Assembly (NCBI RefSeq): GCF_000278275.1
Contig: NZ_JH725147.1
Location: forward strand, 1,228,849 to 1,292,848
Source: Bartonella tamiae Th239
Lineage (GTDB): Bacteria > Pseudomonadota > Alphaproteobacteria > Rhizobiales > Rhizobiaceae
Reading direction: 5' to 3'
Length of the DNA: 64,000 nucleotides
Numbering within the stretch: the stretch's first letter is position 1; every line of letters begins with the position of its first letter. Both the position numbers and the translations under genes were made by a program. The notes beneath the pieces were generated by a model. That model was given only the letters and a program-made list of their open reading frames with translations. It made no database searches and was not told the DNA's origin. This document shows positions 1-64,000 of the stretch, piece after piece.

Positions 1-530
1 CGTATTTTGGGCGCTAATGCTTGGGCTAAAGTTTGTGTTAGTGTCCATAAAGCTGATTTGGACAATGTATATGATAAAAAATTTGGATTGAGCTTCCAAA
101 CTCGTTGGTCAATCATATTGACAATTAAAGCTGTTTCATCTTGCGGTAATAGTTTTGTTAAAGCATCAGATAATATCACAGGTGCATGCAAGTGAAGTGC
201 GAAATGATCATTCCAAATTTTATCATTTAAAGCACCAATATGATCGTCAAGAAAAAGAGAAGCATTATTGATAAGAAGTGACACATGCCCCATTTTTTTT
301 GTAATGTTTTCTATCAAGCCTTTTCCATAATTTATTGAAAGATCTGCCTGAAAACCCATGGCACTTCCGCCCATAGTCTTGAGTTCTGATACAAGATCCT
401 CAGCCGCTTGTGATGCTTCATTATAATGAATGGCGATATCAAAGCCATGTTTAATCAAATCGCGTGCCATAGCAGCACCTAATCTTTTAGAGCCACCTGT
501 AATAAGAGCGATGGGTCGTTTCAATGGCAT
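1..530 (-). CDS. SDR-family oxidoreductase, FolM/pteridine reductase-like (3' end cut by window edge)
   Basis: An NAD(P)-dependent short-chain dehydrogenase of which about 176 N-terminal residues are inside the window. The Rossmann motif TGGSKRLG is at residues 11-18, an NNAS motif lies near residue 90, and the active-site YTLSK has Tyr154 and Lys158. The stretch before it reads NMIDQRVWKLNP, with Asp where classical SDRs carry the catalytic Ser. That substitution is typical of the PTR1/FolM branch, which reduces pterins or dihydromonapterin, so a pterin substrate is inferred. A folate-pathway gene (folE) lies elsewhere in this window but is not adjacent. The ATG at 530 directly precedes the beta-strand leading into the Rossmann loop. 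The C-terminus is missing, so the substrate-binding end cannot be judged. Confidence 0.8.
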   Translation of the reverse strand, partial: MPLKRPIALITGGSKRLGAAMARDLIKHGFDIAIHYNEASQAAEDLVSELKTMGGSAMGFQADLSINYGKGLIENITKKMGHVSLLINNASLFLDDHIGALNDKIWNDHFALHLHAPVILSDALTKLLPQDETALIVNMIDQRVWKLNPNFLSYTLSKSALWTLTQTLAQALAPKI

Positions 531-966
531 AGAAATATTGATCCATAAATTTGAATTTAATTTAAAATGCGCCTGCTAAGATTGGTGCTAAGAAATACTT
601 AAATGGCAATCAGATTTTTTTAAATCAAGTTTTTTATACAAAGAATAGTATCATTAATTAAAAAATAAAAAAATTTTGTTGTTTGCTAGGATGTGTTTTG
701 AACAAAACCAATCTATTATATTAAATAATAAAATTTTTAAAAAATACAAATGAATAAATATAGGATTGAACACATAAATTTCATAACAAGAAATGTAATC
801 ACGACGCATGGTGCTGCAAATGAATTGTTCATGTTACAGATTGCGTATAAAATTTAAAAAAGAACAAACGATAAAATCAAGATAATTTTGTAGTTTTTAT
901 CTAATATGCATTCATCTCTATGGCTTTTAAAAAAGTATGGATTTAAAAAACTTATTAAAGGAATTT
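531..966. other. AT-rich intergenic region without recognisable gene
   Basis: This 436-base gap lies between the start of the SDR gene and the 3' end of the small exported protein gene. It is rich in A and T runs. No tRNA-like fold, strong inverted repeat or credible coding frame was seen. It must hold the promoter for the SDR gene (reading left) and the 3' untranslated region of the exported protein gene. Confidence 0.5.
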
Positions 967-1437
967 TTAACGAACAGCGCGACAATTACCGTCTTGGATA
1001 CGCCATTTATCAAAACCTTCAACACAAAATTCTGTGTTAAAGCCACCAACACCCGTAAATCCTTGGCCAAATTCAACCATGTACCAAATGGGATAGGTGC
1101 TTCCATCATTCATGATTGCCGTTGCACCGCAATATTGACGACTAATATTTAATTTTGTTGCAGCGGGTTCATCACGGGTCATAACAATGTTTGCCATGTC
1201 TTTGATTCGGACGATAGGAATATCAGGAATGTGGCGAACTGCATGATAAAATTTATAAGAAACATTACTAAGCACGTGTTGATGCGCACAGACACCTGTT
1301 GACACATGGGCTGGTTCAAAAGTTAGAATCATATCAGCAGCGTTTGCGGTGTAAGAGAGAGAGGCTACACCGCTGTAAATCATAAAAAACGATAAAGCTG
1401 CGCGACGCGATACTTTGGAAAACAGCAATTTTTTCAT
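967..1437 (-). CDS. Small exported protein with four cysteines, function unknown
   Basis: I do not recognise a named family. The 156-residue product has a basic N-terminus, a hydrophobic stretch and an ANA-AD type signal peptidase I site near residue 34, so it is predicted to be periplasmic or secreted. The mature part has four cysteines (in GVCAH, QYCGA, EFCVE and GNCRA), enough for two disulfides, and several histidines. Two in-frame ATGs exist, at 1443 and 1437. The AGGA motif just upstream is 3 bases from the first and 9 from the second, so 1437 is preferred. It lies downstream of rlmJ on the same strand with about 96 bases between. A conserved hypothetical protein of Hyphomicrobiales is possible but could not be tested. 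Confidence 0.65.
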   Translation of the reverse strand: MKKLLFSKVSRRAALSFFMIYSGVASLSYTANAADMILTFEPAHVSTGVCAHQHVLSNVSYKFYHAVRHIPDIPIVRIKDMANIVMTRDEPAATKLNISRQYCGATAIMNDGSTYPIWYMVEFGQGFTGVGGFNTEFCVEGFDKWRIQDGNCRAVR

Positions 1438-1533
1438 GGTCATTTATCCTGTCATTATTTGACGCTTGATATTTAAAATGTCACTTTTAATCAACACTAT
1501 CAGTTTTGTTTTAATCTTTTTGTCGCGTCAAGA

Positions 1534-2406
1534 TCAAACAGTTTCCTCCCTGATCCATTCACGAATTAATCTTGCATGCTTATCTTGCCCAAGTCTTTCT
1601 ATGAGCAAAGGTTCTATAATTTGTAATTCTTGCTCAAGGATATAAGGTGGATTGATAATAATCAAGCCGCTTCCATCCAATCCCATTTTATTTTCTTGTT
1701 TATCATTGGATACTTGTCTTATGCGCAATTCCAAACGAAGTATTTTGGGTATAGATGTCTCGTGTAAGGCTTTTAAAAAATGTTCTACAGCATCATAATG
1801 TTTAACGGGATACCAAAAAACATACATACCGCCTGAAAACCGTCGATAAGCATTACGAAGACCATCAATTATCCGTTGAAATTCATCTTTTTCTTCAAAA
1901 GGTGGGTCAACCAGTATTAGCCCTCTTTTTTCCTTAACAGGTAAATGAGCTTTTAAAGATAAATATCCATCCAATTGTATAAGACGTGTTTGAAAATCAT
2001 TTGCAAAATGGGTTGTCAAATGTGCGTAATCCTCATGATGCAATTCAATCGCTGTCATGCGATCTTGTTTGCGCAACATGTTTCTAATAATATAAGGAGA
2101 GCCTGGATATTGTGTGATTATATTTTGTGAATGGTTTAATGTATTTATTGTTTCAAGCCAAGGCTTTAAAAGTGAAAGGTTTTTATCCGCTATGGGGTGA
2201 GATAAAAATTTTCCCACGCCTTCAAGCCATTCACCTGTTTTTTGAGCTTCTTTTGATGAAAGATCATAAATTCCAATGCCCGCATGGGTGTCAATAACAC
2301 GAAACGCCTGATCTTTTCTTTTTAAATAATCAATCAGACGCGTTAAAACAATATGTTTAAACACGTCGGCAAAATTTCCTGCATGGTAGATATGGCGATA
2401 ATTCAT
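1534..2406 (-). CDS. rlmJ: 23S rRNA (adenine(2030)-N6)-methyltransferase RlmJ
   Basis: RlmJ methylates A2030 of 23S rRNA using S-adenosylmethionine. The 290-residue protein begins with the family signature MNYRHIYHAGNFADVFKH, followed by the SAM-binding segment VIDTHAGIGIYDL. The catalytic motif DPPF (in ILVDPPFEEKDEF) matches the N6-adenine methyltransferase consensus (D/N)PP(Y/F/W), and a second conserved INPPY lies near the C-terminus. The open frame extends 20 codons further upstream, but homologues start at MNYRH, which fits the ATG at 2406. The gene stands alone on the minus strand, with the exported protein gene downstream. Confidence 0.93.
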   Translation of the reverse strand: MNYRHIYHAGNFADVFKHIVLTRLIDYLKRKDQAFRVIDTHAGIGIYDLSSKEAQKTGEWLEGVGKFLSHPIADKNLSLLKPWLETINTLNHSQNIITQYPGSPYIIRNMLRKQDRMTAIELHHEDYAHLTTHFANDFQTRLIQLDGYLSLKAHLPVKEKRGLILVDPPFEEKDEFQRIIDGLRNAYRRFSGGMYVFWYPVKHYDAVEHFLKALHETSIPKILRLELRIRQVSNDKQENKMGLDGSGLIIINPPYILEQELQIIEPLLIERLGQDKHARLIREWIREETV

Positions 2407-2776
2407 AGTGATCGGATTATCATGATAAGTGGCTGTGCGCCAAGATGCAAATAAGCTTGAAAGCAAAATTTTTTATTATGACTGCACTATTTTGACGTGC
2501 AGTTTTTAAAGGATATAGGCTTGATTAAGTCGTTTTAAAATTCTTTATTAAAGTTGATCAAATGTTTTGAGGGTATAATGAATAAATCAGATCAATAATA
2601 TCTATCATCCATAAAGTCGCTTTCAACAGCTTTGTCATTTATGAAAAATATATGATCAATAGCAGTAATTGTGAATATTTATGTATGATGATAAAAACAA
2701 CTTGAAAAATAGCAACGATCGTGACCAAAAATCATCTGTTAATGTTATCATATGTTTTTTCTAAAGGAAGCGAACA
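2407..2776. other. Divergent intergenic region between rlmJ and nagZ
   Basis: A 370-base AT-rich region between two divergently transcribed genes, so it should carry promoters in both directions. A good ribosome-binding site (AAAGGAAG) ends about 9 bases before the nagZ ATG. No gene, RNA fold or clear palindrome was recognised. Confidence 0.5.
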
Positions 2777-3796
2777 ATGTCAAACGTAAAAGCCATGATT
2801 ACAGGTGTTGCGGGTATTACGTTGCAAGCTGAAGAAAAGCGTTTTATTGAAGAACATCAACCATGGGCATTTATTTTATTTGCTAGAAATATAGGAACAG
2901 CCGAAGAGGTTATACGTTTAACACAGGGTTTGCGTAAAGCCAGTCAGCGTGAGGATGTTTTTATTTTTATTGACCAAGAAGGGGGCAAAGTTCAAAGATT
3001 GCGTCCACCACTTGCCCCTGATTATCCATCGGCTGAAACATTGGGTAATCTTTATAAACTTGATTCTGAAAAAGCACAACGAGCGACTTGGATTATGTCG
3101 CGTCTTCATGCTTTTGATTTAATAAAAATAGGAATTGATGCCAATTGTTTACCCTTAATCGATGTGCCTGTTAAGGGTGCTCATAATGTTATTGGTTCTC
3201 GCGCATATGGCTATGATCCAGAAATGGTAACGCTTTTAGGTCGTCAAGCAGCGGATGGTCTTCTTTCAGGGGGTGTTTTACCCGTTATGAAGCATATTCC
3301 AGGTCATGGCCGTGCTATGAATGACACGCATTTAGAGCTTGCGCGTGTTGATGCTTCGTTAGAAGAGTTGCAAAGCCGGGATTTTATTCCATTTAAAGCT
3401 TTAGCTGATTTGCCAAGCGCAATGACAGCACATGTTATTTATAGTGCGATAGATCCAATTCTTCCCGCAACACTTTCATCAAAAGTGATACATGAGTTCA
3501 TTCGTAAGGACATTGGTTTTGATGGATTGTTGATGAGTGATGATTTATCTATGAAGGCATTGTCAGGAAGTTTTTCTGATATAACAAAAGACGCATTTTA
3601 TGCGGGATGCGATGTTGTTCTTCATTGTAATGGGAATATGGAAGAAATGATTGAGATTGTATCTCAAACGCCGTTTTTACAAAATAAATCTTTAATGCGC
3701 GCGCAAAATGCGCGTAATGCGCTTCTTAAAAACGATCAATCTGACGAAAAAAGCTTGCGTGCTGAATTTGTAGAACTTTTATCCTTGAACGCATAG
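2777..3796 (+). CDS. nagZ: Beta-N-acetylhexosaminidase NagZ
   Basis: A family 3 glycoside hydrolase that removes N-acetylglucosamine from anhydromuropeptides during cytoplasmic peptidoglycan recycling. The 339 residues show the signature KHIPGHGRAMNDTHLELA, whose His-Asp dyad is the NagZ acid/base element, and the nucleophile region DGLLMSDDLSMKAL. There is no signal peptide, as expected for a cytosolic enzyme. The start is supported by AAAGGAAG upstream. It leads the nagZ-scpA-scpB-tat block typical of Hyphomicrobiales, with scpA starting within about 30 bases of its stop. Confidence 0.93.
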   Translation: MSNVKAMITGVAGITLQAEEKRFIEEHQPWAFILFARNIGTAEEVIRLTQGLRKASQREDVFIFIDQEGGKVQRLRPPLAPDYPSAETLGNLYKLDSEKAQRATWIMSRLHAFDLIKIGIDANCLPLIDVPVKGAHNVIGSRAYGYDPEMVTLLGRQAADGLLSGGVLPVMKHIPGHGRAMNDTHLELARVDASLEELQSRDFIPFKALADLPSAMTAHVIYSAIDPILPATLSSKVIHEFIRKDIGFDGLLMSDDLSMKALSGSFSDITKDAFYAGCDVVLHCNGNMEEMIEIVSQTPFLQNKSLMRAQNARNALLKNDQSDEKSLRAEFVELLSLNA

Positions 3797-3826
3797 AGTC
3801 AAATTGTGGGATTGAATTATAAAAAA

Positions 3827-4702
3827 ATGTCAAAACATTCAGCGCAAAAAGCGATGGATAAGTTATGGACGCATACTGAAAATTATCAAAAAGAAGATCA
3901 TGGCATTCATGAGCCCTCGTTTATAGTAGATGTGCAAGGGTTTGAAGGGCCTATGGATCTTTTATTGCATTTGGCACGAAACCAAAAAGTTGATCTTGAG
4001 CGTATTTCAATTTTAGCGTTGGTTGAGCAATATCTTAACTTTATTGATCAAGCACACTTGTCGCGTTTGGAAATTGCTGCTGATTATCTTGTTATGGCAG
4101 CGTGGCTTGTTTATCTTAAATCACGCTTGCTTATGCCAAAAACAAAAAGTGATGAAGAAGAAAGTGGTGAAGAACTCGCACAATTATTACAGTTTAGGCT
4201 AAAACGTCTTGAAGCGATGCGTGAGGCGGCTGTTGCTTTGTTTAATTGTAATCAATTGGGTCGTGATGTTTTTAAACGTGCCCATCCAGAAACATTGGTG
4301 CTTGATAAAAAAAAACGTTTTGAAACGTCTCTTTATGAATTGTTGACGGCTTATGTGGGATTGCGGCAGCGCCAATCAGCAACTCATGTTGAAGTAGCCA
4401 AACGCACCGTTTGGTCACTTAAAATGGCGCGCGAGATTTTAGAGCGTCTTATAGATGCACCAATGAATTGGACAATTTTGGATCGCTATTTATCTCAATA
4501 TATTCCTTCGCAAAAAGAAAAACGAACTGCTTTAGCAAGTGCATTCGCAGCCAGTTTGGAAATGGTAAAAGAAGGACAAATAAACATGCAGCAAGAAAAA
4601 CCATTTGCACCTCTTTATTTACGTGTCGCGTCAAAAATAAAAAGTCACTCTTCCCAAATTTCATTTGAAAAAGCCACGATGGTGCATAATGAGAAAGAAT
4701 GA
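3827..4702 (+). CDS. scpA: Segregation and condensation protein A
   Basis: The kleisin subunit of the SMC-ScpAB condensin, which bridges SMC heads and compacts and segregates chromosomes. The family signature FEGPMDLLLHLARNQKVDL is near residue 40, and YLVMAAWLVYLKSRLLMP follows. The C-terminal winged-helix region ends around FAPLYLR. The start is uncertain: GTG 3806, ATG 3827 and ATG 3854 are in frame and none has a strong ribosome-binding site. The last gives MDKLW, closest to relatives as I remember them. The 3' end overlaps scpB, suggesting translational coupling. Confidence 0.9.
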   Translation: MSKHSAQKAMDKLWTHTENYQKEDHGIHEPSFIVDVQGFEGPMDLLLHLARNQKVDLERISILALVEQYLNFIDQAHLSRLEIAADYLVMAAWLVYLKSRLLMPKTKSDEEESGEELAQLLQFRLKRLEAMREAAVALFNCNQLGRDVFKRAHPETLVLDKKKRFETSLYELLTAYVGLRQRQSATHVEVAKRTVWSLKMAREILERLIDAPMNWTILDRYLSQYIPSQKEKRTALASAFAASLEMVKEGQINMQQEKPFAPLYLRVASKIKSHSSQISFEKATMVHNEKE

Positions 4703-5396
4703 AAATATGGGAAACGGTAAAAAAACAGGTGAACTCAATATTACGTCGCAATTGGTACGTATGGTAGAGGCGATGGTTTTTGCATCAAGTCAGCCCGTAA
4801 CGCAAAAAGCGTTGGAAGAGCGTCTTCCAATAGGCGCAAATGTTGATGCTATCGTGGACGTTTTGCAAAAAAACTATCATGAGCGCGGTGTGCATTTTGT
4901 CAAAGTTGGCGATGCTTATGCATTTCGTACAGCGGCTGATTTGGCTTTTCTTTTCAATCGTAAGGAAGAAAGCTCACGAAAGCTTTCACGTGCTGCTTTG
5001 GAAGTTTTAGCAATTATTGCTTATCATCAGCCTGTAACGCGTGCGGAACTTGAAGACATAAGAGGCGTTGAAACCTCAAAAGGAACGTTGGATGTTTTGT
5101 TGGAAACACAGTGGATTAAAATTCGTGGACGTCGTAGAACGCCTGGGCGTCCTGTGACTTATGGAACAACAAGAAATTTTCTTGATCATTTTAGTCTTGC
5201 TGATATTCAAGATTTGCCTGGTGTTGAAGAGTTAAAAGGGGCGGGGCTTTTGTCAACTCGTATGACAGAAAATTTTCAAATACCATTGATGTCTCTTAAT
5301 TTGGACGAGTTAAGCGATGATGAAGATCCGTTGGATGGTGTCGATAAAGAAGATTTTGGATTATTAACTTCACTAGAAAAAGAAGAAAAAGTGTAA
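4689..5396 (+). CDS. scpB: Segregation and condensation protein B
   Basis: Partner of ScpA in the SMC condensin complex. It has two winged-helix domains; the second carries LEVLAIIAYHQPVTRAELE and the RGRRRTPGRPVTYGTT segment typical of ScpB. The C-terminal tail is acidic. The open frame could start at a TTG at 4665, but the ATG at 4689 overlaps the scpA stop by 14 bases, and an ATG at 4707 is also possible, with GAAAGAATGAAA upstream. The start is therefore uncertain by six codons. Expression with scpA from the nagZ promoter is inferred. Confidence 0.9.
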   Translation: MRKNENMGNGKKTGELNITSQLVRMVEAMVFASSQPVTQKALEERLPIGANVDAIVDVLQKNYHERGVHFVKVGDAYAFRTAADLAFLFNRKEESSRKLSRAALEVLAIIAYHQPVTRAELEDIRGVETSKGTLDVLLETQWIKIRGRRRTPGRPVTYGTTRNFLDHFSLADIQDLPGVEELKGAGLLSTRMTENFQIPLMSLNLDELSDDEDPLDGVDKEDFGLLTSLEKEEKV

Positions 5397-5495
5397 ATAC
5401 ACGCGGTTGTGTTTGAAACGAATGAAAAAAATGACTATGACTGTCAGGGCTAACTGATTTCATACCAACTGATTTAGCTATAAAGAGAGACAATA

Positions 5496-5849
5496 ATGGG
5501 CAATATTTTTACACCATCGCATCTTATTATTATTTTACTGATTATTCTTGTTCTTTTTGGTCGGGGCAAAATATCTGAATTTATGGGCGATTTTGCAAAA
5601 GGCATTAAAAGTTTTAAAAAAGGAATGAAAGATGAAGATGAAGCAGAAAATGAAGATCACAATACACCACCACAATCGGCTTCAACTATGAAAACAATTG
5701 AAGTGCAACCAGAAGAAGTTGTGGCACCCGTAAAACGTCAAGCTGCACCGCGTAAAAGTTCGGCAACGAAAACGACAAGTTCCACACGTACTGCAAAAAC
5801 AACAAGAAAATCATCGCCAGCACGTAAAACAACAAAGTCAAAGTCGTGA
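5496..5849 (+). CDS. tatA: Sec-independent protein translocase TatA
   Basis: The pore-forming subunit of the twin-arginine translocase for folded proteins. It has one short N-terminal membrane helix (residues about 8-21, [13 protein letters not shown]), the FG hinge with [22 protein letters not shown] as the amphipathic helix, and a long Lys/Thr/Ser-rich tail. The 117-residue length exceeds minimal TatA because of that basic tail (repeated K-T-T-K and S-S motifs). The ATG is preceded by AAAGAGAGACAAT. It is first in the tatABC operon. Confidence 0.92.
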
Positions 5850-5889
5850 TTTTTATAAGTTTTGTGTTTTTTGAAAACTGGTTGAAATA

Positions 5890-6720
5890 ATGTTTGGAAT
5901 TGATGGACCAGAATTTTTGGTCATACTCATTGTTTTGATTGTCGTTGTGGGACCAAAAGACTTGCCTAAAATGCTACGTGCTTTTGGTAAAGCGACGTCG
6001 CGTATGCGCTCAACGGCAAATGAGTTCCGTCGTCAATTTGATGATGCTATGCGTGAAGCGGAATTGGATGATTTGCAAAAGAAAATTTCCGATGTGACCG
6101 ATTTGGATCCACGAAAAAATTTAACCAAAATGTTTGATCCGATCCGAGATGTTGCAAATGATGTTAAATCCAGTATCAATGCATCAACCGTACTTGATGA
6201 TAAAACACCTTCCCTTAAGAATATATCACTTGAAGATTCTGAGGCTGCACAACAATCCTCTTTAAAGAAGAAGAATGAAAAAACGAGTCATGATACTTCT
6301 CCTAATAAAGATAAAAACAGTCAAAAAAAAGTAAGCCATATTACGCACGAAAAATTACCCGCACCCAATAACAAAACGCTAAAAAGTCAAAAGACGAAGG
6401 ATGTTACGAAAATTACAACAAAGGCAAAAGCAAGCGTTGGACAAAATAAAAAACAAAATATCCATAAAGAAACTTCATCTCATGCTCCCCTAAAAGTTCA
6501 TGTTCAATCTTTAGAGCAAAGTCATTTTGATACTCTTTCTCCGAGTGTAAAAAAGCATGTTCAAAAAGAGCCAATAAAAAAGAATAATGACGTTGAAAAT
6601 AAAAAGCTTGGATTAAACGAAACAACGTCTGCTGTTCAAAAAACAAAGGCGAAGGCACAAAAACCTCTCAAAACCTTATCTTCAAATAAAGTTACACAAA
6701 ATAGGAATAAAAAATCGTGA
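5890..6720 (+). CDS. tatB: Sec-independent protein translocase TatB
   Basis: TatB forms the substrate-receptor complex with TatC. Its N-terminus MFGIDGPEFLVILIVLIVVVGPKDLPKM is written here only as its key parts: a membrane helix at residues 8-20, the conserved GPKDLP hinge, then an amphipathic helix up to about residue 60. The rest (residues 115-276) is low-complexity, rich in Lys, Ser, Thr and Gln, and makes the protein longer than the common 150-200 residues. The tail is probably disordered and fast-evolving. The stop codon overlaps the GTG start of tatC. Confidence 0.92.
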   Translation: MFGIDGPEFLVILIVLIVVVGPKDLPKMLRAFGKATSRMRSTANEFRRQFDDAMREAELDDLQKKISDVTDLDPRKNLTKMFDPIRDVANDVKSSINASTVLDDKTPSLKNISLEDSEAAQQSSLKKKNEKTSHDTSPNKDKNSQKKVSHITHEKLPAPNNKTLKSQKTKDVTKITTKAKASVGQNKKQNIHKETSSHAPLKVHVQSLEQSHFDTLSPSVKKHVQKEPIKKNNDVENKKLGLNETTSAVQKTKAKAQKPLKTLSSNKVTQNRNKKS

Positions 6721-7514
6721 ATTCTGAAGAAGATGAAGTTGATGCTAGCTCGGCTCCCTTGCTTGAGCATTTGATAGAGCTTCGGCAACGCATTATTGTG
6801 TCACTGATTGCGTTTTTTATCGCATTCTTCCTGTGTTTTCTTGTTAAAGATTATATATTGAATTTTTTATTATGGCCTTATCAATGGGCGATGAAAATAT
6901 CGGGCGGTGATCCAGAAAATATTCGTCTCCAATCAACGCAGGTTTGGGAAACCTTTTTAACGAAAATGAAACTCGCAGCTTTTGGTGCCGTCATCTTATC
7001 TTTTCCTTATTTAGCCTTTCAGCTCTATAGTTTTATTGCACCTGGTCTTTATAAAAACGAACGTATGGCTTTTTTACCTTTTTTAATCAGTGCGCCCATT
7101 TTATTTTTTATAGGTGGGGCATTTGTTTATGGTATTTTGGCGCCTATGATGTTGTGGTTCAGTTTATCGCAACAGTTTTTGCCTGATTCTCATTTGAAAG
7201 TAGAGTTTATTGCCCGTATTTCTGATTATTTAAGTTTTATGACGTCATTTATTCTGATTTTCGGTCTTATATTTCAACTGCCGTTGATTACAAGCTTATT
7301 CACGAAAGTTGGCTTATTAACATCTGATATGTTAGTGTCAAAACGTAAATGGGCAATACTTGTTGCTGTGATTGTGGCAGCTATTGTCACACCTTCAGAT
7401 TTTTTTACTATGTTTGGTGTCGCTCTTCCAACAATTTTGCTTTATGAAGTTTCTATTATTGTTTCACGATGGATCGAAAAGAAACAGAAGAAAAAGCAAG
7501 ATACATCTTCGTAA
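6717..7514 (+). CDS. tatC: Sec-independent protein translocase TatC
   Basis: The polytopic core of the Tat translocase that reads the twin-arginine signal. The 265 residues carry the N-terminal signature PLLEHLIELRQRI, six predicted membrane helices, and the conserved segments SFPYLAFQLYSFIAPGLYKNER and FGLIFQLPL. The GTG start overlaps the tatB stop (GTGA), so the two are probably coupled. The C-terminus is basic (KKQKKKQ), consistent with a cytoplasmic end. serS follows after about 58 bases. Confidence 0.95.
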   Translation: MNSEEDEVDASSAPLLEHLIELRQRIIVSLIAFFIAFFLCFLVKDYILNFLLWPYQWAMKISGGDPENIRLQSTQVWETFLTKMKLAAFGAVILSFPYLAFQLYSFIAPGLYKNERMAFLPFLISAPILFFIGGAFVYGILAPMMLWFSLSQQFLPDSHLKVEFIARISDYLSFMTSFILIFGLIFQLPLITSLFTKVGLLTSDMLVSKRKWAILVAVIVAAIVTPSDFFTMFGVALPTILLYEVSIIVSRWIEKKQKKKQDTSS

Positions 7515-7572
7515 TTTATTGGCTATCGTTTACATATAAACAAAGATTTGACGTTTTAAACAGGAAGTTTTT

Positions 7573-8853
7573 ATGCTTGATATCAAATGGATAAGGGAAA
7601 ATCCAAAATTGCTTGATGAGGCTCTCGAAAAAAGAGGAGCAGACAAACAAGCCGATTTTCTCATTGCCTTAGATTTTGAGAGACGCAATCATGTCTCTAA
7701 AGTGCAAGAGGCACAAGAAAGACGCAATAGTGCATCAAAAGAAATCGGCCAAGCCATAGCATCGGGAAATGCCAAAAAAGCGGATGATTTTAAACAAGAA
7801 GTGGTTGATCTTAAAGCGTTTCTTACAGAAGCTGAAGTGAAAGAAAAAGCATTATCAGATAAATTAGAAGATGCTCTGTCACGTCTGCCCAACATTCCAC
7901 TTGATGATGTTCCTATTGGTCTTGATGAAAAAGATAATAGAGAAATAAGAAAAATAGGTGCGCCACCTGTTTTCGATTTTACACCAAAAGAACATTTTGA
8001 CATTGGTGAAGGTCTAAAGCAGATGAATTTTGAACGCGCCAGTCATTTGTCAGGTGCACGTTTTACAGTTCTCTCAGCAGGACTTGCACGTCTGGAACGC
8101 GCTTTAGGGCAATTTATGATTGATCTTCATGTGCAAGAACATGAGTATACAGAAGTCAGTGTTCCTATTCTTGTTCGCGATAAAGCGGTTTATGGAACAG
8201 CACAATTACCCAAATTTTCAGAAGATTTATTTCAAACAACTGATGGACGCTGGCTCATTCCTACTGCCGAAGTACCTCTCACAAATTTAGTTTCTGGAGA
8301 AATTTTAGCTGCGTCACAATTGCCTTTGCGTTTTGTAGCTCTTACACCTTGTTTTCGTTCTGAGGCAGGATCAGCTGGGCGTGATACGCGAGGTATGTTG
8401 CGTCAACATCAATTTTGGAAGGTAGAAATGGTATCCATTGTTGATGAAAATAATGGAATTACAGAATTAGAGCGTATGACAGAATGTGCTGAAGCAGTTT
8501 TGAAAAAACTTGAATTGCCTTTTCGTACCGTTGTTTTATGTACAGGTGATATGGGCTTTAGCGCTCAAAAAACTTATGATATTGAAGTTTGGCTTCCTGG
8601 TCAAAATACTTATCGCGAAATATCAAGTTGTTCTTTTTGTGGCCCTTTTCAAGGACGTAGAATGAATGCTCGTTATCGACATGATAATGACAAAACATCA
8701 CGATTTGTCCATACATTAAATGGTTCGGGAACAGCCGTTGGTCGCTGTTTAATTGCGATTTTAGAAAATTACCAACAATCTGATGGTTCGGTTGTTATCC
8801 CTCAAGCTTTACGCCCTTATATGGGTGGTGTTGACCGTTTGGTAGCCCAATAG
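7573..8853 (+). CDS. serS: Serine--tRNA ligase
   Basis: A class II aminoacyl-tRNA synthetase charging tRNA-Ser (and tRNA-Sec where present). The 426 residues have the N-terminal long coiled-coil arm (residues about 30-105), then the catalytic core with motif 2 ([20 protein letters not shown]) and motif 3 ([20 protein letters not shown]). [17 protein letters not shown] is the usual substrate-site region. Its length is standard. The start is preceded by an AGGAAG-like site (aacaggaagttttt). Confidence 0.97.
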
Positions 8854-8867
8854 GAGTGTGAGAATCC

Positions 8868-9632
8868 GTGCGTATTTTATTGACAAATGATGATGGAATT
8901 CATTCTGAAGGATTGGTTGTCTTAGAACGCATTGCAAAGCAATTGAGTGATGATGTTTGGATAGTTGCACCTGAAACAGATCAAAGTGGCTTATCACATT
9001 CATTAACATTATCCACACCTCTTCGTTTGCGTACTCTTGATAAACTTCATTTTACAGTAAGGGGAACGCCAACTGATTGTGTGATTATGGGAGTACGCCA
9101 TGTGTTGCTTGAACCACCAGATTTAATTTTGTCAGGAATAAATATTGGAGGCAATCTCGCTGATGATGTAACGTATTCGGGAACAGTTGCCGCAGCTATG
9201 GAGGGAACATTAAATGGTATTCGCTCTATTGCTCTTTCACAAGAATTTCTTCACGATAAAGCAAGCATAACGATGCAATGGGCTACAGCCGAAGGGCATG
9301 CTGTTAAAATTTTGCGCGCGCTTATTAATATGGAAACGCCTGATAATGTTTTGTATAATATAAATTTCCCAGCATGTTCTGTTGAGGATGTGACAGCGAT
9401 CCGTTCAACCGTGCAAGGCAAAAGAGGACATGATGTGCATATTGAAGAGCGTCATGATGGTCGTCATTTTCCTTATTATTGGACTTTTTTTAGCCGTAGT
9501 CCAACCACAGGTGCAGAAGAAACAGATTTACGTGCTATTTACGATAATGCGATCTCTGTCACGCCTCTTCATTTAGATTTAACGGCTTATAAAATGCGTG
9601 ATAATCTGGACAGCGTTCTGTCATTATTATAG
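8868..9632 (+). CDS. surE: 5'/3'-nucleotidase SurE
   Basis: A metal-dependent nucleotidase/exopolyphosphatase of the stationary-phase survival family. The N-terminal [13 protein letters not shown] supplies the metal-binding Asp pair, and [25 protein letters not shown] is the second signature. The start is GTG at 8868, 14 bases after serS, giving the conserved [10 protein letters not shown] beginning; AGGAGTGTGAG just upstream is a good ribosome-binding site. The following pcm and nlpD complete the surE-pcm-nlpD cluster widespread in Proteobacteria. Confidence 0.95.
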
Positions 9633-9641
9633 AGGTTTATT

Positions 9642-10295
9642 TTGTCTGTTATGTTGTCTGAAAGAGAAGCATTGGCAAGCCTTGTATTAAAAATGCGAGC
9701 TAAAGGCATAGATGATATTGCGCTTTTTTCTGCACTTGAAAAAACTTCACGTCGCCTTTTTGTTTCAGCAAATTTTGGTGATGACGCTTATGATAATAAG
9801 ATCATTCCTATAGAATGCGGCGAATATATAGAACGCTTAGAAGAACAATTAACGCTTATTGCTGCTCTTCAATTAGAGAAAAAACATCGTGTTCTTGAGG
9901 TTGGCACAGGCTCTGGCTTTACAGCAGCGCTTTTATCAAGACTATCAGGGCGTGTAACTACGATTGAGCGCTATAAAACTTTATGTGATTTGGCGCGCCA
10001 AAGGTTTCAGGCTTTAGGTTTAGAAAATATTATATTACGTCAAATGGACGGTCGACAAGTTTTATCGGGGGCAGGGCCATTTGATCGCATTCTTATATGG
10101 CCTTCTCGTCAAGATGAGCCACAGGATTTTTTAGAAATTTTAGCCGCAAGTGGATTATTGATTCAGCCTATTGGCTCTTTTGATTCAGTACAAACGATTG
10201 TAAAATATAAAAAGACAGGCAGCCGTTTTGAAAGAACCGATATGTTTAAAGTTCGTTATCAGCCCTTTATTGAAGGGGTGGCTGCTGCACTTTAA
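9642..10295 (+). CDS. pcm: Protein-L-isoaspartate O-methyltransferase
   Basis: A SAM-dependent repair methyltransferase acting on isoaspartyl residues in damaged proteins. The 217 residues include the SAM motif VLEVGTGSGFTAALLSRL and the preceding region with GEYIERLEEQL, where typical Pcm proteins have the QPY-type substrate loop, so this branch is somewhat divergent. The TTG start at 9642 is supported by AGAGG at 9631-9635 with a 6-base spacer. The nearest ATG (9651) would be 15 bases away. It sits between surE and nlpD. Confidence 0.88.
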   Translation: MSVMLSEREALASLVLKMRAKGIDDIALFSALEKTSRRLFVSANFGDDAYDNKIIPIECGEYIERLEEQLTLIAALQLEKKHRVLEVGTGSGFTAALLSRLSGRVTTIERYKTLCDLARQRFQALGLENIILRQMDGRQVLSGAGPFDRILIWPSRQDEPQDFLEILAASGLLIQPIGSFDSVQTIVKYKKTGSRFERTDMFKVRYQPFIEGVAAAL

Positions 10296-10433
10296 GACGT
10301 TAGAATTTTTCTCTGAACTTTATTCTTCAAAAATCATCATAAAATATATTTAAAATGAAAAATTTTAACCCAAAGGTAATAATAACACGATTTAATAGCT
10401 GAAATTGAGTTTCGTGTGAATGGGCGTAAAACT

Positions 10434-11579
10434 ATGTATTTTAAAGTTAAGAGTAAATTTTCTCGTCGTTATCTACAAAGCGCAGCCGTTATTGTTATTG
10501 CTGGTTTGGTTGCAGGATGTAGTTCTGGCACGCAACGATTTACAGATAGTTTTTACACTGGTGCAACACCCAACCAACAGCAGGCTTCAAATGGGCAATT
10601 GGCTTATCCACAGGCGCCGCAAACAAATGCTATTGTGCAAAGTAATGATCTTCCACCTGTTGCAGGACAAGGTTCTTATCCCCAGCAGTACGATCCACAA
10701 TCGGCTTATCCACAGGCACCATCCAATACGAATTATCAACAGCCAACGCAGGTTGCATCTGCAGGTCAAGCAATGGGACAAGGTCAGCAAACGCTAGGAA
10801 CGATGCCGGCATCAACGACACAAATATCTGCTAAAAGTGGTACTTATGTCGTCCAAAGCGGTGATACGCTTTATAGTGTATCACGCAAAACAGGAGCGAG
10901 TGTAAATTCTATCAGCACAGCTAATGGTTTGACAAATGGTGGAATACGTGTGGGACAATCTTTAATAATTCCTCATGGAAATAACAACACTGTTGCAATG
11001 ACCAATCCTAATACGCAAACACAAGGCACAACACCTGTTCAGCAGCCAACAACGCAGCTTAGCGCTAAAAAAGTTGCGCCTGTCAATGCTGTTGAAACAA
11101 CACCCGTTAAACCAACCAGTCAACCCGCTGTAGCAAAAGCTCAAGATACAACCTTAAATCAGGTTGAAAATGTTGCCGTTGTTGCCCCCCAAGCAACAGG
11201 GATTGCAAAAATGCGTTGGCCAGCTCAAGGGCGTATATTGTCAAGTTTTGGTCATAAAGAAGGCACTAACACTAATGAAGGTATCGATATTATGGTGCCA
11301 GAGGGATCATCCGTTAAAGCAGCGGAAAATGGTGTTGTTATTTATGCCGATAGTGGTTTGAAAGATTACGGTAATACTGTACTTATTCGCCATGAAGACA
11401 ATATTGTGACTGTTTATGGTTACAATAGTCAATTGCTTGTTAAAAAGGGTCAAAAAGTGCGTCGTGGTGATGAAATTGCAAAATCAGGTATGTCTGGAAT
11501 TGCTTCTACACCTCGAGTGCATTTTGAAGTTCGCAAAAATTCGACACCCGTTAATCCAATGAACTACCTTGATAATTAA
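10434..11579 (+). CDS. nlpD: LysM/LytM (M23) lipoprotein, NlpD-like amidase activator
   Basis: An outer-membrane lipoprotein predicted to activate cell-division amidases. A hydrophobic signal ends in the lipobox LVAGC, followed by a Gln/Pro-rich linker with two AYPQAP units, a LysM domain (GTYVVQSGDTLYSVSRKTG...VGQSLIIP) and a C-terminal LytM domain starting at MRWPAQGRILSSFG. The metal ligands are degenerate: NEGIDI replaces HxGID, VYGYNS replaces YAH, and RVHFEV keeps only one His. This fits a non-catalytic NlpD/EnvC-type activator. GTG 10416 is a possible earlier start; the ATG gives a cleaner signal peptide. The surE-pcm-nlpD order supports the call. Confidence 0.87.
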   Translation: MYFKVKSKFSRRYLQSAAVIVIAGLVAGCSSGTQRFTDSFYTGATPNQQQASNGQLAYPQAPQTNAIVQSNDLPPVAGQGSYPQQYDPQSAYPQAPSNTNYQQPTQVASAGQAMGQGQQTLGTMPASTTQISAKSGTYVVQSGDTLYSVSRKTGASVNSISTANGLTNGGIRVGQSLIIPHGNNNTVAMTNPNTQTQGTTPVQQPTTQLSAKKVAPVNAVETTPVKPTSQPAVAKAQDTTLNQVENVAVVAPQATGIAKMRWPAQGRILSSFGHKEGTNTNEGIDIMVPEGSSVKAAENGVVIYADSGLKDYGNTVLIRHEDNIVTVYGYNSQLLVKKGQKVRRGDEIAKSGMSGIASTPRVHFEVRKNSTPVNPMNYLDN

Positions 11580-11608
11580 TTATAAATATAAGCTATTTTA
11601 AAAAAGGA

Positions 11609-11650
11609 TGAAGCATTAAAGTTTTCATTTGAGTTCACTTTAATGCTTCA
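11609..11650. terminator. Bidirectional terminator hairpin between nlpD and the DUF815 gene
   Basis: A perfect 14-bp inverted repeat (TGAAGCATTAAAGT at 11609-11622 and its complement at 11637-11650) with a 14-base loop lies between two converging genes. On the minus strand the stem is followed by TCCTTTTTT, a usable U-tract; on the plus strand only ATTTTAT follows, so it should end the DUF815 transcript better than the nlpD one. Confidence 0.75.
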
Positions 11651-11653
11651 ATT

Positions 11654-12520
11654 TTATGCAATAGTCTGTCCCATCATTCCTGCTAAATGCTGAATGAATT
11701 GCCATGCCACGCGACCTGAACGATTCCCCCTTGTTGTTTCCCATTCAAGTGCTTGTTTATGGATGTCTTCGCGTGGTGCTTGGAGGTTATATTTTTTGAC
11801 ATATCCATCTATCATGGCAAGATAATCATCTTGATTGCATTTATGAAAACCAAGCCATAGTCCAAATCGGTCAGAAAGCGATACTTTTTCTTCAGTCGCT
11901 TCAGATGGATTAATCGCACTTGAGCGTTCATTATCGATCATGTCACGTGGCATGAGATGTCGCCGATTTGATGTTGCATATAGAAGAACATTATTCGGAC
12001 GACCTTCAATACCACCATCAAGTGCGGTCTTTAAAGACTTATAGCTCGTATCATCATGGTCAAAGGAAAGATCATCACAAAAAAGAATACATTGATAAGG
12101 CACATTTCGAAGACTGGTCATTAAAATAGGAAGAGTATTGATATCTTCTCGATTGATTTCGATGAGTTTGAGTTTTTTATCCTTTTTCATCGTTTGGTTC
12201 ACATGAACTTGTGCGGATTTTACAAGCGATGATTTTCCCATGCCTCGTGCCCCCCAAAGCAAAATATTATTAGCAGGTAAATGATGCGCAAACTGTCTTG
12301 TATTATTTAGTAAAATATCACGTGTTGAATCAATACCCATAAGCAGATCAATATCAACAAAGTTCATTTCTTTGACATGATGTAATTTTAGTTTTTCACT
12401 ATTCCAGACAAAACAGTCATTATAGTCTAAATTTACAGCTTCAGGCTCGGGCGGCGCAATGCGGTTTAAGGCAGCTACCAGTTCATCAAGTTTTTGAATA
12501 AGAATATCTTTTTCTTGCAT
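11654..12520 (-). CDS. DUF815 family AAA+ ATPase
   Basis: An ATPase of unknown cellular role from a family common in alphaproteobacteria. The 288 residues contain Walker A GARGMGKSS near residue 90, a Walker B-like ILFCDDLSF, and the sensor region LLYATSNRRHLMPRDM. The C-terminal SGRVAWQFIQHLAG is typical of DUF815. It has no signal or membrane segment, so it is cytosolic. It converges with nlpD and diverges from yajC. The ATG at 12520 lacks a strong ribosome-binding site, but the N-terminus reads as a normal amphipathic helix. Confidence 0.88.
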   Translation of the reverse strand: MQEKDILIQKLDELVAALNRIAPPEPEAVNLDYNDCFVWNSEKLKLHHVKEMNFVDIDLLMGIDSTRDILLNNTRQFAHHLPANNILLWGARGMGKSSLVKSAQVHVNQTMKKDKKLKLIEINREDINTLPILMTSLRNVPYQCILFCDDLSFDHDDTSYKSLKTALDGGIEGRPNNVLLYATSNRRHLMPRDMIDNERSSAINPSEATEEKVSLSDRFGLWLGFHKCNQDDYLAMIDGYVKKYNLQAPREDIHKQALEWETTRGNRSGRVAWQFIQHLAGMMGQTIA

Positions 12521-12760
12521 ACAATGTCACTCAATAATTTTATTTTAAATTTATTAACATGATTATCGCAATAGGTGAAATTTGACCATTGTTTAATTTT
12601 TGCTTATTGCGTTAAAGTCATCAAGGATATATTGCAAATGGAAACATCACAGCTATGTGAAGTGTTTTGTAGACCGCTTGTCAATTATGAAAGGTGGTTT
12701 TCTTAGATTGATGAATTGATCAGACTCATATTTGTGGTCTTGACCAAAAAGGAGATATTC

Positions 12761-13180
12761 ATGTTTATTTCTAGTGCTTATGCTCAAGCCGCTGGTGGCG
12801 CTTCTGGTGAAATGTCATCGCTCATGACATTTGCTCCTTTTGTTTTAATTTTTGTTATCATGTATTTTTTGATCATTCGGCCGCAACGCAGCCAGATGAA
12901 AAGACGACAGGAAATGTTAAATGCTGTACGTCGTGGTGATACTGTTGTCACGGGGGGCGGTATTTTGGGGAAAGTGACAAAAGTCAATGATGATAATGGT
13001 GAAGTTGAAGTTGAAATTGCAAACGATACGCGCATTCGTGTATTACGCTCAACTTTAACGGATGTACGCGTAAAAGGTGAACCAGTCACTGAGACGAAAA
13101 CAAAGCCTGTACCAAAAACAAAAACTGTGAAAAAAACAACAACAAAAACAAATGTTAAGAGTGAAGATACAGATGCCTAA
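12761..13180 (+). CDS. yajC: Preprotein translocase accessory subunit YajC
   Basis: A single-pass inner-membrane protein of the SecDF-YajC complex that assists Sec export. The 139 residues have the membrane helix FAPFVLIFVIMYFLII followed by the diagnostic RPQRSQMKRRQEML and VRRGDTVVTGGGILGKV. The C-terminus is a Lys/Thr-rich tail. The frame is open 15 codons further upstream (TTG 12716), but AAGGAGATATTC directly before the ATG at 12761 fixes the start. secDF follows after 275 bases. Confidence 0.95.
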   Translation: MFISSAYAQAAGGASGEMSSLMTFAPFVLIFVIMYFLIIRPQRSQMKRRQEMLNAVRRGDTVVTGGGILGKVTKVNDDNGEVEVEIANDTRIRVLRSTLTDVRVKGEPVTETKTKPVPKTKTVKKTTTKTNVKSEDTDA

Positions 13181-13455
13181 TTTTCGCTCATAGGGTCGTG
13201 TTATCCTATAATCTATCATTAAGGGCTTCCATTTTATGGGAGTCCAATACTTTTAACGATTTGTCACTTTAATGGGTAAATTTTAAACTATTATTTGTTG
13301 CGATTTTTCACTCATAACTGAATATTAAAATAGAGAAGATCATATTGAAGAACGATTGTATGTGTTTTCTTTATACCGTTTGTGAAGCGCTTATTTGAAA
13401 CAACCAAAGCTTATCAAACTTTAATAAGGTTTGAAGCAGAGCGAGGGACACTATC

Positions 13456-15693
13456 ATGCTCTATTTTCCTCTTTGGAAACGTCTTTTAATTTGGTTGGTC
13501 GTTTTTTTAGGTTTTTTAATCGCTTTACCAAATATTTTACCACAAAGTCTTTTATCCAAATTGCCCAATTGGTATTCCACGCTTCATTTGTCAATGGGAG
13601 TAGATTTACAAGGTGGTTCTCGTCTTGTTGTTCAACTTCCTGAATATGCTATTGATAAGCGTGATGAGACAATGGATGTTATGCGCCGTCGTCTTGATAT
13701 GGTTGCAATAGATTTTAACGATTATACAATTCATCCACAGGGTCATGATAAAATACGCGTTGAGGTTCCGGGTCTTTTTGATGTGCAATATTTGAAAGAC
13801 ATTGTCAGTGTTACGGCAAAATTGTCATTATATCCAGAAGATAACAGCGTACCCGTCAATGATGTTGTTACAGGCAAAATGGGAAAATTAAGTGATTCCA
13901 TTATTGGTTATTCCTTTGATGATCCGCCTGCTGCATATCTTATGAAAAAAATACCACTCCTAACAAATAAAAATATAGTGGGAGCAGCAACAGACAGCGC
14001 AGAAAACGGTCAGGCTTTTTTGACCATCACACTTGATACAGAAGGGCAAAAAAAGCTTGCAGACTTTACTCAAAATGGAGAAAATCATCGCCTTATCAGT
14101 GTTTTTGATAATGAAGTTTTGATGGCATTAAGTTTTCCTGAACAAATCAGTGAGGGATATATCCGTATAGGACCATTTGCAGATGATGTGGCTCGAAACT
14201 TACAAACGGTTTTATCTACTGGACCGTTGCCAGCGGATTTAACATTTATTGAAGAACGCACAATTGGAGGAGAGCTTGGTGCAGATTATGCAAAGTCTGG
14301 TCTTTACGCCGCATTAGGAGCGTTGATTGTTGTCGCTCTTTTTATGATTTTAAGTTATGGGCTTTTAGGACTTGCTGCCGATATTGCACTTGCTAGTAAC
14401 TTATTCATTCTCTTAGCAATATTAAGCATTATAGGGACACCTTTAACATTAGCTGGTTTTGCAGGTCTTGTTTTAATTATTGGTGTTTCGGTTGATGCAA
14501 ATATATTGATTTATGAGCGCATTCGTGAAGCGCGGCGTCAAAATTATTCAGTTGCTCAAGCTATTGAAGCTGGTTTTTATGGCGCATTAAATACTATACT
14601 TGATGCCAATATTACAACGCTTATCGCAGCCGTTGTTTTATTTTTTCTAGGGGTTGGTCCGATACATGGATTTGCTCTTACGGTTACTATTGGTATATTA
14701 ACGTCACTTTTCACAACGATAGTGTTTACACGCATGATGATAAGTTGGTGGGTTAAAACCTTCCGTCCAACAGAAATTCCTCAGCGTATTATACGTCTAA
14801 TCCCGCAAAATACTGCTATTCCATTTATGAGTTTTGGAAAAGTAACGCTTGGATTGGCTGTTATATTAATTCTTGCCACCATTGGTCTTTTTTCTACAGT
14901 AGGAATAAACTACGGTATTGATTTTAGGGGCGGGTCTTTAGCTGTCTTAGAAGCGAAAAATGGTGAGGCCGATCTTTATGATGTCGCTCATCGCGTTATG
15001 AACTTAAATATTGGTGGTGTTACCATTGAACCATCGAAATCAGCCTCAATTGCACTTTTGTCAATTTCTAGCCAAGGCAATGGAGAAGATGCAGAACAAA
15101 CCGTTGCTGTAAAATTGCGGACTGAATTTGATGATTATAATTTGCAACGTATGGATGTTGTGGGACCAACAGTTTCAGAAGAGTTAAGTCAGGCAAGTCT
15201 TCTTGCGATTTTTGTATCTCTTCTTGCGATTTTTGGCTATGTTTGGTTGCGTTTTCGTTGGCAATTTGCATTAGGCGCTGTGTTAACGACTATTCATGAT
15301 ATTTTTATTTTAATTGGTGTATTTCTACTTTTTCAATGGCAGTTTAATTTGTGGAGTATTGCAGCTTTGCTCGCCATTATAGGTTATTCACTTAATGATA
15401 CTATAGTTGTTTATGACCGTGTACGTTTTTTGCTGACAAAACAAGGAACCATTACTATGTCATCATTGGTAGATCTTGCCATTAACCGTACGTTATCCCG
15501 CACGATTCTAACGTCTTTGGCAACTTTGGTTGCTCATATACCACTTTATTATTTTGGTGGCACTGATATGAAAGATTTTGCTTCAGTTTTATTGCTGGGT
15601 ATTGTGATTGGCACATATTCTTCTATCTTTATTGCAGGGCCACTTCTTGTGCTTTTACGTGTAAAGCCTGCAAGTTCTGCTTTAACGCAATGA
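13456..15693 (+). CDS. secDF: Protein translocase subunit SecDF (fused)
   Basis: A fusion of SecD and SecF, the proton-driven RND-like subunits that pull exported proteins into the periplasm. The SecD half spans residues 1 to about 435, with the periplasmic P1 region, GVSVDANILIYERIREA and the LGVGPIHGFALTVTIGILTS helices. The SecF half starts near IPFMSFGKVTLGLA and carries YGIDFRGG and GYSLNDTIVVYDRVR. Twelve membrane helices are expected. At 745 residues it is shorter than the sum of separate SecD and SecF, mainly in P1. It is followed within 10 bases by the Mth938-like gene. Confidence 0.95.
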   Translation: MLYFPLWKRLLIWLVVFLGFLIALPNILPQSLLSKLPNWYSTLHLSMGVDLQGGSRLVVQLPEYAIDKRDETMDVMRRRLDMVAIDFNDYTIHPQGHDKIRVEVPGLFDVQYLKDIVSVTAKLSLYPEDNSVPVNDVVTGKMGKLSDSIIGYSFDDPPAAYLMKKIPLLTNKNIVGAATDSAENGQAFLTITLDTEGQKKLADFTQNGENHRLISVFDNEVLMALSFPEQISEGYIRIGPFADDVARNLQTVLSTGPLPADLTFIEERTIGGELGADYAKSGLYAALGALIVVALFMILSYGLLGLAADIALASNLFILLAILSIIGTPLTLAGFAGLVLIIGVSVDANILIYERIREARRQNYSVAQAIEAGFYGALNTILDANITTLIAAVVLFFLGVGPIHGFALTVTIGILTSLFTTIVFTRMMISWWVKTFRPTEIPQRIIRLIPQNTAIPFMSFGKVTLGLAVILILATIGLFSTVGINYGIDFRGGSLAVLEAKNGEADLYDVAHRVMNLNIGGVTIEPSKSASIALLSISSQGNGEDAEQTVAVKLRTEFDDYNLQRMDVVGPTVSEELSQASLLAIFVSLLAIFGYVWLRFRWQFALGAVLTTIHDIFILIGVFLLFQWQFNLWSIAALLAIIGYSLNDTIVVYDRVRFLLTKQGTITMSSLVDLAINRTLSRTILTSLATLVAHIPLYYFGGTDMKDFASVLLLGIVIGTYSSIFIAGPLLVLLRVKPASSALTQ

Positions 15694-15702
15694 GGTTTAA
15701 AA

Positions 15703-16089
15703 ATGTTTGACGCTATTCAGATGCGAAAAGCACATTTTCCTGGTCGTGCACCAATTGATGCTTATGGCAATGGCGGCTTTCGTTTTGCTGATATGTCGCA
15801 TCGTGGTTCAATTATTTGCGTCCCGTCTGGAATTTATGGTATTGATATGAAAACGCCAGTTCCAACAAAAGAGACAATCGAAAAAGTTTTGAATGAGGCA
15901 GATACTATTGAGGTTTTTCTTGTTGGTACGGGTGTTGATCTTATTCCTATGCCTGAGGAATTGCGGCAATATTTACGTGAAAAACAAATATCAACTGACA
16001 CAATGAGTACGGGAGCAGCAGTGCGAACATTCAACGTTCTTTTAGCTGAAGATCGTGCCGTTGCAGCTTTATTTTACGCTGTTGAATAA
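15703..16089 (+). CDS. Mth938-like domain protein (NDUFAF3/AAMDC homologue)
   Basis: A small single-domain protein (128 residues) of the Mth938 family. YGNGGFRFADMSHRGSIICVPSGI and FLVGTGVDLIPMPEELRQYL are the conserved segments. The mitochondrial member NDUFAF3 is an assembly factor for respiratory complex I, so a similar role here is inferred from homology. It is 9 bases downstream of secDF, and its stop overlaps the next ATG by one base (TAATG). The adjacent gene is an NDUFAF6-like protein, which strengthens the complex I assembly inference. Confidence 0.85.
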   Translation: MFDAIQMRKAHFPGRAPIDAYGNGGFRFADMSHRGSIICVPSGIYGIDMKTPVPTKETIEKVLNEADTIEVFLVGTGVDLIPMPEELRQYLREKQISTDTMSTGAAVRTFNVLLAEDRAVAALFYAVE

Positions 16090-16934
16090 TGAGCTATAAC
16101 GACCATTGTTTCATGCTTTTACGTCACGGTGATCGTGATCGATATCTTGCAACGTTATTTGCGCCACAATCAAAAAGATCTGCACTTGCTGCACTTTACG
16201 CTTTTAATTTAGAAATTGCGCGCATTCGCGATATGATACGAGAACCTTTAATTGGTGAGATCCGACTTAAATATTGGCGCGATGCTATCGAAAACGACAC
16301 ACGTGAAAATGATGCTAATCCCATTTTGCAAGCTTTGCTAACGACGATTGATGACTATCATTTATCGAAAGAGGCTTTTGTGCGTATGTGCGATGCACGT
16401 GTGTTTGATCTTTATAATGATCCAATGCCTGATATGTCTGCGTTCGAAGCCTATTGTGGTGAAACAGCCAGCATCGTTCTTCAGCTTTCTTGCCAAATTT
16501 TAGACCAATCAAGCGCAAAAGATGCGTATGATGCATGTGGTCATGGAGGTGTTGTACAAGCAATTGCGGGGCTTTTGCGTCGTCTTCCTGTGAGTCAAAG
16601 TCGCGGGCAGTTTTATTTGCCGACTGATTTTATTTTAGCACTTGGTGTAACTTCAGATTCGCTTTTGTCTAATAAAGCGACAGATAAAGAAAGAAAGCGT
16701 GTTGTTGATGCATTTCTTTCACTTGGCAGAGAACATTATAGAAAATTTCGTGCAAATTTTTCATCACTGCCAAAAATATTGCATCCTGCATTTTTGCCCT
16801 TAGCGACTGTCCCGACTGTATTTAAAAAGATTGAAACAAAAAGTGGTGATATCTTTCATGATGATATCTCTCTTTCCCCTTTGCACCACTATTGGCTTTT
16901 TATGAAAACAGCGATTTTAGGTCATATGCTTTAA
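16089..16934 (+). CDS. Squalene/phytoene synthase-family protein (NDUFAF6-like)
   Basis: A 281-residue protein of the trans-isoprenyl diphosphate synthase-like family. Its conserved beginning LAALYAFNLEIARIRDMIREPLIGEIRLKYWRD (quoted in part) resembles the NDUFAF6/Sicily branch more than true squalene synthases. The classic DxxxD magnesium motifs are weak: SQSRGQFYLPTDF replaces the second Asp-rich stretch except for one Asp. NDUFAF6 is needed for complex I assembly in mitochondria, so this role is inferred. The start overlaps the previous stop by one base. A genuine prenyl-transfer activity cannot be excluded. Confidence 0.82.
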   Translation: MSYNDHCFMLLRHGDRDRYLATLFAPQSKRSALAALYAFNLEIARIRDMIREPLIGEIRLKYWRDAIENDTRENDANPILQALLTTIDDYHLSKEAFVRMCDARVFDLYNDPMPDMSAFEAYCGETASIVLQLSCQILDQSSAKDAYDACGHGGVVQAIAGLLRRLPVSQSRGQFYLPTDFILALGVTSDSLLSNKATDKERKRVVDAFLSLGREHYRKFRANFSSLPKILHPAFLPLATVPTVFKKIETKSGDIFHDDISLSPLHHYWLFMKTAILGHML

Positions 16935-16937
16935 GGT

Positions 16938-18173
16938 TTAAAAACCTAGATTTCCTTGAGGAATAAAAATGGAACAGCTTTCGCCCATCCTGATAGCATC
17001 ACTATGTTCTTCTTGTATAATGAGACAATTAGCTTTCGTTAATATTGAGAGATTGGAAGAATCTTGATTCAGTAAAGGCGTAACCATATATTGACCATCG
17101 TCAGATATTTTCATTTTCGCACGTACAAAGTTTTTTCTTGCGCCATTTTTTGGTAAATTATTCGTTAAAATACCAGAAGTTGTTTTGGCTTGATAATGAC
17201 GGCCAGATAATTTTTCTAAAATTGGAATAAGAAATATATGCGCTGTGAGAAGACAGGAGACAGGATTTCCTGGGAGGCCTAAAGCCAGCATTTTGTATGC
17301 GCCGTCAATATGACCAAACATGAGAGGTTTTCCAGGGCGCATGGCCACTTTCCAAAAATTTAATTCCAGACCTTGTTCTTTTAAAACTTTTTGAACAAGA
17401 TCATATTCCCCCACCGATACCCCTCCACTCGTGACAAGCAGATCAGCTTTTTCTTGCTGTGCTCTAGCAATAGCGGATTGGATTGATTTTTCATCATCTT
17501 TAGCGATACCAAGATCAATAACGTCGCAATGGTGAGCGCGTATGAGTTGCATGAGACCAAAAGAATTGGATGAAATAATTTGATCTTCTGAAGGCTGTTT
17601 ATCTGGTAACACAAGTTCATTGCCCGTTGCCAAAACAGCGATGCGTGGACAGCTAATAACATCAATTTGTGCATGCCCACTTGCAGCACAAAGTGCTAAA
17701 GCACTAGGAGAAATGACAGAGCCGGCTTTTAAAATACACTCGCCCGTTTTAAAATCACCACCTTCTGGGCGTATATTCGCATTCCATTGAGGCGGTTTTG
17801 TTAAGACTATCTGGTCATTGTCTTCTATGGTAACATTTTCTTGTATCACCACGCAATCAGCATCATCTGGAACTGGAGCCCCTGTAAAAATGCGGACGGC
17901 TTCATTCAAACCAATTTGTCCTTTAAAACGTTGGCCAGCAGCGGCTTCACCGACAATCTTTAAAGGGTAGTGAATTGAGGAAAGCGCATTCAGACGAAAT
18001 GCATAGCCGTCCATTGCTGAAGAACGAAAAGGAGGTTGGGTGCGTTTGGCAAAGATGTCTTGGGCAAGAACTTGATGAATACCTATGTCACGAAGGTTTA
18101 TTGTTTTTTTTTCAAGCGTTTGCGTTGCTAATAAAACGCGCTCTAACGCCTCATTCACACTAAGAAGTGCCAT
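16938..18173 (-). CDS. moeA: Molybdopterin molybdenumtransferase MoeA
   Basis: MoeA inserts molybdate into adenylylated molybdopterin, the last step of molybdenum cofactor synthesis. The 411 residues show SSAMDGYAFR, FTGAPVPDDADCVV, the MoCF-type VTSGGVSVGEYDLV and LGLPGNPVSCLLT. The frame is open to 18221, but GAGGAAAAG just upstream marks the ATG at 18173 as the start; this overlaps the end of moaC by 14 bases. It closes the run ppiD-trpD-trpC-moaC-moeA. It implies molybdoenzymes in this organism. Confidence 0.93.
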   Translation of the reverse strand: MALLSVNEALERVLLATQTLEKKTINLRDIGIHQVLAQDIFAKRTQPPFRSSAMDGYAFRLNALSSIHYPLKIVGEAAAGQRFKGQIGLNEAVRIFTGAPVPDDADCVVIQENVTIEDNDQIVLTKPPQWNANIRPEGGDFKTGECILKAGSVISPSALALCAASGHAQIDVISCPRIAVLATGNELVLPDKQPSEDQIISSNSFGLMQLIRAHHCDVIDLGIAKDDEKSIQSAIARAQQEKADLLVTSGGVSVGEYDLVQKVLKEQGLELNFWKVAMRPGKPLMFGHIDGAYKMLALGLPGNPVSCLLTAHIFLIPILEKLSGRHYQAKTTSGILTNNLPKNGARKNFVRAKMKISDDGQYMVTPLLNQDSSNLSILTKANCLIIQEEHSDAIRMGESCSIFIPQGNLGF

Positions 18174-18657
18174 TGTCTTTTCCTCGAATATAAAATCCTG
18201 ATTTTCCCCCTTGTTTTTCAACCAAACAAATATCTGAAATTATCATACTTTTATCCAAAGCTTTGATCATATCATAAAGGGTCAAACAAGTTATGCTAAC
18301 GGCTGTTAATGCTTCCATTTCGACACCTGTTTTTCCATTTAAACTTGCTTCTGCGGTGATATGATAACCAGGTAAGGTCACATCGGCTAGAATATCAATA
18401 CTCATATTTGTAAGCATTAATGGATGGCATAGAGGAATAAGGTCTGATGTTTTTTTTGCTCCCATAATACCAGCAATGCGAGCAGTTGCTATAACATCGC
18501 CTTTAGCGGTTTGACCCTTTTCTACCGTTTCAAAAGTTTCTTTGGTCATTCGGATTGAACCGCGAGCGATCGCCGTGCGTTTTGTATCGATTTTATCGCC
18601 AACATCCACCATATTGGCGTCCCCTTTTTCATTCAGATGCGTCAGCTTATTGTTCAT
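18160..18657 (-). CDS. moaC: Cyclic pyranopterin monophosphate synthase MoaC
   Basis: MoaC converts the GTP-derived cyclic intermediate made by MoaA into cPMP. The 165 residues carry the family signatures LTHLNEKGDANMVDVGDK, SDLIPLCHPLML, and GKTGVEMEALTAVS with DMIKALDKSM. Length and start (ATG 18657) match the family. It begins 2 bases after the trpC stop region and overlaps moeA, so the genes are probably co-transcribed. Confidence 0.95.
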   Translation of the reverse strand: MNNKLTHLNEKGDANMVDVGDKIDTKRTAIARGSIRMTKETFETVEKGQTAKGDVIATARIAGIMGAKKTSDLIPLCHPLMLTNMSIDILADVTLPGYHITAEASLNGKTGVEMEALTAVSITCLTLYDMIKALDKSMIISDICLVEKQGGKSGFYIRGKDNGTS

Positions 18658-18659
18658 TT

Positions 18660-19451
18660 TTAAATCCCTAACAATGTTTTGGTTGCTTGGGTCACATCTG
18701 CTTGGCGCATTAAACTTTCTCCGACAAGAAAGGAAAGAATTTGACTTTCTTTCAAACGCAAAAGATCATTATGAGTAAAAATACCACTTTCACTGATTAA
18801 AATATGATGATCTTTGACCATATGGGCAAGTGTTTGGCTTACACTTAAATTAACGGCAAAAGTTTTAAGATTACGATTATTTATACCAATAAGCTTTGAA
18901 CGCATTCTCAAAGCACGTTCCATTTCTTTCTCATTATGGGTTTCAATCAAAACATCCATTCCAAGGTCTAATGCACATGTTTCAAGCTCATTGGCCACTC
19001 TGTCATCAACAGCTGCAAGTATGATTAAAATACAATCAGCCCCCCATGCTCGTGCTTCATACACTTGATAAGGATCAAATAAAAAGTCTTTACGTAAAAC
19101 AGGAAGTGAGCAGGCATGACGTGCTTGCTGTAAAAACTTAGGTGAACCTTGAAATGAGGGTTGATCTGTTAATACTGAGAGGCAAGCTGCGCCACCTTTT
19201 TCATAAGCGATTGCAAGATTTTCTGGATCAAAATCTTGGCGAATAAGTCCCTTAGACGGACTTGCCTTCTTAATTTCTGCAATTAAACCAAAAAATCCAT
19301 TATCTTGCTTTTGTTGTAATGCTTTTTGAAATCCACGTGGATCATCTGCTTTATATGCCTTTAATTTTATCTCATTTAGCGGGCATTGAGATTTTGCCTC
19401 AGTAATTTCTGCACGTTTATAAGTTTCAATTTTTTTTAAAATATCTTGCAT
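18660..19451 (-). CDS. trpC: Indole-3-glycerol phosphate synthase
   Basis: TrpC closes the indole ring in tryptophan synthesis. The 263-residue TIM barrel has [14 protein letters not shown] (substrate loop Lys), [30 protein letters not shown] and LISESGIF, all catalytic or phosphate-binding segments. The ATG at 19451 follows the trpD stop by one base; GGTGAG in the trpD end serves as ribosome-binding site. An ATG at 19469 is in frame but lies inside trpD and has no better signal. trpCD together suggest an at least partly retained tryptophan pathway. Confidence 0.95.
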
Positions 19452-19452
19452 A

Positions 19453-20472
19453 TTACTCACCAAGCGCATTTGAAACGAGAATTAACTGTTCAAGTTTAGT
19501 TTTTGCCTTGCCTTGATCGATACTGTCCGTCGCAATTTTTACACCATCACGTAAATTTTTTGCTTTTCCAGCAATAATAAGAGCAGCCGATGCATTGAGT
19601 AAAACAATATCGCGATAAGCTCCCTTTTTACCATCAAGCACTTCAAGAAGAGCTTGCGCATTATGTTGCGGATCTCCACCTTTTAAATCATTCATTGTGA
19701 CGCGTTTTAAACCTGCATCTTCAGGTGTAATCATAAATTTTGATAAGGTTCCATTGGTTAAAGCCGCAACATGTGTCTCACCTGCTGTTGTTAGCTCATC
19801 CATGCCATCTCCATGAACAACCCATAATGATTTTGAACCAAAAGATTGTAAAACTTTTGCAATCGGTTCAACCCATTGGGGTGAAAAAACACCTATTAAC
19901 TGATTGGTAACCCCCGCGGGATTCGATAAAGGGCCTAAAATATTGAAAATCGTTCGTGTTCCAAGTTCAACACGTGCAGGTCCAACATGCCTCATTGCTG
20001 AATGATGTGTTGGCGCAAACATAAAACCCAGTCCAATTTCACGAATACACCGCCCGATTGTTGCTGCATCAGCATCAATATTTACACCAAGGGCTGCGAG
20101 TGCATCGGCAGCCCCTGATTTCGAAGATAGTGCACGATTACCATGTTTGCCAACAGGCACACCTGCTCCAGCGACGACAAAGGCTGTCGCTGTTGAAACA
20201 TTATAAGATCCAGATTTATCACCACCTGTGCCGACAATATCAATGGCTTCTTTAACACCATCCACCGGCATCATTTTTTCGCGCATTGAAGCAACGGCTC
20301 CAGAAATCTCATCAACTGTTTCGCCGCGAACACGTAAAGCCATTAAAAATCCACCAATTTGAGCTGGCGTAGCCTTTCCCGACATCATAATTGTAAAAGC
20401 ACTTTGCGCTTCTTCTTTACTTAAAGAAACACCTGTTGCGACTTTATCAATAAAGGGCTTGAGATCGCTCAT
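19453..20472 (-). CDS. trpD: Anthranilate phosphoribosyltransferase
   Basis: TrpD transfers phosphoribose from PRPP to anthranilate. The 339 residues contain the PRPP-binding [46 protein letters not shown] and [18 protein letters not shown]. The length is standard and the protein is complete. It is one member of the trpD-trpC-moaC-moeA minus-strand run, placed 7 bases after the stop of the PpiD-like gene. Confidence 0.96.
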
Positions 20473-20479
20473 GTTAAAC

Positions 20480-22369
20480 TCACTGAAGATTATTCAATAT
20501 TCGGCTATAATTTTGTGTGTTGACTTTGATAGGATGTTGTTCATTGGCAACTTGTAGCATTTCAAGACGTAAATCCTCTCCCATCATTGCATCAATCATT
20601 TTTTTTTCTTGAGCGTTTAAGGATTGCGCGCTTGTGTTTAAAGGTTCTATTGCACCTGTAACTTGATAAATGATACGCGCATTATGATTTGTACCTGTCG
20701 TAACACCACTATGATTTGTATCGCTAGAAAACACATCATTAACTCCTGTTTGGCCAAAAATTTCTGCAGCGACACCGCGTTGTAGACCACGAGCAGTTTG
20801 TTTTTGTAAATGAAATTCTTGTGCGAGTTGATCAAGACTCTTTCCTTGTTGGAGAGAGTGAGCTATTTGTTGCGAGACTTGATCCAGTTGTTTTTGTGTT
20901 TGTTCGCTTTTCCAATTTTCTATGAGAGTTTGTTTGATTTCATCAAAGCTGCGGGTACGCTGGGGAATGATCTCTTCAACATTTAACCAAATATATCCAC
21001 CATTTTGATCTGTTAACGGATCAATATCGGAATCTTTTGAGGATTGAAAAATTGTTTGAAGGACATTGTCACGGTTTTTAATGTCACTTATAGATGTGCC
21101 ATCTGGTGTCAGTCCTTGACTATCCAAAGTAAGTTCGCGCATGTTGAGTCCATATTTTTGGGCAAGCTCTTTTAAAGGGACACCTTCAAAACGCTCATTT
21201 TCGATCGCTTCATGCATCTCTTTTATAGATTGAGTGGCATGGTTTTTTGCCAAAGTGTGCCGGATTTTTTGTTCCACTTGTTCAAATGGAATTTGTGCAG
21301 ATGGCGTAATACTGCGTACTCTTATAAGTATTGGACCTTTTAAATCGTTTACCACTCCACTTATTCCATCTTTTGGCAAAGAAAAAACTTCAGAGGCAAT
21401 CAAAGATGAAAATTCGTCTTTGGATAAAGGTCCTTTAGTAATTTCCGCTTTTGTTTTATTTTCTGAAACAATTAAGTCATCAAAACTCGTGCCTTCGTTT
21501 AATTTTGTTAAAGCTTTATTAGCATCGTCCTGAGATTTAAACACCAATTCTTCGATCGTTCTTCTTTCGGGCTCTTCAAATTGTGCAACGTTTTGTTCGT
21601 AATAAGCTTTTGCCTCATCTGTTGAAATGTCTTGCGGTTTTAAAACATTGTCTATATTCATTTCTATAAGAGCAACTTTTCGATATTCTGGCGCTTGAAA
21701 TTGATCTTTGTGCGCTTCAAACCATGTTTGTAATTCTTCATTTGTTGGATTATCAATCGTATCAAGTTGATTTGGAGTCAATAATAGATAGTCAGCTGTT
21801 CTCGTTTCACCTTTATATGTGAGTAATGCCGAATAATACACATCAGGTGCTTTCAGCGCTCCTATGGCACTTTTTATGAGTTGATCACGATCTTCTTTTG
21901 CCGCATAATAATGAACAATATCTGCTTCACTTATTTGCAATTGACGCAAATATCCTAAAAAAAGATTGCGATCAAAACGACCATTTTGATGAAAAAACGG
22001 ATCTGAGCCAATAGCACGTGCAATGCCATCTTTAGAAACGCCGATATTAAGAAGACGTGCTTGCTCATTAAAAAGAACATCTTGTTGCATTTTATTAAGA
22101 ACCATTTGGGGAATACCATATTGCTCGGCCTCACTAACTGTCAAAGGTCGACCAAGATTGGACGCCACCGATAAGCGCATAATTTGATCATTAAGGGCCA
22201 GACGATAAGTATCTATGGATATTTTGGATTTTCCAGATACAATAAGATCATTGCTGCTTCCTCCTGCAAGATTGGGGAGCCCCCAAAGTAATGCAAAATA
22301 TAAGAGGAACAAACCGAATAAAACTTTGGCGATCCATGAATTGAGAACTTTACGTAAATTAATAAGCAT
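20480..22369 (-). CDS. PpiD-like membrane-anchored peptidyl-prolyl isomerase/chaperone
   Basis: A periplasmic folding factor anchored by one N-terminal membrane helix (residues about 12-35, with [15 protein letters not shown]). A SurA-N-like chaperone domain follows (residues about 45-180), then a parvulin-type domain around residues 235-370 and a C-terminal region. The parvulin part is poorly conserved, as in PpiD, whose isomerase activity is weak or absent. The 629 residues match PpiD/SurA_N_3 proteins of Hyphomicrobiales. It is divergent from tpiA and heads the trpD run. Confidence 0.88.
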
Positions 22370-22527
22370 CGATTGGTCCCATTTTAAAAGTCTTTAATGA
22401 AAACATAAGTTTTTATAGGATTTGCAACAAAGATACACAAGATGCAAGGTTAAACACTTGCTTTGCCTGTGTGATTTGTTAGTAATTATCATTAAAGTGC
22501 TTTTAAAAACGATATTGAGGTGAAATC

Positions 22528-23292
22528 ATGACCCCGAATGTTCGACCTTTGGTCGCTGGAAACTGGAAAATGAATGGCACTGGTGAAACCTTGACAGAAT
22601 TGCGTGCAATTGCTTCTGGGGTCAGTACCGATTTAGGATTGTTGTTTGAAGCACTCATCTGTGTGCCAGCCACGCTTATTTCACGCGCCGCTGATGTTTT
22701 GGATGGAGAAAAACTTTTGTTAGGTGGGCAAGATTGTCATACGCAAGATAGTGGTGCCCATACAGGTGATATATCTGCGCCAATGCTTAAAGAAGCAGGG
22801 GCAAGCTATGTGATTGTTGGTCATTCAGAACGACGGACAGACCACCATGAAACGGATGAAATCGTTCATAAAAAAGCGCAAGCAGCATGGCATGCTGGTT
22901 TAAAAGCGATTATTTGTGTTGGTGAAACTTTAGCACAAAGAGATGAAGGCATAACGCTAGAAATCATTGGTAAACAATTAAATGATTCTGTTCCTAATGA
23001 TGCAACAAATGAAAATACAATTATAGCTTATGAGCCTGTTTGGGCAATTGGAACGGGAAAAACATCGACTGTGGATGATGTGACGAAAGTTCACGCATTT
23101 ATACGCAAAACATTAAACCAACGATTTGGCTCTAAAGGACAAGCGATGCAGCTTCTTTACGGTGGTTCAGTCAAACCATCAAACGCGCATGAACTATTAG
23201 CAGTTCAAAATGTTGATGGGGCGCTTGTTGGGGGTGCGAGCCTAAAAGCAACTGATTTTCTTGCAATATGTGAGGCGTATCGTAAATTATAG
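22528..23292 (+). CDS. tpiA: Triose-phosphate isomerase
   Basis: Interconverts dihydroxyacetone phosphate and glyceraldehyde 3-phosphate. Catalytic residues are visible: Lys14 in GNWKMNG, His99 in VGHSERR and Glu169 in [12 protein letters not shown]; the phosphate loop is [11 protein letters not shown] and GGASL. At 254 residues it is full length. ATTGAGGTGAAATC upstream of the ATG contains a GAGGTG ribosome-binding site. It is divergent from the PpiD-like gene and 80 bases upstream of secG. Confidence 0.97.
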
Positions 23293-23372
23293 AGAAGAAA
23301 TTTCAATTGCCTCTTGGATTATGCATTATTTGCGTGTAAATAGCCCCAAACATTGGAGTTAGAATAAAGACC

Positions 23373-23792
23373 ATGCAGACAGTATTGATTGTCATCCATC
23401 TTTTAATTGTGATCGCTCTTATCGGCGTTGTGTTGATACAACGTTCTGAAGGAGGAGGTCTGGGTATTGGTGGCGGTTCTGGCTTTATGACAGCTAGAGG
23501 CACCAAAAATATTTTAACGCGATTAACAGCGATTTTGGCGATATGTTTTTTTATTACGTCAATCACTTTGGTTGTTTTGGGAAGTATGTCAAATTCTGCT
23601 TCAGATATTTTGAACCGTATACCGCAATCTGACGGACAAACTCAGACAGAGGGAACACAGCCTTCAATTTTAGAACAATTGGGTGGTTCATCAAGTGGTG
23701 AAGGACAAAATGGTTCTCAAGACCAAAATAATCAAGAGCAACCACAAAATCCAGTTCCACAGCAATCTGATAATCCCATACCTGGAAATTAA
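23373..23792 (+). CDS. secG: Preprotein translocase subunit SecG
   Basis: The small two-helix subunit of the SecYEG channel. MQTVLIVIHLLIVIALIGVVL is summarised here as a first membrane helix (residues 2-21), then the diagnostic cytoplasmic loop QRSEGGGLGIGGGSGF, then a second helix ICFFITSITLVVLGSM. The C-terminal half of the 139 residues is a Gln/Gly/Asn-rich tail. A rho-independent terminator follows. Confidence 0.93.
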   Translation: MQTVLIVIHLLIVIALIGVVLIQRSEGGGLGIGGGSGFMTARGTKNILTRLTAILAICFFITSITLVVLGSMSNSASDILNRIPQSDGQTQTEGTQPSILEQLGGSSSGEGQNGSQDQNNQEQPQNPVPQQSDNPIPGN

Positions 23793-23838
23793 TAGTGAAA
23801 ACAATTTGAGTCATTTCAATTGAAAAGTAGTGTTTAAA

Positions 23839-23860
23839 AAAAGGGCTATTACGCCCTTTT
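23839..23860 (+). terminator. Rho-independent terminator after secG
   Basis: An 8-bp stem AAAAGGGC / GCCCTTTT with loop TATTAC, ending in a T-rich run (TTTTACTTTTT). It lies 47 bases after the secG stop and separates secG from pyrG. Confidence 0.8.
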
Positions 23861-23950
23861 ACTTTTTGTATTTATAAAAGAGTCTTTTTTTTGGTTATTG
23901 TGCATTTTTTTCTGGTAGAATCATTTATAATCGCTTAAGCACATAAGCCC

Positions 23951-25579
23951 ATGGCACGATATGTTTTTATTACTGGTGGCGTGGTTTCTTCTCTTGGAAA
24001 AGGCATTGCTGCAGCTGCATTGGCAGCATTATTGCAAGCTCGCGGATATCGCGTTCGTATCCGTAAGCTCGATCCTTATTTGAATGTTGATCCAGGAACG
24101 ATGTCTCCTTATCAACATGGTGAGGTTTTTGTCACTGATGATGGCGCCGAAACAGATCTTGATTTGGGTCATTATGAACGTTTCACTGGACGCTCAGCTA
24201 ATAAACAAGACAATATCACGACAGGTCGTATATATCGCAATATCATTGAAAGAGAACGGCGTGGTGATTATTTAGGAGCGACAGTTCAAGTCATTCCACA
24301 TGTTACTGATGAAATTAAAAATTTTATCACAGAAGACAATGACAATTATGATTTTGTGTTATGTGAAATTGGCGGAACGGTGGGTGATATTGAAGCAATG
24401 CCGTTTTTGGAAGCAATACGTCAACTGCATAATGAATTACCAAGACAAAGCGTGGTTTATATTCATTTAACATTAATGCCATATATTGCAGCTGCTGGTG
24501 AACTTAAGACAAAACCCACGCAACATTCGGTAAAAGAATTGCAATCTATTGGTATTGCCCCCGATATTTTGCTTGTACGTGCTGATCGTCCGATACCAGA
24601 ATCTGAACGTAAAAAGCTTTCGCTTTTTTGTAATGTGCGACCAACAGCCGTTATTCAGGCGCTTGATGTTGATGCCATTTACGATGTACCAATGGCCTAT
24701 CATTATGAAGGATTAGATGGTGAAGTATTAGCCGCATTTGGTATTGATCCAGCACCTAAGCCTCAAATGGGGCGGTGGAAGGAAATTACTCATCGCATTC
24801 ATAATCCTGAAGGGGAAGTGACCATTGCTATCGTTGGCAAATATACAGGTTTAAAAGACGCGTATAAGTCTTTGATTGAAGCAATCATGCATGGTGGTAT
24901 TGCGCATAAAGTTAAAGTGAATCTTGAATGGATCGAATCAGAATTGTTTGAAAAGGAAGATCCTACACCTTATCTCGAAAAGCTTCATGGTATTTTAGTG
25001 CCTGGTGCCTTTGGTGAACGTGGCGCAGAAGGAAAAATTCTTGCAACACGGTTTGCTCGAGAGCGAAAAGTTCCTTTTTTTGGTATTTGCTTTGGTATGC
25101 AGCTTGCTTGCATTGAAGCGGCTCGTAATTTATGCGGTATTGATGCTGCTTCTTCAAGCGAATTTGGTCACACCTCTGCTCCAATCGTTGGTCTTATGAC
25201 TGAATGGCTTAAAGGCAACGATCTAGAAAAGCGCGAAGCTGCGGGCAATCTTGGTGGTACAATGCGATTAGGGTCTTATCAATCAATATTAAAAGAAGGA
25301 AGCCATATTGCAAAAATATACGGTACGACCGATATTTTTGAACGGCATCGTCATCGTTATGAAGTCAATATTGATTATAAAGACCAATTAGAGCAAGCAG
25401 GTTTGATTTTTTCTGGTATGTCCCCAGATGGTGTTTTGCCAGAAACAGTGGAATATGAAGACCATCCTTGGTTTATTGGTGTTCAATATCATCCAGAGTT
25501 GAAATCACGCCCTTTTGATCCTCATCCACTTTTTGCTTCTTTTATTGCAGCTGCTATTGAACAGAGCCGTTTGGTTTAG
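23951..25579 (+). CDS. pyrG: CTP synthase
   Basis: Makes CTP from UTP, ATP and glutamine. The N-terminal synthase domain starts [16 protein letters not shown] (P-loop-like) and includes [22 protein letters not shown]; the C-terminal glutamine amidotransferase domain has the nucleophile in [17 protein letters not shown] and the HPE motif of the triad in VQYHPELKS. At 542 residues the length is standard. The ribosome-binding site before the ATG is weak. secG-pyrG-kdsA-eno is a common Hyphomicrobiales order. Confidence 0.98.
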
Positions 25580-25804
25580 CTAAAGCTATAGGGATATTGT
25601 TTTGATGTGTATGCATCAGACATTTAAACACGTGCTTGATTGATATTTTTGATTTTGAAACAAACAGTTATGATCTGTAATTTCTTTCAATGACCTTTTT
25701 TGTCATAAGTTTTTTTGAGAGACTTTTGAGACATATTTGAGATTATTCTTTTAAGATGTTTTTTTCTATGACATAAAGATTATTAAAATTTTTTAGGAAA
25801 TAAA

Positions 25805-26641
25805 ATGTCACATACGCATCATTCAATTTCTGTTGGAAATGTTACTTTTTGTAATACTGCTCCATTTTCTTTAATTGCAGGCCCTTGCCAAATGGAAAGT
25901 CGAGACCACGCTTTTGATGTGGCAGGTCGTGTCAAAGAAATAACAGACCAGTTGAGTATCGGTCTCGTTTATAAATCAAGTTTTGATAAAGCAAATCGTA
26001 CGTCTTTGAATGGAAAACGTGGAATTGGTCTTGAAAAAGCCATGGATGTTTTTGCCGATCTTAAAAAAGAGTTTGGTTTTCCTGTTTTGACAGATATTCA
26101 CACAGAAGAACAATGTGAGATTGTTTCAAATATTGTCGATGTCTTACAAATACCTGCATTTTTATGCCGCCAGACCGATTTGCTTGTGGCGGCAGCAAAA
26201 ACAGGCCGTGTTATTAATATTAAAAAAGGACAATTTCTTGCCCCTTGGGATATGAAAAACGTTTTGGATAAAGTGATAGAAAGCGGAAATCCAAATGTTA
26301 TGGCATGTGAACGCGGTGTTTCTTTTGGATATAATACGCTTGTTTCTGATATGCGTGCATTGCCAATTATGGCAGCATTTGGTGCGCCCGTCATTTTTGA
26401 TGCGACACATTCTGTCCAACAGCCAGGAGGACAGGGCGGTTCGTCAGGCGGACAAAGAGAATTTGTCGAAACACTTGCGCGTGCCGCAGTATCTGTTGGT
26501 GTAGCAGGGGTGTTTGTTGAAACCCATCAAGATCCTGACAATGCCCCATCAGATGGGCCAAATATGATAAAGCTTGATGATTTACCAAATTTATTGGAAA
26601 ATCTTAAAGCATTTGATCAATTGGCAAAGAATATGAAATAA
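25805..26641 (+). CDS. kdsA: 2-dehydro-3-deoxyphosphooctonate aldolase (KDO-8-phosphate synthase)
   Basis: Condenses phosphoenolpyruvate with arabinose 5-phosphate to make KDO-8-P for lipopolysaccharide. The 278 residues show [46 protein letters not shown] and [21 protein letters not shown] before the ATG is the ribosome-binding site. Its presence implies that the organism makes at least a KDO-containing lipid A core. A strong terminator follows the stop. Confidence 0.96.
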
Positions 26642-26675
26642 AAAGATTAAGCCGGCTTTGTCCGGCTTAATCTTT
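26642..26675 (+). terminator. Rho-independent terminator after kdsA
   Basis: A 14-bp perfect stem (AAAGATTAAGCCGG with its complement) and a 6-base loop begin at the kdsA stop. The trailing T-run is short (TCTTTGTT). It separates kdsA from eno, which has its own AAGGAAACG ribosome-binding site about 55 bases on. Confidence 0.8.
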
Positions 26676-26697
26676 GTTGGGATCAAGACAAATATAA

Positions 26698-28011
<1,314 letters not shown>

Positions 28012-28070
28012 ATTGTTTTTTCATTAAGATTACTTTAGAAGGTTAATTTTATAATTATTAGGAGTATCGT

Positions 28071-28481
28071 ATGAGGGGTATTATCATCAGCTATAATGGA
28101 GATAATGGAATTATCTCTGGACAGGATGGAAATCGTTATATTTTCAATCAAAGTGATTGGATTGGAAAACAAAGACCAACTGAGGGTATGAATATTGACT
28201 TTGTTGGAAATGATGGAAAGGCAGGTAGTATTCTACCGCTGGAAACTAGCAAAAAACGTTCTAAATTAATTTTAGCAATTGTTTGTTGGTTTTTTGGTTT
28301 GTTCGGTGTTCACCGTTTTATGGTTGGTAAAATTGGAACGGGTATATTAATGCTTGTGTTAACTTGCACAGTGATAGGTATGATAATTACTGGTATATGG
28401 GTCTTGATTGATTTTATTGTTATTTTGATGGGTAACTTTACGGATAAGCAAGGTAATAGAATCGACGGTGAATCACTTTAA
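28071..28481 (+). CDS. TM2-domain membrane protein with N-terminal cold-shock-like domain
   Basis: The 136-residue protein has two parts. Residues 1-60 (beginning MRGIIISYNGDNGIISGQDG) resemble a small beta-barrel of the cold-shock/OB kind, with alternating Gly and aromatic residues. Residues 65-136 form a TM2 domain: a first helix (LILAIVCWFFGLFGVHRF), the signature GVHRFMVGKIGTGILML, and a second helix ending with IWVLIDFIVILMG. TM2 proteins are small membrane proteins of mostly unknown function. TTAGGAGTATCGT is a good ribosome-binding site. It has its own terminator downstream. Confidence 0.82.
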   Translation: MRGIIISYNGDNGIISGQDGNRYIFNQSDWIGKQRPTEGMNIDFVGNDGKAGSILPLETSKKRSKLILAIVCWFFGLFGVHRFMVGKIGTGILMLVLTCTVIGMIITGIWVLIDFIVILMGNFTDKQGNRIDGESL

Positions 28482-28520
28482 TTCAAATATATTGAATATT
28501 ATTAAAATTATTTTGCATGA

Positions 28521-28558
28521 AAAAAAACTGGTGAGTTGAAATGCTCGCCAGTTTTTTT
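28521..28558 (+). terminator. Rho-independent terminator after the TM2 gene
   Basis: A stem ACTGGTGAG / CTCGCCAGT (one G-U pair) with an 8-base loop, flanked by seven A on the left and seven T on the right, 40 bases after the stop. The flanking A/T runs could also support termination from the opposite strand. Confidence 0.85.
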
Positions 28559-28750
28559 AGTTAAGCCTTTATTTAAGATGACTTCCCAATTTAATAAATT
28601 AAAAAACGTAATTTTCATATCCGTTCTAATTAATGTCATTCTTATGTTTTGTTAGACTCTTAGTCGATGAATTTTAACCAATTAAGATTTAAAGTAATAA
28701 GCTATTAATGAAATTGGTGCATTGTCCAAGTGATTCGGTGAAAGAAAATC

Positions 28751-29074
28751 ATGTGGACCAAACATAAACGTAGATCAATTAAAGGACGTTTTATACTGCC
28801 TCTTATGGCGGTTGGCGTATTTTCTTATTTTGGTTACCATATTTATCATGGTGAATATGGGCTTTATTCGCGGGTTAAACTGGAAAGCCATATTGATGAT
28901 TTGAATGGTGAATTGAAAACCCTTGTTACTGCACGTGAAGCTTTTGAAAAAAAAATATCCTTACTCAGAGATGGGCACATTGAGCGTGATATGTTGGATG
29001 AATATGTACGCAAAAATTTGAATCTTTCTACCCCAAATGAGTTGGTTATCATCACAAAACCAAGTGATCAATAA
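28751..29074 (+). CDS. ftsB: FtsB/DivIC-type septum formation initiator
   Basis: A single-pass division protein of the FtsB/DivIC family that bridges FtsL and FtsQ in the divisome. A basic N-terminus precedes one membrane helix (residues about 14-30, FILPLMAVGVFSYFGYHIY), then a short periplasmic coiled coil (KLESHIDDLNGELKTLVTAREAFEKKI in part) and the conserved DMLDEYVRKNLNLSTPNELVI. The 107-residue length fits. The eno-ftsB-pdhA order is common in alphaproteobacteria. Confidence 0.85.
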   Translation: MWTKHKRRSIKGRFILPLMAVGVFSYFGYHIYHGEYGLYSRVKLESHIDDLNGELKTLVTAREAFEKKISLLRDGHIERDMLDEYVRKNLNLSTPNELVIITKPSDQ

Positions 29075-29210
29075 ATTAACCAAAATCAAGTTAATTAAAT
29101 TTAATCCAAAAAAAACAATAAGATAGTAATTTAAAAGCTGCCAATATAAGGCTTGTATCTTTGTTGTGAAAAGATTATTTTAAGGTCATCTTTGATTTAG
29201 GGAGTTTGAT

Positions 29211-30251
29211 ATGGCAGCACGGGCTAAAAAAACTTCTGCGAAAAATACGCAGATAGCATTATCCAATATCGCCAAGCCACCGAAACCTGCAGATTTTACC
29301 AAACAAGAAGAGTTGGAAGTCTATCGTGAGATGCTGTTAATTCGGCGTTTTGAAGAAAAGGCAGGTCAACTTTATGGTATGGGTTTTATTGGTGGCTTTT
29401 GTCATCTTTATATTGGTCAAGAAGCTGTTGTAAGTGGTACACTTATGGCTTCAAAAGAAGGTGATCAAATTATTACATCGTATCGTGACCATGGACACAT
29501 GCTGGCCGCTGGTATGAGTCCAAAAGGTGTGATGGCAGAGTTGACGGGACGCCGTGGTGGCTTTTCAAAAGGTAAAGGCGGTTCAATGCATATGTTCTCC
29601 AAAGAGAAAAATTTCTATGGTGGTCATGGCATTGTTGGCGCACAGGTGCCCATTGGTACAGGTTTGGCTTTTTCAAACCAATATTTAGGCAAAGATAATG
29701 TCACTCTTGTTTATTTTGGTGACGGTGCGGCCAATCAAGGACAGGTGTATGAAAGCTTTAATATGGCTTCACTTTGGAAATTACCTGTTATTTATATTAT
29801 TGAAAATAATCAATATGCCATGGGAACATCAGTCTCACGCGCATCAGCAGAAACTGATTTTTCTCGTCGTGGATTATCATTTGAAATTCCCGGTATTATT
29901 GTTGATGGCATGGATGTGCGCGCAGTGAAGGCGGCCTCTGATGAGGCGATTGCTTGGGCGCGTGCTGGAAAAGGCCCCATCATTCTTGATATGCAAACGT
30001 ATCGTTATCGTGGTCATTCCATGTCTGATCCCGCAAAATACAGAAGCAAGGAAGAAGTTCAAAAGATACGTGCGGACCATGATCCGATTGATCAGGTCAA
30101 AACGCGCCTTATTGATAAAGCTTGGGCAAGTGAAGATGAGTTGAAAGCAATCGATAAAGATGTTCGGGCAATTGTCGCGGATGCAGCAGAATTTGCGCAG
30201 ACGGATCCAGAGCCAGATGTTTCTGAGCTTTATACCGATATTTTAGTATAA
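29211..30251 (+). CDS. pdhA: Pyruvate dehydrogenase E1 component subunit alpha
   Basis: The thiamine-diphosphate subunit of the E1 heterotetramer that decarboxylates pyruvate. The 346 residues contain LIRRFEEKAGQLYGMG, the TPP motif FGDGAANQGQVYESFNMA and the loop YRYRGHSMSDPAKYR. The N-terminus is Ala/Lys-rich and probably disordered. GGGAGTTTGAT precedes the ATG. It begins the PDH cluster pdhA-pdhB-pdhC-SGNH-lpdA. Confidence 0.97.
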   Translation: MAARAKKTSAKNTQIALSNIAKPPKPADFTKQEELEVYREMLLIRRFEEKAGQLYGMGFIGGFCHLYIGQEAVVSGTLMASKEGDQIITSYRDHGHMLAAGMSPKGVMAELTGRRGGFSKGKGGSMHMFSKEKNFYGGHGIVGAQVPIGTGLAFSNQYLGKDNVTLVYFGDGAANQGQVYESFNMASLWKLPVIYIIENNQYAMGTSVSRASAETDFSRRGLSFEIPGIIVDGMDVRAVKAASDEAIAWARAGKGPIILDMQTYRYRGHSMSDPAKYRSKEEVQKIRADHDPIDQVKTRLIDKAWASEDELKAIDKDVRAIVADAAEFAQTDPEPDVSELYTDILV

Positions 30252-30266
30252 GAGAGGAAAGCGACT

Positions 30267-31652
30267 ATGTCCGTAGATATTTTAATGCCTGCGCTTTCGC
30301 CGACAATGGAAGAAGGCAAACTGTCCAAATGGGTTAAAAAAGAAGGCGATAAAGTTGCCTCAGGCGATGTTTTGGCGGAAATCGAAACCGATAAGGCCAC
30401 GATGGAAGTTGAAGCTGTAGACCAGGGAACTTTAGGTAAAATATTAATCCCTGAAGGCAGTGAAGCCGTTAAAGTCAATACACCGATTGCGATTTTATTG
30501 GAAGAAGGTGAAACGCTTGATGATCTTAATAAAGCGGTCAATCCTTCAAAAACCGCAGCTGAAAAAGAGTCAGAAAAAAAGCCAGCGCCTGAATCGGCAG
30601 CGCCAACTGTTGCGGCTCCTCCACCAGCAATTGTTGCTTCTGATCCTGATATACCGGAAGGTACAGAAATGGTGATGACCACTGTGCGTGATGCACTTAA
30701 TCAAGCACTCGCAGAAGAAATGCGCCGTGATGAAAATGTTTTCTTGATGGGAGAAGAAGTCGCTGAGTATCAAGGTGCGTATAAAATTAGTCAGGGGCTT
30801 TTAGAAGAGTTTGGCGCTCGACGTGTTGTTGATACACCAATAACAGAGCATGGCTTTACAGGACTTGGTGTGGGTGCAGCATTTGGTGGACTGCGACCAA
30901 TTGTTGAATTTATGACATTTAATTTTGCTATGCAGGCAATTGACCAAATTATTAATTCGGCTGCAAAAACGCGTTATATGTCAGGTGGTCAGATGTCTGC
31001 ACCAATGGTCTTTAGAGGACCAAACGGAGCCGCTGCACGTGTTGGTGCGCAACACTCTCAATGTTATGCAGCATGGTACAGCCATGTTCCTGGTTTGAAA
31101 GTTGTTATGCCTTATACTGCAGCCGATGCGAAAGGACTTTTAAAAGCGGCAATTCGTGATGATAATCCCGTTATCTTTCTAGAAAATGAATTGCTTTATG
31201 GGCATCAGTTTGAAGTACCAAAATTGGATGATTTCGTATTGCCTATCGGTAAAGCGCGTATTCATAAAGTGGGAAATGATGTCACGCTTGTTGCCTTTGG
31301 TATGGGAATGAATTATGCTGTCCAAGCTCTTCCTGAGCTTGAAAAGCTCGGTATTGATGCTGAACTTATTGATTTAAGAACAATTCGTCCAATGGATTTG
31401 CCAACAGTCCTTGAATCCGTCAAAAAAACAGGTCGCTTGGTGACAGTTGAAGAAGGGTTTCCTCAATCTTCTGTTGGAACCGAAATTGCAACACGAGTTA
31501 TGCAACAAGCGTTTGATTATTTAGATGCTCCAATATTAACGATTGCTGGTAAAGACGTTCCAATGCCTTATGCAGCCAATCTTGAAAAATTAGCATTGCC
31601 AAATGTTACTGAAGTTGTCGATGCAGTAAAATCAGTTACCTATAAGGCCTAA
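30267..31652 (+). CDS. pdhB: Pyruvate dehydrogenase E1 component subunit beta with N-terminal lipoyl domain
   Basis: The beta subunit of E1, here carrying an extra N-terminal lipoyl domain (residues 1-80; lipoyl Lys in [11 protein letters not shown]) joined by an Ala/Pro-rich linker to the transketolase-type domain that starts near [16 protein letters not shown] lipoyl domain on E1-beta is a known arrangement in Hyphomicrobiales. The lipoyl-coding DNA is very similar to that at the start of pdhC. AGAGAGGAAAGCGACT gives the ribosome-binding site, 15 bases after pdhA. Confidence 0.96.
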
Positions 31653-31665
31653 AGGAGAGGGCATC

Positions 31666-33048
31666 ATGCCGATTAAAATTACCATGCCCGCGCTTTCACC
31701 TACAATGGAAGAGGGTAATCTTGCGAAATGGAATGTGAAAGAAGGCGATAAGGTTTCTTCAGGTGATGTGATTGCAGAAATCGAAACCGATAAGGCGACG
31801 ATGGAAGTTGAATCAATTGATGAGGGGACAGTGGCTAAAATCATTGTTCCTGAAGGAACACAAGGCGTAAAAGTCAATGCTTTGATTGCTATTCTTGCTG
31901 AAGAGGGTGAAGACACACAAGAAGCGGTAAAAAAGGCTGAGTCCTCTTCATCTGCTCAACCAACCGAACAACACATAAACGCAGAAACAGAAAATAATGA
32001 GCAAAAAACTGTAGAAAGTGTTATGGATAAAAAAGCGGAGACTGCTTCAACGAATGAACGTGCTTTTTCACTGAATCAATTCGAAACCCCCAAAAAATCT
32101 GGAGATGGAACAAAACGGGTTTTTGCTTCGCCTTTAGCGCGTCGTTTAGCAAGTCAAAACAGTCTTGATTTAAATACACTTTCTGGTACGGGGCCCCATG
32201 GCCGTATTATTAAGCGCGATGTTGATAAAGCGCTCGCAAATGGTTCAACGCAAAAATCGGTTTCCACAGCCGATCAAAACATATCTAATGTTTCAAGTTC
32301 AAATGATGAGCAAATTTTAAAACTCTTTCATCAAGATGAATATGAAATTGTGCCACATGATGGTATGCGAAAAACGATTGCCAAACGTTTGGTAGAATCC
32401 AAACAAACTGTTCCGCATTTTTACGTAACGATTGATTGTGAACTTGATTCTTTGCTGAAAATGCGTTCGGAACTCAATAACGCGGCACCAATGCAAACGA
32501 ATGAGCATGGCGAAAAGCCATCTTACCGTTTATCGGTCAACGATTTCATCATAAAAGCGACGGCAATGGCGTTAAAAGCTATTCCTGATGCAAATGTTTC
32601 TTGGATGGATAGCGGTATGATAAGGCACAAATATGCTGATGTTGGCGTTGCTGTTTCCATACCAAATGGTCTTATTACACCAATTGTACGACATGCAGAT
32701 GAAAAGTCACTATCAACCATATCAAATGAAATGAAAGATTTAGCTAAACGTGCTCGCGATCGTAAGTTGAAACCTGATGAATACCAAGGCGGAACGACAG
32801 CGGTCTCGAATATGGGCATGTTTGGTGTTAAAGATTTTGCAGCGATTATCAATCCACCACATGCAACAATTTTTGCAATTGGTGCTGGCGAAGAACGCGC
32901 CATAGTCAAAAATGGTGCTGTGACAATTGCAACAATGATGTCGGTTACAATTTCAACTGATCATCGAGCTGTTGACGGTGCTTTAGCCGCAGAACTTGCA
33001 CAAGCGTTCAAAAAATTGATCGAAAATCCGCTGAGTATGTTGGTGTGA
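31666..33048 (+). CDS. pdhC: Dihydrolipoamide acetyltransferase (PDH E2)
   Basis: The E2 core of pyruvate dehydrogenase, transferring the acetyl group from lipoamide to CoA. Layout: one lipoyl domain (residues 1-80, [11 protein letters not shown]), a Ser/Glu-rich linker, a peripheral-subunit-binding domain (VFASPLARRLASQ ... GPHGRIIKRDV, about 145-185), and the catalytic domain with active-site STDHRAVDGALAAELAQ near the C-terminus. The 460 residues are complete. AGGAGAGG precedes the ATG, 13 bases after pdhB. Confidence 0.97.
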   Translation: MPIKITMPALSPTMEEGNLAKWNVKEGDKVSSGDVIAEIETDKATMEVESIDEGTVAKIIVPEGTQGVKVNALIAILAEEGEDTQEAVKKAESSSSAQPTEQHINAETENNEQKTVESVMDKKAETASTNERAFSLNQFETPKKSGDGTKRVFASPLARRLASQNSLDLNTLSGTGPHGRIIKRDVDKALANGSTQKSVSTADQNISNVSSSNDEQILKLFHQDEYEIVPHDGMRKTIAKRLVESKQTVPHFYVTIDCELDSLLKMRSELNNAAPMQTNEHGEKPSYRLSVNDFIIKATAMALKAIPDANVSWMDSGMIRHKYADVGVAVSIPNGLITPIVRHADEKSLSTISNEMKDLAKRARDRKLKPDEYQGGTTAVSNMGMFGVKDFAAIINPPHATIFAIGAGEERAIVKNGAVTIATMMSVTISTDHRAVDGALAAELAQAFKKLIENPLSMLV

Positions 33049-33049
33049 T

Positions 33050-33691
33050 ATGACCAAAACAATTCTGGCTTATGGAGATTCACTTACATGGGGCGTTAAT
33101 CCGCTAGGACCTTCGCGTCATGAAAGTGTGAACCGTTGGCCAGTCGTGTTACAAACGCATCTGTCTGAAAAAGTGACTATTATTGCTGAAGGATTACGCG
33201 GTCGCACAACAGTCTTTAATGACTATAGTGTTGGCGAAGATCGTCAAGGTGCGCGTATTTTGCCAACACTATTAGCAACACATCAGCCAGTTGACCTTGT
33301 TATTATTTTGTTGGGTACCAATGATTTGAAATCATATTTGGGTGGCTCTGCAGCTTCTGCGGCTCAAGGAATGAGACGATTAATTGAAATTGTTCGCACA
33401 TATCCTTATCTTAATCCAACGCCGCTACCAGAAATTATCATTGTTTCACCACCTCATCTGGTTGAAACGGCTGATCAAAATACAAATCAGCGTTTTATCA
33501 ATGGGATAAGTGAATCAAAAAAATTAGCTATGTTTTATTCTGATCTATGTGATGAATTGGAGTGTAGTTTTTTTGATGCCGCATCTGTGGCTTATGCCTC
33601 GTCAGTTGATGGCATTCATCTTGATGAAACAAATTCTAAAGCTATTGGTAAAGGTCTTGCGCCTATCGTGCGCATGGTTTTGGGTCTTTAG
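33050..33691 (+). CDS. SGNH/GDSL-family hydrolase (arylesterase-like)
   Basis: A lipase/esterase-type hydrolase of 213 residues with no signal peptide. Block I is YGDSLTWGVNP (nucleophile Ser), block III is LLGTNDLK, and block V is DGIHLDE, giving the Ser-Asp-His triad. The natural substrate is unknown. It starts 2 bases after the pdhC stop (TGATATG) and is followed by lpdA, so it belongs to the PDH transcript. Many Hyphomicrobiales keep it there, without an explained link to pyruvate metabolism. Confidence 0.9.
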   Translation: MTKTILAYGDSLTWGVNPLGPSRHESVNRWPVVLQTHLSEKVTIIAEGLRGRTTVFNDYSVGEDRQGARILPTLLATHQPVDLVIILLGTNDLKSYLGGSAASAAQGMRRLIEIVRTYPYLNPTPLPEIIIVSPPHLVETADQNTNQRFINGISESKKLAMFYSDLCDELECSFFDAASVAYASSVDGIHLDETNSKAIGKGLAPIVRMVLGL

Positions 33692-33718
33692 CAATATTAT
33701 TTCCTAATGGAGGAAAAA

Positions 33719-35179
33719 TTGGTAAACTCTTACGACATTATTGTTATCGGTTCTGGTCCTGGTGGTTATGTAACAGCGATCCGAGCCGCACAACTTGGAT
33801 TTAAAACAGCAATTGTTGAACGTGAACATCTTGGTGGAATATGCCTTAATTGGGGCTGTATACCAACAAAAGCACTTTTGCGTTCAGCTGAGATCAAACA
33901 TTTTACTGAACACGCTAAAGATTATGGTTTGAAGTTGAATGGTCGTATTGAAGCCGATGTCAAAGATGTTGTTCAGCGCTCTCGTAGTGTTTCAGCGCGT
34001 TTGAATGCAGGTGTCGGCTTTTTGATGAAGAAAAATAAAATTGATATTATTTGGGGTGAAGCAAAATTAACAAAAGCGGCTCAAAATGGTCAAGCTGCTG
34101 AATTAAGTGTTTCAAAAACATCAAAACCAGCAAAGCAGCCACAAAATCCAGTTCCGAAAGGTGTGTTAGGTGAGGGACAATATAAAGCCAAGCATATTAT
34201 CGTTGCAACGGGTGCGCGTCCACGCATTCTTCCTGGAATTGAGCCTGATGGTCAAAAAATTTGGACATATTTTGAAGCTATGGTCCCTCAAACAATGCCG
34301 AAATCACTCGTGGTTATGGGATCAGGAGCAATTGGTATAGAATTTGCCTCATTTTATAGGGATATGGGGGCTGAGGTTACAGTTGTTGAAATGATGCCAC
34401 ATATCATGCCAGTGGAGGATATTGAAATTTCAACATTTGCACGCAAACAATTGGAAAAAAAAGGTATTCGCATTTTAACAAATGCTAAAGTTGCGAAAGT
34501 TGAAAAAGCAACGGATAGTGTAAGCGTTCATGTTGATATTGATGGAAAAAATGAAAAAATTACAGCACAAAAGTTAATTTCTGCAGTTGGCGTTCAAGGT
34601 AATATTGAAAATCTAGGACTTGAAGCATTGGGAGTTCAAACGGTTAAAGGTTGTATCACGATCGATGAATGGAGCCGTACTAATGTTGAAGGAATTTATG
34701 CTATTGGTGATGTTGCCGGTCCTCCTATGTTGGCACATAAAGCGGAAGAAGAAGGGGTCATTTGCGTTGAACATATTGCAGGGCTTAAAACTGTGCATCC
34801 TCTTGATAAAGGCAAAATTCCAGGCTGCACTTATTGCACACCACAAGTTGCTTCAGTAGGCTTAACAGAAGAAAAAGCAAAAGCTGGGGGGTATGATATT
34901 CGTGTTGGTCGTTATTCTTTTGCAGCCAATGGTAAAGCTATTGCTCTTGGGGAAGATCAAGGAATAGTGAAAACTATTTTTGATAAAAAAACAGGGCAAT
35001 TGCTTGGCGCACATATGGTTGGAGCCGAGGTAACAGAGCTTATTCAAGGTTTTGTTATTGCGATGAATTTAGAAACAACAGAAGAAGATTTGATGCATAC
35101 AGTTTTCCCACATCCAACGCTTTCAGAAATGATGAAGGAAAGTGTCCTTGATGCTTATGATCAAGTGCTCAATGCATAA
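33719..35179 (+). CDS. lpdA: Dihydrolipoyl dehydrogenase (PDH E3)
   Basis: The flavoprotein that reoxidises dihydrolipoamide with NAD+. Residues visible: FAD-binding GSGPGGYVTA, redox pair Cys42/Cys47 in GGICLNWGCIPTKALL, NAD-binding MGSGAIGIEFASFY, and the C-terminal HPHPTLSEM with the catalytic His. An in-frame ATG at 33707 exists, but GGAGG at 33709-33713 sits inside it and is well placed for TTG at 33719. That start gives a protein beginning VNSYDIIVIG, like relatives. A Lys/Pro/Gln-rich insertion occurs at residues about 135-155. Confidence 0.94.
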   Translation: MVNSYDIIVIGSGPGGYVTAIRAAQLGFKTAIVEREHLGGICLNWGCIPTKALLRSAEIKHFTEHAKDYGLKLNGRIEADVKDVVQRSRSVSARLNAGVGFLMKKNKIDIIWGEAKLTKAAQNGQAAELSVSKTSKPAKQPQNPVPKGVLGEGQYKAKHIIVATGARPRILPGIEPDGQKIWTYFEAMVPQTMPKSLVVMGSGAIGIEFASFYRDMGAEVTVVEMMPHIMPVEDIEISTFARKQLEKKGIRILTNAKVAKVEKATDSVSVHVDIDGKNEKITAQKLISAVGVQGNIENLGLEALGVQTVKGCITIDEWSRTNVEGIYAIGDVAGPPMLAHKAEEEGVICVEHIAGLKTVHPLDKGKIPGCTYCTPQVASVGLTEEKAKAGGYDIRVGRYSFAANGKAIALGEDQGIVKTIFDKKTGQLLGAHMVGAEVTELIQGFVIAMNLETTEEDLMHTVFPHPTLSEMMKESVLDAYDQVLNA

Positions 35180-35256
35180 GCTTTTTTACAAAGCATGATT
35201 TAAATTTTGGCAGTTTAAGCTCCATATAAAGTGGCATAGCGTTTTTGAGGTCTGAA

Positions 35257-36222
35257 ATGGTTACCGTTGTCGATACACTTACAAATAGGCGTCCAAGGCA
35301 TCCAGAAAAGGCACATCGCCCTGACTCTGTGGTTTTAAAAAAACCCGACTGGATTAGGGTTAAAGCGCCGAATTCACGAACTTATGCCGAAACGCGGGAT
35401 ATTGTTCGCACAAATAAATTGGTGACTGTTTGTGAAGAAGCCGGTTGCCCAAATGTAGGTGAATGTTGGGATCAGCGTCATGCAAGTTTTATGATTTTAG
35501 GTGAAATTTGCACACGTGCTTGTGCATTTTGTAATGTTACAACAGGTATTCCATTGCCAATTGATAAAGATGAACCTGAACGTGTAGCTGACGCAGTTGC
35601 TCAGATGGGTTTAAAACATGTTGTAATAACCTCTGTTGATCGTGATGATATGCCTGATGGTGGCGCACAACATTTTGCTGATGTCATCCATGCCATTCGT
35701 CGTAAATCCCCATTAACCACGGTTGAAATTTTGACACCTGATTTTCGTCATAAGGAAGGAGCGATTGAAACGGTCGTTGCTGCGAAACCTGATGTTTTTA
35801 ATCACAATCTGGAAACAGTTCCTTCAAAATATTTGAAAGTCCGCCCGGGTGCACGGTATTTTCACTCAATACGCCTGCTGCAACAAGTTAAAGAATTGGA
35901 TCCAACAATTTTTACCAAGTCAGGAATTATGGTGGGGCTTGGTGAAGAAAGAAATGAAATTTTGCAATTGATGGATGATTTGCGTAGTGCCGACGTTGAT
36001 TTTATGACGATTGGTCAATATTTACAGCCGACGCGTAAACATCATCCAGTTATTCGTTTTGTGCCGCCAGATGAGTTTGAGTCACTTGCAACTATTGGTA
36101 AAACAAAAGGTTTTTTACATATGGCCTCTAGTCCTTTGACACGCTCTTCGCACCATGCGGGGGATGATTTTGCTGCATTGCAAAAGGCTCGTGCAGAAAA
36201 AGTCGCAAAAAAAGGTCGCTGA
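35257..36222 (+). CDS. lipA: Lipoyl synthase
   Basis: A radical-SAM enzyme that inserts two sulfurs into protein-bound octanoyl groups, providing lipoate for PdhB, PdhC and other carriers. The auxiliary cluster cysteines are 59, 64 and 70 ([12 protein letters not shown]), and the radical-SAM cluster is CTRACAFC at 85-92. The C-terminal [10 protein letters not shown] is conserved. TGAGG at 35246-35250 supports the ATG at 35257 rather than an upstream TTG at 35245. Its location beside the PDH genes makes functional sense. Confidence 0.97.
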
Positions 36223-36683
36223 TGCCAACATTTACAACGCATCGTTTGGTGCATCATAGCCCTAAGCAAATGTTTGATCTTGTGGCGGATGTAGAAAGTT
36301 ATCCTGAATTTTTGCCTATGTGTGATGCGTTGATTGTACGTTCACGTAAAGAAGATGGTCAAAAAACACTTTTGATTGCTGATATGACAGTCGGCTATAA
36401 AATGATACGAGAAAGTTTCACAACGCAAGTTTTTTTAAATTCTGAAGATTTATCTATTCATGTCAAATATATTGATGGACCATTTCGTTATTTAGAAAAT
36501 CGTTGGCTTTTCCATGCTAAGGATAACGATCATTCGTCTAACATAGAATTTTTTATCGATTATGAATTTAAAAATCGTATGCTTGGATTAGTTATGGGAT
36601 CAATGTTTGATATTGCTTTTAGAAAGTTTTCAGAAGCTTTTGAAAAGCGCGCTGATAACATTTATGGAACGATTAGGGAATAA
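36222..36683 (+). CDS. ratA: START-like/Coq10-type polyketide cyclase family protein (RatA)
   Basis: A 153-residue START-like hydrophobic-pocket protein. HHSPKQMFDLVADVESYPEFLPMC (quoted in part) is the RatA/Coq10 signature. Alphaproteobacterial members are usually linked to ubiquinone function, like mitochondrial Coq10, while the E. coli relative RatA was reported as a ribosome-associated toxin; the former is more likely here. The start overlaps the lipA stop by one base (TGATG), so the two are coupled. Confidence 0.88.
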   Translation: MPTFTTHRLVHHSPKQMFDLVADVESYPEFLPMCDALIVRSRKEDGQKTLLIADMTVGYKMIRESFTTQVFLNSEDLSIHVKYIDGPFRYLENRWLFHAKDNDHSSNIEFFIDYEFKNRMLGLVMGSMFDIAFRKFSEAFEKRADNIYGTIRE

Positions 36684-36833
36684 AAAATAATCTTCACAAA
36701 TATTTAAATATGCATTTATTCTTTAAAATTGATATTCGTCATCTTAAAGTGTAATTTTAATAATATGAAATTAAAAATATTTTACAATCTATTGATAATT
36801 TATTTTCTTAAAAAAATAGAGCATATATAAGTT

Positions 36834-37313
36834 TTATTCGCAAATAAAATCGAGGGCTCGCTCAACTGTCTTTTGACGAATTTTTGCTCGTTCAAGCGTT
36901 CCAAAATTTTCTTCTTTATGTCGTGTTCTATGGTTTTTACGCGCCACAGCAAAATGAACAAGTCCAACAGGTTTTCGTGTTTTATCACTTTTAGGCCCAG
37001 CAATGCCGGTGACTGCTATTGTAATATCAGCTGTTGAGTGACGAAGCCCCCCTTCTGCCATTGCGATTGCAACTTCGCGAGAAACAGCACCATGTGTTTC
37101 AATTAAAATAGGCGAAACTGCAACCAAACGGCTTTTTGCTTCATTAGAATAAGTTATAAAGCCACAGTCGACAACATCAGAAGATCCACTAATATCAGTG
37201 AGACTTGCAATAATAAGCCCTGCTGTGCAAGATTCTACAGTCACAAGTCGCATATTTTCATTTCGACAAAAGGCCAGAACTTTCATTGCTTTTTCTTCTG
37301 CAATCATAGACAT
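36834..37313 (-). CDS. pncC: CinA C-terminal-domain protein, nicotinamide-nucleotide amidase PncC-like
   Basis: A stand-alone CinA C-terminal domain (159 residues), the family that deamidates nicotinamide mononucleotide for NAD recycling. [15 protein letters not shown] contains the conserved catalytic Ser, and [13 protein letters not shown] and [16 protein letters not shown] are typical. The loop after TGIAGP reads [10 protein letters not shown] instead of the usual GG-containing form, so the active-site loop deviates. It overlaps the ispDF stop by 10 bases. GGAAG precedes the ATG at 37313; an ATG at 37307 is the alternative. Confidence 0.88.
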
Positions 37314-38527
37314 GAAGGTACTTCCCCCGGATAAATAACATTGGCCGTCGCAATAGCTGCGATACCTTCTTTACGACCAATAAATCCTATTTTTTCATTG
37401 GTTGTTGCTTTGATTGAAATGCGATCAGCAGATATTCCCAACATCGCCATTAGTGCATTTGTCATCGCTTCACGATGCGGACCGATTTTTGGTTCTTCTG
37501 CTATGAGCGTAATATCTATATTAATAATGCGACCATGTGCATGTTTTATCAGATTGACTGCATGTCGAACGAAAACATTAGATGCGACATTTTTCCATTT
37601 TTGCTCTGATGGTGGAAAATGGGTTCCAATATCACCGGCGCCTCGAGTTGCCAAAAGAGCATCGGTTAAGGCATGTAGACCGACATCAGCATCGGAATGC
37701 CCTTTTAATTGTCGATCATAAGGAATTTTCACGCCACATAATGTGACAGATTCCCCTGACTCAAATGCATGAACATCGTAACCATTTCCTGTTCGAATAT
37801 CTGGAAAATTTGATGATGTTTCATATGGCAGCACTTTTTCATTCCTTACGCGTTGTTTGGCTCGTATCAAATCTTCTGGCCATGTGATTTTAAAATTATC
37901 GCTGTCACCTTGCATGATTTTCACACTAAGACCAGCCCATTCTGCAATTGCTGAGTCATCAGTAAAAGTTAAAAGATTTTCAGTAAAGGCTTTTTCATGT
38001 GCTTGTAAAATTGCTTGATAAGGAAACGCTTGTGGTGTTTGTGCGTAAAAAAGATGGTGACGAGAAATCGTTTCGCAAACATAGTTATTTTTGTCACTAC
38101 GCTTTAATGTATCAGAAACAGGAAGAGCAGGTAAAACACCTCTATCAAAGCTTAATTGATCAATAATATCGTGTAATAAATGATCGTTAATAAAAGGGCG
38201 TACGCCATCATGAATAAAAACATAATTTGGATTATGGTCTTTTAAAGCACGCAAGCCATTTAAAGTGGAAACTTGCCGGGTTGCATCTCCATAAACAATT
38301 TTTATACGATCAGAAAAATCTTCAAGTTTTTCGTAACATATCTGTTTATCATCGCGATGAATGACAAGAATAATCGTTGAAAAAAGCTTAGATTTTACAA
38401 AAGAGCGTAGTGTATGAAAAATTATAGCATGCTTATCAAGCATACGATATTGCTTTGGACCGTCATGGGGCGTGCCGATACGTTCCCCACGTCCTGCCGC
38501 TAATATGATGGCTGCAACAGATATAAT
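37304..38527 (-). CDS. ispDF: Bifunctional IspD/IspF (2-C-methyl-D-erythritol 4-phosphate cytidylyltransferase / MECDP synthase), apparent non-canonical start
   Basis: Two steps of the MEP isoprenoid pathway in one chain. The IspD half has the CTP-binding loop [14 protein letters not shown] and GPKQYRML, then HDGVRPF and FTDDSA. The IspF half begins GNGYDVHAF and contains [17 protein letters not shown], with metal-binding Asp/His. The first ATG (38443) lies after the essential CTP loop, so it cannot be the start. Between the in-frame TAA at 38543-38545 (the rirA stop) and the loop there is no ATG, GTG, TTG or CTG. ATT (38527) or ATA (38524) follow a CGAGGA ribosome-binding site at 38531-38536 by 3 and 6 bases. 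From ATT the protein is 407 residues, normal for IspDF. Confidence 0.85.
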
Positions 38528-38542
38528 CGATCCTCGTTTTAA

Positions 38543-39001
38543 TTAACTCGCCAATTGACGAGTGTCTTCATCAACATCTATGCCTAATTGGCGACGTAAA
38601 TTAGGGCGTTGTAAATCAGCAATTGATGTTGCTGATAAAACATTAAAAAACGCTTTTAGTGCTTTACTTAGTGTGGCATTAAGCCCGCAGGCATCTACCA
38701 ATGGGCATTCTATCGCATCATTTTCAAAACATTCTGCCATGGCAAAATTATCTTCCGTAATTTTGACGACATCTGCCACAGAAATATCTTCAGCTGGTTT
38801 AGCTAGTTTTACACCGCCGTTACGACCACGAACAGTATGCATTAAACCCGCTTCAACAAGTGGATGAAGAATTTTAAACAAAAATAACTCTGATACAGAA
38901 TAGGCTTTAGCAATTTCAGGTACACGACTAAGTTCACCCGAATTGGCTGCACAGTACATTAACATACGAATAGCGTAATTTGTCTGTTTTGTTAGCCGCA
39001 T
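38543..39001 (-). CDS. rirA: Rrf2-family iron-responsive regulator RirA
   Basis: A Rrf2-type repressor that senses iron through an iron-sulfur cluster and controls iron-uptake genes in Hyphomicrobiales. The winged helix is MRLTKQTNYAIRML at the start, with recognition region VSELFLFKILHPLV. The cluster ligands Cys91, Cys99 and Cys105 (in AECF, IECPL, DACGL) match the spacing of RirA and distinguish it from IscR only slightly; the wording SELFLFKIL favours RirA. Its stop is in frame with the following ispDF frame. An Irr-box-like palindrome lies 38 bases upstream. Confidence 0.9.
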   Translation of the reverse strand: MRLTKQTNYAIRMLMYCAANSGELSRVPEIAKAYSVSELFLFKILHPLVEAGLMHTVRGRNGGVKLAKPAEDISVADVVKITEDNFAMAECFENDAIECPLVDACGLNATLSKALKAFFNVLSATSIADLQRPNLRRQLGIDVDEDTRQLAS

Positions 39002-39387
39002 GATTGCCTCTCTTCAATTACTTCGATATTAGAGTTAGTTTAGAACTATTCTGAAATTTGTGGAAGTCTTTTTTTATTTTTTTTGCAGTCATTTAAAAAT
39101 GACACTGACACAGCATTATGACTTTTTCATGTGATACTCTTCATATACAGATTTCCTTTGTATCATATGCAGTAAAAAAGTAGAAAGTATTATAAATTGC
39201 GTCTTATTTGTTCTCTTTTTCTCACATCAATTGTAACATAATTCATAGTGCTTATCATCTTTTGATGAAACGATTTTCATGGGATGTGATAAAAAATTTC
39301 AAAGACTTGTTTATAATAGAACTATATCGACAATTCACAGATTTTGTGTTGTATTTTCGCCACAATGTGTTGCCAGTTTACAACGAA
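39002..39387. other. Divergent promoter region between rirA and ntrY
   Basis: An AT-rich region of about 386 bases. It holds the Irr-box-like palindrome near rirA. The frame of ntrY stays open leftwards to a TTG at 39208, but the extra sequence encodes no recognisable NtrY segment and looks like intergenic DNA, so it is treated here as non-coding. No RNA gene was recognised. Confidence 0.5.
39039..39055. promoter_or_regulatory. Irr-box (ICE)-like palindrome upstream of rirA
   Basis: TTTAGAA-CTA-TTCTGAA is a 7-3-7 inverted repeat with one mismatch, close to the iron control element reported for the heme-responsive regulator Irr in Rhizobiales (as remembered, TTTAGAA-N3-TTCTAAA). It lies 38 bases before the rirA ATG, a promoter-like distance. 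Its function is inferred from similarity and position only. Confidence 0.55.
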
Positions 39388-41631
39388 ATGGACATTGTGG
39401 GTTTTATGAAGAATCAACAAAAATACATTCAAGATGAGACTGCGAAGAAAAAAACGGGTGTTTTAACGCTTCGGACATTTCTGGGTGCATTAATTATTGC
39501 AATGGCATTACTCACTGCAATTGTAACATTTATTATTTTGCTTGGGTATACATCGGTTGTTCCTAGCACTTATGTGACAATTGTTTTAACGTGTATTAAT
39601 AGCGTTTGGGTTATTGGCCTTATAGCTGTTACTTTTTATGAAATGAGGCCAATTGTTCGCGCGTGGCGTACGGGACGAGCTGCTTCTCGTTTGCATGTGC
39701 GTATTGTTTCTCTTTTTGCTATTGTCGCTACTTTACCAGCTGTTGTGGTGGCGATTATTGCTGGTGTTACCCTTAATCAAGGGCTGGATCGTTGGTTTGA
39801 TACAACGACAAGGCAAATAGTCAATTCATCGATTGATTTGGCAAATGGATATGCTGATGAAACATTGCAAAATTTAAAAAATTCATCTTATGCAATGGCT
39901 TTTGCTTTGGATAATCGACAGTTGTTAACGCTTAATCCAACAGAATATCGACTGCAATTAACACGACATGCCGCTGGTAGAGATTTAAGAGGGGCTTTTT
40001 TACTTAGCCCAAATGGAACGATTTATTTGTCAAGTTATCTCGGCGGTGAAGATAAACTCCCAATACCACCTGCAGAATTGATCGCGCAAGCCACGAGCGG
40101 CAGTCCATTTACATTTCAGCCCGGTCAACATGATTATTTTGGCGTTATTTTAAAGCTGAATGATATTCCAAATACCTTTCTTTATCTCGTGCGTGATGTT
40201 GATGAGCGTGTTTTATCTGCTTTACGTCTCACAGAAGCCAATACAGAACGTTATCGTGATCTTAATGAAAATCGTGTTCCTACTCAAATCGCGTTTTCAG
40301 TCTTGTATTTATGTTTGTTTTTAAGTCTTTTACTATCAGCAATTTGGACAGGGATCGCTGTAGCAGATCGTTTGGTGCGTCCGATCAGGCTTCTGATTGG
40401 TGCGGCTGATGATGTCGCATCAGGCAATATGGATGTTGTGGTGCCTGTACGTGCTCGCGACGGGGATGTTGGGCAGCTTGGCAAAACGTTTAATTATATG
40501 GTCAGCGAATTAAAAAATCAGCGAAATGAATTGATCTCAGCCCGCGATCAGATTGATGAAAGACGTCGCTTTTCAGAAGCCGTTCTTGCTGGTGTAACAG
40601 CAGGTGTAGCTGGCATTGACCAAAATGGTGATATTACGGTTATTAATCGCTCTTTTGAAACAATGATAAATATGAGTGTTCAAGATGTTTTGGGAAAAAG
40701 TATTTCATCGCTGAGTGTTGATATTGGCCAGGTGTTTGAAGTGGCACGTTCGACAGGTCGACGCAATTATAGTGAACAAGTAACATTTTCTGATCAAGGA
40801 CGATCGCGTGTTTATAATGTACAAGTCACAATGGAGGGTGATGATGGACAAGGTCAATCATGGGTTATGACGATTGATGATATTACTGATCTCGTTGAAG
40901 CGCAAAGGTCATCAGCTTGGGCTGATGTGGCCAGACGCATTGCTCATGAAATTAAAAACCCTTTGACCCCTATACAATTATCGGCAGAAAGAATACGCCG
41001 CCGTTACGGTAAAGTTATTACGCAAGATAAAGAAATTTTTGATCAATGTACGGATACAATCATTCGCCAAGTTGGTGATATTGGTCGCATGGTTGATGAA
41101 TTTTCTTCCTTCGCACGTATGCCCAAGCCTGAAATGCTAAAATTAGATATTCGTGAACCGTTGCGAGAAGCATGTTTTCTTGTTGAAGTTTCACGTCATG
41201 ACATTAAATTTGAACGTGATCTTGGCGAACATCCGCTTATAGGGGAGTTTGATAGCCGACTTATCGGTCAGGCCTTTGGTAATGTTATTAAAAATGCCAG
41301 TGAAGCCATTGATGCTGTCAGTAATGATCGAAAAGAAAAAGGCTATATCTGTGTGCGTTCTTATGATGAATACCAACACTTGATTGTGGAAGTGATGGAT
41401 AATGGTAAAGGCTTACCTAAGGAACAACGTGAAAAATTATTAGAACCTTATATGACGACGCGTGAAAAGGGGACAGGACTGGGGTTAGCAATTGTGAGAA
41501 AAATAGTTGAAGAACATGGTGGTTATATGGAGCTGCATGATGCACCCGTGTCTTTTTATGGTGGTTGTGGCGCAATGATCCGTATGGTTTTTCCTGCAAT
41601 AAAGTCGTCAAATATTATGAATGACGAATGA
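39388..41631 (+). CDS. ntrY: Sensor histidine kinase NtrY
   Basis: Membrane sensor kinase of the NtrY/NtrX two-component system, linked to nitrogen and redox/oxygen responses in alphaproteobacteria. Layout: N-terminal membrane helices (about residues 20-110), a periplasmic-type sensor loop, another helix near 310-330, a HAMP domain, a PAS domain, HisKA with phospho-acceptor in RIAHEIKNPLTPIQLSAERI, and HATPase_c (NVIKNASEA, DNGKGLPKEQ, GTGLGLAIVRKI). The start is uncertain: ATG 39388 is chosen; TTG 39208, ATG 39265 and ATG 39406 are in frame. ntrX follows by 28 bases. Confidence 0.93.
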   Translation: MDIVGFMKNQQKYIQDETAKKKTGVLTLRTFLGALIIAMALLTAIVTFIILLGYTSVVPSTYVTIVLTCINSVWVIGLIAVTFYEMRPIVRAWRTGRAASRLHVRIVSLFAIVATLPAVVVAIIAGVTLNQGLDRWFDTTTRQIVNSSIDLANGYADETLQNLKNSSYAMAFALDNRQLLTLNPTEYRLQLTRHAAGRDLRGAFLLSPNGTIYLSSYLGGEDKLPIPPAELIAQATSGSPFTFQPGQHDYFGVILKLNDIPNTFLYLVRDVDERVLSALRLTEANTERYRDLNENRVPTQIAFSVLYLCLFLSLLLSAIWTGIAVADRLVRPIRLLIGAADDVASGNMDVVVPVRARDGDVGQLGKTFNYMVSELKNQRNELISARDQIDERRRFSEAVLAGVTAGVAGIDQNGDITVINRSFETMINMSVQDVLGKSISSLSVDIGQVFEVARSTGRRNYSEQVTFSDQGRSRVYNVQVTMEGDDGQGQSWVMTIDDITDLVEAQRSSAWADVARRIAHEIKNPLTPIQLSAERIRRRYGKVITQDKEIFDQCTDTIIRQVGDIGRMVDEFSSFARMPKPEMLKLDIREPLREACFLVEVSRHDIKFERDLGEHPLIGEFDSRLIGQAFGNVIKNASEAIDAVSNDRKEKGYICVRSYDEYQHLIVEVMDNGKGLPKEQREKLLEPYMTTREKGTGLGLAIVRKIVEEHGGYMELHDAPVSFYGGCGAMIRMVFPAIKSSNIMNDE

Positions 41632-41659
41632 AACGACAACAATAGGATAGGTGAATGAT

Positions 41660-43024
41660 ATGTCTTCCGATATTTTAATTGTCGATGATGAAGCCGATAT
41701 TCGTGAATTGGTTGGTGGAATTTTGGAGGACGAAGGTCATGAAACTCGACTTGCCGCGAGCTCTGATGAAGCGCTGTTGCAAATTGAAAATCGTGTCCCG
41801 CGTCTTGTTTTTTTGGATATATGGTTGCAAGGCAGTCGGTTAGATGGTTTAGCTTTGCTTGATGAAATAAAAAGTCGTTATCCGCAGCTGCCAATCGTGA
41901 TGATTTCTGGACATGGTAATATTGAAACTGCTGTGTCTGCGATTAAACGAGGCGCATATGATTTTATTGAAAAACCTTTTAAAGCTGACCGTTTGGTATT
42001 GGTAGCAGAAAGAGCACTTGAAAATTCTAAACTTAAGCGGGAAGTTTCTGAATTGCGTAAGCAATCTGTGCAAACACCAGAATTATTGGGATCATCTATC
42101 GTGATGAATCAATTGCGCCAAACGATAGAAAGGGTTGCCCCGACCAATAGTCGTATCATGATTACCGGTCCATCAGGTGCTGGAAAAGAGATGACAGCGC
42201 GTGCCATTCACATAGCATCAACTCGTTCTAAAGGACCTTTTATTGTGATCAATGCTGCTGCAATCACACCAGAACGTATGGAAATTGAACTTTTTGGCAC
42301 GGAAATGGATGGCAAAGAGAGAAAAGTTGGAGCGTTGGAAGAAGCGCATGGTGGTATTTTATATATTGATGAAGTGGCAGATATGCCGCGTGAAACTCAA
42401 AATAAAATTTTGCGCGTTTTAACAGATCAAACTTTTGAACGTGTGGGAGGAAGTAAAAGAGTAAAAGTTGATGTACGTGTAATTTCTTCAACAGCGCAAA
42501 ATTTGGAAGGTTTGATTGCAGAAGGTCGTTTTCGCGAAGATCTGTTTCACCGCTTGTCTGTTGTACCTCTTTCAGTGCCTCCTTTGTCACGTCATCGTGA
42601 AGATATTCCTGAACTTGTACGCTATTTTATTCAACAAATATCTCAGCAAGCAGGTATTAAGCCGCGTGAGATTGCTGATGATGCTATGGCTGTTTTACAA
42701 GCGCATAATTGGCCAGGTAATGTTCGCCAATTAAGAAATAATATTGAACGTTTGCTGATTTTAGCCCGTGGTTCTGAGAGTGACGGTCCAATTACAACAG
42801 AATTATTACCTGCCGAAGTTGGTGATACATTGCCACGTGCGCCCACAGATTCCGATCAACATATTATGGCGCTACCTTTACGCGAAGCGCGAGAATTATT
42901 TGAAAAAGAATATCTTATTGCTCAAATAGATCGCTTTGGCGGCAATGTATCACGTACCGCAGAATTTGTTGGTATGGAACGATCGGCTCTTCATCGTAAA
43001 CTTAAATCTTTAGGAGTTTCGTGA
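41660..43024 (+). CDS. ntrX: Response regulator NtrX
   Basis: Partner of NtrY. Receiver domain with acidic pocket IVDDEAD, phosphorylatable Asp in LVFLDIWLQ and Lys in IEKPFK; AAA+ domain with Walker A GPSGAGKEM and Walker B ILYIDEVADM; C-terminal Fis-type helix-turn-helix GNVSRTAEFVGMERSALHRKL. The sigma-54-contacting GAFTGA loop is absent: between ELFGTE and LEEAHGG the text is MDGKERKVGA. This suggests action that does not depend on sigma-54. AGGTGA supports ATG 41660 over GTG 41651. Confidence 0.94.
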   Translation: MSSDILIVDDEADIRELVGGILEDEGHETRLAASSDEALLQIENRVPRLVFLDIWLQGSRLDGLALLDEIKSRYPQLPIVMISGHGNIETAVSAIKRGAYDFIEKPFKADRLVLVAERALENSKLKREVSELRKQSVQTPELLGSSIVMNQLRQTIERVAPTNSRIMITGPSGAGKEMTARAIHIASTRSKGPFIVINAAAITPERMEIELFGTEMDGKERKVGALEEAHGGILYIDEVADMPRETQNKILRVLTDQTFERVGGSKRVKVDVRVISSTAQNLEGLIAEGRFREDLFHRLSVVPLSVPPLSRHREDIPELVRYFIQQISQQAGIKPREIADDAMAVLQAHNWPGNVRQLRNNIERLLILARGSESDGPITTELLPAEVGDTLPRAPTDSDQHIMALPLREARELFEKEYLIAQIDRFGGNVSRTAEFVGMERSALHRKLKSLGVS

Positions 43025-43027
43025 TTT

Positions 43028-44404
43028 ATGAAGGTCATTATCAGCGGTGCAGGTCAAGTAGGGTATGGAATAGCTGAACGTTTGGCACGTGAAAAGCATG
43101 ACGTCACAGTCATAGATCTTGAACAAAAACTGATAGAAAATATACAAAACACACTCGATGTGCGTGGACTTGTAGGACATGGCGCACAACCAGAAATTTT
43201 GCGTGCGGCTGGAGCCGATGAAGCGGATATGCTTGTGGCTGTAACACTTTATGATGAAGTCAATATGGTCGCATGTCAGGTTGCGCACTCTCTTTTCAAT
43301 ATTCCAGTAAAAATGGCACGTATTCGTGATCAATCTTATCTTGACCCAAAATATCAAAACCTTTTTGCGCGTGAAAATATACCAATTGACGTGATCATCT
43401 CTCCAGAAATTGAAGTCGCTAAGATGATTTTACGGCGCATTGCCTTGCCAGGAGCTATTGATGTTCTTTATTTAGGAAATGATGATATTGTAGCATTGGC
43501 AGTAGAATGTATGGAAAATTGCCCTGTTATCAATACACCTCTTAGACAATTGTCAGAACTTTTTCCCGATTTGCAAACAACAGTTGTGGGGATTAAAAGA
43601 GGCGAAGATCTTTTGATTGCACATGGTGATACGACATTAGACGTGGGTGATGTCACATATCTCATTGCAGGACGCGGTCAGGTTCGTCGTGCATTAGGAC
43701 TTTTTGGACATGATGAGCAAGAAGCCAATAGAATTATTATTGCAGGCGGAGGCCATATTGGGCTTTATGTTGCAAAAGCTATGGAAAAGCGTTCTTATAA
43801 AACGCGGCTACGTCTTATCGAAAGTGATAAAGAACGCGCTTCAATAATTAGTGATCAACTTATAAAAACCCCCGTTTTAAACGGCAGTGCGTTAGATGCA
43901 TCTATTTTGCATGAAGCAGGCATTGAGCGTGCTGATTTAATGGTAAGTGTTACCAATCAAGACCAAGTTAATATATTAAGCGCAATCATGGCAAAGCGTT
44001 TAGGGTGTTTTTCCAATATGGCTTTGATTAATAATCCTGCTTATCAAGAGTTTAATCGTGCTGTTGGGGTTGATACTCATATAAATCCACGTAATGTTAC
44101 GATTTCGAAAGTTTTACAACAAATGCGTCGTGGTCGTATTCGCTCAGTTTATTCTGTTTTAAATGGCGAAGCTGAGATTATTGAGGCAGAAGCTATGCAA
44201 ACATCGTCATTGGTTGGAAAACCTTTGTCACAGCTTAATCTTCCTGATGGATTACGTATTGGTGCGATATATCGCAATGGGGCGATTGTGCAACCATTGT
44301 CAAATACGCGTATTTTGTCAGGTGATCGCGTTGTAATTTTTGCGCTTGCAGATACAGTAAAAGATGTGGAACAGTTATTTCGAGTAAGTTTGGATTATTT
44401 TTGA
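43028..44404 (+). CDS. trkA: Trk system potassium transporter TrkA
   Basis: The cytosolic NAD-binding regulatory subunit of the Trk potassium uptake system. The 458 residues are two RCK units: an N-terminal Rossmann fold starting MKVIISGAGQVGYGIAERLA with its RCK_C part, then a second Rossmann fold RIIIAGGGHIGLYVAKAME and its own RCK_C ending near ILSGDRVVIFA. It lies 3 bases after ntrX, as in relatives of this order. The stop is followed at once by GGGGTTGA and the ATG of the glycosyltransferase. Confidence 0.94.
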   Translation: MKVIISGAGQVGYGIAERLAREKHDVTVIDLEQKLIENIQNTLDVRGLVGHGAQPEILRAAGADEADMLVAVTLYDEVNMVACQVAHSLFNIPVKMARIRDQSYLDPKYQNLFARENIPIDVIISPEIEVAKMILRRIALPGAIDVLYLGNDDIVALAVECMENCPVINTPLRQLSELFPDLQTTVVGIKRGEDLLIAHGDTTLDVGDVTYLIAGRGQVRRALGLFGHDEQEANRIIIAGGGHIGLYVAKAMEKRSYKTRLRLIESDKERASIISDQLIKTPVLNGSALDASILHEAGIERADLMVSVTNQDQVNILSAIMAKRLGCFSNMALINNPAYQEFNRAVGVDTHINPRNVTISKVLQQMRRGRIRSVYSVLNGEAEIIEAEAMQTSSLVGKPLSQLNLPDGLRIGAIYRNGAIVQPLSNTRILSGDRVVIFALADTVKDVEQLFRVSLDYF

Positions 44405-44412
44405 GGGGTTGA

Positions 44413-45210
44413 ATGGATATTTGTACTTTCTGGTATGGAGATCGGTTGCGTTCGGTTGATTGGTATTGTCTTTCCTCGATGGTTAAAACAGGGCAAAAAG
44501 TGAAACTTTATAGCCATGGATCTATTGAAAATGTGCCTAAAGGTGTTGAACTTATAGATGCTGAACCTATATTACCCTTAGAAATTTTATATAGGCTTGA
44601 TCCTGAATTTCCAAATTTTAAGCCCAATCGAACAATTGTTCAATTTTCTGATTTTTTTCGTGTCATGTTGATGAAACATCAGGCTGGTGTGTGGTTGGAT
44701 ACGGATGTCTATTTGGTGAAACAATTTCATCCTCAAGAAGACGAGGTTTGGCTTGCACGAGAAAATCGTCAGCGTGTTGGCGTATCAGCGCTTTATTTTC
44801 CAAAAGATAATCCAATTATAAAAGAATTTGAAGATTATTTAAAAAGTGATGAGATGGTGCCCAACTGGCTTGGTTTTCGTCGGCGTGTGTGGCTGCCTTT
44901 TTTACTCAGATGGAAAAAACTTCCCGTTGTGCCGGGGCGTTTGGGAATAACTGTATTTGGAAATGATGGCATATCACGATTAGCAAAGCGGCATGGTTTT
45001 TTCCAGAAAGCAAAGGAAAAAAAGACGTTTTATTATTGGACAGGACGTGATGCTGAGCGCATATTTGATCCATCTTACGGTTTGGAACCATTGAATGATT
45101 CTCAATTTATCGGATTTCATGTTCATAAAAAAGCCAAAACAGAACAGGTTGCTCAAGAGGGGAGTTTTTACTTCTGGGCGAAAAAGCAAATTGACCATAT
45201 GAGTGAATAA
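44413..45210 (+). CDS. Glycosyltransferase with DXD motif (GT32-like, Gly_transf_sug type)
   Basis: A 265-residue protein of the capsular/glycosphingolipid-type sugar transferase group. The N-terminal ICTFWYGDRLRSVDWYCLSS is family-like, and AGVWLDTDVYLVK supplies the DXD metal/nucleotide-sugar motif near residue 97. The C-terminal part is aromatic- and Lys-rich (WKKLP, FFQKAKEKK). Acceptor and donor are unknown; a role in lipopolysaccharide or surface glycan decoration is inferred. It starts 8 bases after trkA with GAGGGG as ribosome-binding site, so it is probably co-transcribed. hfq and hflX, often found after trkA in relatives, are not here. Confidence 0.8.
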   Translation: MDICTFWYGDRLRSVDWYCLSSMVKTGQKVKLYSHGSIENVPKGVELIDAEPILPLEILYRLDPEFPNFKPNRTIVQFSDFFRVMLMKHQAGVWLDTDVYLVKQFHPQEDEVWLARENRQRVGVSALYFPKDNPIIKEFEDYLKSDEMVPNWLGFRRRVWLPFLLRWKKLPVVPGRLGITVFGNDGISRLAKRHGFFQKAKEKKTFYYWTGRDAERIFDPSYGLEPLNDSQFIGFHVHKKAKTEQVAQEGSFYFWAKKQIDHMSE

Positions 45211-45430
45211 TTAATAATATTTGCATAAAAATTTCGTGTTGAGCAAAACAAAATAAGTTTCGTGCCTTAAAATAATACAAACCATTTATAAAAATGAATT
45301 ATTTTCATAAATTTGAAAGGTGTTTATTGGCATAAAATGTTTGAGACTTGCGAAAGATAGGATTGATATCCTATTTATTAGATTGCCATTTGGCTAAGAT
45401 TATCGATTCGAACAATTATGGAAGTGAAAA

Positions 45431-46063
45431 ATGAGTGATCCAATGAAAACGGCCTTAAGTCTTGTGCCCATGGTTGTCGAACAGACCAATCGCGGGGAAC
45501 GCGCATATGATATTTTTTCGCGTCTTCTAAAAGAACGTATTATTTTTATCAACGGTCCTGTTGAAGACAATATGGCGATGCTTGTTTGTGCGCAGCTTTT
45601 ATTTTTGGAAGCTGAAAATCCAACAAAGGAAATTAGTCTTTATATTAATTCACCAGGTGGCGTTGTGACGTCTGGTATGGCAATTTATGACACAATGCAA
45701 TTCATTCGCCCTGCGGTTTCTACGCTTTGCATGGGGCAGGCAGCATCTATGGGGTCTTTGCTATTGACTGCTGGTGCAAAAGGTCATCGTTTTGCTTTAC
45801 CTAATGCACGTATTATGGTGCATCAACCTTCAGGTGGTTTTCAAGGTCAGGCATCAGATATTGAGCGCCATGCACAAGACATTATTAAAATGAAACGCCG
45901 TCTGAATGAAATTTATGTTCAACATACAGGTCAAAAATATGAAACGATTGAAGCAACGCTGGATCGTGATCATTTTATGACTGCTGAAGAATCAAAAGCT
46001 TTTGGTCTTATTGATGATGTTGTGCAATATCGTACTGAAGCTGAAGGTGATAAAAAGGACTAG
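45431..46063 (+). CDS. clpP: ATP-dependent Clp protease proteolytic subunit
   Basis: The tetradecameric serine peptidase of ClpXP/ClpAP. The triad is visible: Ser106 in [11 protein letters not shown], His131 in [10 protein letters not shown], Asp180 in DRDHFM. Length 210 is usual. TGGAAGTGAAA precedes the ATG; a second Met at residue 5 is possible. It starts the clpP-clpX-lon-hupB block conserved in Hyphomicrobiales, with clpX 224 bases downstream. Confidence 0.97.
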
Positions 46064-46072
46064 TTTTTAAAA

Positions 46073-46104
46073 AACAAAAGGGCTTATTTAAAATTGCTTT
46101 TGTT
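46073..46104 (+). terminator. Possible hairpin after clpP
   Basis: AACAAAAG (46073-46080) and CTTTTGTT (46097-46104) can pair around a 16-base loop, 9 bases after the clpP stop. There is no clean T-run after it, so it may only be a weak structure or chance. Confidence 0.3.
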
Positions 46105-46287
46105 CTGTGAAAGAATACTTATTGGATCGTTTGGTCATCGACTTTAAAAATGTCACGCAAAACAAGAAAAATGAACAAATTTATTGATGTGTAGATGCTT
46201 TTGTGTATGTTTTTAAGATTGGGTAAAGTTGGAAATAACTTCTAGGAAAGTTATACGTCGCGTATATGCGGATGAAAGGAAGTGGAA

Positions 46288-47562
46288 ATGAGCAAGATTG
46301 GGAGTAATGGTGGCGATTCAAAAAACACGCTTTATTGCTCATTTTGCGGCAAAAGCCAACATGAGGTGCGTAAACTTATTGCAGGGCCAACGGTTTTTAT
46401 CTGTGATGAATGCGTTGAGCTTTGCATGGATATCATTCGGGAAGAAAATAAATCATCAAATGTAAAAGCGCGTGATGGCGTTCCCACTCCGCAAGAAATT
46501 ATAACAGTCTTGGATGATTATGTGGTTGGACAAACACATGCAAAGCGGGTGCTTTCAGTGGCAGTTCATAATCACTATAAACGTTTGGCGCATCAGTCGA
46601 GCAGTGATGATATTGAATTATCAAAGTCGAATATTTTGCTAGTTGGTCCAACGGGTTGCGGTAAAACATATTTGGCACAAACTTTGGCACGAATTATTGA
46701 TGTTCCTTTCACTATGGCCGATGCAACAACTTTGACTGAAGCTGGTTATGTCGGTGAAGATGTCGAAAATATCATTTTGAAACTTCTTCAATCTGCAGAT
46801 TATAATGTTGAGCGTGCTCAACGCGGCATCGTTTATATTGATGAGGTTGATAAAATTTCTCGTAAATCTGACAATCCTTCTATTACACGCGATGTATCGG
46901 GTGAAGGTGTTCAACAAGCTTTGTTGAAAATTATGGAAGGAACGGTTGCATCGGTGCCACCTCAAGGGGGGCGTAAACATCCGCAGCAGGAATTTTTGCA
47001 AGTCGATACGACAAATATATTGTTTATATGTGGTGGTGCCTTTGCTGGACTTGAGCGGATTATTTCAGCTCGAGGTGAAAAAACATCTATCGGTTTTGGT
47101 GCGACTGTTAAAGCTGTTGATGAGCGCCGTATTGGTGAAATTTTTCATGATTTGGAACCAGAGGATCTTTTAAAATTTGGTCTTATCCCTGAATTTGTTG
47201 GACGTTTACCTGTTATAGCAACTCTAGAAGATCTGGATATTGATGCTTTAGTGCGTATTTTGTCGCAACCTAAAAATGCTTTAGTGAAACAATATCAACG
47301 TTTGTTTGAAATGGAAAATGTCACATTAACGTTTCACGATGATGCGTTGCGCGCTATTGCCAATAAGGCCATTGAACGTAAAACAGGTGCGCGGGGTTTA
47401 CGTTCGATAATGGAGAAAATTCTGCTTGATACAATGTTTGAACTTCCTACTTTAGAAGGGGTGCAAGAAGTCGTTATTTCTAGCGATGTTGTCAATGAAA
47501 AAGCTCGCCCTTTATATATTTATTCCGAAAGGTCGGAAGAAAAAGAAAATGCTTCTGCATAA
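46288..47562 (+). CDS. clpX: ATP-dependent Clp protease ATP-binding subunit ClpX
   Basis: AAA+ unfoldase that feeds ClpP. N-terminal zinc-binding C4 domain (CSFCGKS ... CDECVELC, residues about 16-43), Walker [12 protein letters not shown], Walker [11 protein letters not shown], the [13 protein letters not shown] region, and the C-terminal sensor [13 protein letters not shown]. The ATG at 46288 is preceded by AAAGGAAG with 7-base spacing; the GTG at 46282 is too close to it. 424 residues. Confidence 0.98.
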
Positions 47563-47732
47563 AACTATTGTTTAAAGAGTAAATAAAAATTTGCTCTTTA
47601 AATAATGATAAATAGCATTCTCTTGATTTATTCATTTACAATAACCACTTAATCCTTTTGTACGCGATCACTTGCTAAATCATGGGGGTGTTCGTGTGGC
47701 AATTGAGCCATAGGCTCCAGAAAGGAAATATA

Positions 47733-50156
47733 ATGCAACATGATAATGAGAAGACAATAGGCGGGAATAATGGGCTTTATGCTGTCTTGCCGCTTCGTGA
47801 TATTGTTGTCTTTCCGCATATAATTGTACCACTTTTTGTTGGTCGTGAAAAATCCATACGTGCACTTGAAGAGGCAATGGTACAAGATAAGCAAATTTTA
47901 CTTGCTACTCAAAAAAATGCTTCAGATGATGATCCTAAAGCTCATGACATTTATGAGATTGGAACATTGGCAAATGTTTTACAATTGCTAAAATTGCCTG
48001 ATGGTACTGTGAAAGTATTGGTTGAGGGAGCGAAACGCGCCAAAATAACTGCCTTTACTGAGAATGAAAATTATCATCAAGCAAATATAGAAATACTTGA
48101 TGAACCAGAAGATGATGCTGTTGAAGTAGAAGCTTTGTCACGTGCTGTTGCATCTGGATTTGAAAATTATGTTAAATTAAATAAAAAAATTGCTCCAGAA
48201 ATTGCCGCTACAGTGAAGCAAATTGATGAACCGTCAAGGCTTGCTGATACAGTGGCCTATCATTTGTCGATCAAACTTTCTGAAAAGCAAGAAATATTAA
48301 GTTTGTTGTCTATTCGTGAGCGTTTTGAAAAAGCTCTTTCCTTCATGGAAGGTGAAATTTCTGTTTTGCAAGTGGAAAAACGCATTCGTTCGCGGGTTAA
48401 ACGGCAAATGGAAAAAACACAAAGAGAATATTATTTGAATGAGCAAATGAAAGCTATTCAAAAAGAACTTGGAGAAGGTGAAGATGGCAAGAATGAGCTT
48501 TCGGAGCTAGAAGAGCGCGTAAAAAAGACAAAGCTTTCAAAAGAGGCAACAGAAAAAGCCGAAGCGGAGTTGAAAAAACTTCGTAATATGCCTCCTATGT
48601 CTGCTGAAGCAACAGTTGTTCGTAATTACCTTGATTGGTTGTTGACCATACCATGGGGAAAGAAATCGAAAATCAAAAATGATCTTCATTATGCTGAAAC
48701 TGTTATGGATGATGATCATTTTGGACTCGATAAAGTTAAAGAACGTATTATTGAATATTTGGCAGTTCAAAGTCGTGCATCAAAAATCAAAGGTCCAATC
48801 ATTTGTCTTGTTGGTCCTCCCGGCGTAGGTAAAACGTCTCTTGCACGTTCAATTGCAAAAGCAACAGGTCGTGAATATGTTCGTATGTCACTTGGTGGTG
48901 TTCGTGATGAAGCTGAAATTCGGGGACATCGTCGGACATATATTGGATCGATGCCAGGTAAAATTATTCAATCTATGAAGAAAGCGAAAAAAAGTAATCC
49001 ACTTTTTCTTCTTGATGAGATTGACAAAATGGGACAAGATTTTAGAGGAGATCCAGCTTCTGCTTTGCTTGAAGTGTTGGATCCTGAACAAAATAATAGT
49101 TTTGTCGATCATTATCTTGAAGTTGGTTATGATTTGTCGGATGTCATGTTCGTGACGACTGCAAATACATTGAATATTCCAGGTCCTTTGATGGATCGTA
49201 TGGAAATTATTCGCATTGCTGGCTATACAGCTGATGAAAAAATGGAAATTGTAAAACGTCATTTATTGCCTAAAGCAGTGAAAGAGCATTCTCTGTCAAA
49301 AAGTGAATTTAGTGTCAGTGATGGTGCTATAATGTCAATCATTCAACATTATACACGTGAAGCTGGTGTGCGTAGTCTTGAGCGCGAATTGATGAAATTA
49401 GCGCGTAAAGCTGTAACGCATATTTTGAAAACAGGTGAAAAAACTGTTTCTGTCGATGAAAATAATATTGAAGATTTTCTTGGTGTGAAACGTTTCCGCT
49501 ATGGTGAAATTGAAGGTGAGGATCAGGTCGGGGTTGTTACTGGACTTGCTTGGACTGAAGTGGGTGGTGAACTCTTGACTATTGAAGGTGTCATGATGCC
49601 AGGAAAAGGTAAAATGACGGTAACAGGAAATCTGCGTGATGTCATGAAAGAGTCCATTTCAGCAGCAGCCTCTTATGTGCGTTCACGTGCGGTAGATTTT
49701 GGCATTGAGCCGCCTCTTTTTGAAAAGCGTGATATTCACGTGCACGTTCCCGAAGGTGCAACACCAAAAGATGGTCCTTCAGCAGGAACAGCAATGGTTA
49801 CGGCTATTGTTTCTGTTTTGACCGGTATACCCGTTCATAAAGACATTGCCATGACAGGTGAGATCACATTACGTGGTCGCGTCCTACCAATTGGTGGTTT
49901 GAAGGAAAAACTTTTGGCTGCATTGAGAGGAGGCATTAAAAAAGTGCTGATCCCTGAGGAAAATGCGAAGGATTTAGTTGATATTCCAGATAATGTGAAA
50001 AATAATTTGGAAATTGTGCCTGTGCGTTATGCAAGTGAAGTTTTAGAACATGCTTTGTTGAGCCATCCAGAAGCTATCGAATGGGTTGAACCGTCTTCTT
50101 CTGTGGCAACAACAAATGTTGGAGAAGATGAAAATTTGGGTTCAATAGCACATTGA
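47733..50156 (+). CDS. lon: ATP-dependent protease Lon
   Basis: AAA+ protease degrading misfolded and regulatory proteins. N-terminal LON domain (VLPLRDIVVFPHIIVPLFVGR), central coiled coil, Walker A GPPGVGKTSLA, Walker B PLFLLDEIDKM, and the C-terminal peptidase with PKDGPSAGTAMVTA (catalytic Ser) and the Lys in LRGRVLPIGGLKEKLLAA. 807 residues. The frame is open 17 codons upstream, but AGAAAGGAAATATA directly before the ATG at 47733 supports that start. A strong terminator follows. Confidence 0.98.
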   Translation: MQHDNEKTIGGNNGLYAVLPLRDIVVFPHIIVPLFVGREKSIRALEEAMVQDKQILLATQKNASDDDPKAHDIYEIGTLANVLQLLKLPDGTVKVLVEGAKRAKITAFTENENYHQANIEILDEPEDDAVEVEALSRAVASGFENYVKLNKKIAPEIAATVKQIDEPSRLADTVAYHLSIKLSEKQEILSLLSIRERFEKALSFMEGEISVLQVEKRIRSRVKRQMEKTQREYYLNEQMKAIQKELGEGEDGKNELSELEERVKKTKLSKEATEKAEAELKKLRNMPPMSAEATVVRNYLDWLLTIPWGKKSKIKNDLHYAETVMDDDHFGLDKVKERIIEYLAVQSRASKIKGPIICLVGPPGVGKTSLARSIAKATGREYVRMSLGGVRDEAEIRGHRRTYIGSMPGKIIQSMKKAKKSNPLFLLDEIDKMGQDFRGDPASALLEVLDPEQNNSFVDHYLEVGYDLSDVMFVTTANTLNIPGPLMDRMEIIRIAGYTADEKMEIVKRHLLPKAVKEHSLSKSEFSVSDGAIMSIIQHYTREAGVRSLERELMKLARKAVTHILKTGEKTVSVDENNIEDFLGVKRFRYGEIEGEDQVGVVTGLAWTEVGGELLTIEGVMMPGKGKMTVTGNLRDVMKESISAAASYVRSRAVDFGIEPPLFEKRDIHVHVPEGATPKDGPSAGTAMVTAIVSVLTGIPVHKDIAMTGEITLRGRVLPIGGLKEKLLAALRGGIKKVLIPEENAKDLVDIPDNVKNNLEIVPVRYASEVLEHALLSHPEAIEWVEPSSSVATTNVGEDENLGSIAH

Positions 50157-50185
50157 ATCACTTTCATAATTTAATTTAATCAGCT

Positions 50186-50214
50186 AAAAAAGGCGGCAAA
50201 AGCCGCCTTTTTTT
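50186..50214 (+). terminator. Rho-independent terminator after lon
   Basis: GGCGGC / GCCGCC stem with an AAAA loop, flanked by six A on the left and seven T on the right, 30 bases after the lon stop. One of the clearest terminators in the window; the A-run means it may act in both directions. Confidence 0.92.
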
Positions 50215-50391
50215 ATAAGGTTTGTTTTTTTATAGAAAAAAAAGGGCAATTTGTGGTGAATAACTCTGTTTTTCGCTAGAAAATCGACGTTTCCAAGCAT
50301 TTTAAGACTTCTGTTTGCCATAGTTTTCAATAAACTCACGCTCAACCGGTTAAGTTGTGTTGTCCGGTAACACAGAGAAAGGAAATATCCA

Positions 50392-50670
50392 ATGAATAAA
50401 AACGAATTGGTCGGCTCCGTAGCTGAAAAAGCTGGAATCTCTAAAACACAAGCTGCAGCTGCAGTTGACGCCTTTATTGCTTCTGTATCTGAGGCTTTGA
50501 AAAGCGGTGGAGATGTTCGTCTTCCTGGTTTTGGTTCTTTTGAAGTTTCACATCGTGCTGCAACAAAAGGTCGTAACCCTTCTACAGGTGCTGAAATTAA
50601 CATTCCAGCACGTAATGTACCAAAATTTTCAGCCGGTAAAGGTCTGAAAGAAGCTGTAAACAATAAATAA
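50392..50670 (+). CDS. hupB: HU-family DNA-binding protein
   Basis: A 92-residue nucleoid protein that bends DNA non-specifically. It begins MNKNELVGSVAEKAGISKTQA, has the FGSFEVSHRAATKGRNPSTG beta-arm signature with RNPSTG, and ends KFSAGKGLKEAVN. AGAGAAAGGAAATATCC upstream is a strong ribosome-binding site, fitting high expression. It is the last gene of the Clp/Lon block. Confidence 0.97.
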   Translation: MNKNELVGSVAEKAGISKTQAAAAVDAFIASVSEALKSGGDVRLPGFGSFEVSHRAATKGRNPSTGAEINIPARNVPKFSAGKGLKEAVNNK

Positions 50671-50676
50671 TAACTT

Positions 50677-50708
50677 ATGAAAGTCTGGTTATATAACCAG
50701 ACTTTCAT
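50677..50708 (+). terminator. Rho-independent terminator after hupB (32-base palindrome)
   Basis: A perfect palindrome of 32 bases (half-site ATGAAAGTCTGGTTAT) starts 6 bases after the hupB stop and is followed by TTAAATTTT. As RNA it folds into a long hairpin with a tight loop. It is well placed to terminate hupB, although the T-run is interrupted. Confidence 0.75.
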
Positions 50709-50874
50709 TTAAATTTTATTGATTTTCTTTTTAAAAATATGTGCTTTTAAAATGAATATGTTTTTTAAAAGTCTCTATATCAAGTTTTGCACATTACATG
50801 TACTTCTTGTTTCATCATTATCTTTGAAGATGAAACAATATATATTTAAAATATTTTAATAAACAATATTGGCT

Positions 50875-51549
50875 TTAATTCAAACATTCTGTAATTAAGT
50901 TTACAGTTAACTCATCAAAATGACTGATAACTTTGGTCGGGTGAAATGTTTGCACAGGTTGATCTGTATAACCAAAATCAACCGCTATAACAGGTATATC
51001 TGCACCTTGAGCTGCCAAAATATCTGCACGGCTATCTCCAATCATAATTGCGCTGTTTAAGTCACCTTGTGCGAATTCAATTGTTTTAAGAATGTGTCGT
51101 GGATCAGGTTTTCGAAAAGAAAAGCTGTCACCTCCCGTAATGATGGAAAAGCGACCTATTTGTTCCATGCCATTGAGAAGATGACGCGCTAGTTTTTCAT
51201 GTTTATTTGTACAGACAGCTAGCTCAAAGCCCGCGTCTTTTAAACGATCAAGGCATGCATCAACACCATCGAAAAACTTAGTTTTTCCTGGCATCGTGTT
51301 CTCATAATGTTGTAGAAAATTCTGCAAAAGCTTATCTATGCGATCTTCAGTGATCGCAATGTTTTGAAAGGTGAGGGCGCGTTCTATCATAATGCGTCCG
51401 CCCATACCGACAAGACGCCTTATATCTTGAGGATCATATTGTGTTAAACCTTCCTTTTGTAGACAAAAATTTAAACTGTCGAGAAGATCTGGCGCTGAAT
51501 CAACGAGTGTCCCGTCAAGATCGAAGACAATAATAGGGGAAAGGTTCAT
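50875..51549 (-). CDS. gph: HAD-family phosphatase, phosphoglycolate phosphatase-like
   Basis: A haloacid-dehalogenase hydrolase of 224 residues. Motif [16 protein letters not shown], motif II CTNKHEK (Thr), Lys in RKPDP, and motif [14 protein letters not shown] with two Asp. The sequence fits Gph, which removes 2-phosphoglycolate, but other HAD phosphatases are similar. The ATG at 51549 overlaps the trmFO stop (ATGA), so they are coupled; the open frame extends 11 codons further into trmFO. Confidence 0.85.
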
Positions 51550-52949
51550 TTTATATTCCCGTCGCTTAACCATTGGTGACAATCATTTAAAGCGCGTTCT
51601 GCAAGAGCTTTCTTTTTGGCTATTGTTTTTTCTTTTCCACGGAGTCGTTGACCTGGAATTTTTTTTATTTCAACAGGCGGGAAAAGACCAAAATTAATGT
51701 TCATGGGTTGAAAAGATCGTTTTCCTGTTTCTTCAGCGCTCAGATGCCCGCCTGTAATATAATTTAAAAGGGCGCCAAACGCGGTTGTTTGAGGAGGTAA
51801 TCGTGTGTCTATATTTTTATATTGATCTGCAGTAAAACGCCCAGCAAGAAGTCCGATAGCAGCGGATTCAACATATCCTTCACATCCGGTAATTTGGCCT
51901 GCAAAACGAAAACGAGGTATATTTTTTAATTGTAATGTTTCATTTAATAATTGGGGAGAATTCAAATAAGTGTTTCTATGCAACCCACCTAGTCGTGCAA
52001 ATTCAGCATTTTCTAATCCAGGGATTGTTCTAAAAACGTTTACTTGTTCACTATATTTTAATTTTGTTTGAAAACCGACCATATTATAAAGTGTGCCAAG
52101 TGCATTATCCTGACGCAATTGTACGACCGCATAAGGTTTCACATCGCGGTTATGCGAATTTGTTAAGCCCATTGGCTTCATCGGGCCATGCCGCAATGTT
52201 TCCATGCCGCGTTCTGCCATCACCTCAATAGGAAGACAACCGTCGAAATAAGGTGTTTTTTCAAACTCTTTAAACTCAGTCTTATCGCCATCGATTAAAG
52301 CTTGAACAAAACGATCATATTGATCTTTATCAAGTGGACAATTTATATAGTCTTTACCTGTGCCACCAGGCCCAATTTTGTCATAACGAGATTGAAACCA
52401 ACATATATCCATATTAATACTATCTGTATGAATGATGGGGGCAATCGCATCAAAAAAAGCCAATGAATCGCGTCCGCTAATTGTTGTAATTGCTTGCGCT
52501 AATGTGGGTGATGTTAAGGGGCCAGTTGCGATAATGATCTGTCCCCAATCTTCAGGTGGTAGATCAAAAATTTCATCTCTTTTTATTGTTATGAGAGGAT
52601 GGTTTTCAAGCGCTTGCGTTACCGCATGTGCGAATCCATCACGATCAACGGCAAGAGCGCCGCCAGCAGGAACTTGATGAGCATCAGCTGAGGCCATAAT
52701 AATTGAATTTGCAAGACGCATTTCAGCATGCAAAACACCAACCGCATTGCTTGAAGCATCATCAGACCGAAACGAGTTGGAGCAAACAAGCTCACCAAGA
52801 TATTGGGTTTTGTGCGCATCAGTTGCGGTCATTGGGCGCATTTCATGCACAATAACGGGTATATGGGCTTGTGCCAATTGCCATGCAGCTTCACTGCCTG
52901 CAAGTCCTCCGCCAATTATATGGATGGGATGTGAAGTAAGTGATGTCAT
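51546..52949 (-). CDS. trmFO: Methylenetetrahydrofolate--tRNA-(uracil-5-)-methyltransferase TrmFO
   Basis: A folate- and FAD-dependent enzyme that makes T54 in tRNA. The dinucleotide-binding motif [18 protein letters not shown] is at the N-terminus; further signatures are [26 protein letters not shown] (in part), [14 protein letters not shown], and [20 protein letters not shown]. 467 residues, complete. Both tRNAs in this window carry the GTTCGAGTC-type T arm with U54 that TrmFO acts on. Confidence 0.95.
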
Positions 52950-53457
52950 TTTTTATCTTTATGCTTAATTATAGTGGAATAAACAGACCTTCACCTTACG
53001 GTGAAAATTTGGTTTAGACAAACTGTTGATAAAAAGGTTTGATTCGTTAAAAAAGAACAATTTATCACAATTGTATGTGATGGCGTTAAGCATATCAATT
53101 TGTTTTACGTTCTCTATGATTGGTTTAATTAAAAAAATTGCAAAGAACAAGGCGAATGACAATACAAAAAAAGAATCACTTATTCTTTAAAAATGGCATT
53201 GGACGAGCTATACATTTTTATATTTTTATTTTGCTTTGACGATTTATAAGCAAAAAATAGGCTTTTTAAATTTTAACTTATCTTTAAAATCTTCACTGTA
53301 GTTTAAAAAAAGCATATATTAAGGGTGTTTTTGTGCCAAAAGAAAAAAATTATACAAATCGTATATTGAAATGTTTTTTTCCTTTGATTGATGGAAATTG
53401 AATGGTATAGAAACGCCGCTTGTATAGGTTTGCTCTTACACTTTATAAAAGTTTTAG
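52950..53457. other. Non-coding region upstream of trmFO and tRNA-Leu, with small inverted repeats
   Basis: About 508 bases without a credible gene. It holds a hairpin TTCACC-TTAC-GGTGAA at 52990-53005, and an inverted repeat AAAGAAT-CACTT-ATTCTTT at 53170-53188 that could be an operator-like site or chance in AT-rich DNA. The promoters for trmFO (leftward) and tRNA-Leu (rightward) must be here. A candidate tRNA promoter is listed separately. Confidence 0.5.
53420..53449 (+). promoter_or_regulatory. Candidate promoter of tRNA-Leu(UAG)
   Basis: TTGTAT (53420-53425) and TATAAA (53444-53449) are separated by 18 bases, and the -10-like element ends 8 bases before the tRNA. This matches a housekeeping promoter in spacing. 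The evidence is consensus similarity and position only. Confidence 0.35.
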
Positions 53458-53540
53458 GCGGATGTGGCGAAATTGGTAGACGCACCAGATTTAGGTTCTG
53501 GCGGGAGACCGTGGGGGTTCGAGTCCCTCCATCCGCACCA
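53458..53540 (+). tRNA. tRNA-Leu (anticodon UAG)
   Basis: The acceptor stem GCGGATG pairs with CATCCGC; the anticodon stem-loop CCAGA-TTTAGGT-TCTGG carries anticodon TAG; a long variable arm (class II) and T arm GGGGGTTCGAGTCCCTC follow, with CCA encoded in the DNA at 53538-53540. It reads CUA and, with wobble, other CUN codons. It lies upstream of tig, with about 156 bases between. Confidence 0.96.
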
Positions 53541-53696
53541 CAGCAAAAGTATTCTATGCAATGTGTTTTTTGCGGGATTTTGCATTGAGCGAAGTTCCGC
53601 TTCATCTGTATGTGCATTAGGTTATAATGCATTAAATACAGGGATTGTTATTCGGTAAAGTACGTCCTTTGCCCCAAAGAAAATGAAGGTTGTTCG

Positions 53697-55139
53697 ATGC
53701 AGGTTACAGAGACGCTGAATGAAGGTTTGAAGCGCGAAATTAAAGTCGTTGTTCCAGCAAAGGATCTGGAAGCCAAATTGGTTGAACGTCTTGATGATGC
53801 GAAAGATAAAGTCAAACTGAATGGTTTTCGTCCAGGTAAAGTTCCTGCAGGCCATTTGCGTAAAATGTATGGTAAGTCTTTCATGGCTGAAATTATTAAT
53901 GAAATCATTAATGATTCGCCTCGTTCCGTTTTGGCTGAACGTAATGAGCGTTCAGCCACTCAACCGCAAATTGATATGAGCGAAGATGAAGCATTAGCTG
54001 AGCAGGTGCTTGGTGGTAAAGCTGATTTTGAATTTACTTTAAAATATGAAGTTCTTCCTAAATTTGATATTAAAGATGTATCTGGAATTTCTGTGACACG
54101 TGAAGTTGTTGATGTAGAAGAATCGGAAATTGATCAGCAAATTGAACGTATTCTTGAATCAAGTCGTAGCTATTCAACAAAACAGGGAAAAGCTGATAAT
54201 GGTGATCGCGTAACGATTGATTATCTTGGAAAAGTTGATGGAATCGCATTTGATGGTGGTGCGGCAAATGATGCACAATTGGTTCTAGGTTCTAATCAGT
54301 TTATTCCAGGTTTTGAAGAGCAGTTGGTCGGTGTCGAAGCAGGCGATAAAACAACTATCAATGTCAAATTTCCTGATAATTACGGGGCTGAACATTTGGC
54401 AGGAAAAGATGCGACCTTCGATATTGAGGTGAAAGATGTAGCGAAAGCTGATGCTATAACAATCGATGATGAGGCTGCAAAAAAGCTTGGACTTGAATCG
54501 CTTGAAAAATTGCGTGAAGTTGTTCGTCAACAAGTCGAAAGCCAGTATGGTTCATTGACGCGTCAAAAAGTAAAACGTCAAATCTTAGATGCTTTGGATG
54601 GTGACTATACTTTTGAAACACCTGAAAGATTGGTTGACGTTGAATTTAATAATATTTGGGCGCAAATTGGTAGTGAGCTTGAACAGGCAGGACGCACTTT
54701 TGAAGATGAAGATACAACAGAAGAAGAAGCGCGTGATGAATATCGTAAACTTGCTGAACGCCGCGTACGTTTAGGGCTTGTGCTTTCACAAATTGGTGAA
54801 AAAGCAGGTATTGAAGTGACAGAAGATGAATTGCAACGTGCAGTTTTTGATCAAGTGCGCCAATATCCAGGTCAGGAAAAAGAAATTATGGAATTTTTCC
54901 GTAAAACGCCAGATGCGGTCGCTAATTTACGTGCACCTATTTTTGAAGAAAAGGTCGTTGATCATTTGCTTGGCCAAGTAAATGTTACTGATAAAAAAGT
55001 AACGGCTGAAGAGTTGGCAAAAGAAAGCGAAGAGGATAGTTCTTCCTTAAAATCAAGCTCTAAAAAGAAAAAAACGGCAAGCAAATCTTCAACTAAAAAA
55101 AAGACGATTGAAAAATCAGACAGTGAAGAAAAATCATAA
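53697..55139 (+). CDS. tig: Trigger factor
   Basis: Ribosome-bound chaperone and peptidyl-prolyl isomerase that meets nascent chains. The N-terminal ribosome-binding domain contains [19 protein letters not shown]; the FKBP-type domain is at residues about 160-245 ([24 protein letters not shown]); the C-terminal chaperone domain follows. The last 45 residues are a Ser/Lys-rich tail ([16 protein letters not shown]), a common alphaproteobacterial addition. AAGG is placed 8 bases before the ATG. A strong terminator ends the gene. Confidence 0.96.
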
Positions 55140-55190
55140 TAAGTACACTAAAATTTAATGCTTTTATGTTTACATTTAAATTGTTTCTTA

Positions 55191-55220
55191 AAAAAAGCCC
55201 GGTTTTTTCCGGGCTTTTTT
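55191..55220 (+). terminator. Rho-independent terminator after tig
   Basis: Stem AAAAAAGCCCGG / CCGGGCTTTTTT with a six-T loop, followed by GTTTGTTTTTT. It lies 51 bases after the tig stop. Strong GC core plus T-run, so a confident intrinsic terminator. Confidence 0.92.
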
Positions 55221-55303
55221 GTTTGTTTTTTCACTCTTTGCTTGCACTTGTCTTTTGTTTAGATTAGCCAAGAGTCAACGTTAATAGTGATAATGGATGA
55301 GCA

Positions 55304-56803
55304 ATGACGATCATCGATAACCGTATAGCTGAATCGAAACGTTTTATACCGGGGGCAACAGGCGACTGGGAAGTCATTATTGGTTTAGAGGTGCATGCAC
55401 AAGTAACATCTCAGTCGAAATTATTTTCGGGTGCATCAACACAATTTGGAGCAGAACCGAATAATAATGTCTCTCTCATTGATGCAGCAATGCCAGGCAT
55501 GTTACCCGTTATCAATATGGAATGTGTTAGACAAGCTGTTAAAACAGGTCTCGGATTAAATGCGCAAATAAATTTAACATCGGTTTTTGATCGTAAAAAT
55601 TATTTTTATCCAGATCTACCGCAGGGATATCAAATATCCCAATTTAAATATCCAATCGTTGGTGAAGGTAAGATTACCATTTCCGTTGGCCCAGATAAAA
55701 AAGGTCAGTTTGAAGATGTAGAGATAGGGATTGAGCGTTTGCATCTTGAGCAAGATGCTGGAAAATCAATGCACGATCAACATCCATCAATGTCATTTGT
55801 TGATCTTAATCGATCAGGTGTGGCGCTTATGGAAATTGTGTCTAAACCCGATCTTCGATCTTCAGATGAAGCAAAAGCTTATCTTAATAAACTTAGAACA
55901 ATTATGCGCTATTTGGGAACATGCGACGGCAATATGGATGAAGGCTCCATGCGTGCAGATGTTAATGTTTCTGTGCGTCGTCCTGGGGAGACCTTTGGAA
56001 CACGCTGCGAAATAAAAAATGTCAATTCTATTCGTTTCGTTGGTCAAGCAATTGAGTATGAGGCACGTCGTCAGATCGCCGTTTTAGAAGATGGTGGACA
56101 GATTGATCAAGAAACGCGTTTGTTTGATGCGGCAAAAGGTGAAACGCGATCGATGCGTTCTAAAGAAGAAGCACATGATTATCGTTATTTTCCAGATCCA
56201 GATTTATTGCCTTTAGAGTTTGACCAAGCTTTTGTTGATACTTTGATTGCAGATCTACCAGAATTGCCTGATCAAATTAAAAATCGCTTCATTAAGGATA
56301 TGGGCCTTACAACTTATGACGCGTCTATCCTCATTACAGAAAAAGCTATCGCTGATTATTTTGAAAAGGTTGCCCATAATCGAGATGGAAAGCTTGCATC
56401 GAATTGGGTGATCAATGATCTTTTAGGAGCGTTAAATAAAGCAGGTTTAGATATTCGCCAATCACCAATATCTGCAGATCAACTTGGCAGCATTATTGAT
56501 CTTATTAAAGAGGGAACTATTTCAGGTAAGATCGCTAAAGATTTATTTGAGATTGTCTGGAATGAAGGAGGCGATCCTGCAAAACTGGTTGAAGAACGCG
56601 GAATGAAACAGGTGACGGATACTGCAGCAATAGAAAGAGCTGTCGATGAAGTTATTCAGTTAAACCCTGATAAGGTGACTTTGGCAAAGGAAAAACCATC
56701 TTTAGCAGGATGGTTTGTTGGGCAAGTCATGAAAACAACTGGCGGAAAAGCAAATCCGCAAACAGTAAATGAACTGGTAAAATCGAAACTTGGGATTGAA
56801 TAA
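55304..56803 (+). CDS. gatB: Aspartyl/glutamyl-tRNA amidotransferase subunit B
   Basis: The catalytic transamidation subunit of GatCAB, which converts Glu-tRNA-Gln (and Asp-tRNA-Asn) to the amide form. [22 protein letters not shown], the [19 protein letters not shown] segment, and [19 protein letters not shown] are diagnostic; the C-terminal YqeY-like tail ends [19 protein letters not shown]. 499 residues, complete. gatA and gatC are not in this window. The GNAT gene follows by 3 bases. Confidence 0.97.
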
Positions 56804-56806
56804 ACG

Positions 56807-57295
56807 ATGTGGATACGCACGGCATCTAAAGACGATATTGATGCAATTTGTAATCTAATACGCGAAACTTTACACGCTTCATATGATGCTCTTATTGGAA
56901 AAGATATGGTTGAACAAAGATTGCGTGAAAATTATACAACTGAACTTATAAACAAATGTCTTACGCGTCCATTTTGTGAATATGTCGTTGCAGATGATGG
57001 TGAGGAAATCCATGGTGTAGCTTATGCTGTGCAAGGTGCAATTAAGGGGGATTCAGATATTGCAATGCTATTTCAGCTTTGTGTAAAACCTGAAAGTCAA
57101 AAACAAGGTCTTGGACAGCGTTTATTAATAGAGATCGAAGAAGCATTTCCATCAGCACGAAAATTACGTGTTCATCTCCATCAAAATAATAATAATGCAA
57201 AAGATTTTTTTATCGCACAAGGATATAAAGAGCTTAACAAACTCGCTCAAAACAAACCTGAAAATGATCTCGTTATGGAAAAGACTTTGTTTTGA
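56807..57295 (+). CDS. GNAT-family N-acetyltransferase
   Basis: An acetyl-CoA-dependent acetyltransferase of 162 residues. The acetyl-CoA loop is visible as LCVKPESQKQGLGQRLL (Q-x-x-G-x-G/A form), with preceding beta strands and a C-terminal ARKLRVHLHQNNNNAKDFFIAQGYK typical of GNAT. The substrate is unknown. It is 3 bases from gatB, so co-transcription is likely; the same neighbour order occurs in other Hyphomicrobiales as far as I recall. Confidence 0.85.
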   Translation: MWIRTASKDDIDAICNLIRETLHASYDALIGKDMVEQRLRENYTTELINKCLTRPFCEYVVADDGEEIHGVAYAVQGAIKGDSDIAMLFQLCVKPESQKQGLGQRLLIEIEEAFPSARKLRVHLHQNNNNAKDFFIAQGYKELNKLAQNKPENDLVMEKTLF

Positions 57296-57377
57296 TGAAT
57301 ATAAGAAGTGTTTTTATAATAAGATTTATTGCTTGCCTTTGCCTTTTGGTAACGGCATAACTAAAAAGCATTTATCA

Positions 57378-57397
57378 CTTAGTTCTTATGAACTAAG
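57378..57397 (+). repeat. Hairpin just upstream of the NDUFA12 gene
   Basis: CTTAGTTC-TTAT-GAACTAAG, an 8-bp perfect stem with a TTAT loop, ending 2 bases before the AGAGGAG ribosome-binding site of the NDUFA12-like gene and 15 bases before its ATG. It has no following T-run, so it is not a typical terminator; it may be a structured leader. Confidence 0.55.
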
Positions 57398-57412
57398 AAG
57401 AGGAGCAAAAAA

Positions 57413-57808
57413 ATGGCTGGCTTTTTCAAGCAAACATTTACCTGGTGGAATGGTAACACGATAAACACAAGGTTTTTTACGTGGCGCAAGGGAAAACGCG
57501 TGGGTGAAGACCAATTTGGCAATATTTATTATGAGGGTAAACTTCATAAAGATGGATATCCTCGCCGTTGGGTTATTTATAAAAATTATTCTGAAGCATC
57601 GATGATTCCACCGGGTTGGCATGGATGGATTCACCATAGAACGGATACACCACCACCTGAAGACTTTTATGCAAAACGTGAATGGGAAAAACCACATCTT
57701 CCAAATTTAACAGGAACTGATGAAGCGTATAAGCCTAAAGGGGCAATCGCTAATCATGGTGAAAGACCTCGTGTTAGTGGCGATTATGACGCTTGGACAC
57801 CTGAATAA
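57413..57808 (+). CDS. NDUFA12-like complex I accessory subunit
   Basis: The bacterial homologue of mitochondrial complex I subunit NDUFA12 (B17.2), found in alphaproteobacteria. The 131 residues contain TRFFTWRKGKRVGEDQFGNIYYEG (in part), YPRRWVIYKNYSEASMIPPGWHGWIHH (in part) and TPPPEDFY; these Trp/Tyr-rich motifs are diagnostic. It is a soluble peripheral subunit. AGAGGAG is a strong ribosome-binding site. With the two NDUFAF homologues near 15.7-16.9 kb it indicates an intact proton-pumping NADH dehydrogenase, whose nuo genes lie elsewhere. Confidence 0.95.
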   Translation: MAGFFKQTFTWWNGNTINTRFFTWRKGKRVGEDQFGNIYYEGKLHKDGYPRRWVIYKNYSEASMIPPGWHGWIHHRTDTPPPEDFYAKREWEKPHLPNLTGTDEAYKPKGAIANHGERPRVSGDYDAWTPE

Positions 57809-57925
57809 TAATAAGTTAATGCCAACTATAAAATGATGATGAGTGAGATCTCTATCTTGCCACATTTCATCTTTAGGTTTTTTTTGTTTAACGCACTCTA
57901 TTACTTTATAAAGTTCAAAATCAGT

Positions 57926-58357
57926 ATGATAACTTTTACAAAACCGCTTAATATTACTAAATTCTTATTTTTGTCAGCGGTTTCATTTTATGCTTTATAT
58001 GCTCCCTATTCTTATGGGCAGACTGTCAGTCGGATCAGTAATCCTATCGCTGTTTTTTCGGGATTGGATAAAATCACGGGCCGTATTACAAGTTTTGATG
58101 TTTATATTGGTGAAACTTATCAATTTGGTGCATTACAAGTAACACCGCGTGTTTGCTATTCAAGTTCGGAAGATGAAGCCACTCGTACAGATGGTTTTGT
58201 TGAAGTCAATGAAATCACTTTGGATAAAAAAATTCAACGGATTTTTACAGGCTGGATGTTTGCAGACAGTCCAGGATTAAATGCTGTTGAACATCCGATT
58301 TATGATGTGTGGTTGAAAAATTGCAAACAAACTTCTGATATTCCAGCTCCTCAATAA
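57926..58357 (+). CDS. DUF2155 exported protein
   Basis: A 143-residue protein with a signal peptide (hydrophobic FLFLSAVSFYALYAPYSYG, cleavage near YG-QT), so periplasmic. The mature part has LDKITGRITSFDVYIGETYQFGALQV (in part), TPRVCYS and FTGWMFADSPGLNAVEHPIYDVWLKNC (in part), the DUF2155 signature with two conserved Cys. Function unknown. It follows the NDUFA12-like gene, as in relatives. The frame is open up to 57833, and no ribosome-binding site decides the start; 57926 is chosen because it gives a normal signal peptide. Confidence 0.8.
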   Translation: MITFTKPLNITKFLFLSAVSFYALYAPYSYGQTVSRISNPIAVFSGLDKITGRITSFDVYIGETYQFGALQVTPRVCYSSSEDEATRTDGFVEVNEITLDKKIQRIFTGWMFADSPGLNAVEHPIYDVWLKNCKQTSDIPAPQ

Positions 58358-58417
58358 AATTTTTATTTTTAAAAAAATTTAACAGGACTTTTCGGATTAG
58401 AAAAAAGTGAGAGAGAT

Positions 58418-58449
58418 CTGTTCGACAATTTTTATAAATCGTCGAACAG
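58418..58449. terminator. Hairpin between converging DUF2155 and thrS genes
   Basis: CTGTTCGAC and GTCGAACAG form a 9-bp perfect stem around a 14-base AT-rich loop, 10 bases before the thrS stop. Its place between two converging genes suggests a bidirectional terminator; the T-run is imperfect on both strands. Confidence 0.55.
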
Positions 58450-58458
58450 CAAAGCCTT

Positions 58459-60435
58459 TTATGCAGTCATTAAGCGATGCAAATCAGGTGGTGTTGCTTC
58501 GTCTTTTAAGAGTTCTATAGCTGCATCTAATGAAAGAGATGTTTGATCTTGGCTGCCGAGACGTCGCATATTAACTGAGTTTTCTTCAGCTTCTCTTTTT
58601 CCGCAGACCAATATAATAGGTATTTTTTGAAGTGAATGTTCACGAACCTTATAGTTGATTTTTTCGTTACGCGCATCAATAGTGGCGACTAATCCTACAG
58701 CTTTAAGACGTTTTGCAACTGTTTTGGCGTAATCTTCAGCTTCTGCTGTGATTGTTGCAATAACAACTTGTTGTGGGGCAAACCACAGCGGCATATGACC
58801 AGAAAAGTTTTCAATCAAAATTCCTAGAAAACGTTCCATCGAACCGCAGATGGCGCGATGAATCATAACTGGTTGCTGTTTTTCAGAGTCTTTATCAATG
58901 TAAAAAGCGCCAAAACGTTCGGGAAGATTAAAATCAACTTGTGTCGTTCCGCATTGCCATTCACGACCAATGGCATCTTTCAGTGTATATTCAAATTTTG
59001 GACCATAAAATGCACCTTCACCTGGAAGTATGTCGGTTTTAATACGCCCATTTGATTGTGATTCAATTGTTTTTAAAACGTCAGCCATAACAGTTTCTGC
59101 TCGATCCCATAATGCATCTGACCCTACGCGTTTTTCAGGACGTGTCGATAATTTAACTGTAATATGATCAAAGCCAAAATCGGCATAAGTGCTTAAAATA
59201 AGATCATTAATGCGTAAACATTCATCTGCTAATTGTTCATCAGTACAAAAAATATGCGCATCATCTTGCGTAAATCCGCGCACACGCATTAAACCATGCA
59301 AAGAACCTGAAGGCTCATAGCGATGGACAGCACCAAATTCAGCCATTTTAATGGGAAGATCACGATAAGATTTGAGTCCATGTTTAAAAATTTGAACATG
59401 CCCTGGGCAATTCATCGGTTTTAAAGCATAAACCCGTTCATCATTCGTTTCATCACCAGCTGGTGTGACTTTAAACATATTGTCTTTATACCAACCCCAG
59501 TGACCTGAAATTTCCCAAAGCGATTTATCCAAAACTTGCGGTGCATTCACTTCAGAATAACCATGATCATCAAGACGGCGACGCATATAGCTGACCAAGT
59601 TTTGAAACATTTTCCAGCCTTTTGCGTGCCAAAACACCACGCCTGGTCCTTCTTCTTGAAAATGAAAAAGATCCATTTCCCTTCCAAGACGTCTATGGTC
59701 ACGTTTTTCTGCTTCTTCAAGCATATGCAAATAAGCTTTTAAATCACTTTCATGAGCAAATGCAGTGCCATAAATACGTGTCAGCATTGGATTGTTAGAA
59801 TCACCACGCCAATAGGCTCCAGCAACTTTCATAAGTTTAAATGCAGTTCCAATTTGTCCTGTGGATTGCATGTGGGGTCCACGACATAAATCAAACCAGT
59901 CACCTTGATAATAAATTTTGACATCTTGATCTTCAGGAATAGCATCAACCAATTCAACTTTATAAAGCTCTCCTTTTTCAGCAAATATTTTTTTTGCTTC
60001 TTCGCGCGACCATATCTCTTTTGTAAAAGGTTTATTGCGTTGAATAATTTCACTCATTTTTTTTTCAATTACAGCAAGATCATCAAGTGTAAAGGGTTGG
60101 TTTCGCGCAAAATCATAGTAAAATCCGTTTTCAATGACGGGACCAATCGTGACTTGTGTTCCAGGAAAAAGCTCTTGTACAGCTTCTGCAAGAACATGTG
60201 CGCAATCATGACGAATAAGTTCAACAGCACGTGGATCATCGCGTGTGATTATTTCAACATGACCAGATTGGCTTATCGGATCCGATAAATCTTGGACCAC
60301 TCCATCAATATTTAAAGCAAGAGCTTTTTTAGCAAGCGATTTTGAGATTGATTCGGCCAGTTCTAAACCTGTGATATGCGCAGGGTAATCACGCTTTGAA
60401 CCATCGGGAAAAGAAAGAGAGAGAGTTGAAGGCAT
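58459..60435 (-). CDS. thrS: Threonine--tRNA ligase
   Basis: Class II synthetase charging tRNA-Thr. Domains: TGS (residues 1-62), the editing domain with [11 protein letters not shown] (HxxxH-like zinc/editing site) and GFYYDF, and the catalytic domain with the zinc ligands Cys in [12 protein letters not shown] and His in YGPKFEYTL ... [14 protein letters not shown]-terminal anticodon-binding domain ([14 protein letters not shown]). 658 residues. AAAAGGAGC is a strong ribosome-binding site before ATG 60435. A hairpin lies in the leader. Confidence 0.98.
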
Positions 60436-60456
60436 GAAAAGCTCCTTTTATCCAGT

Positions 60457-60474
60457 CCCGCCAACTAATGCGGG
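60457..60474 (-). promoter_or_regulatory. Hairpin in the thrS leader
   Basis: In the mRNA sense the leader has CCCGC-ATTAGTTG-GCGGG, a 5-bp GC stem and 8-base loop, about 10 bases upstream of AAAAGGAGC. In E. coli, ThrRS represses its own translation by binding tRNA-like stem-loops in this region. Here only one short hairpin is seen, and the loop does not clearly mimic a Thr anticodon, so autoregulation is speculative. Confidence 0.4.
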
Positions 60475-60557
60475 TGGGTGTTTCATTTGCCTTTATGTTT
60501 TAAAAAAAAGGCGACATTTTGCGTTCTTTTAAATTCATTTTAAATAAAATAAAAGTA

Positions 60558-60899
60558 TTAATCTCTTTTTTTTATTGCTATTTTCCAATATCGCCATGGA
60601 GTGTACCAATGCATGGTTTTGGCAAGTTTTTCGGGTAATGGATCATAACCATGCGTACCAAACGGACCACAGCGTAATATACGAAATAAACCAATCCAAA
60701 ATCCACTCCAAAGGCCAAAGCGCGCTATGGCCTCGTAAGTATATTCAGAACAGGTTGGTAAATGACGACAATGATTGCCAATAAAGCTTGAAAGAGTGAG
60801 TTGATAAAACCTGACTAAACTTGTACCAATAATGCGCCCCGGTGTTTTTTTCCAAGGTCCCAAATAATTTCTATTTGGTTTTAGACGTTTTGCGATCAT
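60558..60899 (-). CDS. yidD: Membrane protein insertion efficiency factor YidD
   Basis: A small protein that assists YidC-dependent insertion of membrane proteins. The 113 residues contain RFYQLTLSSFIGNHCRHLPTCSEYTYEAI (in part) with the CRxxPTCSxY signature, and RILRCGPFGTHGYDPLP. The N-terminus is basic and amphipathic. Its ATG overlaps the stop of the IscU-like gene by 4 bases (ATGA), so the two are translationally coupled. Confidence 0.95.
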   Translation of the reverse strand: MIAKRLKPNRNYLGPWKKTPGRIIGTSLVRFYQLTLSSFIGNHCRHLPTCSEYTYEAIARFGLWSGFWIGLFRILRCGPFGTHGYDPLPEKLAKTMHWYTPWRYWKIAIKKRD

Positions 60900-61330
60900 T
60901 TATGCGACATTTCAATTTGTGAGAGACAATCAACCACTGCGTCAAAGGTCAGCATTGTTGAAGCATGACGTGCTTTATAATCTTTAATGGGTTGTAAGCA
61001 CGCAAATTCAGAAAATGTACCACTAGGTGGCGTTCCATTCTCAGTCAACATAAGCCAAATGGTATCGCGTAAATTCTTAAGCTCATTTGTTGATAATCCA
61101 ATAATATGCTTAGCCATAAGGGCTGATGAGGCTTGACCTAAAGCACATGCACGCACTTCATGAGAAAAATCACTCACTTTACCCTGTGAGATATTCAAAT
61201 CAACTGTAACTGTAGAGCCGCATAAACGTGAAGATTTCGTTGAGGTTGCATCAGGGTTAACTAGGCGTCCGACTTTTTCAATACACGCCGCATATTCAAG
61301 AATTTTTTTGTTATAAATCTCATCAATCAT
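60896..61330 (-). CDS. IscU/SufU-like iron-sulfur cluster scaffold protein
   Basis: A 144-residue NifU-N-type protein. Two of the three cluster cysteines are clear: Cys37 in RLCGSTV and Cys62 in RACALGQAS; Cys111 in FACLQP is further on. The usual last segment with Cys (R-x-K-C) reads KARHASTML, so the scaffold site differs from classical IscU. This variant is common in Hyphomicrobiales as far as I recall; its role (scaffold or sulfur transfer) is unproven. It is divergent from folE and coupled to yidD. Confidence 0.82.
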   Translation of the reverse strand: MIDEIYNKKILEYAACIEKVGRLVNPDATSTKSSRLCGSTVTVDLNISQGKVSDFSHEVRACALGQASSALMAKHIIGLSTNELKNLRDTIWLMLTENGTPPSGTFSEFACLQPIKDYKARHASTMLTFDAVVDCLSQIEMSHK

Positions 61331-61448
61331 AAATTCAGTCCGAAACGTGAATAGTTTTTTGAAACATGTTTGATTCTCAACTACTATGTTTATATAAGTA
61401 AGGTGAATTCAAGCACCAAGAGTGTTTGATATAAAATTGGAGTTTTCA

Positions 61449-62072
61449 ATGCAGCCTGTTGTGACAAATGCAGCAATTTTATCAGATGATAGTGATAGGA
61501 ACAAACCAACACGCGAAGAAGCTGAAGAAGCTGTCCGTGTTTTATTACGTTGGGCAGGTGAAAATCCTGATCGAGAAGGTTTGAAAGATACGCCCAAACG
61601 TGTGACAAAAGCTTATGACGAACTTTTTGCAGGATATCGGCAATCAGCAAAAGATATTTTGGGCACTGTTTTTGAAGAGGTTTCTGGCTATAATGATCCA
61701 GTACTGATCCGCGATATTCCATTTTATTCACATTGTGAGCATCATATGGTGCCAATCATTGGTAAAGCACATGTTGCATACCTTCCAAATGGACAAGTTG
61801 TTGGACTATCAAAAATTCCACGTGTCGTCGATGTTTTTGCTAGACGTTTGCAGACCCAAGAAACAATTACTGCACAAATTGCTGATGCTTTAATGAATTA
61901 TCTTAAACCACGTGGGGTTGCTGTTTTGATTGAAGCGGAACACATGTGTATGGCAATGCGAGGGGTTCAAAAACAAGGTTCAACAACTTTAACGGCAACT
62001 TTTCGTGGTGTTTATGAAACTGAGTTCCATTTACAAGCGGACTTCATGACAATGTTGCGCGGTTTTAAGTAA
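61449..62072 (+). CDS. folE: GTP cyclohydrolase I
   Basis: First step of folate/pterin synthesis: GTP to dihydroneopterin triphosphate. The 207 residues contain the zinc site [22 protein letters not shown] (in part; Cys and His ligands), [16 protein letters not shown] and [12 protein letters not shown] (third ligand Cys). TTGGAG is placed 7 bases before ATG 61449, so the in-frame GTG at 61422 is rejected. hisI follows 42 bases downstream. Confidence 0.96.
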
Positions 62073-62114
62073 TATTTTTTCTGAAATTGAGTGAGAGAGT
62101 GATGAAGGTGCATT

Positions 62115-62492
62115 ATGAATAATAATATCAAGTGCGAAGAGGGGGCAGTTTTTTCCCCTCGCTTTGATGCAAATGGTCTTATTGTTGCTGTTGTAAGTGA
62201 TGCAGATACTCTTGAAGTTCTTATGGTTGCCTATATGAATGAACAGGCTTTGAACCAAACACTTAAAACGGGTATTGCACATTATTGGTCACGTTCACGA
62301 AATACCCTTTGGAAAAAAGGTGAAACATCTGGAAATTTTCAAGATATTGAAGAGATACGTGTTGATTGTGATCAAGATGCACTTTGGCTAAAAGTTAAAG
62401 TTCGAGGATCAGGTCCTACTTGCCATACAGGACGTAAAAGTTGTTTTTATCGGCGTATGGATCAACAAAAAAAACTTTTTTTTAAAAGCTGA
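62115..62492 (+). CDS. hisI: Phosphoribosyl-AMP cyclohydrolase
   Basis: The third step of histidine synthesis: opening the purine ring of PR-AMP. The 125 residues have [28 protein letters not shown], the metal site [10 protein letters not shown] (Asp-x-Asp-x-x-...), and [12 protein letters not shown] with zinc Cys. No other his genes are in this window, so the wider pathway cannot be assessed from here. The folE-hisI pair is common in alphaproteobacteria. Confidence 0.94.
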
Positions 62493-62640
62493 AGGATGCA
62501 CAAAATATTTTAAAAGTACAATTATAGCGTTTTTGAATGTATTATGCTTATCCATAAAATTGAAATAGCGTCTTGAATAAAAAAACGTAAAAAAAGGCGA
62601 AAAAGACTTGTTTCGTCAGCATTGATTTGTTACATGCCGC

Positions 62641-62659
62641 AAGCTGATTATTTCAGCTT
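62641..62659 (+). repeat. Small hairpin upstream of tRNA-Leu(GAG)
   Basis: AAGCTGA-TTATT-TCAGCTT forms a 7-bp stem with a 5-base loop, ending 9 bases before the tRNA. It might be a processing element of the precursor or the end of the hisI message; no T-run follows. Confidence 0.45.
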
Positions 62660-62668
62660 CTACCACGT

Positions 62669-62753
62669 GCGGTCGTGGCGGAATTGGTAGACGCGCAGCG
62701 TTGAGGTCGCTGTGGGGCAACCCGTGGAAGTTCGAGTCTTCTCGACCGCACCA
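62669..62753 (+). tRNA. tRNA-Leu (anticodon GAG)
   Basis: Acceptor GCGGTCG pairs with CGACCGC; the anticodon stem-loop CAGCG-TTGAGGT-CGCTG has anticodon GAG, reading CUC/CUU; a class II long variable arm (TGGGGCAACCCG) and the T arm GAAGTTCGAGTCTTC follow; CCA is encoded. The second leucine tRNA in the window, differing from the UAG one in both stems, so not a recent duplicate. Confidence 0.96.
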
Positions 62754-62936
62754 TTTATTTTGTAATTCTTTGTTTTATATTTGCCTTGTTTTTTATTTAT
62801 ATAGATCAAAACAAAAATCTTCCTATAATATGTTCGAGGTGATCAGTACATATTGTAATCATATCAAAAAATTATTTACGGATAGAGTTTAGTGCAAGGC
62901 ACTTTCACATATATAGGATTTTGACGAATTTTAAAA

Positions 62937-64000
62937 ATGAGTCGAATTCACTATAATCGCTTATATTTAATAGTTGCGTTAGTTTTTAAATGGATTGGTT
63001 CCTTGCATTTTGAACAATCATCTTCCTTGCTGGATTTTATAGATCATCATCAAATTTCCATTTATATCTTAACCATGATTATAGGAGGAGTAAGCGCTTT
63101 CGTGTTGCCTCGTGAGCTTTTGGGGGCTTATTCTGTTAGCGGGGCGCTTGCTTTGTTACTTTTGGTCACTTTTATACAAGTGCCAATAAAATTAGTAGTT
63201 GAAGGACTTAAAAGCGGAAAGTTTATTGGCGCATTGCTTTTTGGAAATTTTTTTCTTGTTCCACTTTTACTTTTTGTTGCCGTTATAATTATTTTTCATT
63301 ACAATTTACTAACAACAAGTCATGATGAAACAAATTTTCCAAATGAGGTTTTATTATTTCCTGTGGTTTGCATTTTGCTTGCGCCTTGTGTTGACTATGT
63401 CGTGATTTTTTGCCGTATGGCAAAAGGGGATGCTGCGCGATTAACCTCTACATTACCGATTTTACTCATTATTCAATTAATTATTTTATTGTTTTTTTTC
63501 GCTTTTAATCGCTCTCATTTAAAATTTGTGCAGCTTACAGGAACATCGTTTTCCTCTATATTTATTGAATTCTTTTCAATTGTTTGTGTGCCTCTATTAA
63601 TAGCATGGGATTTGCAAGCGCTTTCTTACAGAAATGCATCATATAAAAAATCGGTTATTTTTCTTAAAAATGCAGCTGTTCCAGTGACTGCTTTGACGCT
63701 TTTGATAGTTTCTTTTTTTGCTGTTGGGACTATTGCGCATGAATTTTCTCTCATAAATCTATCTCATCAAAGCATTATGAAAGATACTGATTTAATAATA
63801 GGTTCTTTAAATGTTGAAAGTAATTTCTTTCATTATCCGCTTATGACTTTTTTTTCACAACTCATATGTCTTGTTATTTTATATAGTATTTATGCAAGTG
63901 TTGCGCCATTTCTTGGCGTATTAAGTGCTAAATTATTTAAACTTAACCATGCGCAAACAATTGCCGTTATATTTAGTGTATCCACTCGTAATTCTTTGGT
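62937..64000 (+). CDS. ACR3/bile acid:sodium symporter-like membrane protein (3' end cut by window edge)
   Basis: A polytopic membrane protein; about 354 residues are visible with eight to ten hydrophobic segments. It resembles the arsenic-resistance / bile acid:sodium symporter superfamily: the early ALALLLLVTFIQVPIK and ALLFGNFFLVPLLL, the middle LLAPCVDYVVIFCRMAKGDAARLT, and the end SVSTRNSL are family-like. The transported substrate is unknown; the classical Cys of ACR3 arsenite pumps is represented only by the APC motif here. The ATG at 62937 has no clear ribosome-binding site. No ars operon partner is seen. Confidence 0.7.
   Translation, partial: MSRIHYNRLYLIVALVFKWIGSLHFEQSSSLLDFIDHHQISIYILTMIIGGVSAFVLPRELLGAYSVSGALALLLLVTFIQVPIKLVVEGLKSGKFIGALLFGNFFLVPLLLFVAVIIIFHYNLLTTSHDETNFPNEVLLFPVVCILLAPCVDYVVIFCRMAKGDAARLTSTLPILLIIQLIILLFFFAFNRSHLKFVQLTGTSFSSIFIEFFSIVCVPLLIAWDLQALSYRNASYKKSVIFLKNAAVPVTALTLLIVSFFAVGTIAHEFSLINLSHQSIMKDTDLIIGSLNVESNFFHYPLMTFFSQLICLVILYSIYASVAPFLGVLSAKLFKLNHAQTIAVIFSVSTRNSL

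Follow-up and report, generated by a model that had tools for sequence, protein, structure and literature searches.

Comparative evidence for a near-cognate start codon of ispDF in Bartonella

The ispDF gene of Bartonella is very probably translated from a near-cognate start codon, both in the genome studied here and across the genus, to judge from a comparison of the sequences around its start. The window, by which we mean the whole 64,000-nucleotide stretch of Bartonella tamiae Th239 that was analysed, comes from a genome of 2.25 Mb. Here the start is likely to be the AUA at 38524-38522 on the minus strand, and in most species it would be AUU. We propose that a Shine-Dalgarno sequence at normal spacing sets this start, and that the initiator tRNA would then read the near-cognate codon as formyl-methionine.

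AUU starts are rare, infC being the classic case, and to our knowledge only a few bacterial genes conserve a start that is not AUG, GUG or UUG. On this comparison ispDF would be a new addition to a known class. Among the matches listed in a literature search that excluded UniProt and most subscription papers, the ispDF start codon is in no title or abstract opening; earlier notice elsewhere is possible. It is of interest that ispDF, which encodes an MEP-pathway enzyme and stands directly behind an iron regulator gene, keeps such a start through an animal-associated genus and parts of five other genera. There is also a practical side: a gene finder that accepts only ATG, GTG and TTG would drop the CTP-binding loop, which matters for work on IspDF expression or on IspDF as a drug target.

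The ispDF reading frame in the window

Read on the minus strand, the frame runs from TAA (38545-38543) through TTA AAA CGA GGA TCG to ATT (38527-38525) and ATA (38524-38522), then TCT GTT GCA GCC ATC ATA TTA, and on to CGT ATG (38443-38441). An earlier note, made from the sequence of the window, had claimed that this frame holds no ATG, GTG, TTG or CTG between the TAA and the ATG at 38443, that the TAA is the stop codon of rirA (38543-39001) in the same frame as ispDF, and that a CGAGGA (38536-38531) ends 3 nt before ATT and 6 nt before ATA. Re-reading of the frame confirms all of this. The product is identified as bifunctional IspD/IspF by NCBIfam NF006899 (497 bits against a cut-off of 417, over residues 3-404 when read from 38530), and the gene upstream as rirA by NF008886 (261 bits against a cut-off of 193).

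The note also held that the ATG at 38443 is too late for IspD, and this is correct. The Pfam IspD alignment begins upstream of it, with model position 1 at residue 5 (again reading from 38530), at the VAAIIL strand, and a start at 38443 would therefore remove the AAGRGER loop. Since the model begins at the VAAIIL strand, the start is expected upstream of this strand and downstream of the TAA. By itself, the absence of start codons over about 34 codons would not be improbable: our estimate is about 1 in 10 if 6% of codons are start codons. The part that exceeds chance is, on the comparison given below, the recurrence of the start-less stretch in relatives.

Table 1. Features of the ispDF locus, in positions of the window
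Feature	Position	Strand	Basis
AUA, most likely ispDF start codon	38522-38524	-	of 61 Bartonella, this genome included, 53 have ATT and 8 ATA in the homologous column; Shine-Dalgarno gap like theirs
AUU, alternative ispDF start, one codon upstream of AUA	38525-38527	-	near-cognate; Shine-Dalgarno gap 3 nt shorter
CGAGGA, Shine-Dalgarno-like	38531-38536	-	duplex with 16S 3' end, -5.9 kcal/mol
ispDF coding sequence from AUA, stop included	37304-38524	-	frame reading, NF006899 and Pfam
IspD domain, Pfam PF01128, model positions 1-218	37850-38518	-	Pfam match
IspF domain, Pfam PF02542 (YgbB)	37337-37798	-	Pfam match
First in-frame ATG, too late for complete IspD	38441-38443	-	frame reading and Pfam
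rirA, iron-responsive Rrf2-type regulator, directly upstream; TAA 38543-38545 in ispDF frame	38543-39001	-	NF008886
pncC/cinA-type gene, downstream; ATG within end of ispDF	36834-37313	-	frame reading and family match

Duplex energies, in Table 1 and below, were calculated with what we take to be the 3' end of 16S rRNA. At the far end of ispDF, the ATG of the pncC/cinA-type gene falls within the last 10 nt of ispDF (37304-37313), which suggests translational coupling.

The start codon across Bartonella

A search within the genus covered 61 genomes, the window's own included, and found ispDF in 60; the genome without it is 85% complete. One further Bartonella from a family search brings the number read at the ispDF start to 61. 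Over an 800-base core, two of the loci match the sequences of Bartonella apihabitans BBC0178 and Bartonella queenslandensis AUST/NH15 exactly. In one genome (G035, locus L060) ispDF matches as two adjacent pieces, IspD and IspF, in separate open frames, through either a frameshift or an assembly error.

Positions were counted back from a conserved AA(I/V)IL motif. The codon three before this motif, here called codon -3, is ATT in 53 of the 61 genomes, ATA in eight and ATG in none; this alignment of ispDF from relatives is the check that the earlier note had proposed. From the in-frame stop to the motif, 51 genomes, including that of the window, have no ATG, GTG or TTG. The note had named a sequencing error as the dull alternative. 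That such an error, or one of assembly, has destroyed a canonical start is practically inconceivable: the rarity of such starts speaks for it and nothing beyond, and the lack of a canonical start in the same place in 51 of 61 genomes excludes it.

The spacing of the Shine-Dalgarno sequence is similarly constant. Measured from the best anti-Shine-Dalgarno 7-mer (where several are equally good, the most upstream one), codon -3 follows after a gap of 5-8 nt in all 61 genomes: 6 nt in 44, 7 nt in eight, 5 nt in seven and 8 nt in two. The mean duplex energy before this codon is -6.8 kcal/mol, compared with -3.1 kcal/mol for shuffled sequence. No signal of mRNA structure was found, the 70 nt around the start folding no better than single-base shuffles of the same sequence in the 61 genomes (mean -8.9 vs -9.1 kcal/mol).

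The earlier note left the start at AUU or AUA. A near-cognate start is supported by the comparison, and for this genome the other 60 Bartonella point to AUA, both by the column and by the Shine-Dalgarno spacing. A start at AUU 38527-38525, one codon earlier, would leave the mechanism unchanged, and some observations favour it: infC has ATT in 30 of 30 loci and ispDF in 53 of 61 genomes, and codon -4, the column of the window's AUU, is ATC or ATT in 13 of the 61. Against this, codon -4 is elsewhere mostly AGT, AAT, AGC, GAT or AAC, the homologous column in this genome is ATA, and the 7-mer gap in the window is 2 nt to the ATT and 5 nt to the ATA, only the latter falling in the range of the genus. 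A start at AUU is thus a distinctly improbable reading.

In the remaining ten Bartonella genomes, codon -5, -7 or -8 is a canonical start codon (ATG, GTG or TTG). When the gap may range from 3 to 11 nt, the best duplex for these canonical codons is -2.1 to +3.2 kcal/mol, compared with -4.7 to -7.7 kcal/mol for the near-cognate codon in the same genomes. Initiation may nevertheless occur at the upstream codons, despite their far weaker Shine-Dalgarno sequences. In seven loci of the B. apihabitans group (L002-L006, L008 and L011) a TTG, GTG or CTG adjoins the GGGG of the Shine-Dalgarno sequence, with an ATG one codon beyond it in L002. In the six members of this group that have a canonical codon, that codon has no Shine-Dalgarno sequence of its own.

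As noted above, rirA in the window ends in the frame of ispDF, 18 nt before the AUA, and the earlier note had suggested that low-level read-through could give a RirA-IspDF fusion. The comparison gives this no support. Of the 57 Bartonella with a measurable distance between the rirA stop and the ispDF start, 20 have the two in frame, 12 at +1 and 25 at +2, which is close to chance (L016 and L017, with negative distances, and L019 and L043, with no match, are excluded). Four genomes have an in-frame TGA shortly before the AUU, with a single codon between, and rirA was not found in the sequence read upstream of the ispDF loci searched in genera g17, g51 and g96 (see below), of which g51 and g96 tell against a fusion. 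Read-through as the source of IspDF is therefore very improbable. Even more so is initiation out of frame followed by a frameshift into the ispDF frame. At +7, 46 of 61 genomes do have an out-of-frame TTG and three an ATG, but that frame ends after five codons in the three genomes examined, and within 15 nt an out-of-frame start codon is lacking altogether in 12 of the 61. Within Bartonella, the rirA of L013 is merely 40% alike over the match, and none was found in the upstream sequence read for L019 and L043; the gene is perhaps degenerate in some members of the genus.

The two neighbouring genes serve as controls and have ordinary starts. Of 57 rirA genes scored at these loci, 56 begin with ATG and one reads NTG (four left unscored); of 41 pncC genes, 40 begin with ATG and one with GTG (20 left unscored).

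Selection on the start codon was analysed in a core set of 49 Bartonella, from which L001-L012 (the window's genome and the B. apihabitans group) were left out. Of 15 columns that are invariably isoleucine in the standard code, the start column alone uses a single codon, ATT in 49 of 49. Mixtures of ATT, ATC and ATA (totals 408, 208 and 63) are seen in the remaining 14. One change to G in the start codon would give AUG, and G is never found there in the 61 genomes, whereas 14 of the 17 fourfold-degenerate columns with T as the majority have G in one genome or more. In the core set alone the absence of G is unremarkable, because G is seen in only 7 of 22 comparable columns (T throughout in two of the 22). 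The codons TCT and GCA beside the start are also of a single form in the core genomes, as are nine other columns of 134. More generally, synonymous conservation is strong at the 5' end of ispDF (38492-38524 in the window): mean codon entropy in the core genomes is 0.49 in the first 12 columns and 0.72 in the remainder. Codon +3 is ATA in 60 of the 61 Bartonella.

The start codon in neighbouring genera

Two overlapping family searches, of 151 and 394 genomes, supplied 134 genomes from outside Bartonella, these being the best matches plus a single genome from every additional genus that gave a near-full match; genera that gave only partial matches were left out. Nine with no in-frame stop in the sequence read were dropped before the count (eight show canonical codons, and L076 is cut by a contig end), leaving a scored set of 125 genomes in 92 genera, which are given here by labels (g6, g7, g17 etc.).

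Start-less ispDF genes are found in five of the 92 genera, namely g51 (5 of 6 genomes), g96 (3 of 6), g7 (2 of 3), g6 (1 of 1) and g17 (1 of 9), the last being Brucella/Ochrobactrum and containing Ochrobactrum sp. CM-21-5 (L126, identical core). All 12 of the start-less genomes have ATT, ATA or ATC at codon -3 (in g17, ATT at -4). Eight of the nine g17 and three of the six g96 genomes have a canonical codon upstream and stay ambiguous. The duplex energy before the codon is better than that of shuffled sequence in g17 (-4.9 vs -3.3 kcal/mol, nine genomes) and in g6/g7 (-6.9 vs -3.2 kcal/mol, three genomes); no Shine-Dalgarno signal was seen in g51 (-3.1 vs -3.1) or g96 (-3.5 vs -3.6), with six genomes in each.

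An alignment-based scan of named genomes gave 80 named loci, and a canonical codon is present in 75 of 75 named outgroup loci scored. Some relatives have a canonical codon at -3 itself: ATG in L078 (g73), in L148/L231 (one g7 genome) and in several g64, and TTG in L065 (g79). The canonical starts of other relatives are at various positions, not at codon -3 alone. The genes provide a natural series (AUU, AUA and AUC, and in some relatives AUG or UUG at this position) for asking why a gene would avoid AUG.

A tree of IspDF with 63 rows (22 start-less and 28 canonical, 13 ambiguous ones being left out of the state count) has at least six changes of start state, and fits one origin followed by losses or several origins alike. 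The start-less genes are divided between two groups: in one, Bartonella is placed with g6, g7, g27 and g73; in the other, which is weakly supported (87/83), g17 is placed with g51, g64, g79 and g96. The tree is midpoint-rooted, and its root leaves the sister relation of the two groups undecided.

It could be argued that the near-cognate start is real but merely tolerated, having drifted and being sustained by coupling to rirA. This reading denies only a regulatory purpose and is compatible with the explanation that we prefer. The rirA stop lies 2-34 nt before the ispDF start in 44 of the 57 measurable Bartonella, so that re-initiation by ribosomes leaving rirA is possible, and some relatives carry ATG at the same codon without harm. 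We consider toleration unlikely, however, given the single codon kept in the 49 core genomes where 14 other isoleucine columns are mixed, the lack of ATG in 61 genomes when G occurs in 14 of 17 comparable columns, and the presence of such starts in g51 and g96, at loci with no rirA found upstream.

Possible effects on expression, and related cases

We return to the proposal that ispDF has a near-cognate start, and to what such a start would do. The weak codon would lower the output of IspDF, and IF3, which rejects such codons and is itself encoded by a gene (infC) with this kind of start in Bartonella, could set its amount. IF3 is reported to repress initiation on non-canonical starts, infC being autoregulated in this way and sigR repressed (PMC5472188). 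In Staphylococcus aureus, AUU and AUA starts yield less than AUG in reporters, and the AUU start of pcnB in E. coli is said to limit its expression (PMC13009471 and work cited there).

An AUU or AUA start as a brake on ispDF expression fits these cases. By analogy with infC, sigR and the S. aureus starts, ispDF would be expected to be translated at a reduced, IF3-dependent rate: the weak start probably lowers IspDF translation and may make it sensitive to IF3, as for infC. A low level of IspDF, or one coupled to a translation factor, may be the result. That IF3 actually sets how much IspDF is made is a possibility to which we would give somewhat less than an even chance. More speculative again is the suggestion that isoprenoid precursor synthesis is wired to translation, IF3 repressing ispDF and infC in parallel and selection barring AUG in ispDF, perhaps since before the genus arose. 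If this were so, ispDF would be a conserved metabolic gene within a small IF3-controlled set, a feature shared with neighbouring genera, with AUU and AUA interchanging and AUC used once in another genus.

The known systems resemble ispDF in different respects. The sigR gene of Streptomyces likewise has a non-canonical start outside infC, but it encodes a sigma factor, its codon is GUC rather than AUU or AUA, and its repression by IF3 has been demonstrated, where that of ispDF is proposed (PMC5472188). In S. aureus, cvfC1 starts with AUU and ccpN and citZ with AUA, the conserved starts of cvfC1 and ccpN having an extended Shine-Dalgarno sequence; these are other genes in a Gram-positive organism, and were established by ribosome profiling and reporters, whereas the ispDF start is proposed from comparison (PMC13009471). 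The pcnB gene shares the AUU start and is again a different gene in another lineage. The pncA gene (bbe22) of Borrelia burgdorferi, also with AUU, encodes a metabolic enzyme that would lose an N-terminal catalytic part if a later start were taken; there the proof is biochemical and structural (PMC13398362), and for ispDF the evidence is comparative, over a genus and parts of five others.

Near-cognate starts throughout the MEP pathway find no support in the four other genes compared in this genome: ispE, ispG and ispH have ATG near the model start and dxs has in-frame TTG codons there.

The nearest parallel within Bartonella is infC, which as in E. coli has an AUU start. It differs from ispDF in being autoregulated by its own product (PMC5472188); IspDF is an enzyme, and any effect of IF3 on it would therefore act in trans. 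The 30 loci cited above, all with ATT, are those returned out of 61 genomes with infC, scored at the aligned codon only. In the 12 Bartonella infC loci inspected, a purine-rich Shine-Dalgarno sequence ends about 8 nt before the ATT, much as in ispDF. This control has alternatives, since infC in the window's genome also has a TTG, two codons before the ATT. Two of the genomes (G042 and G059) give two infC matches each, either a duplication or an assembly artefact.
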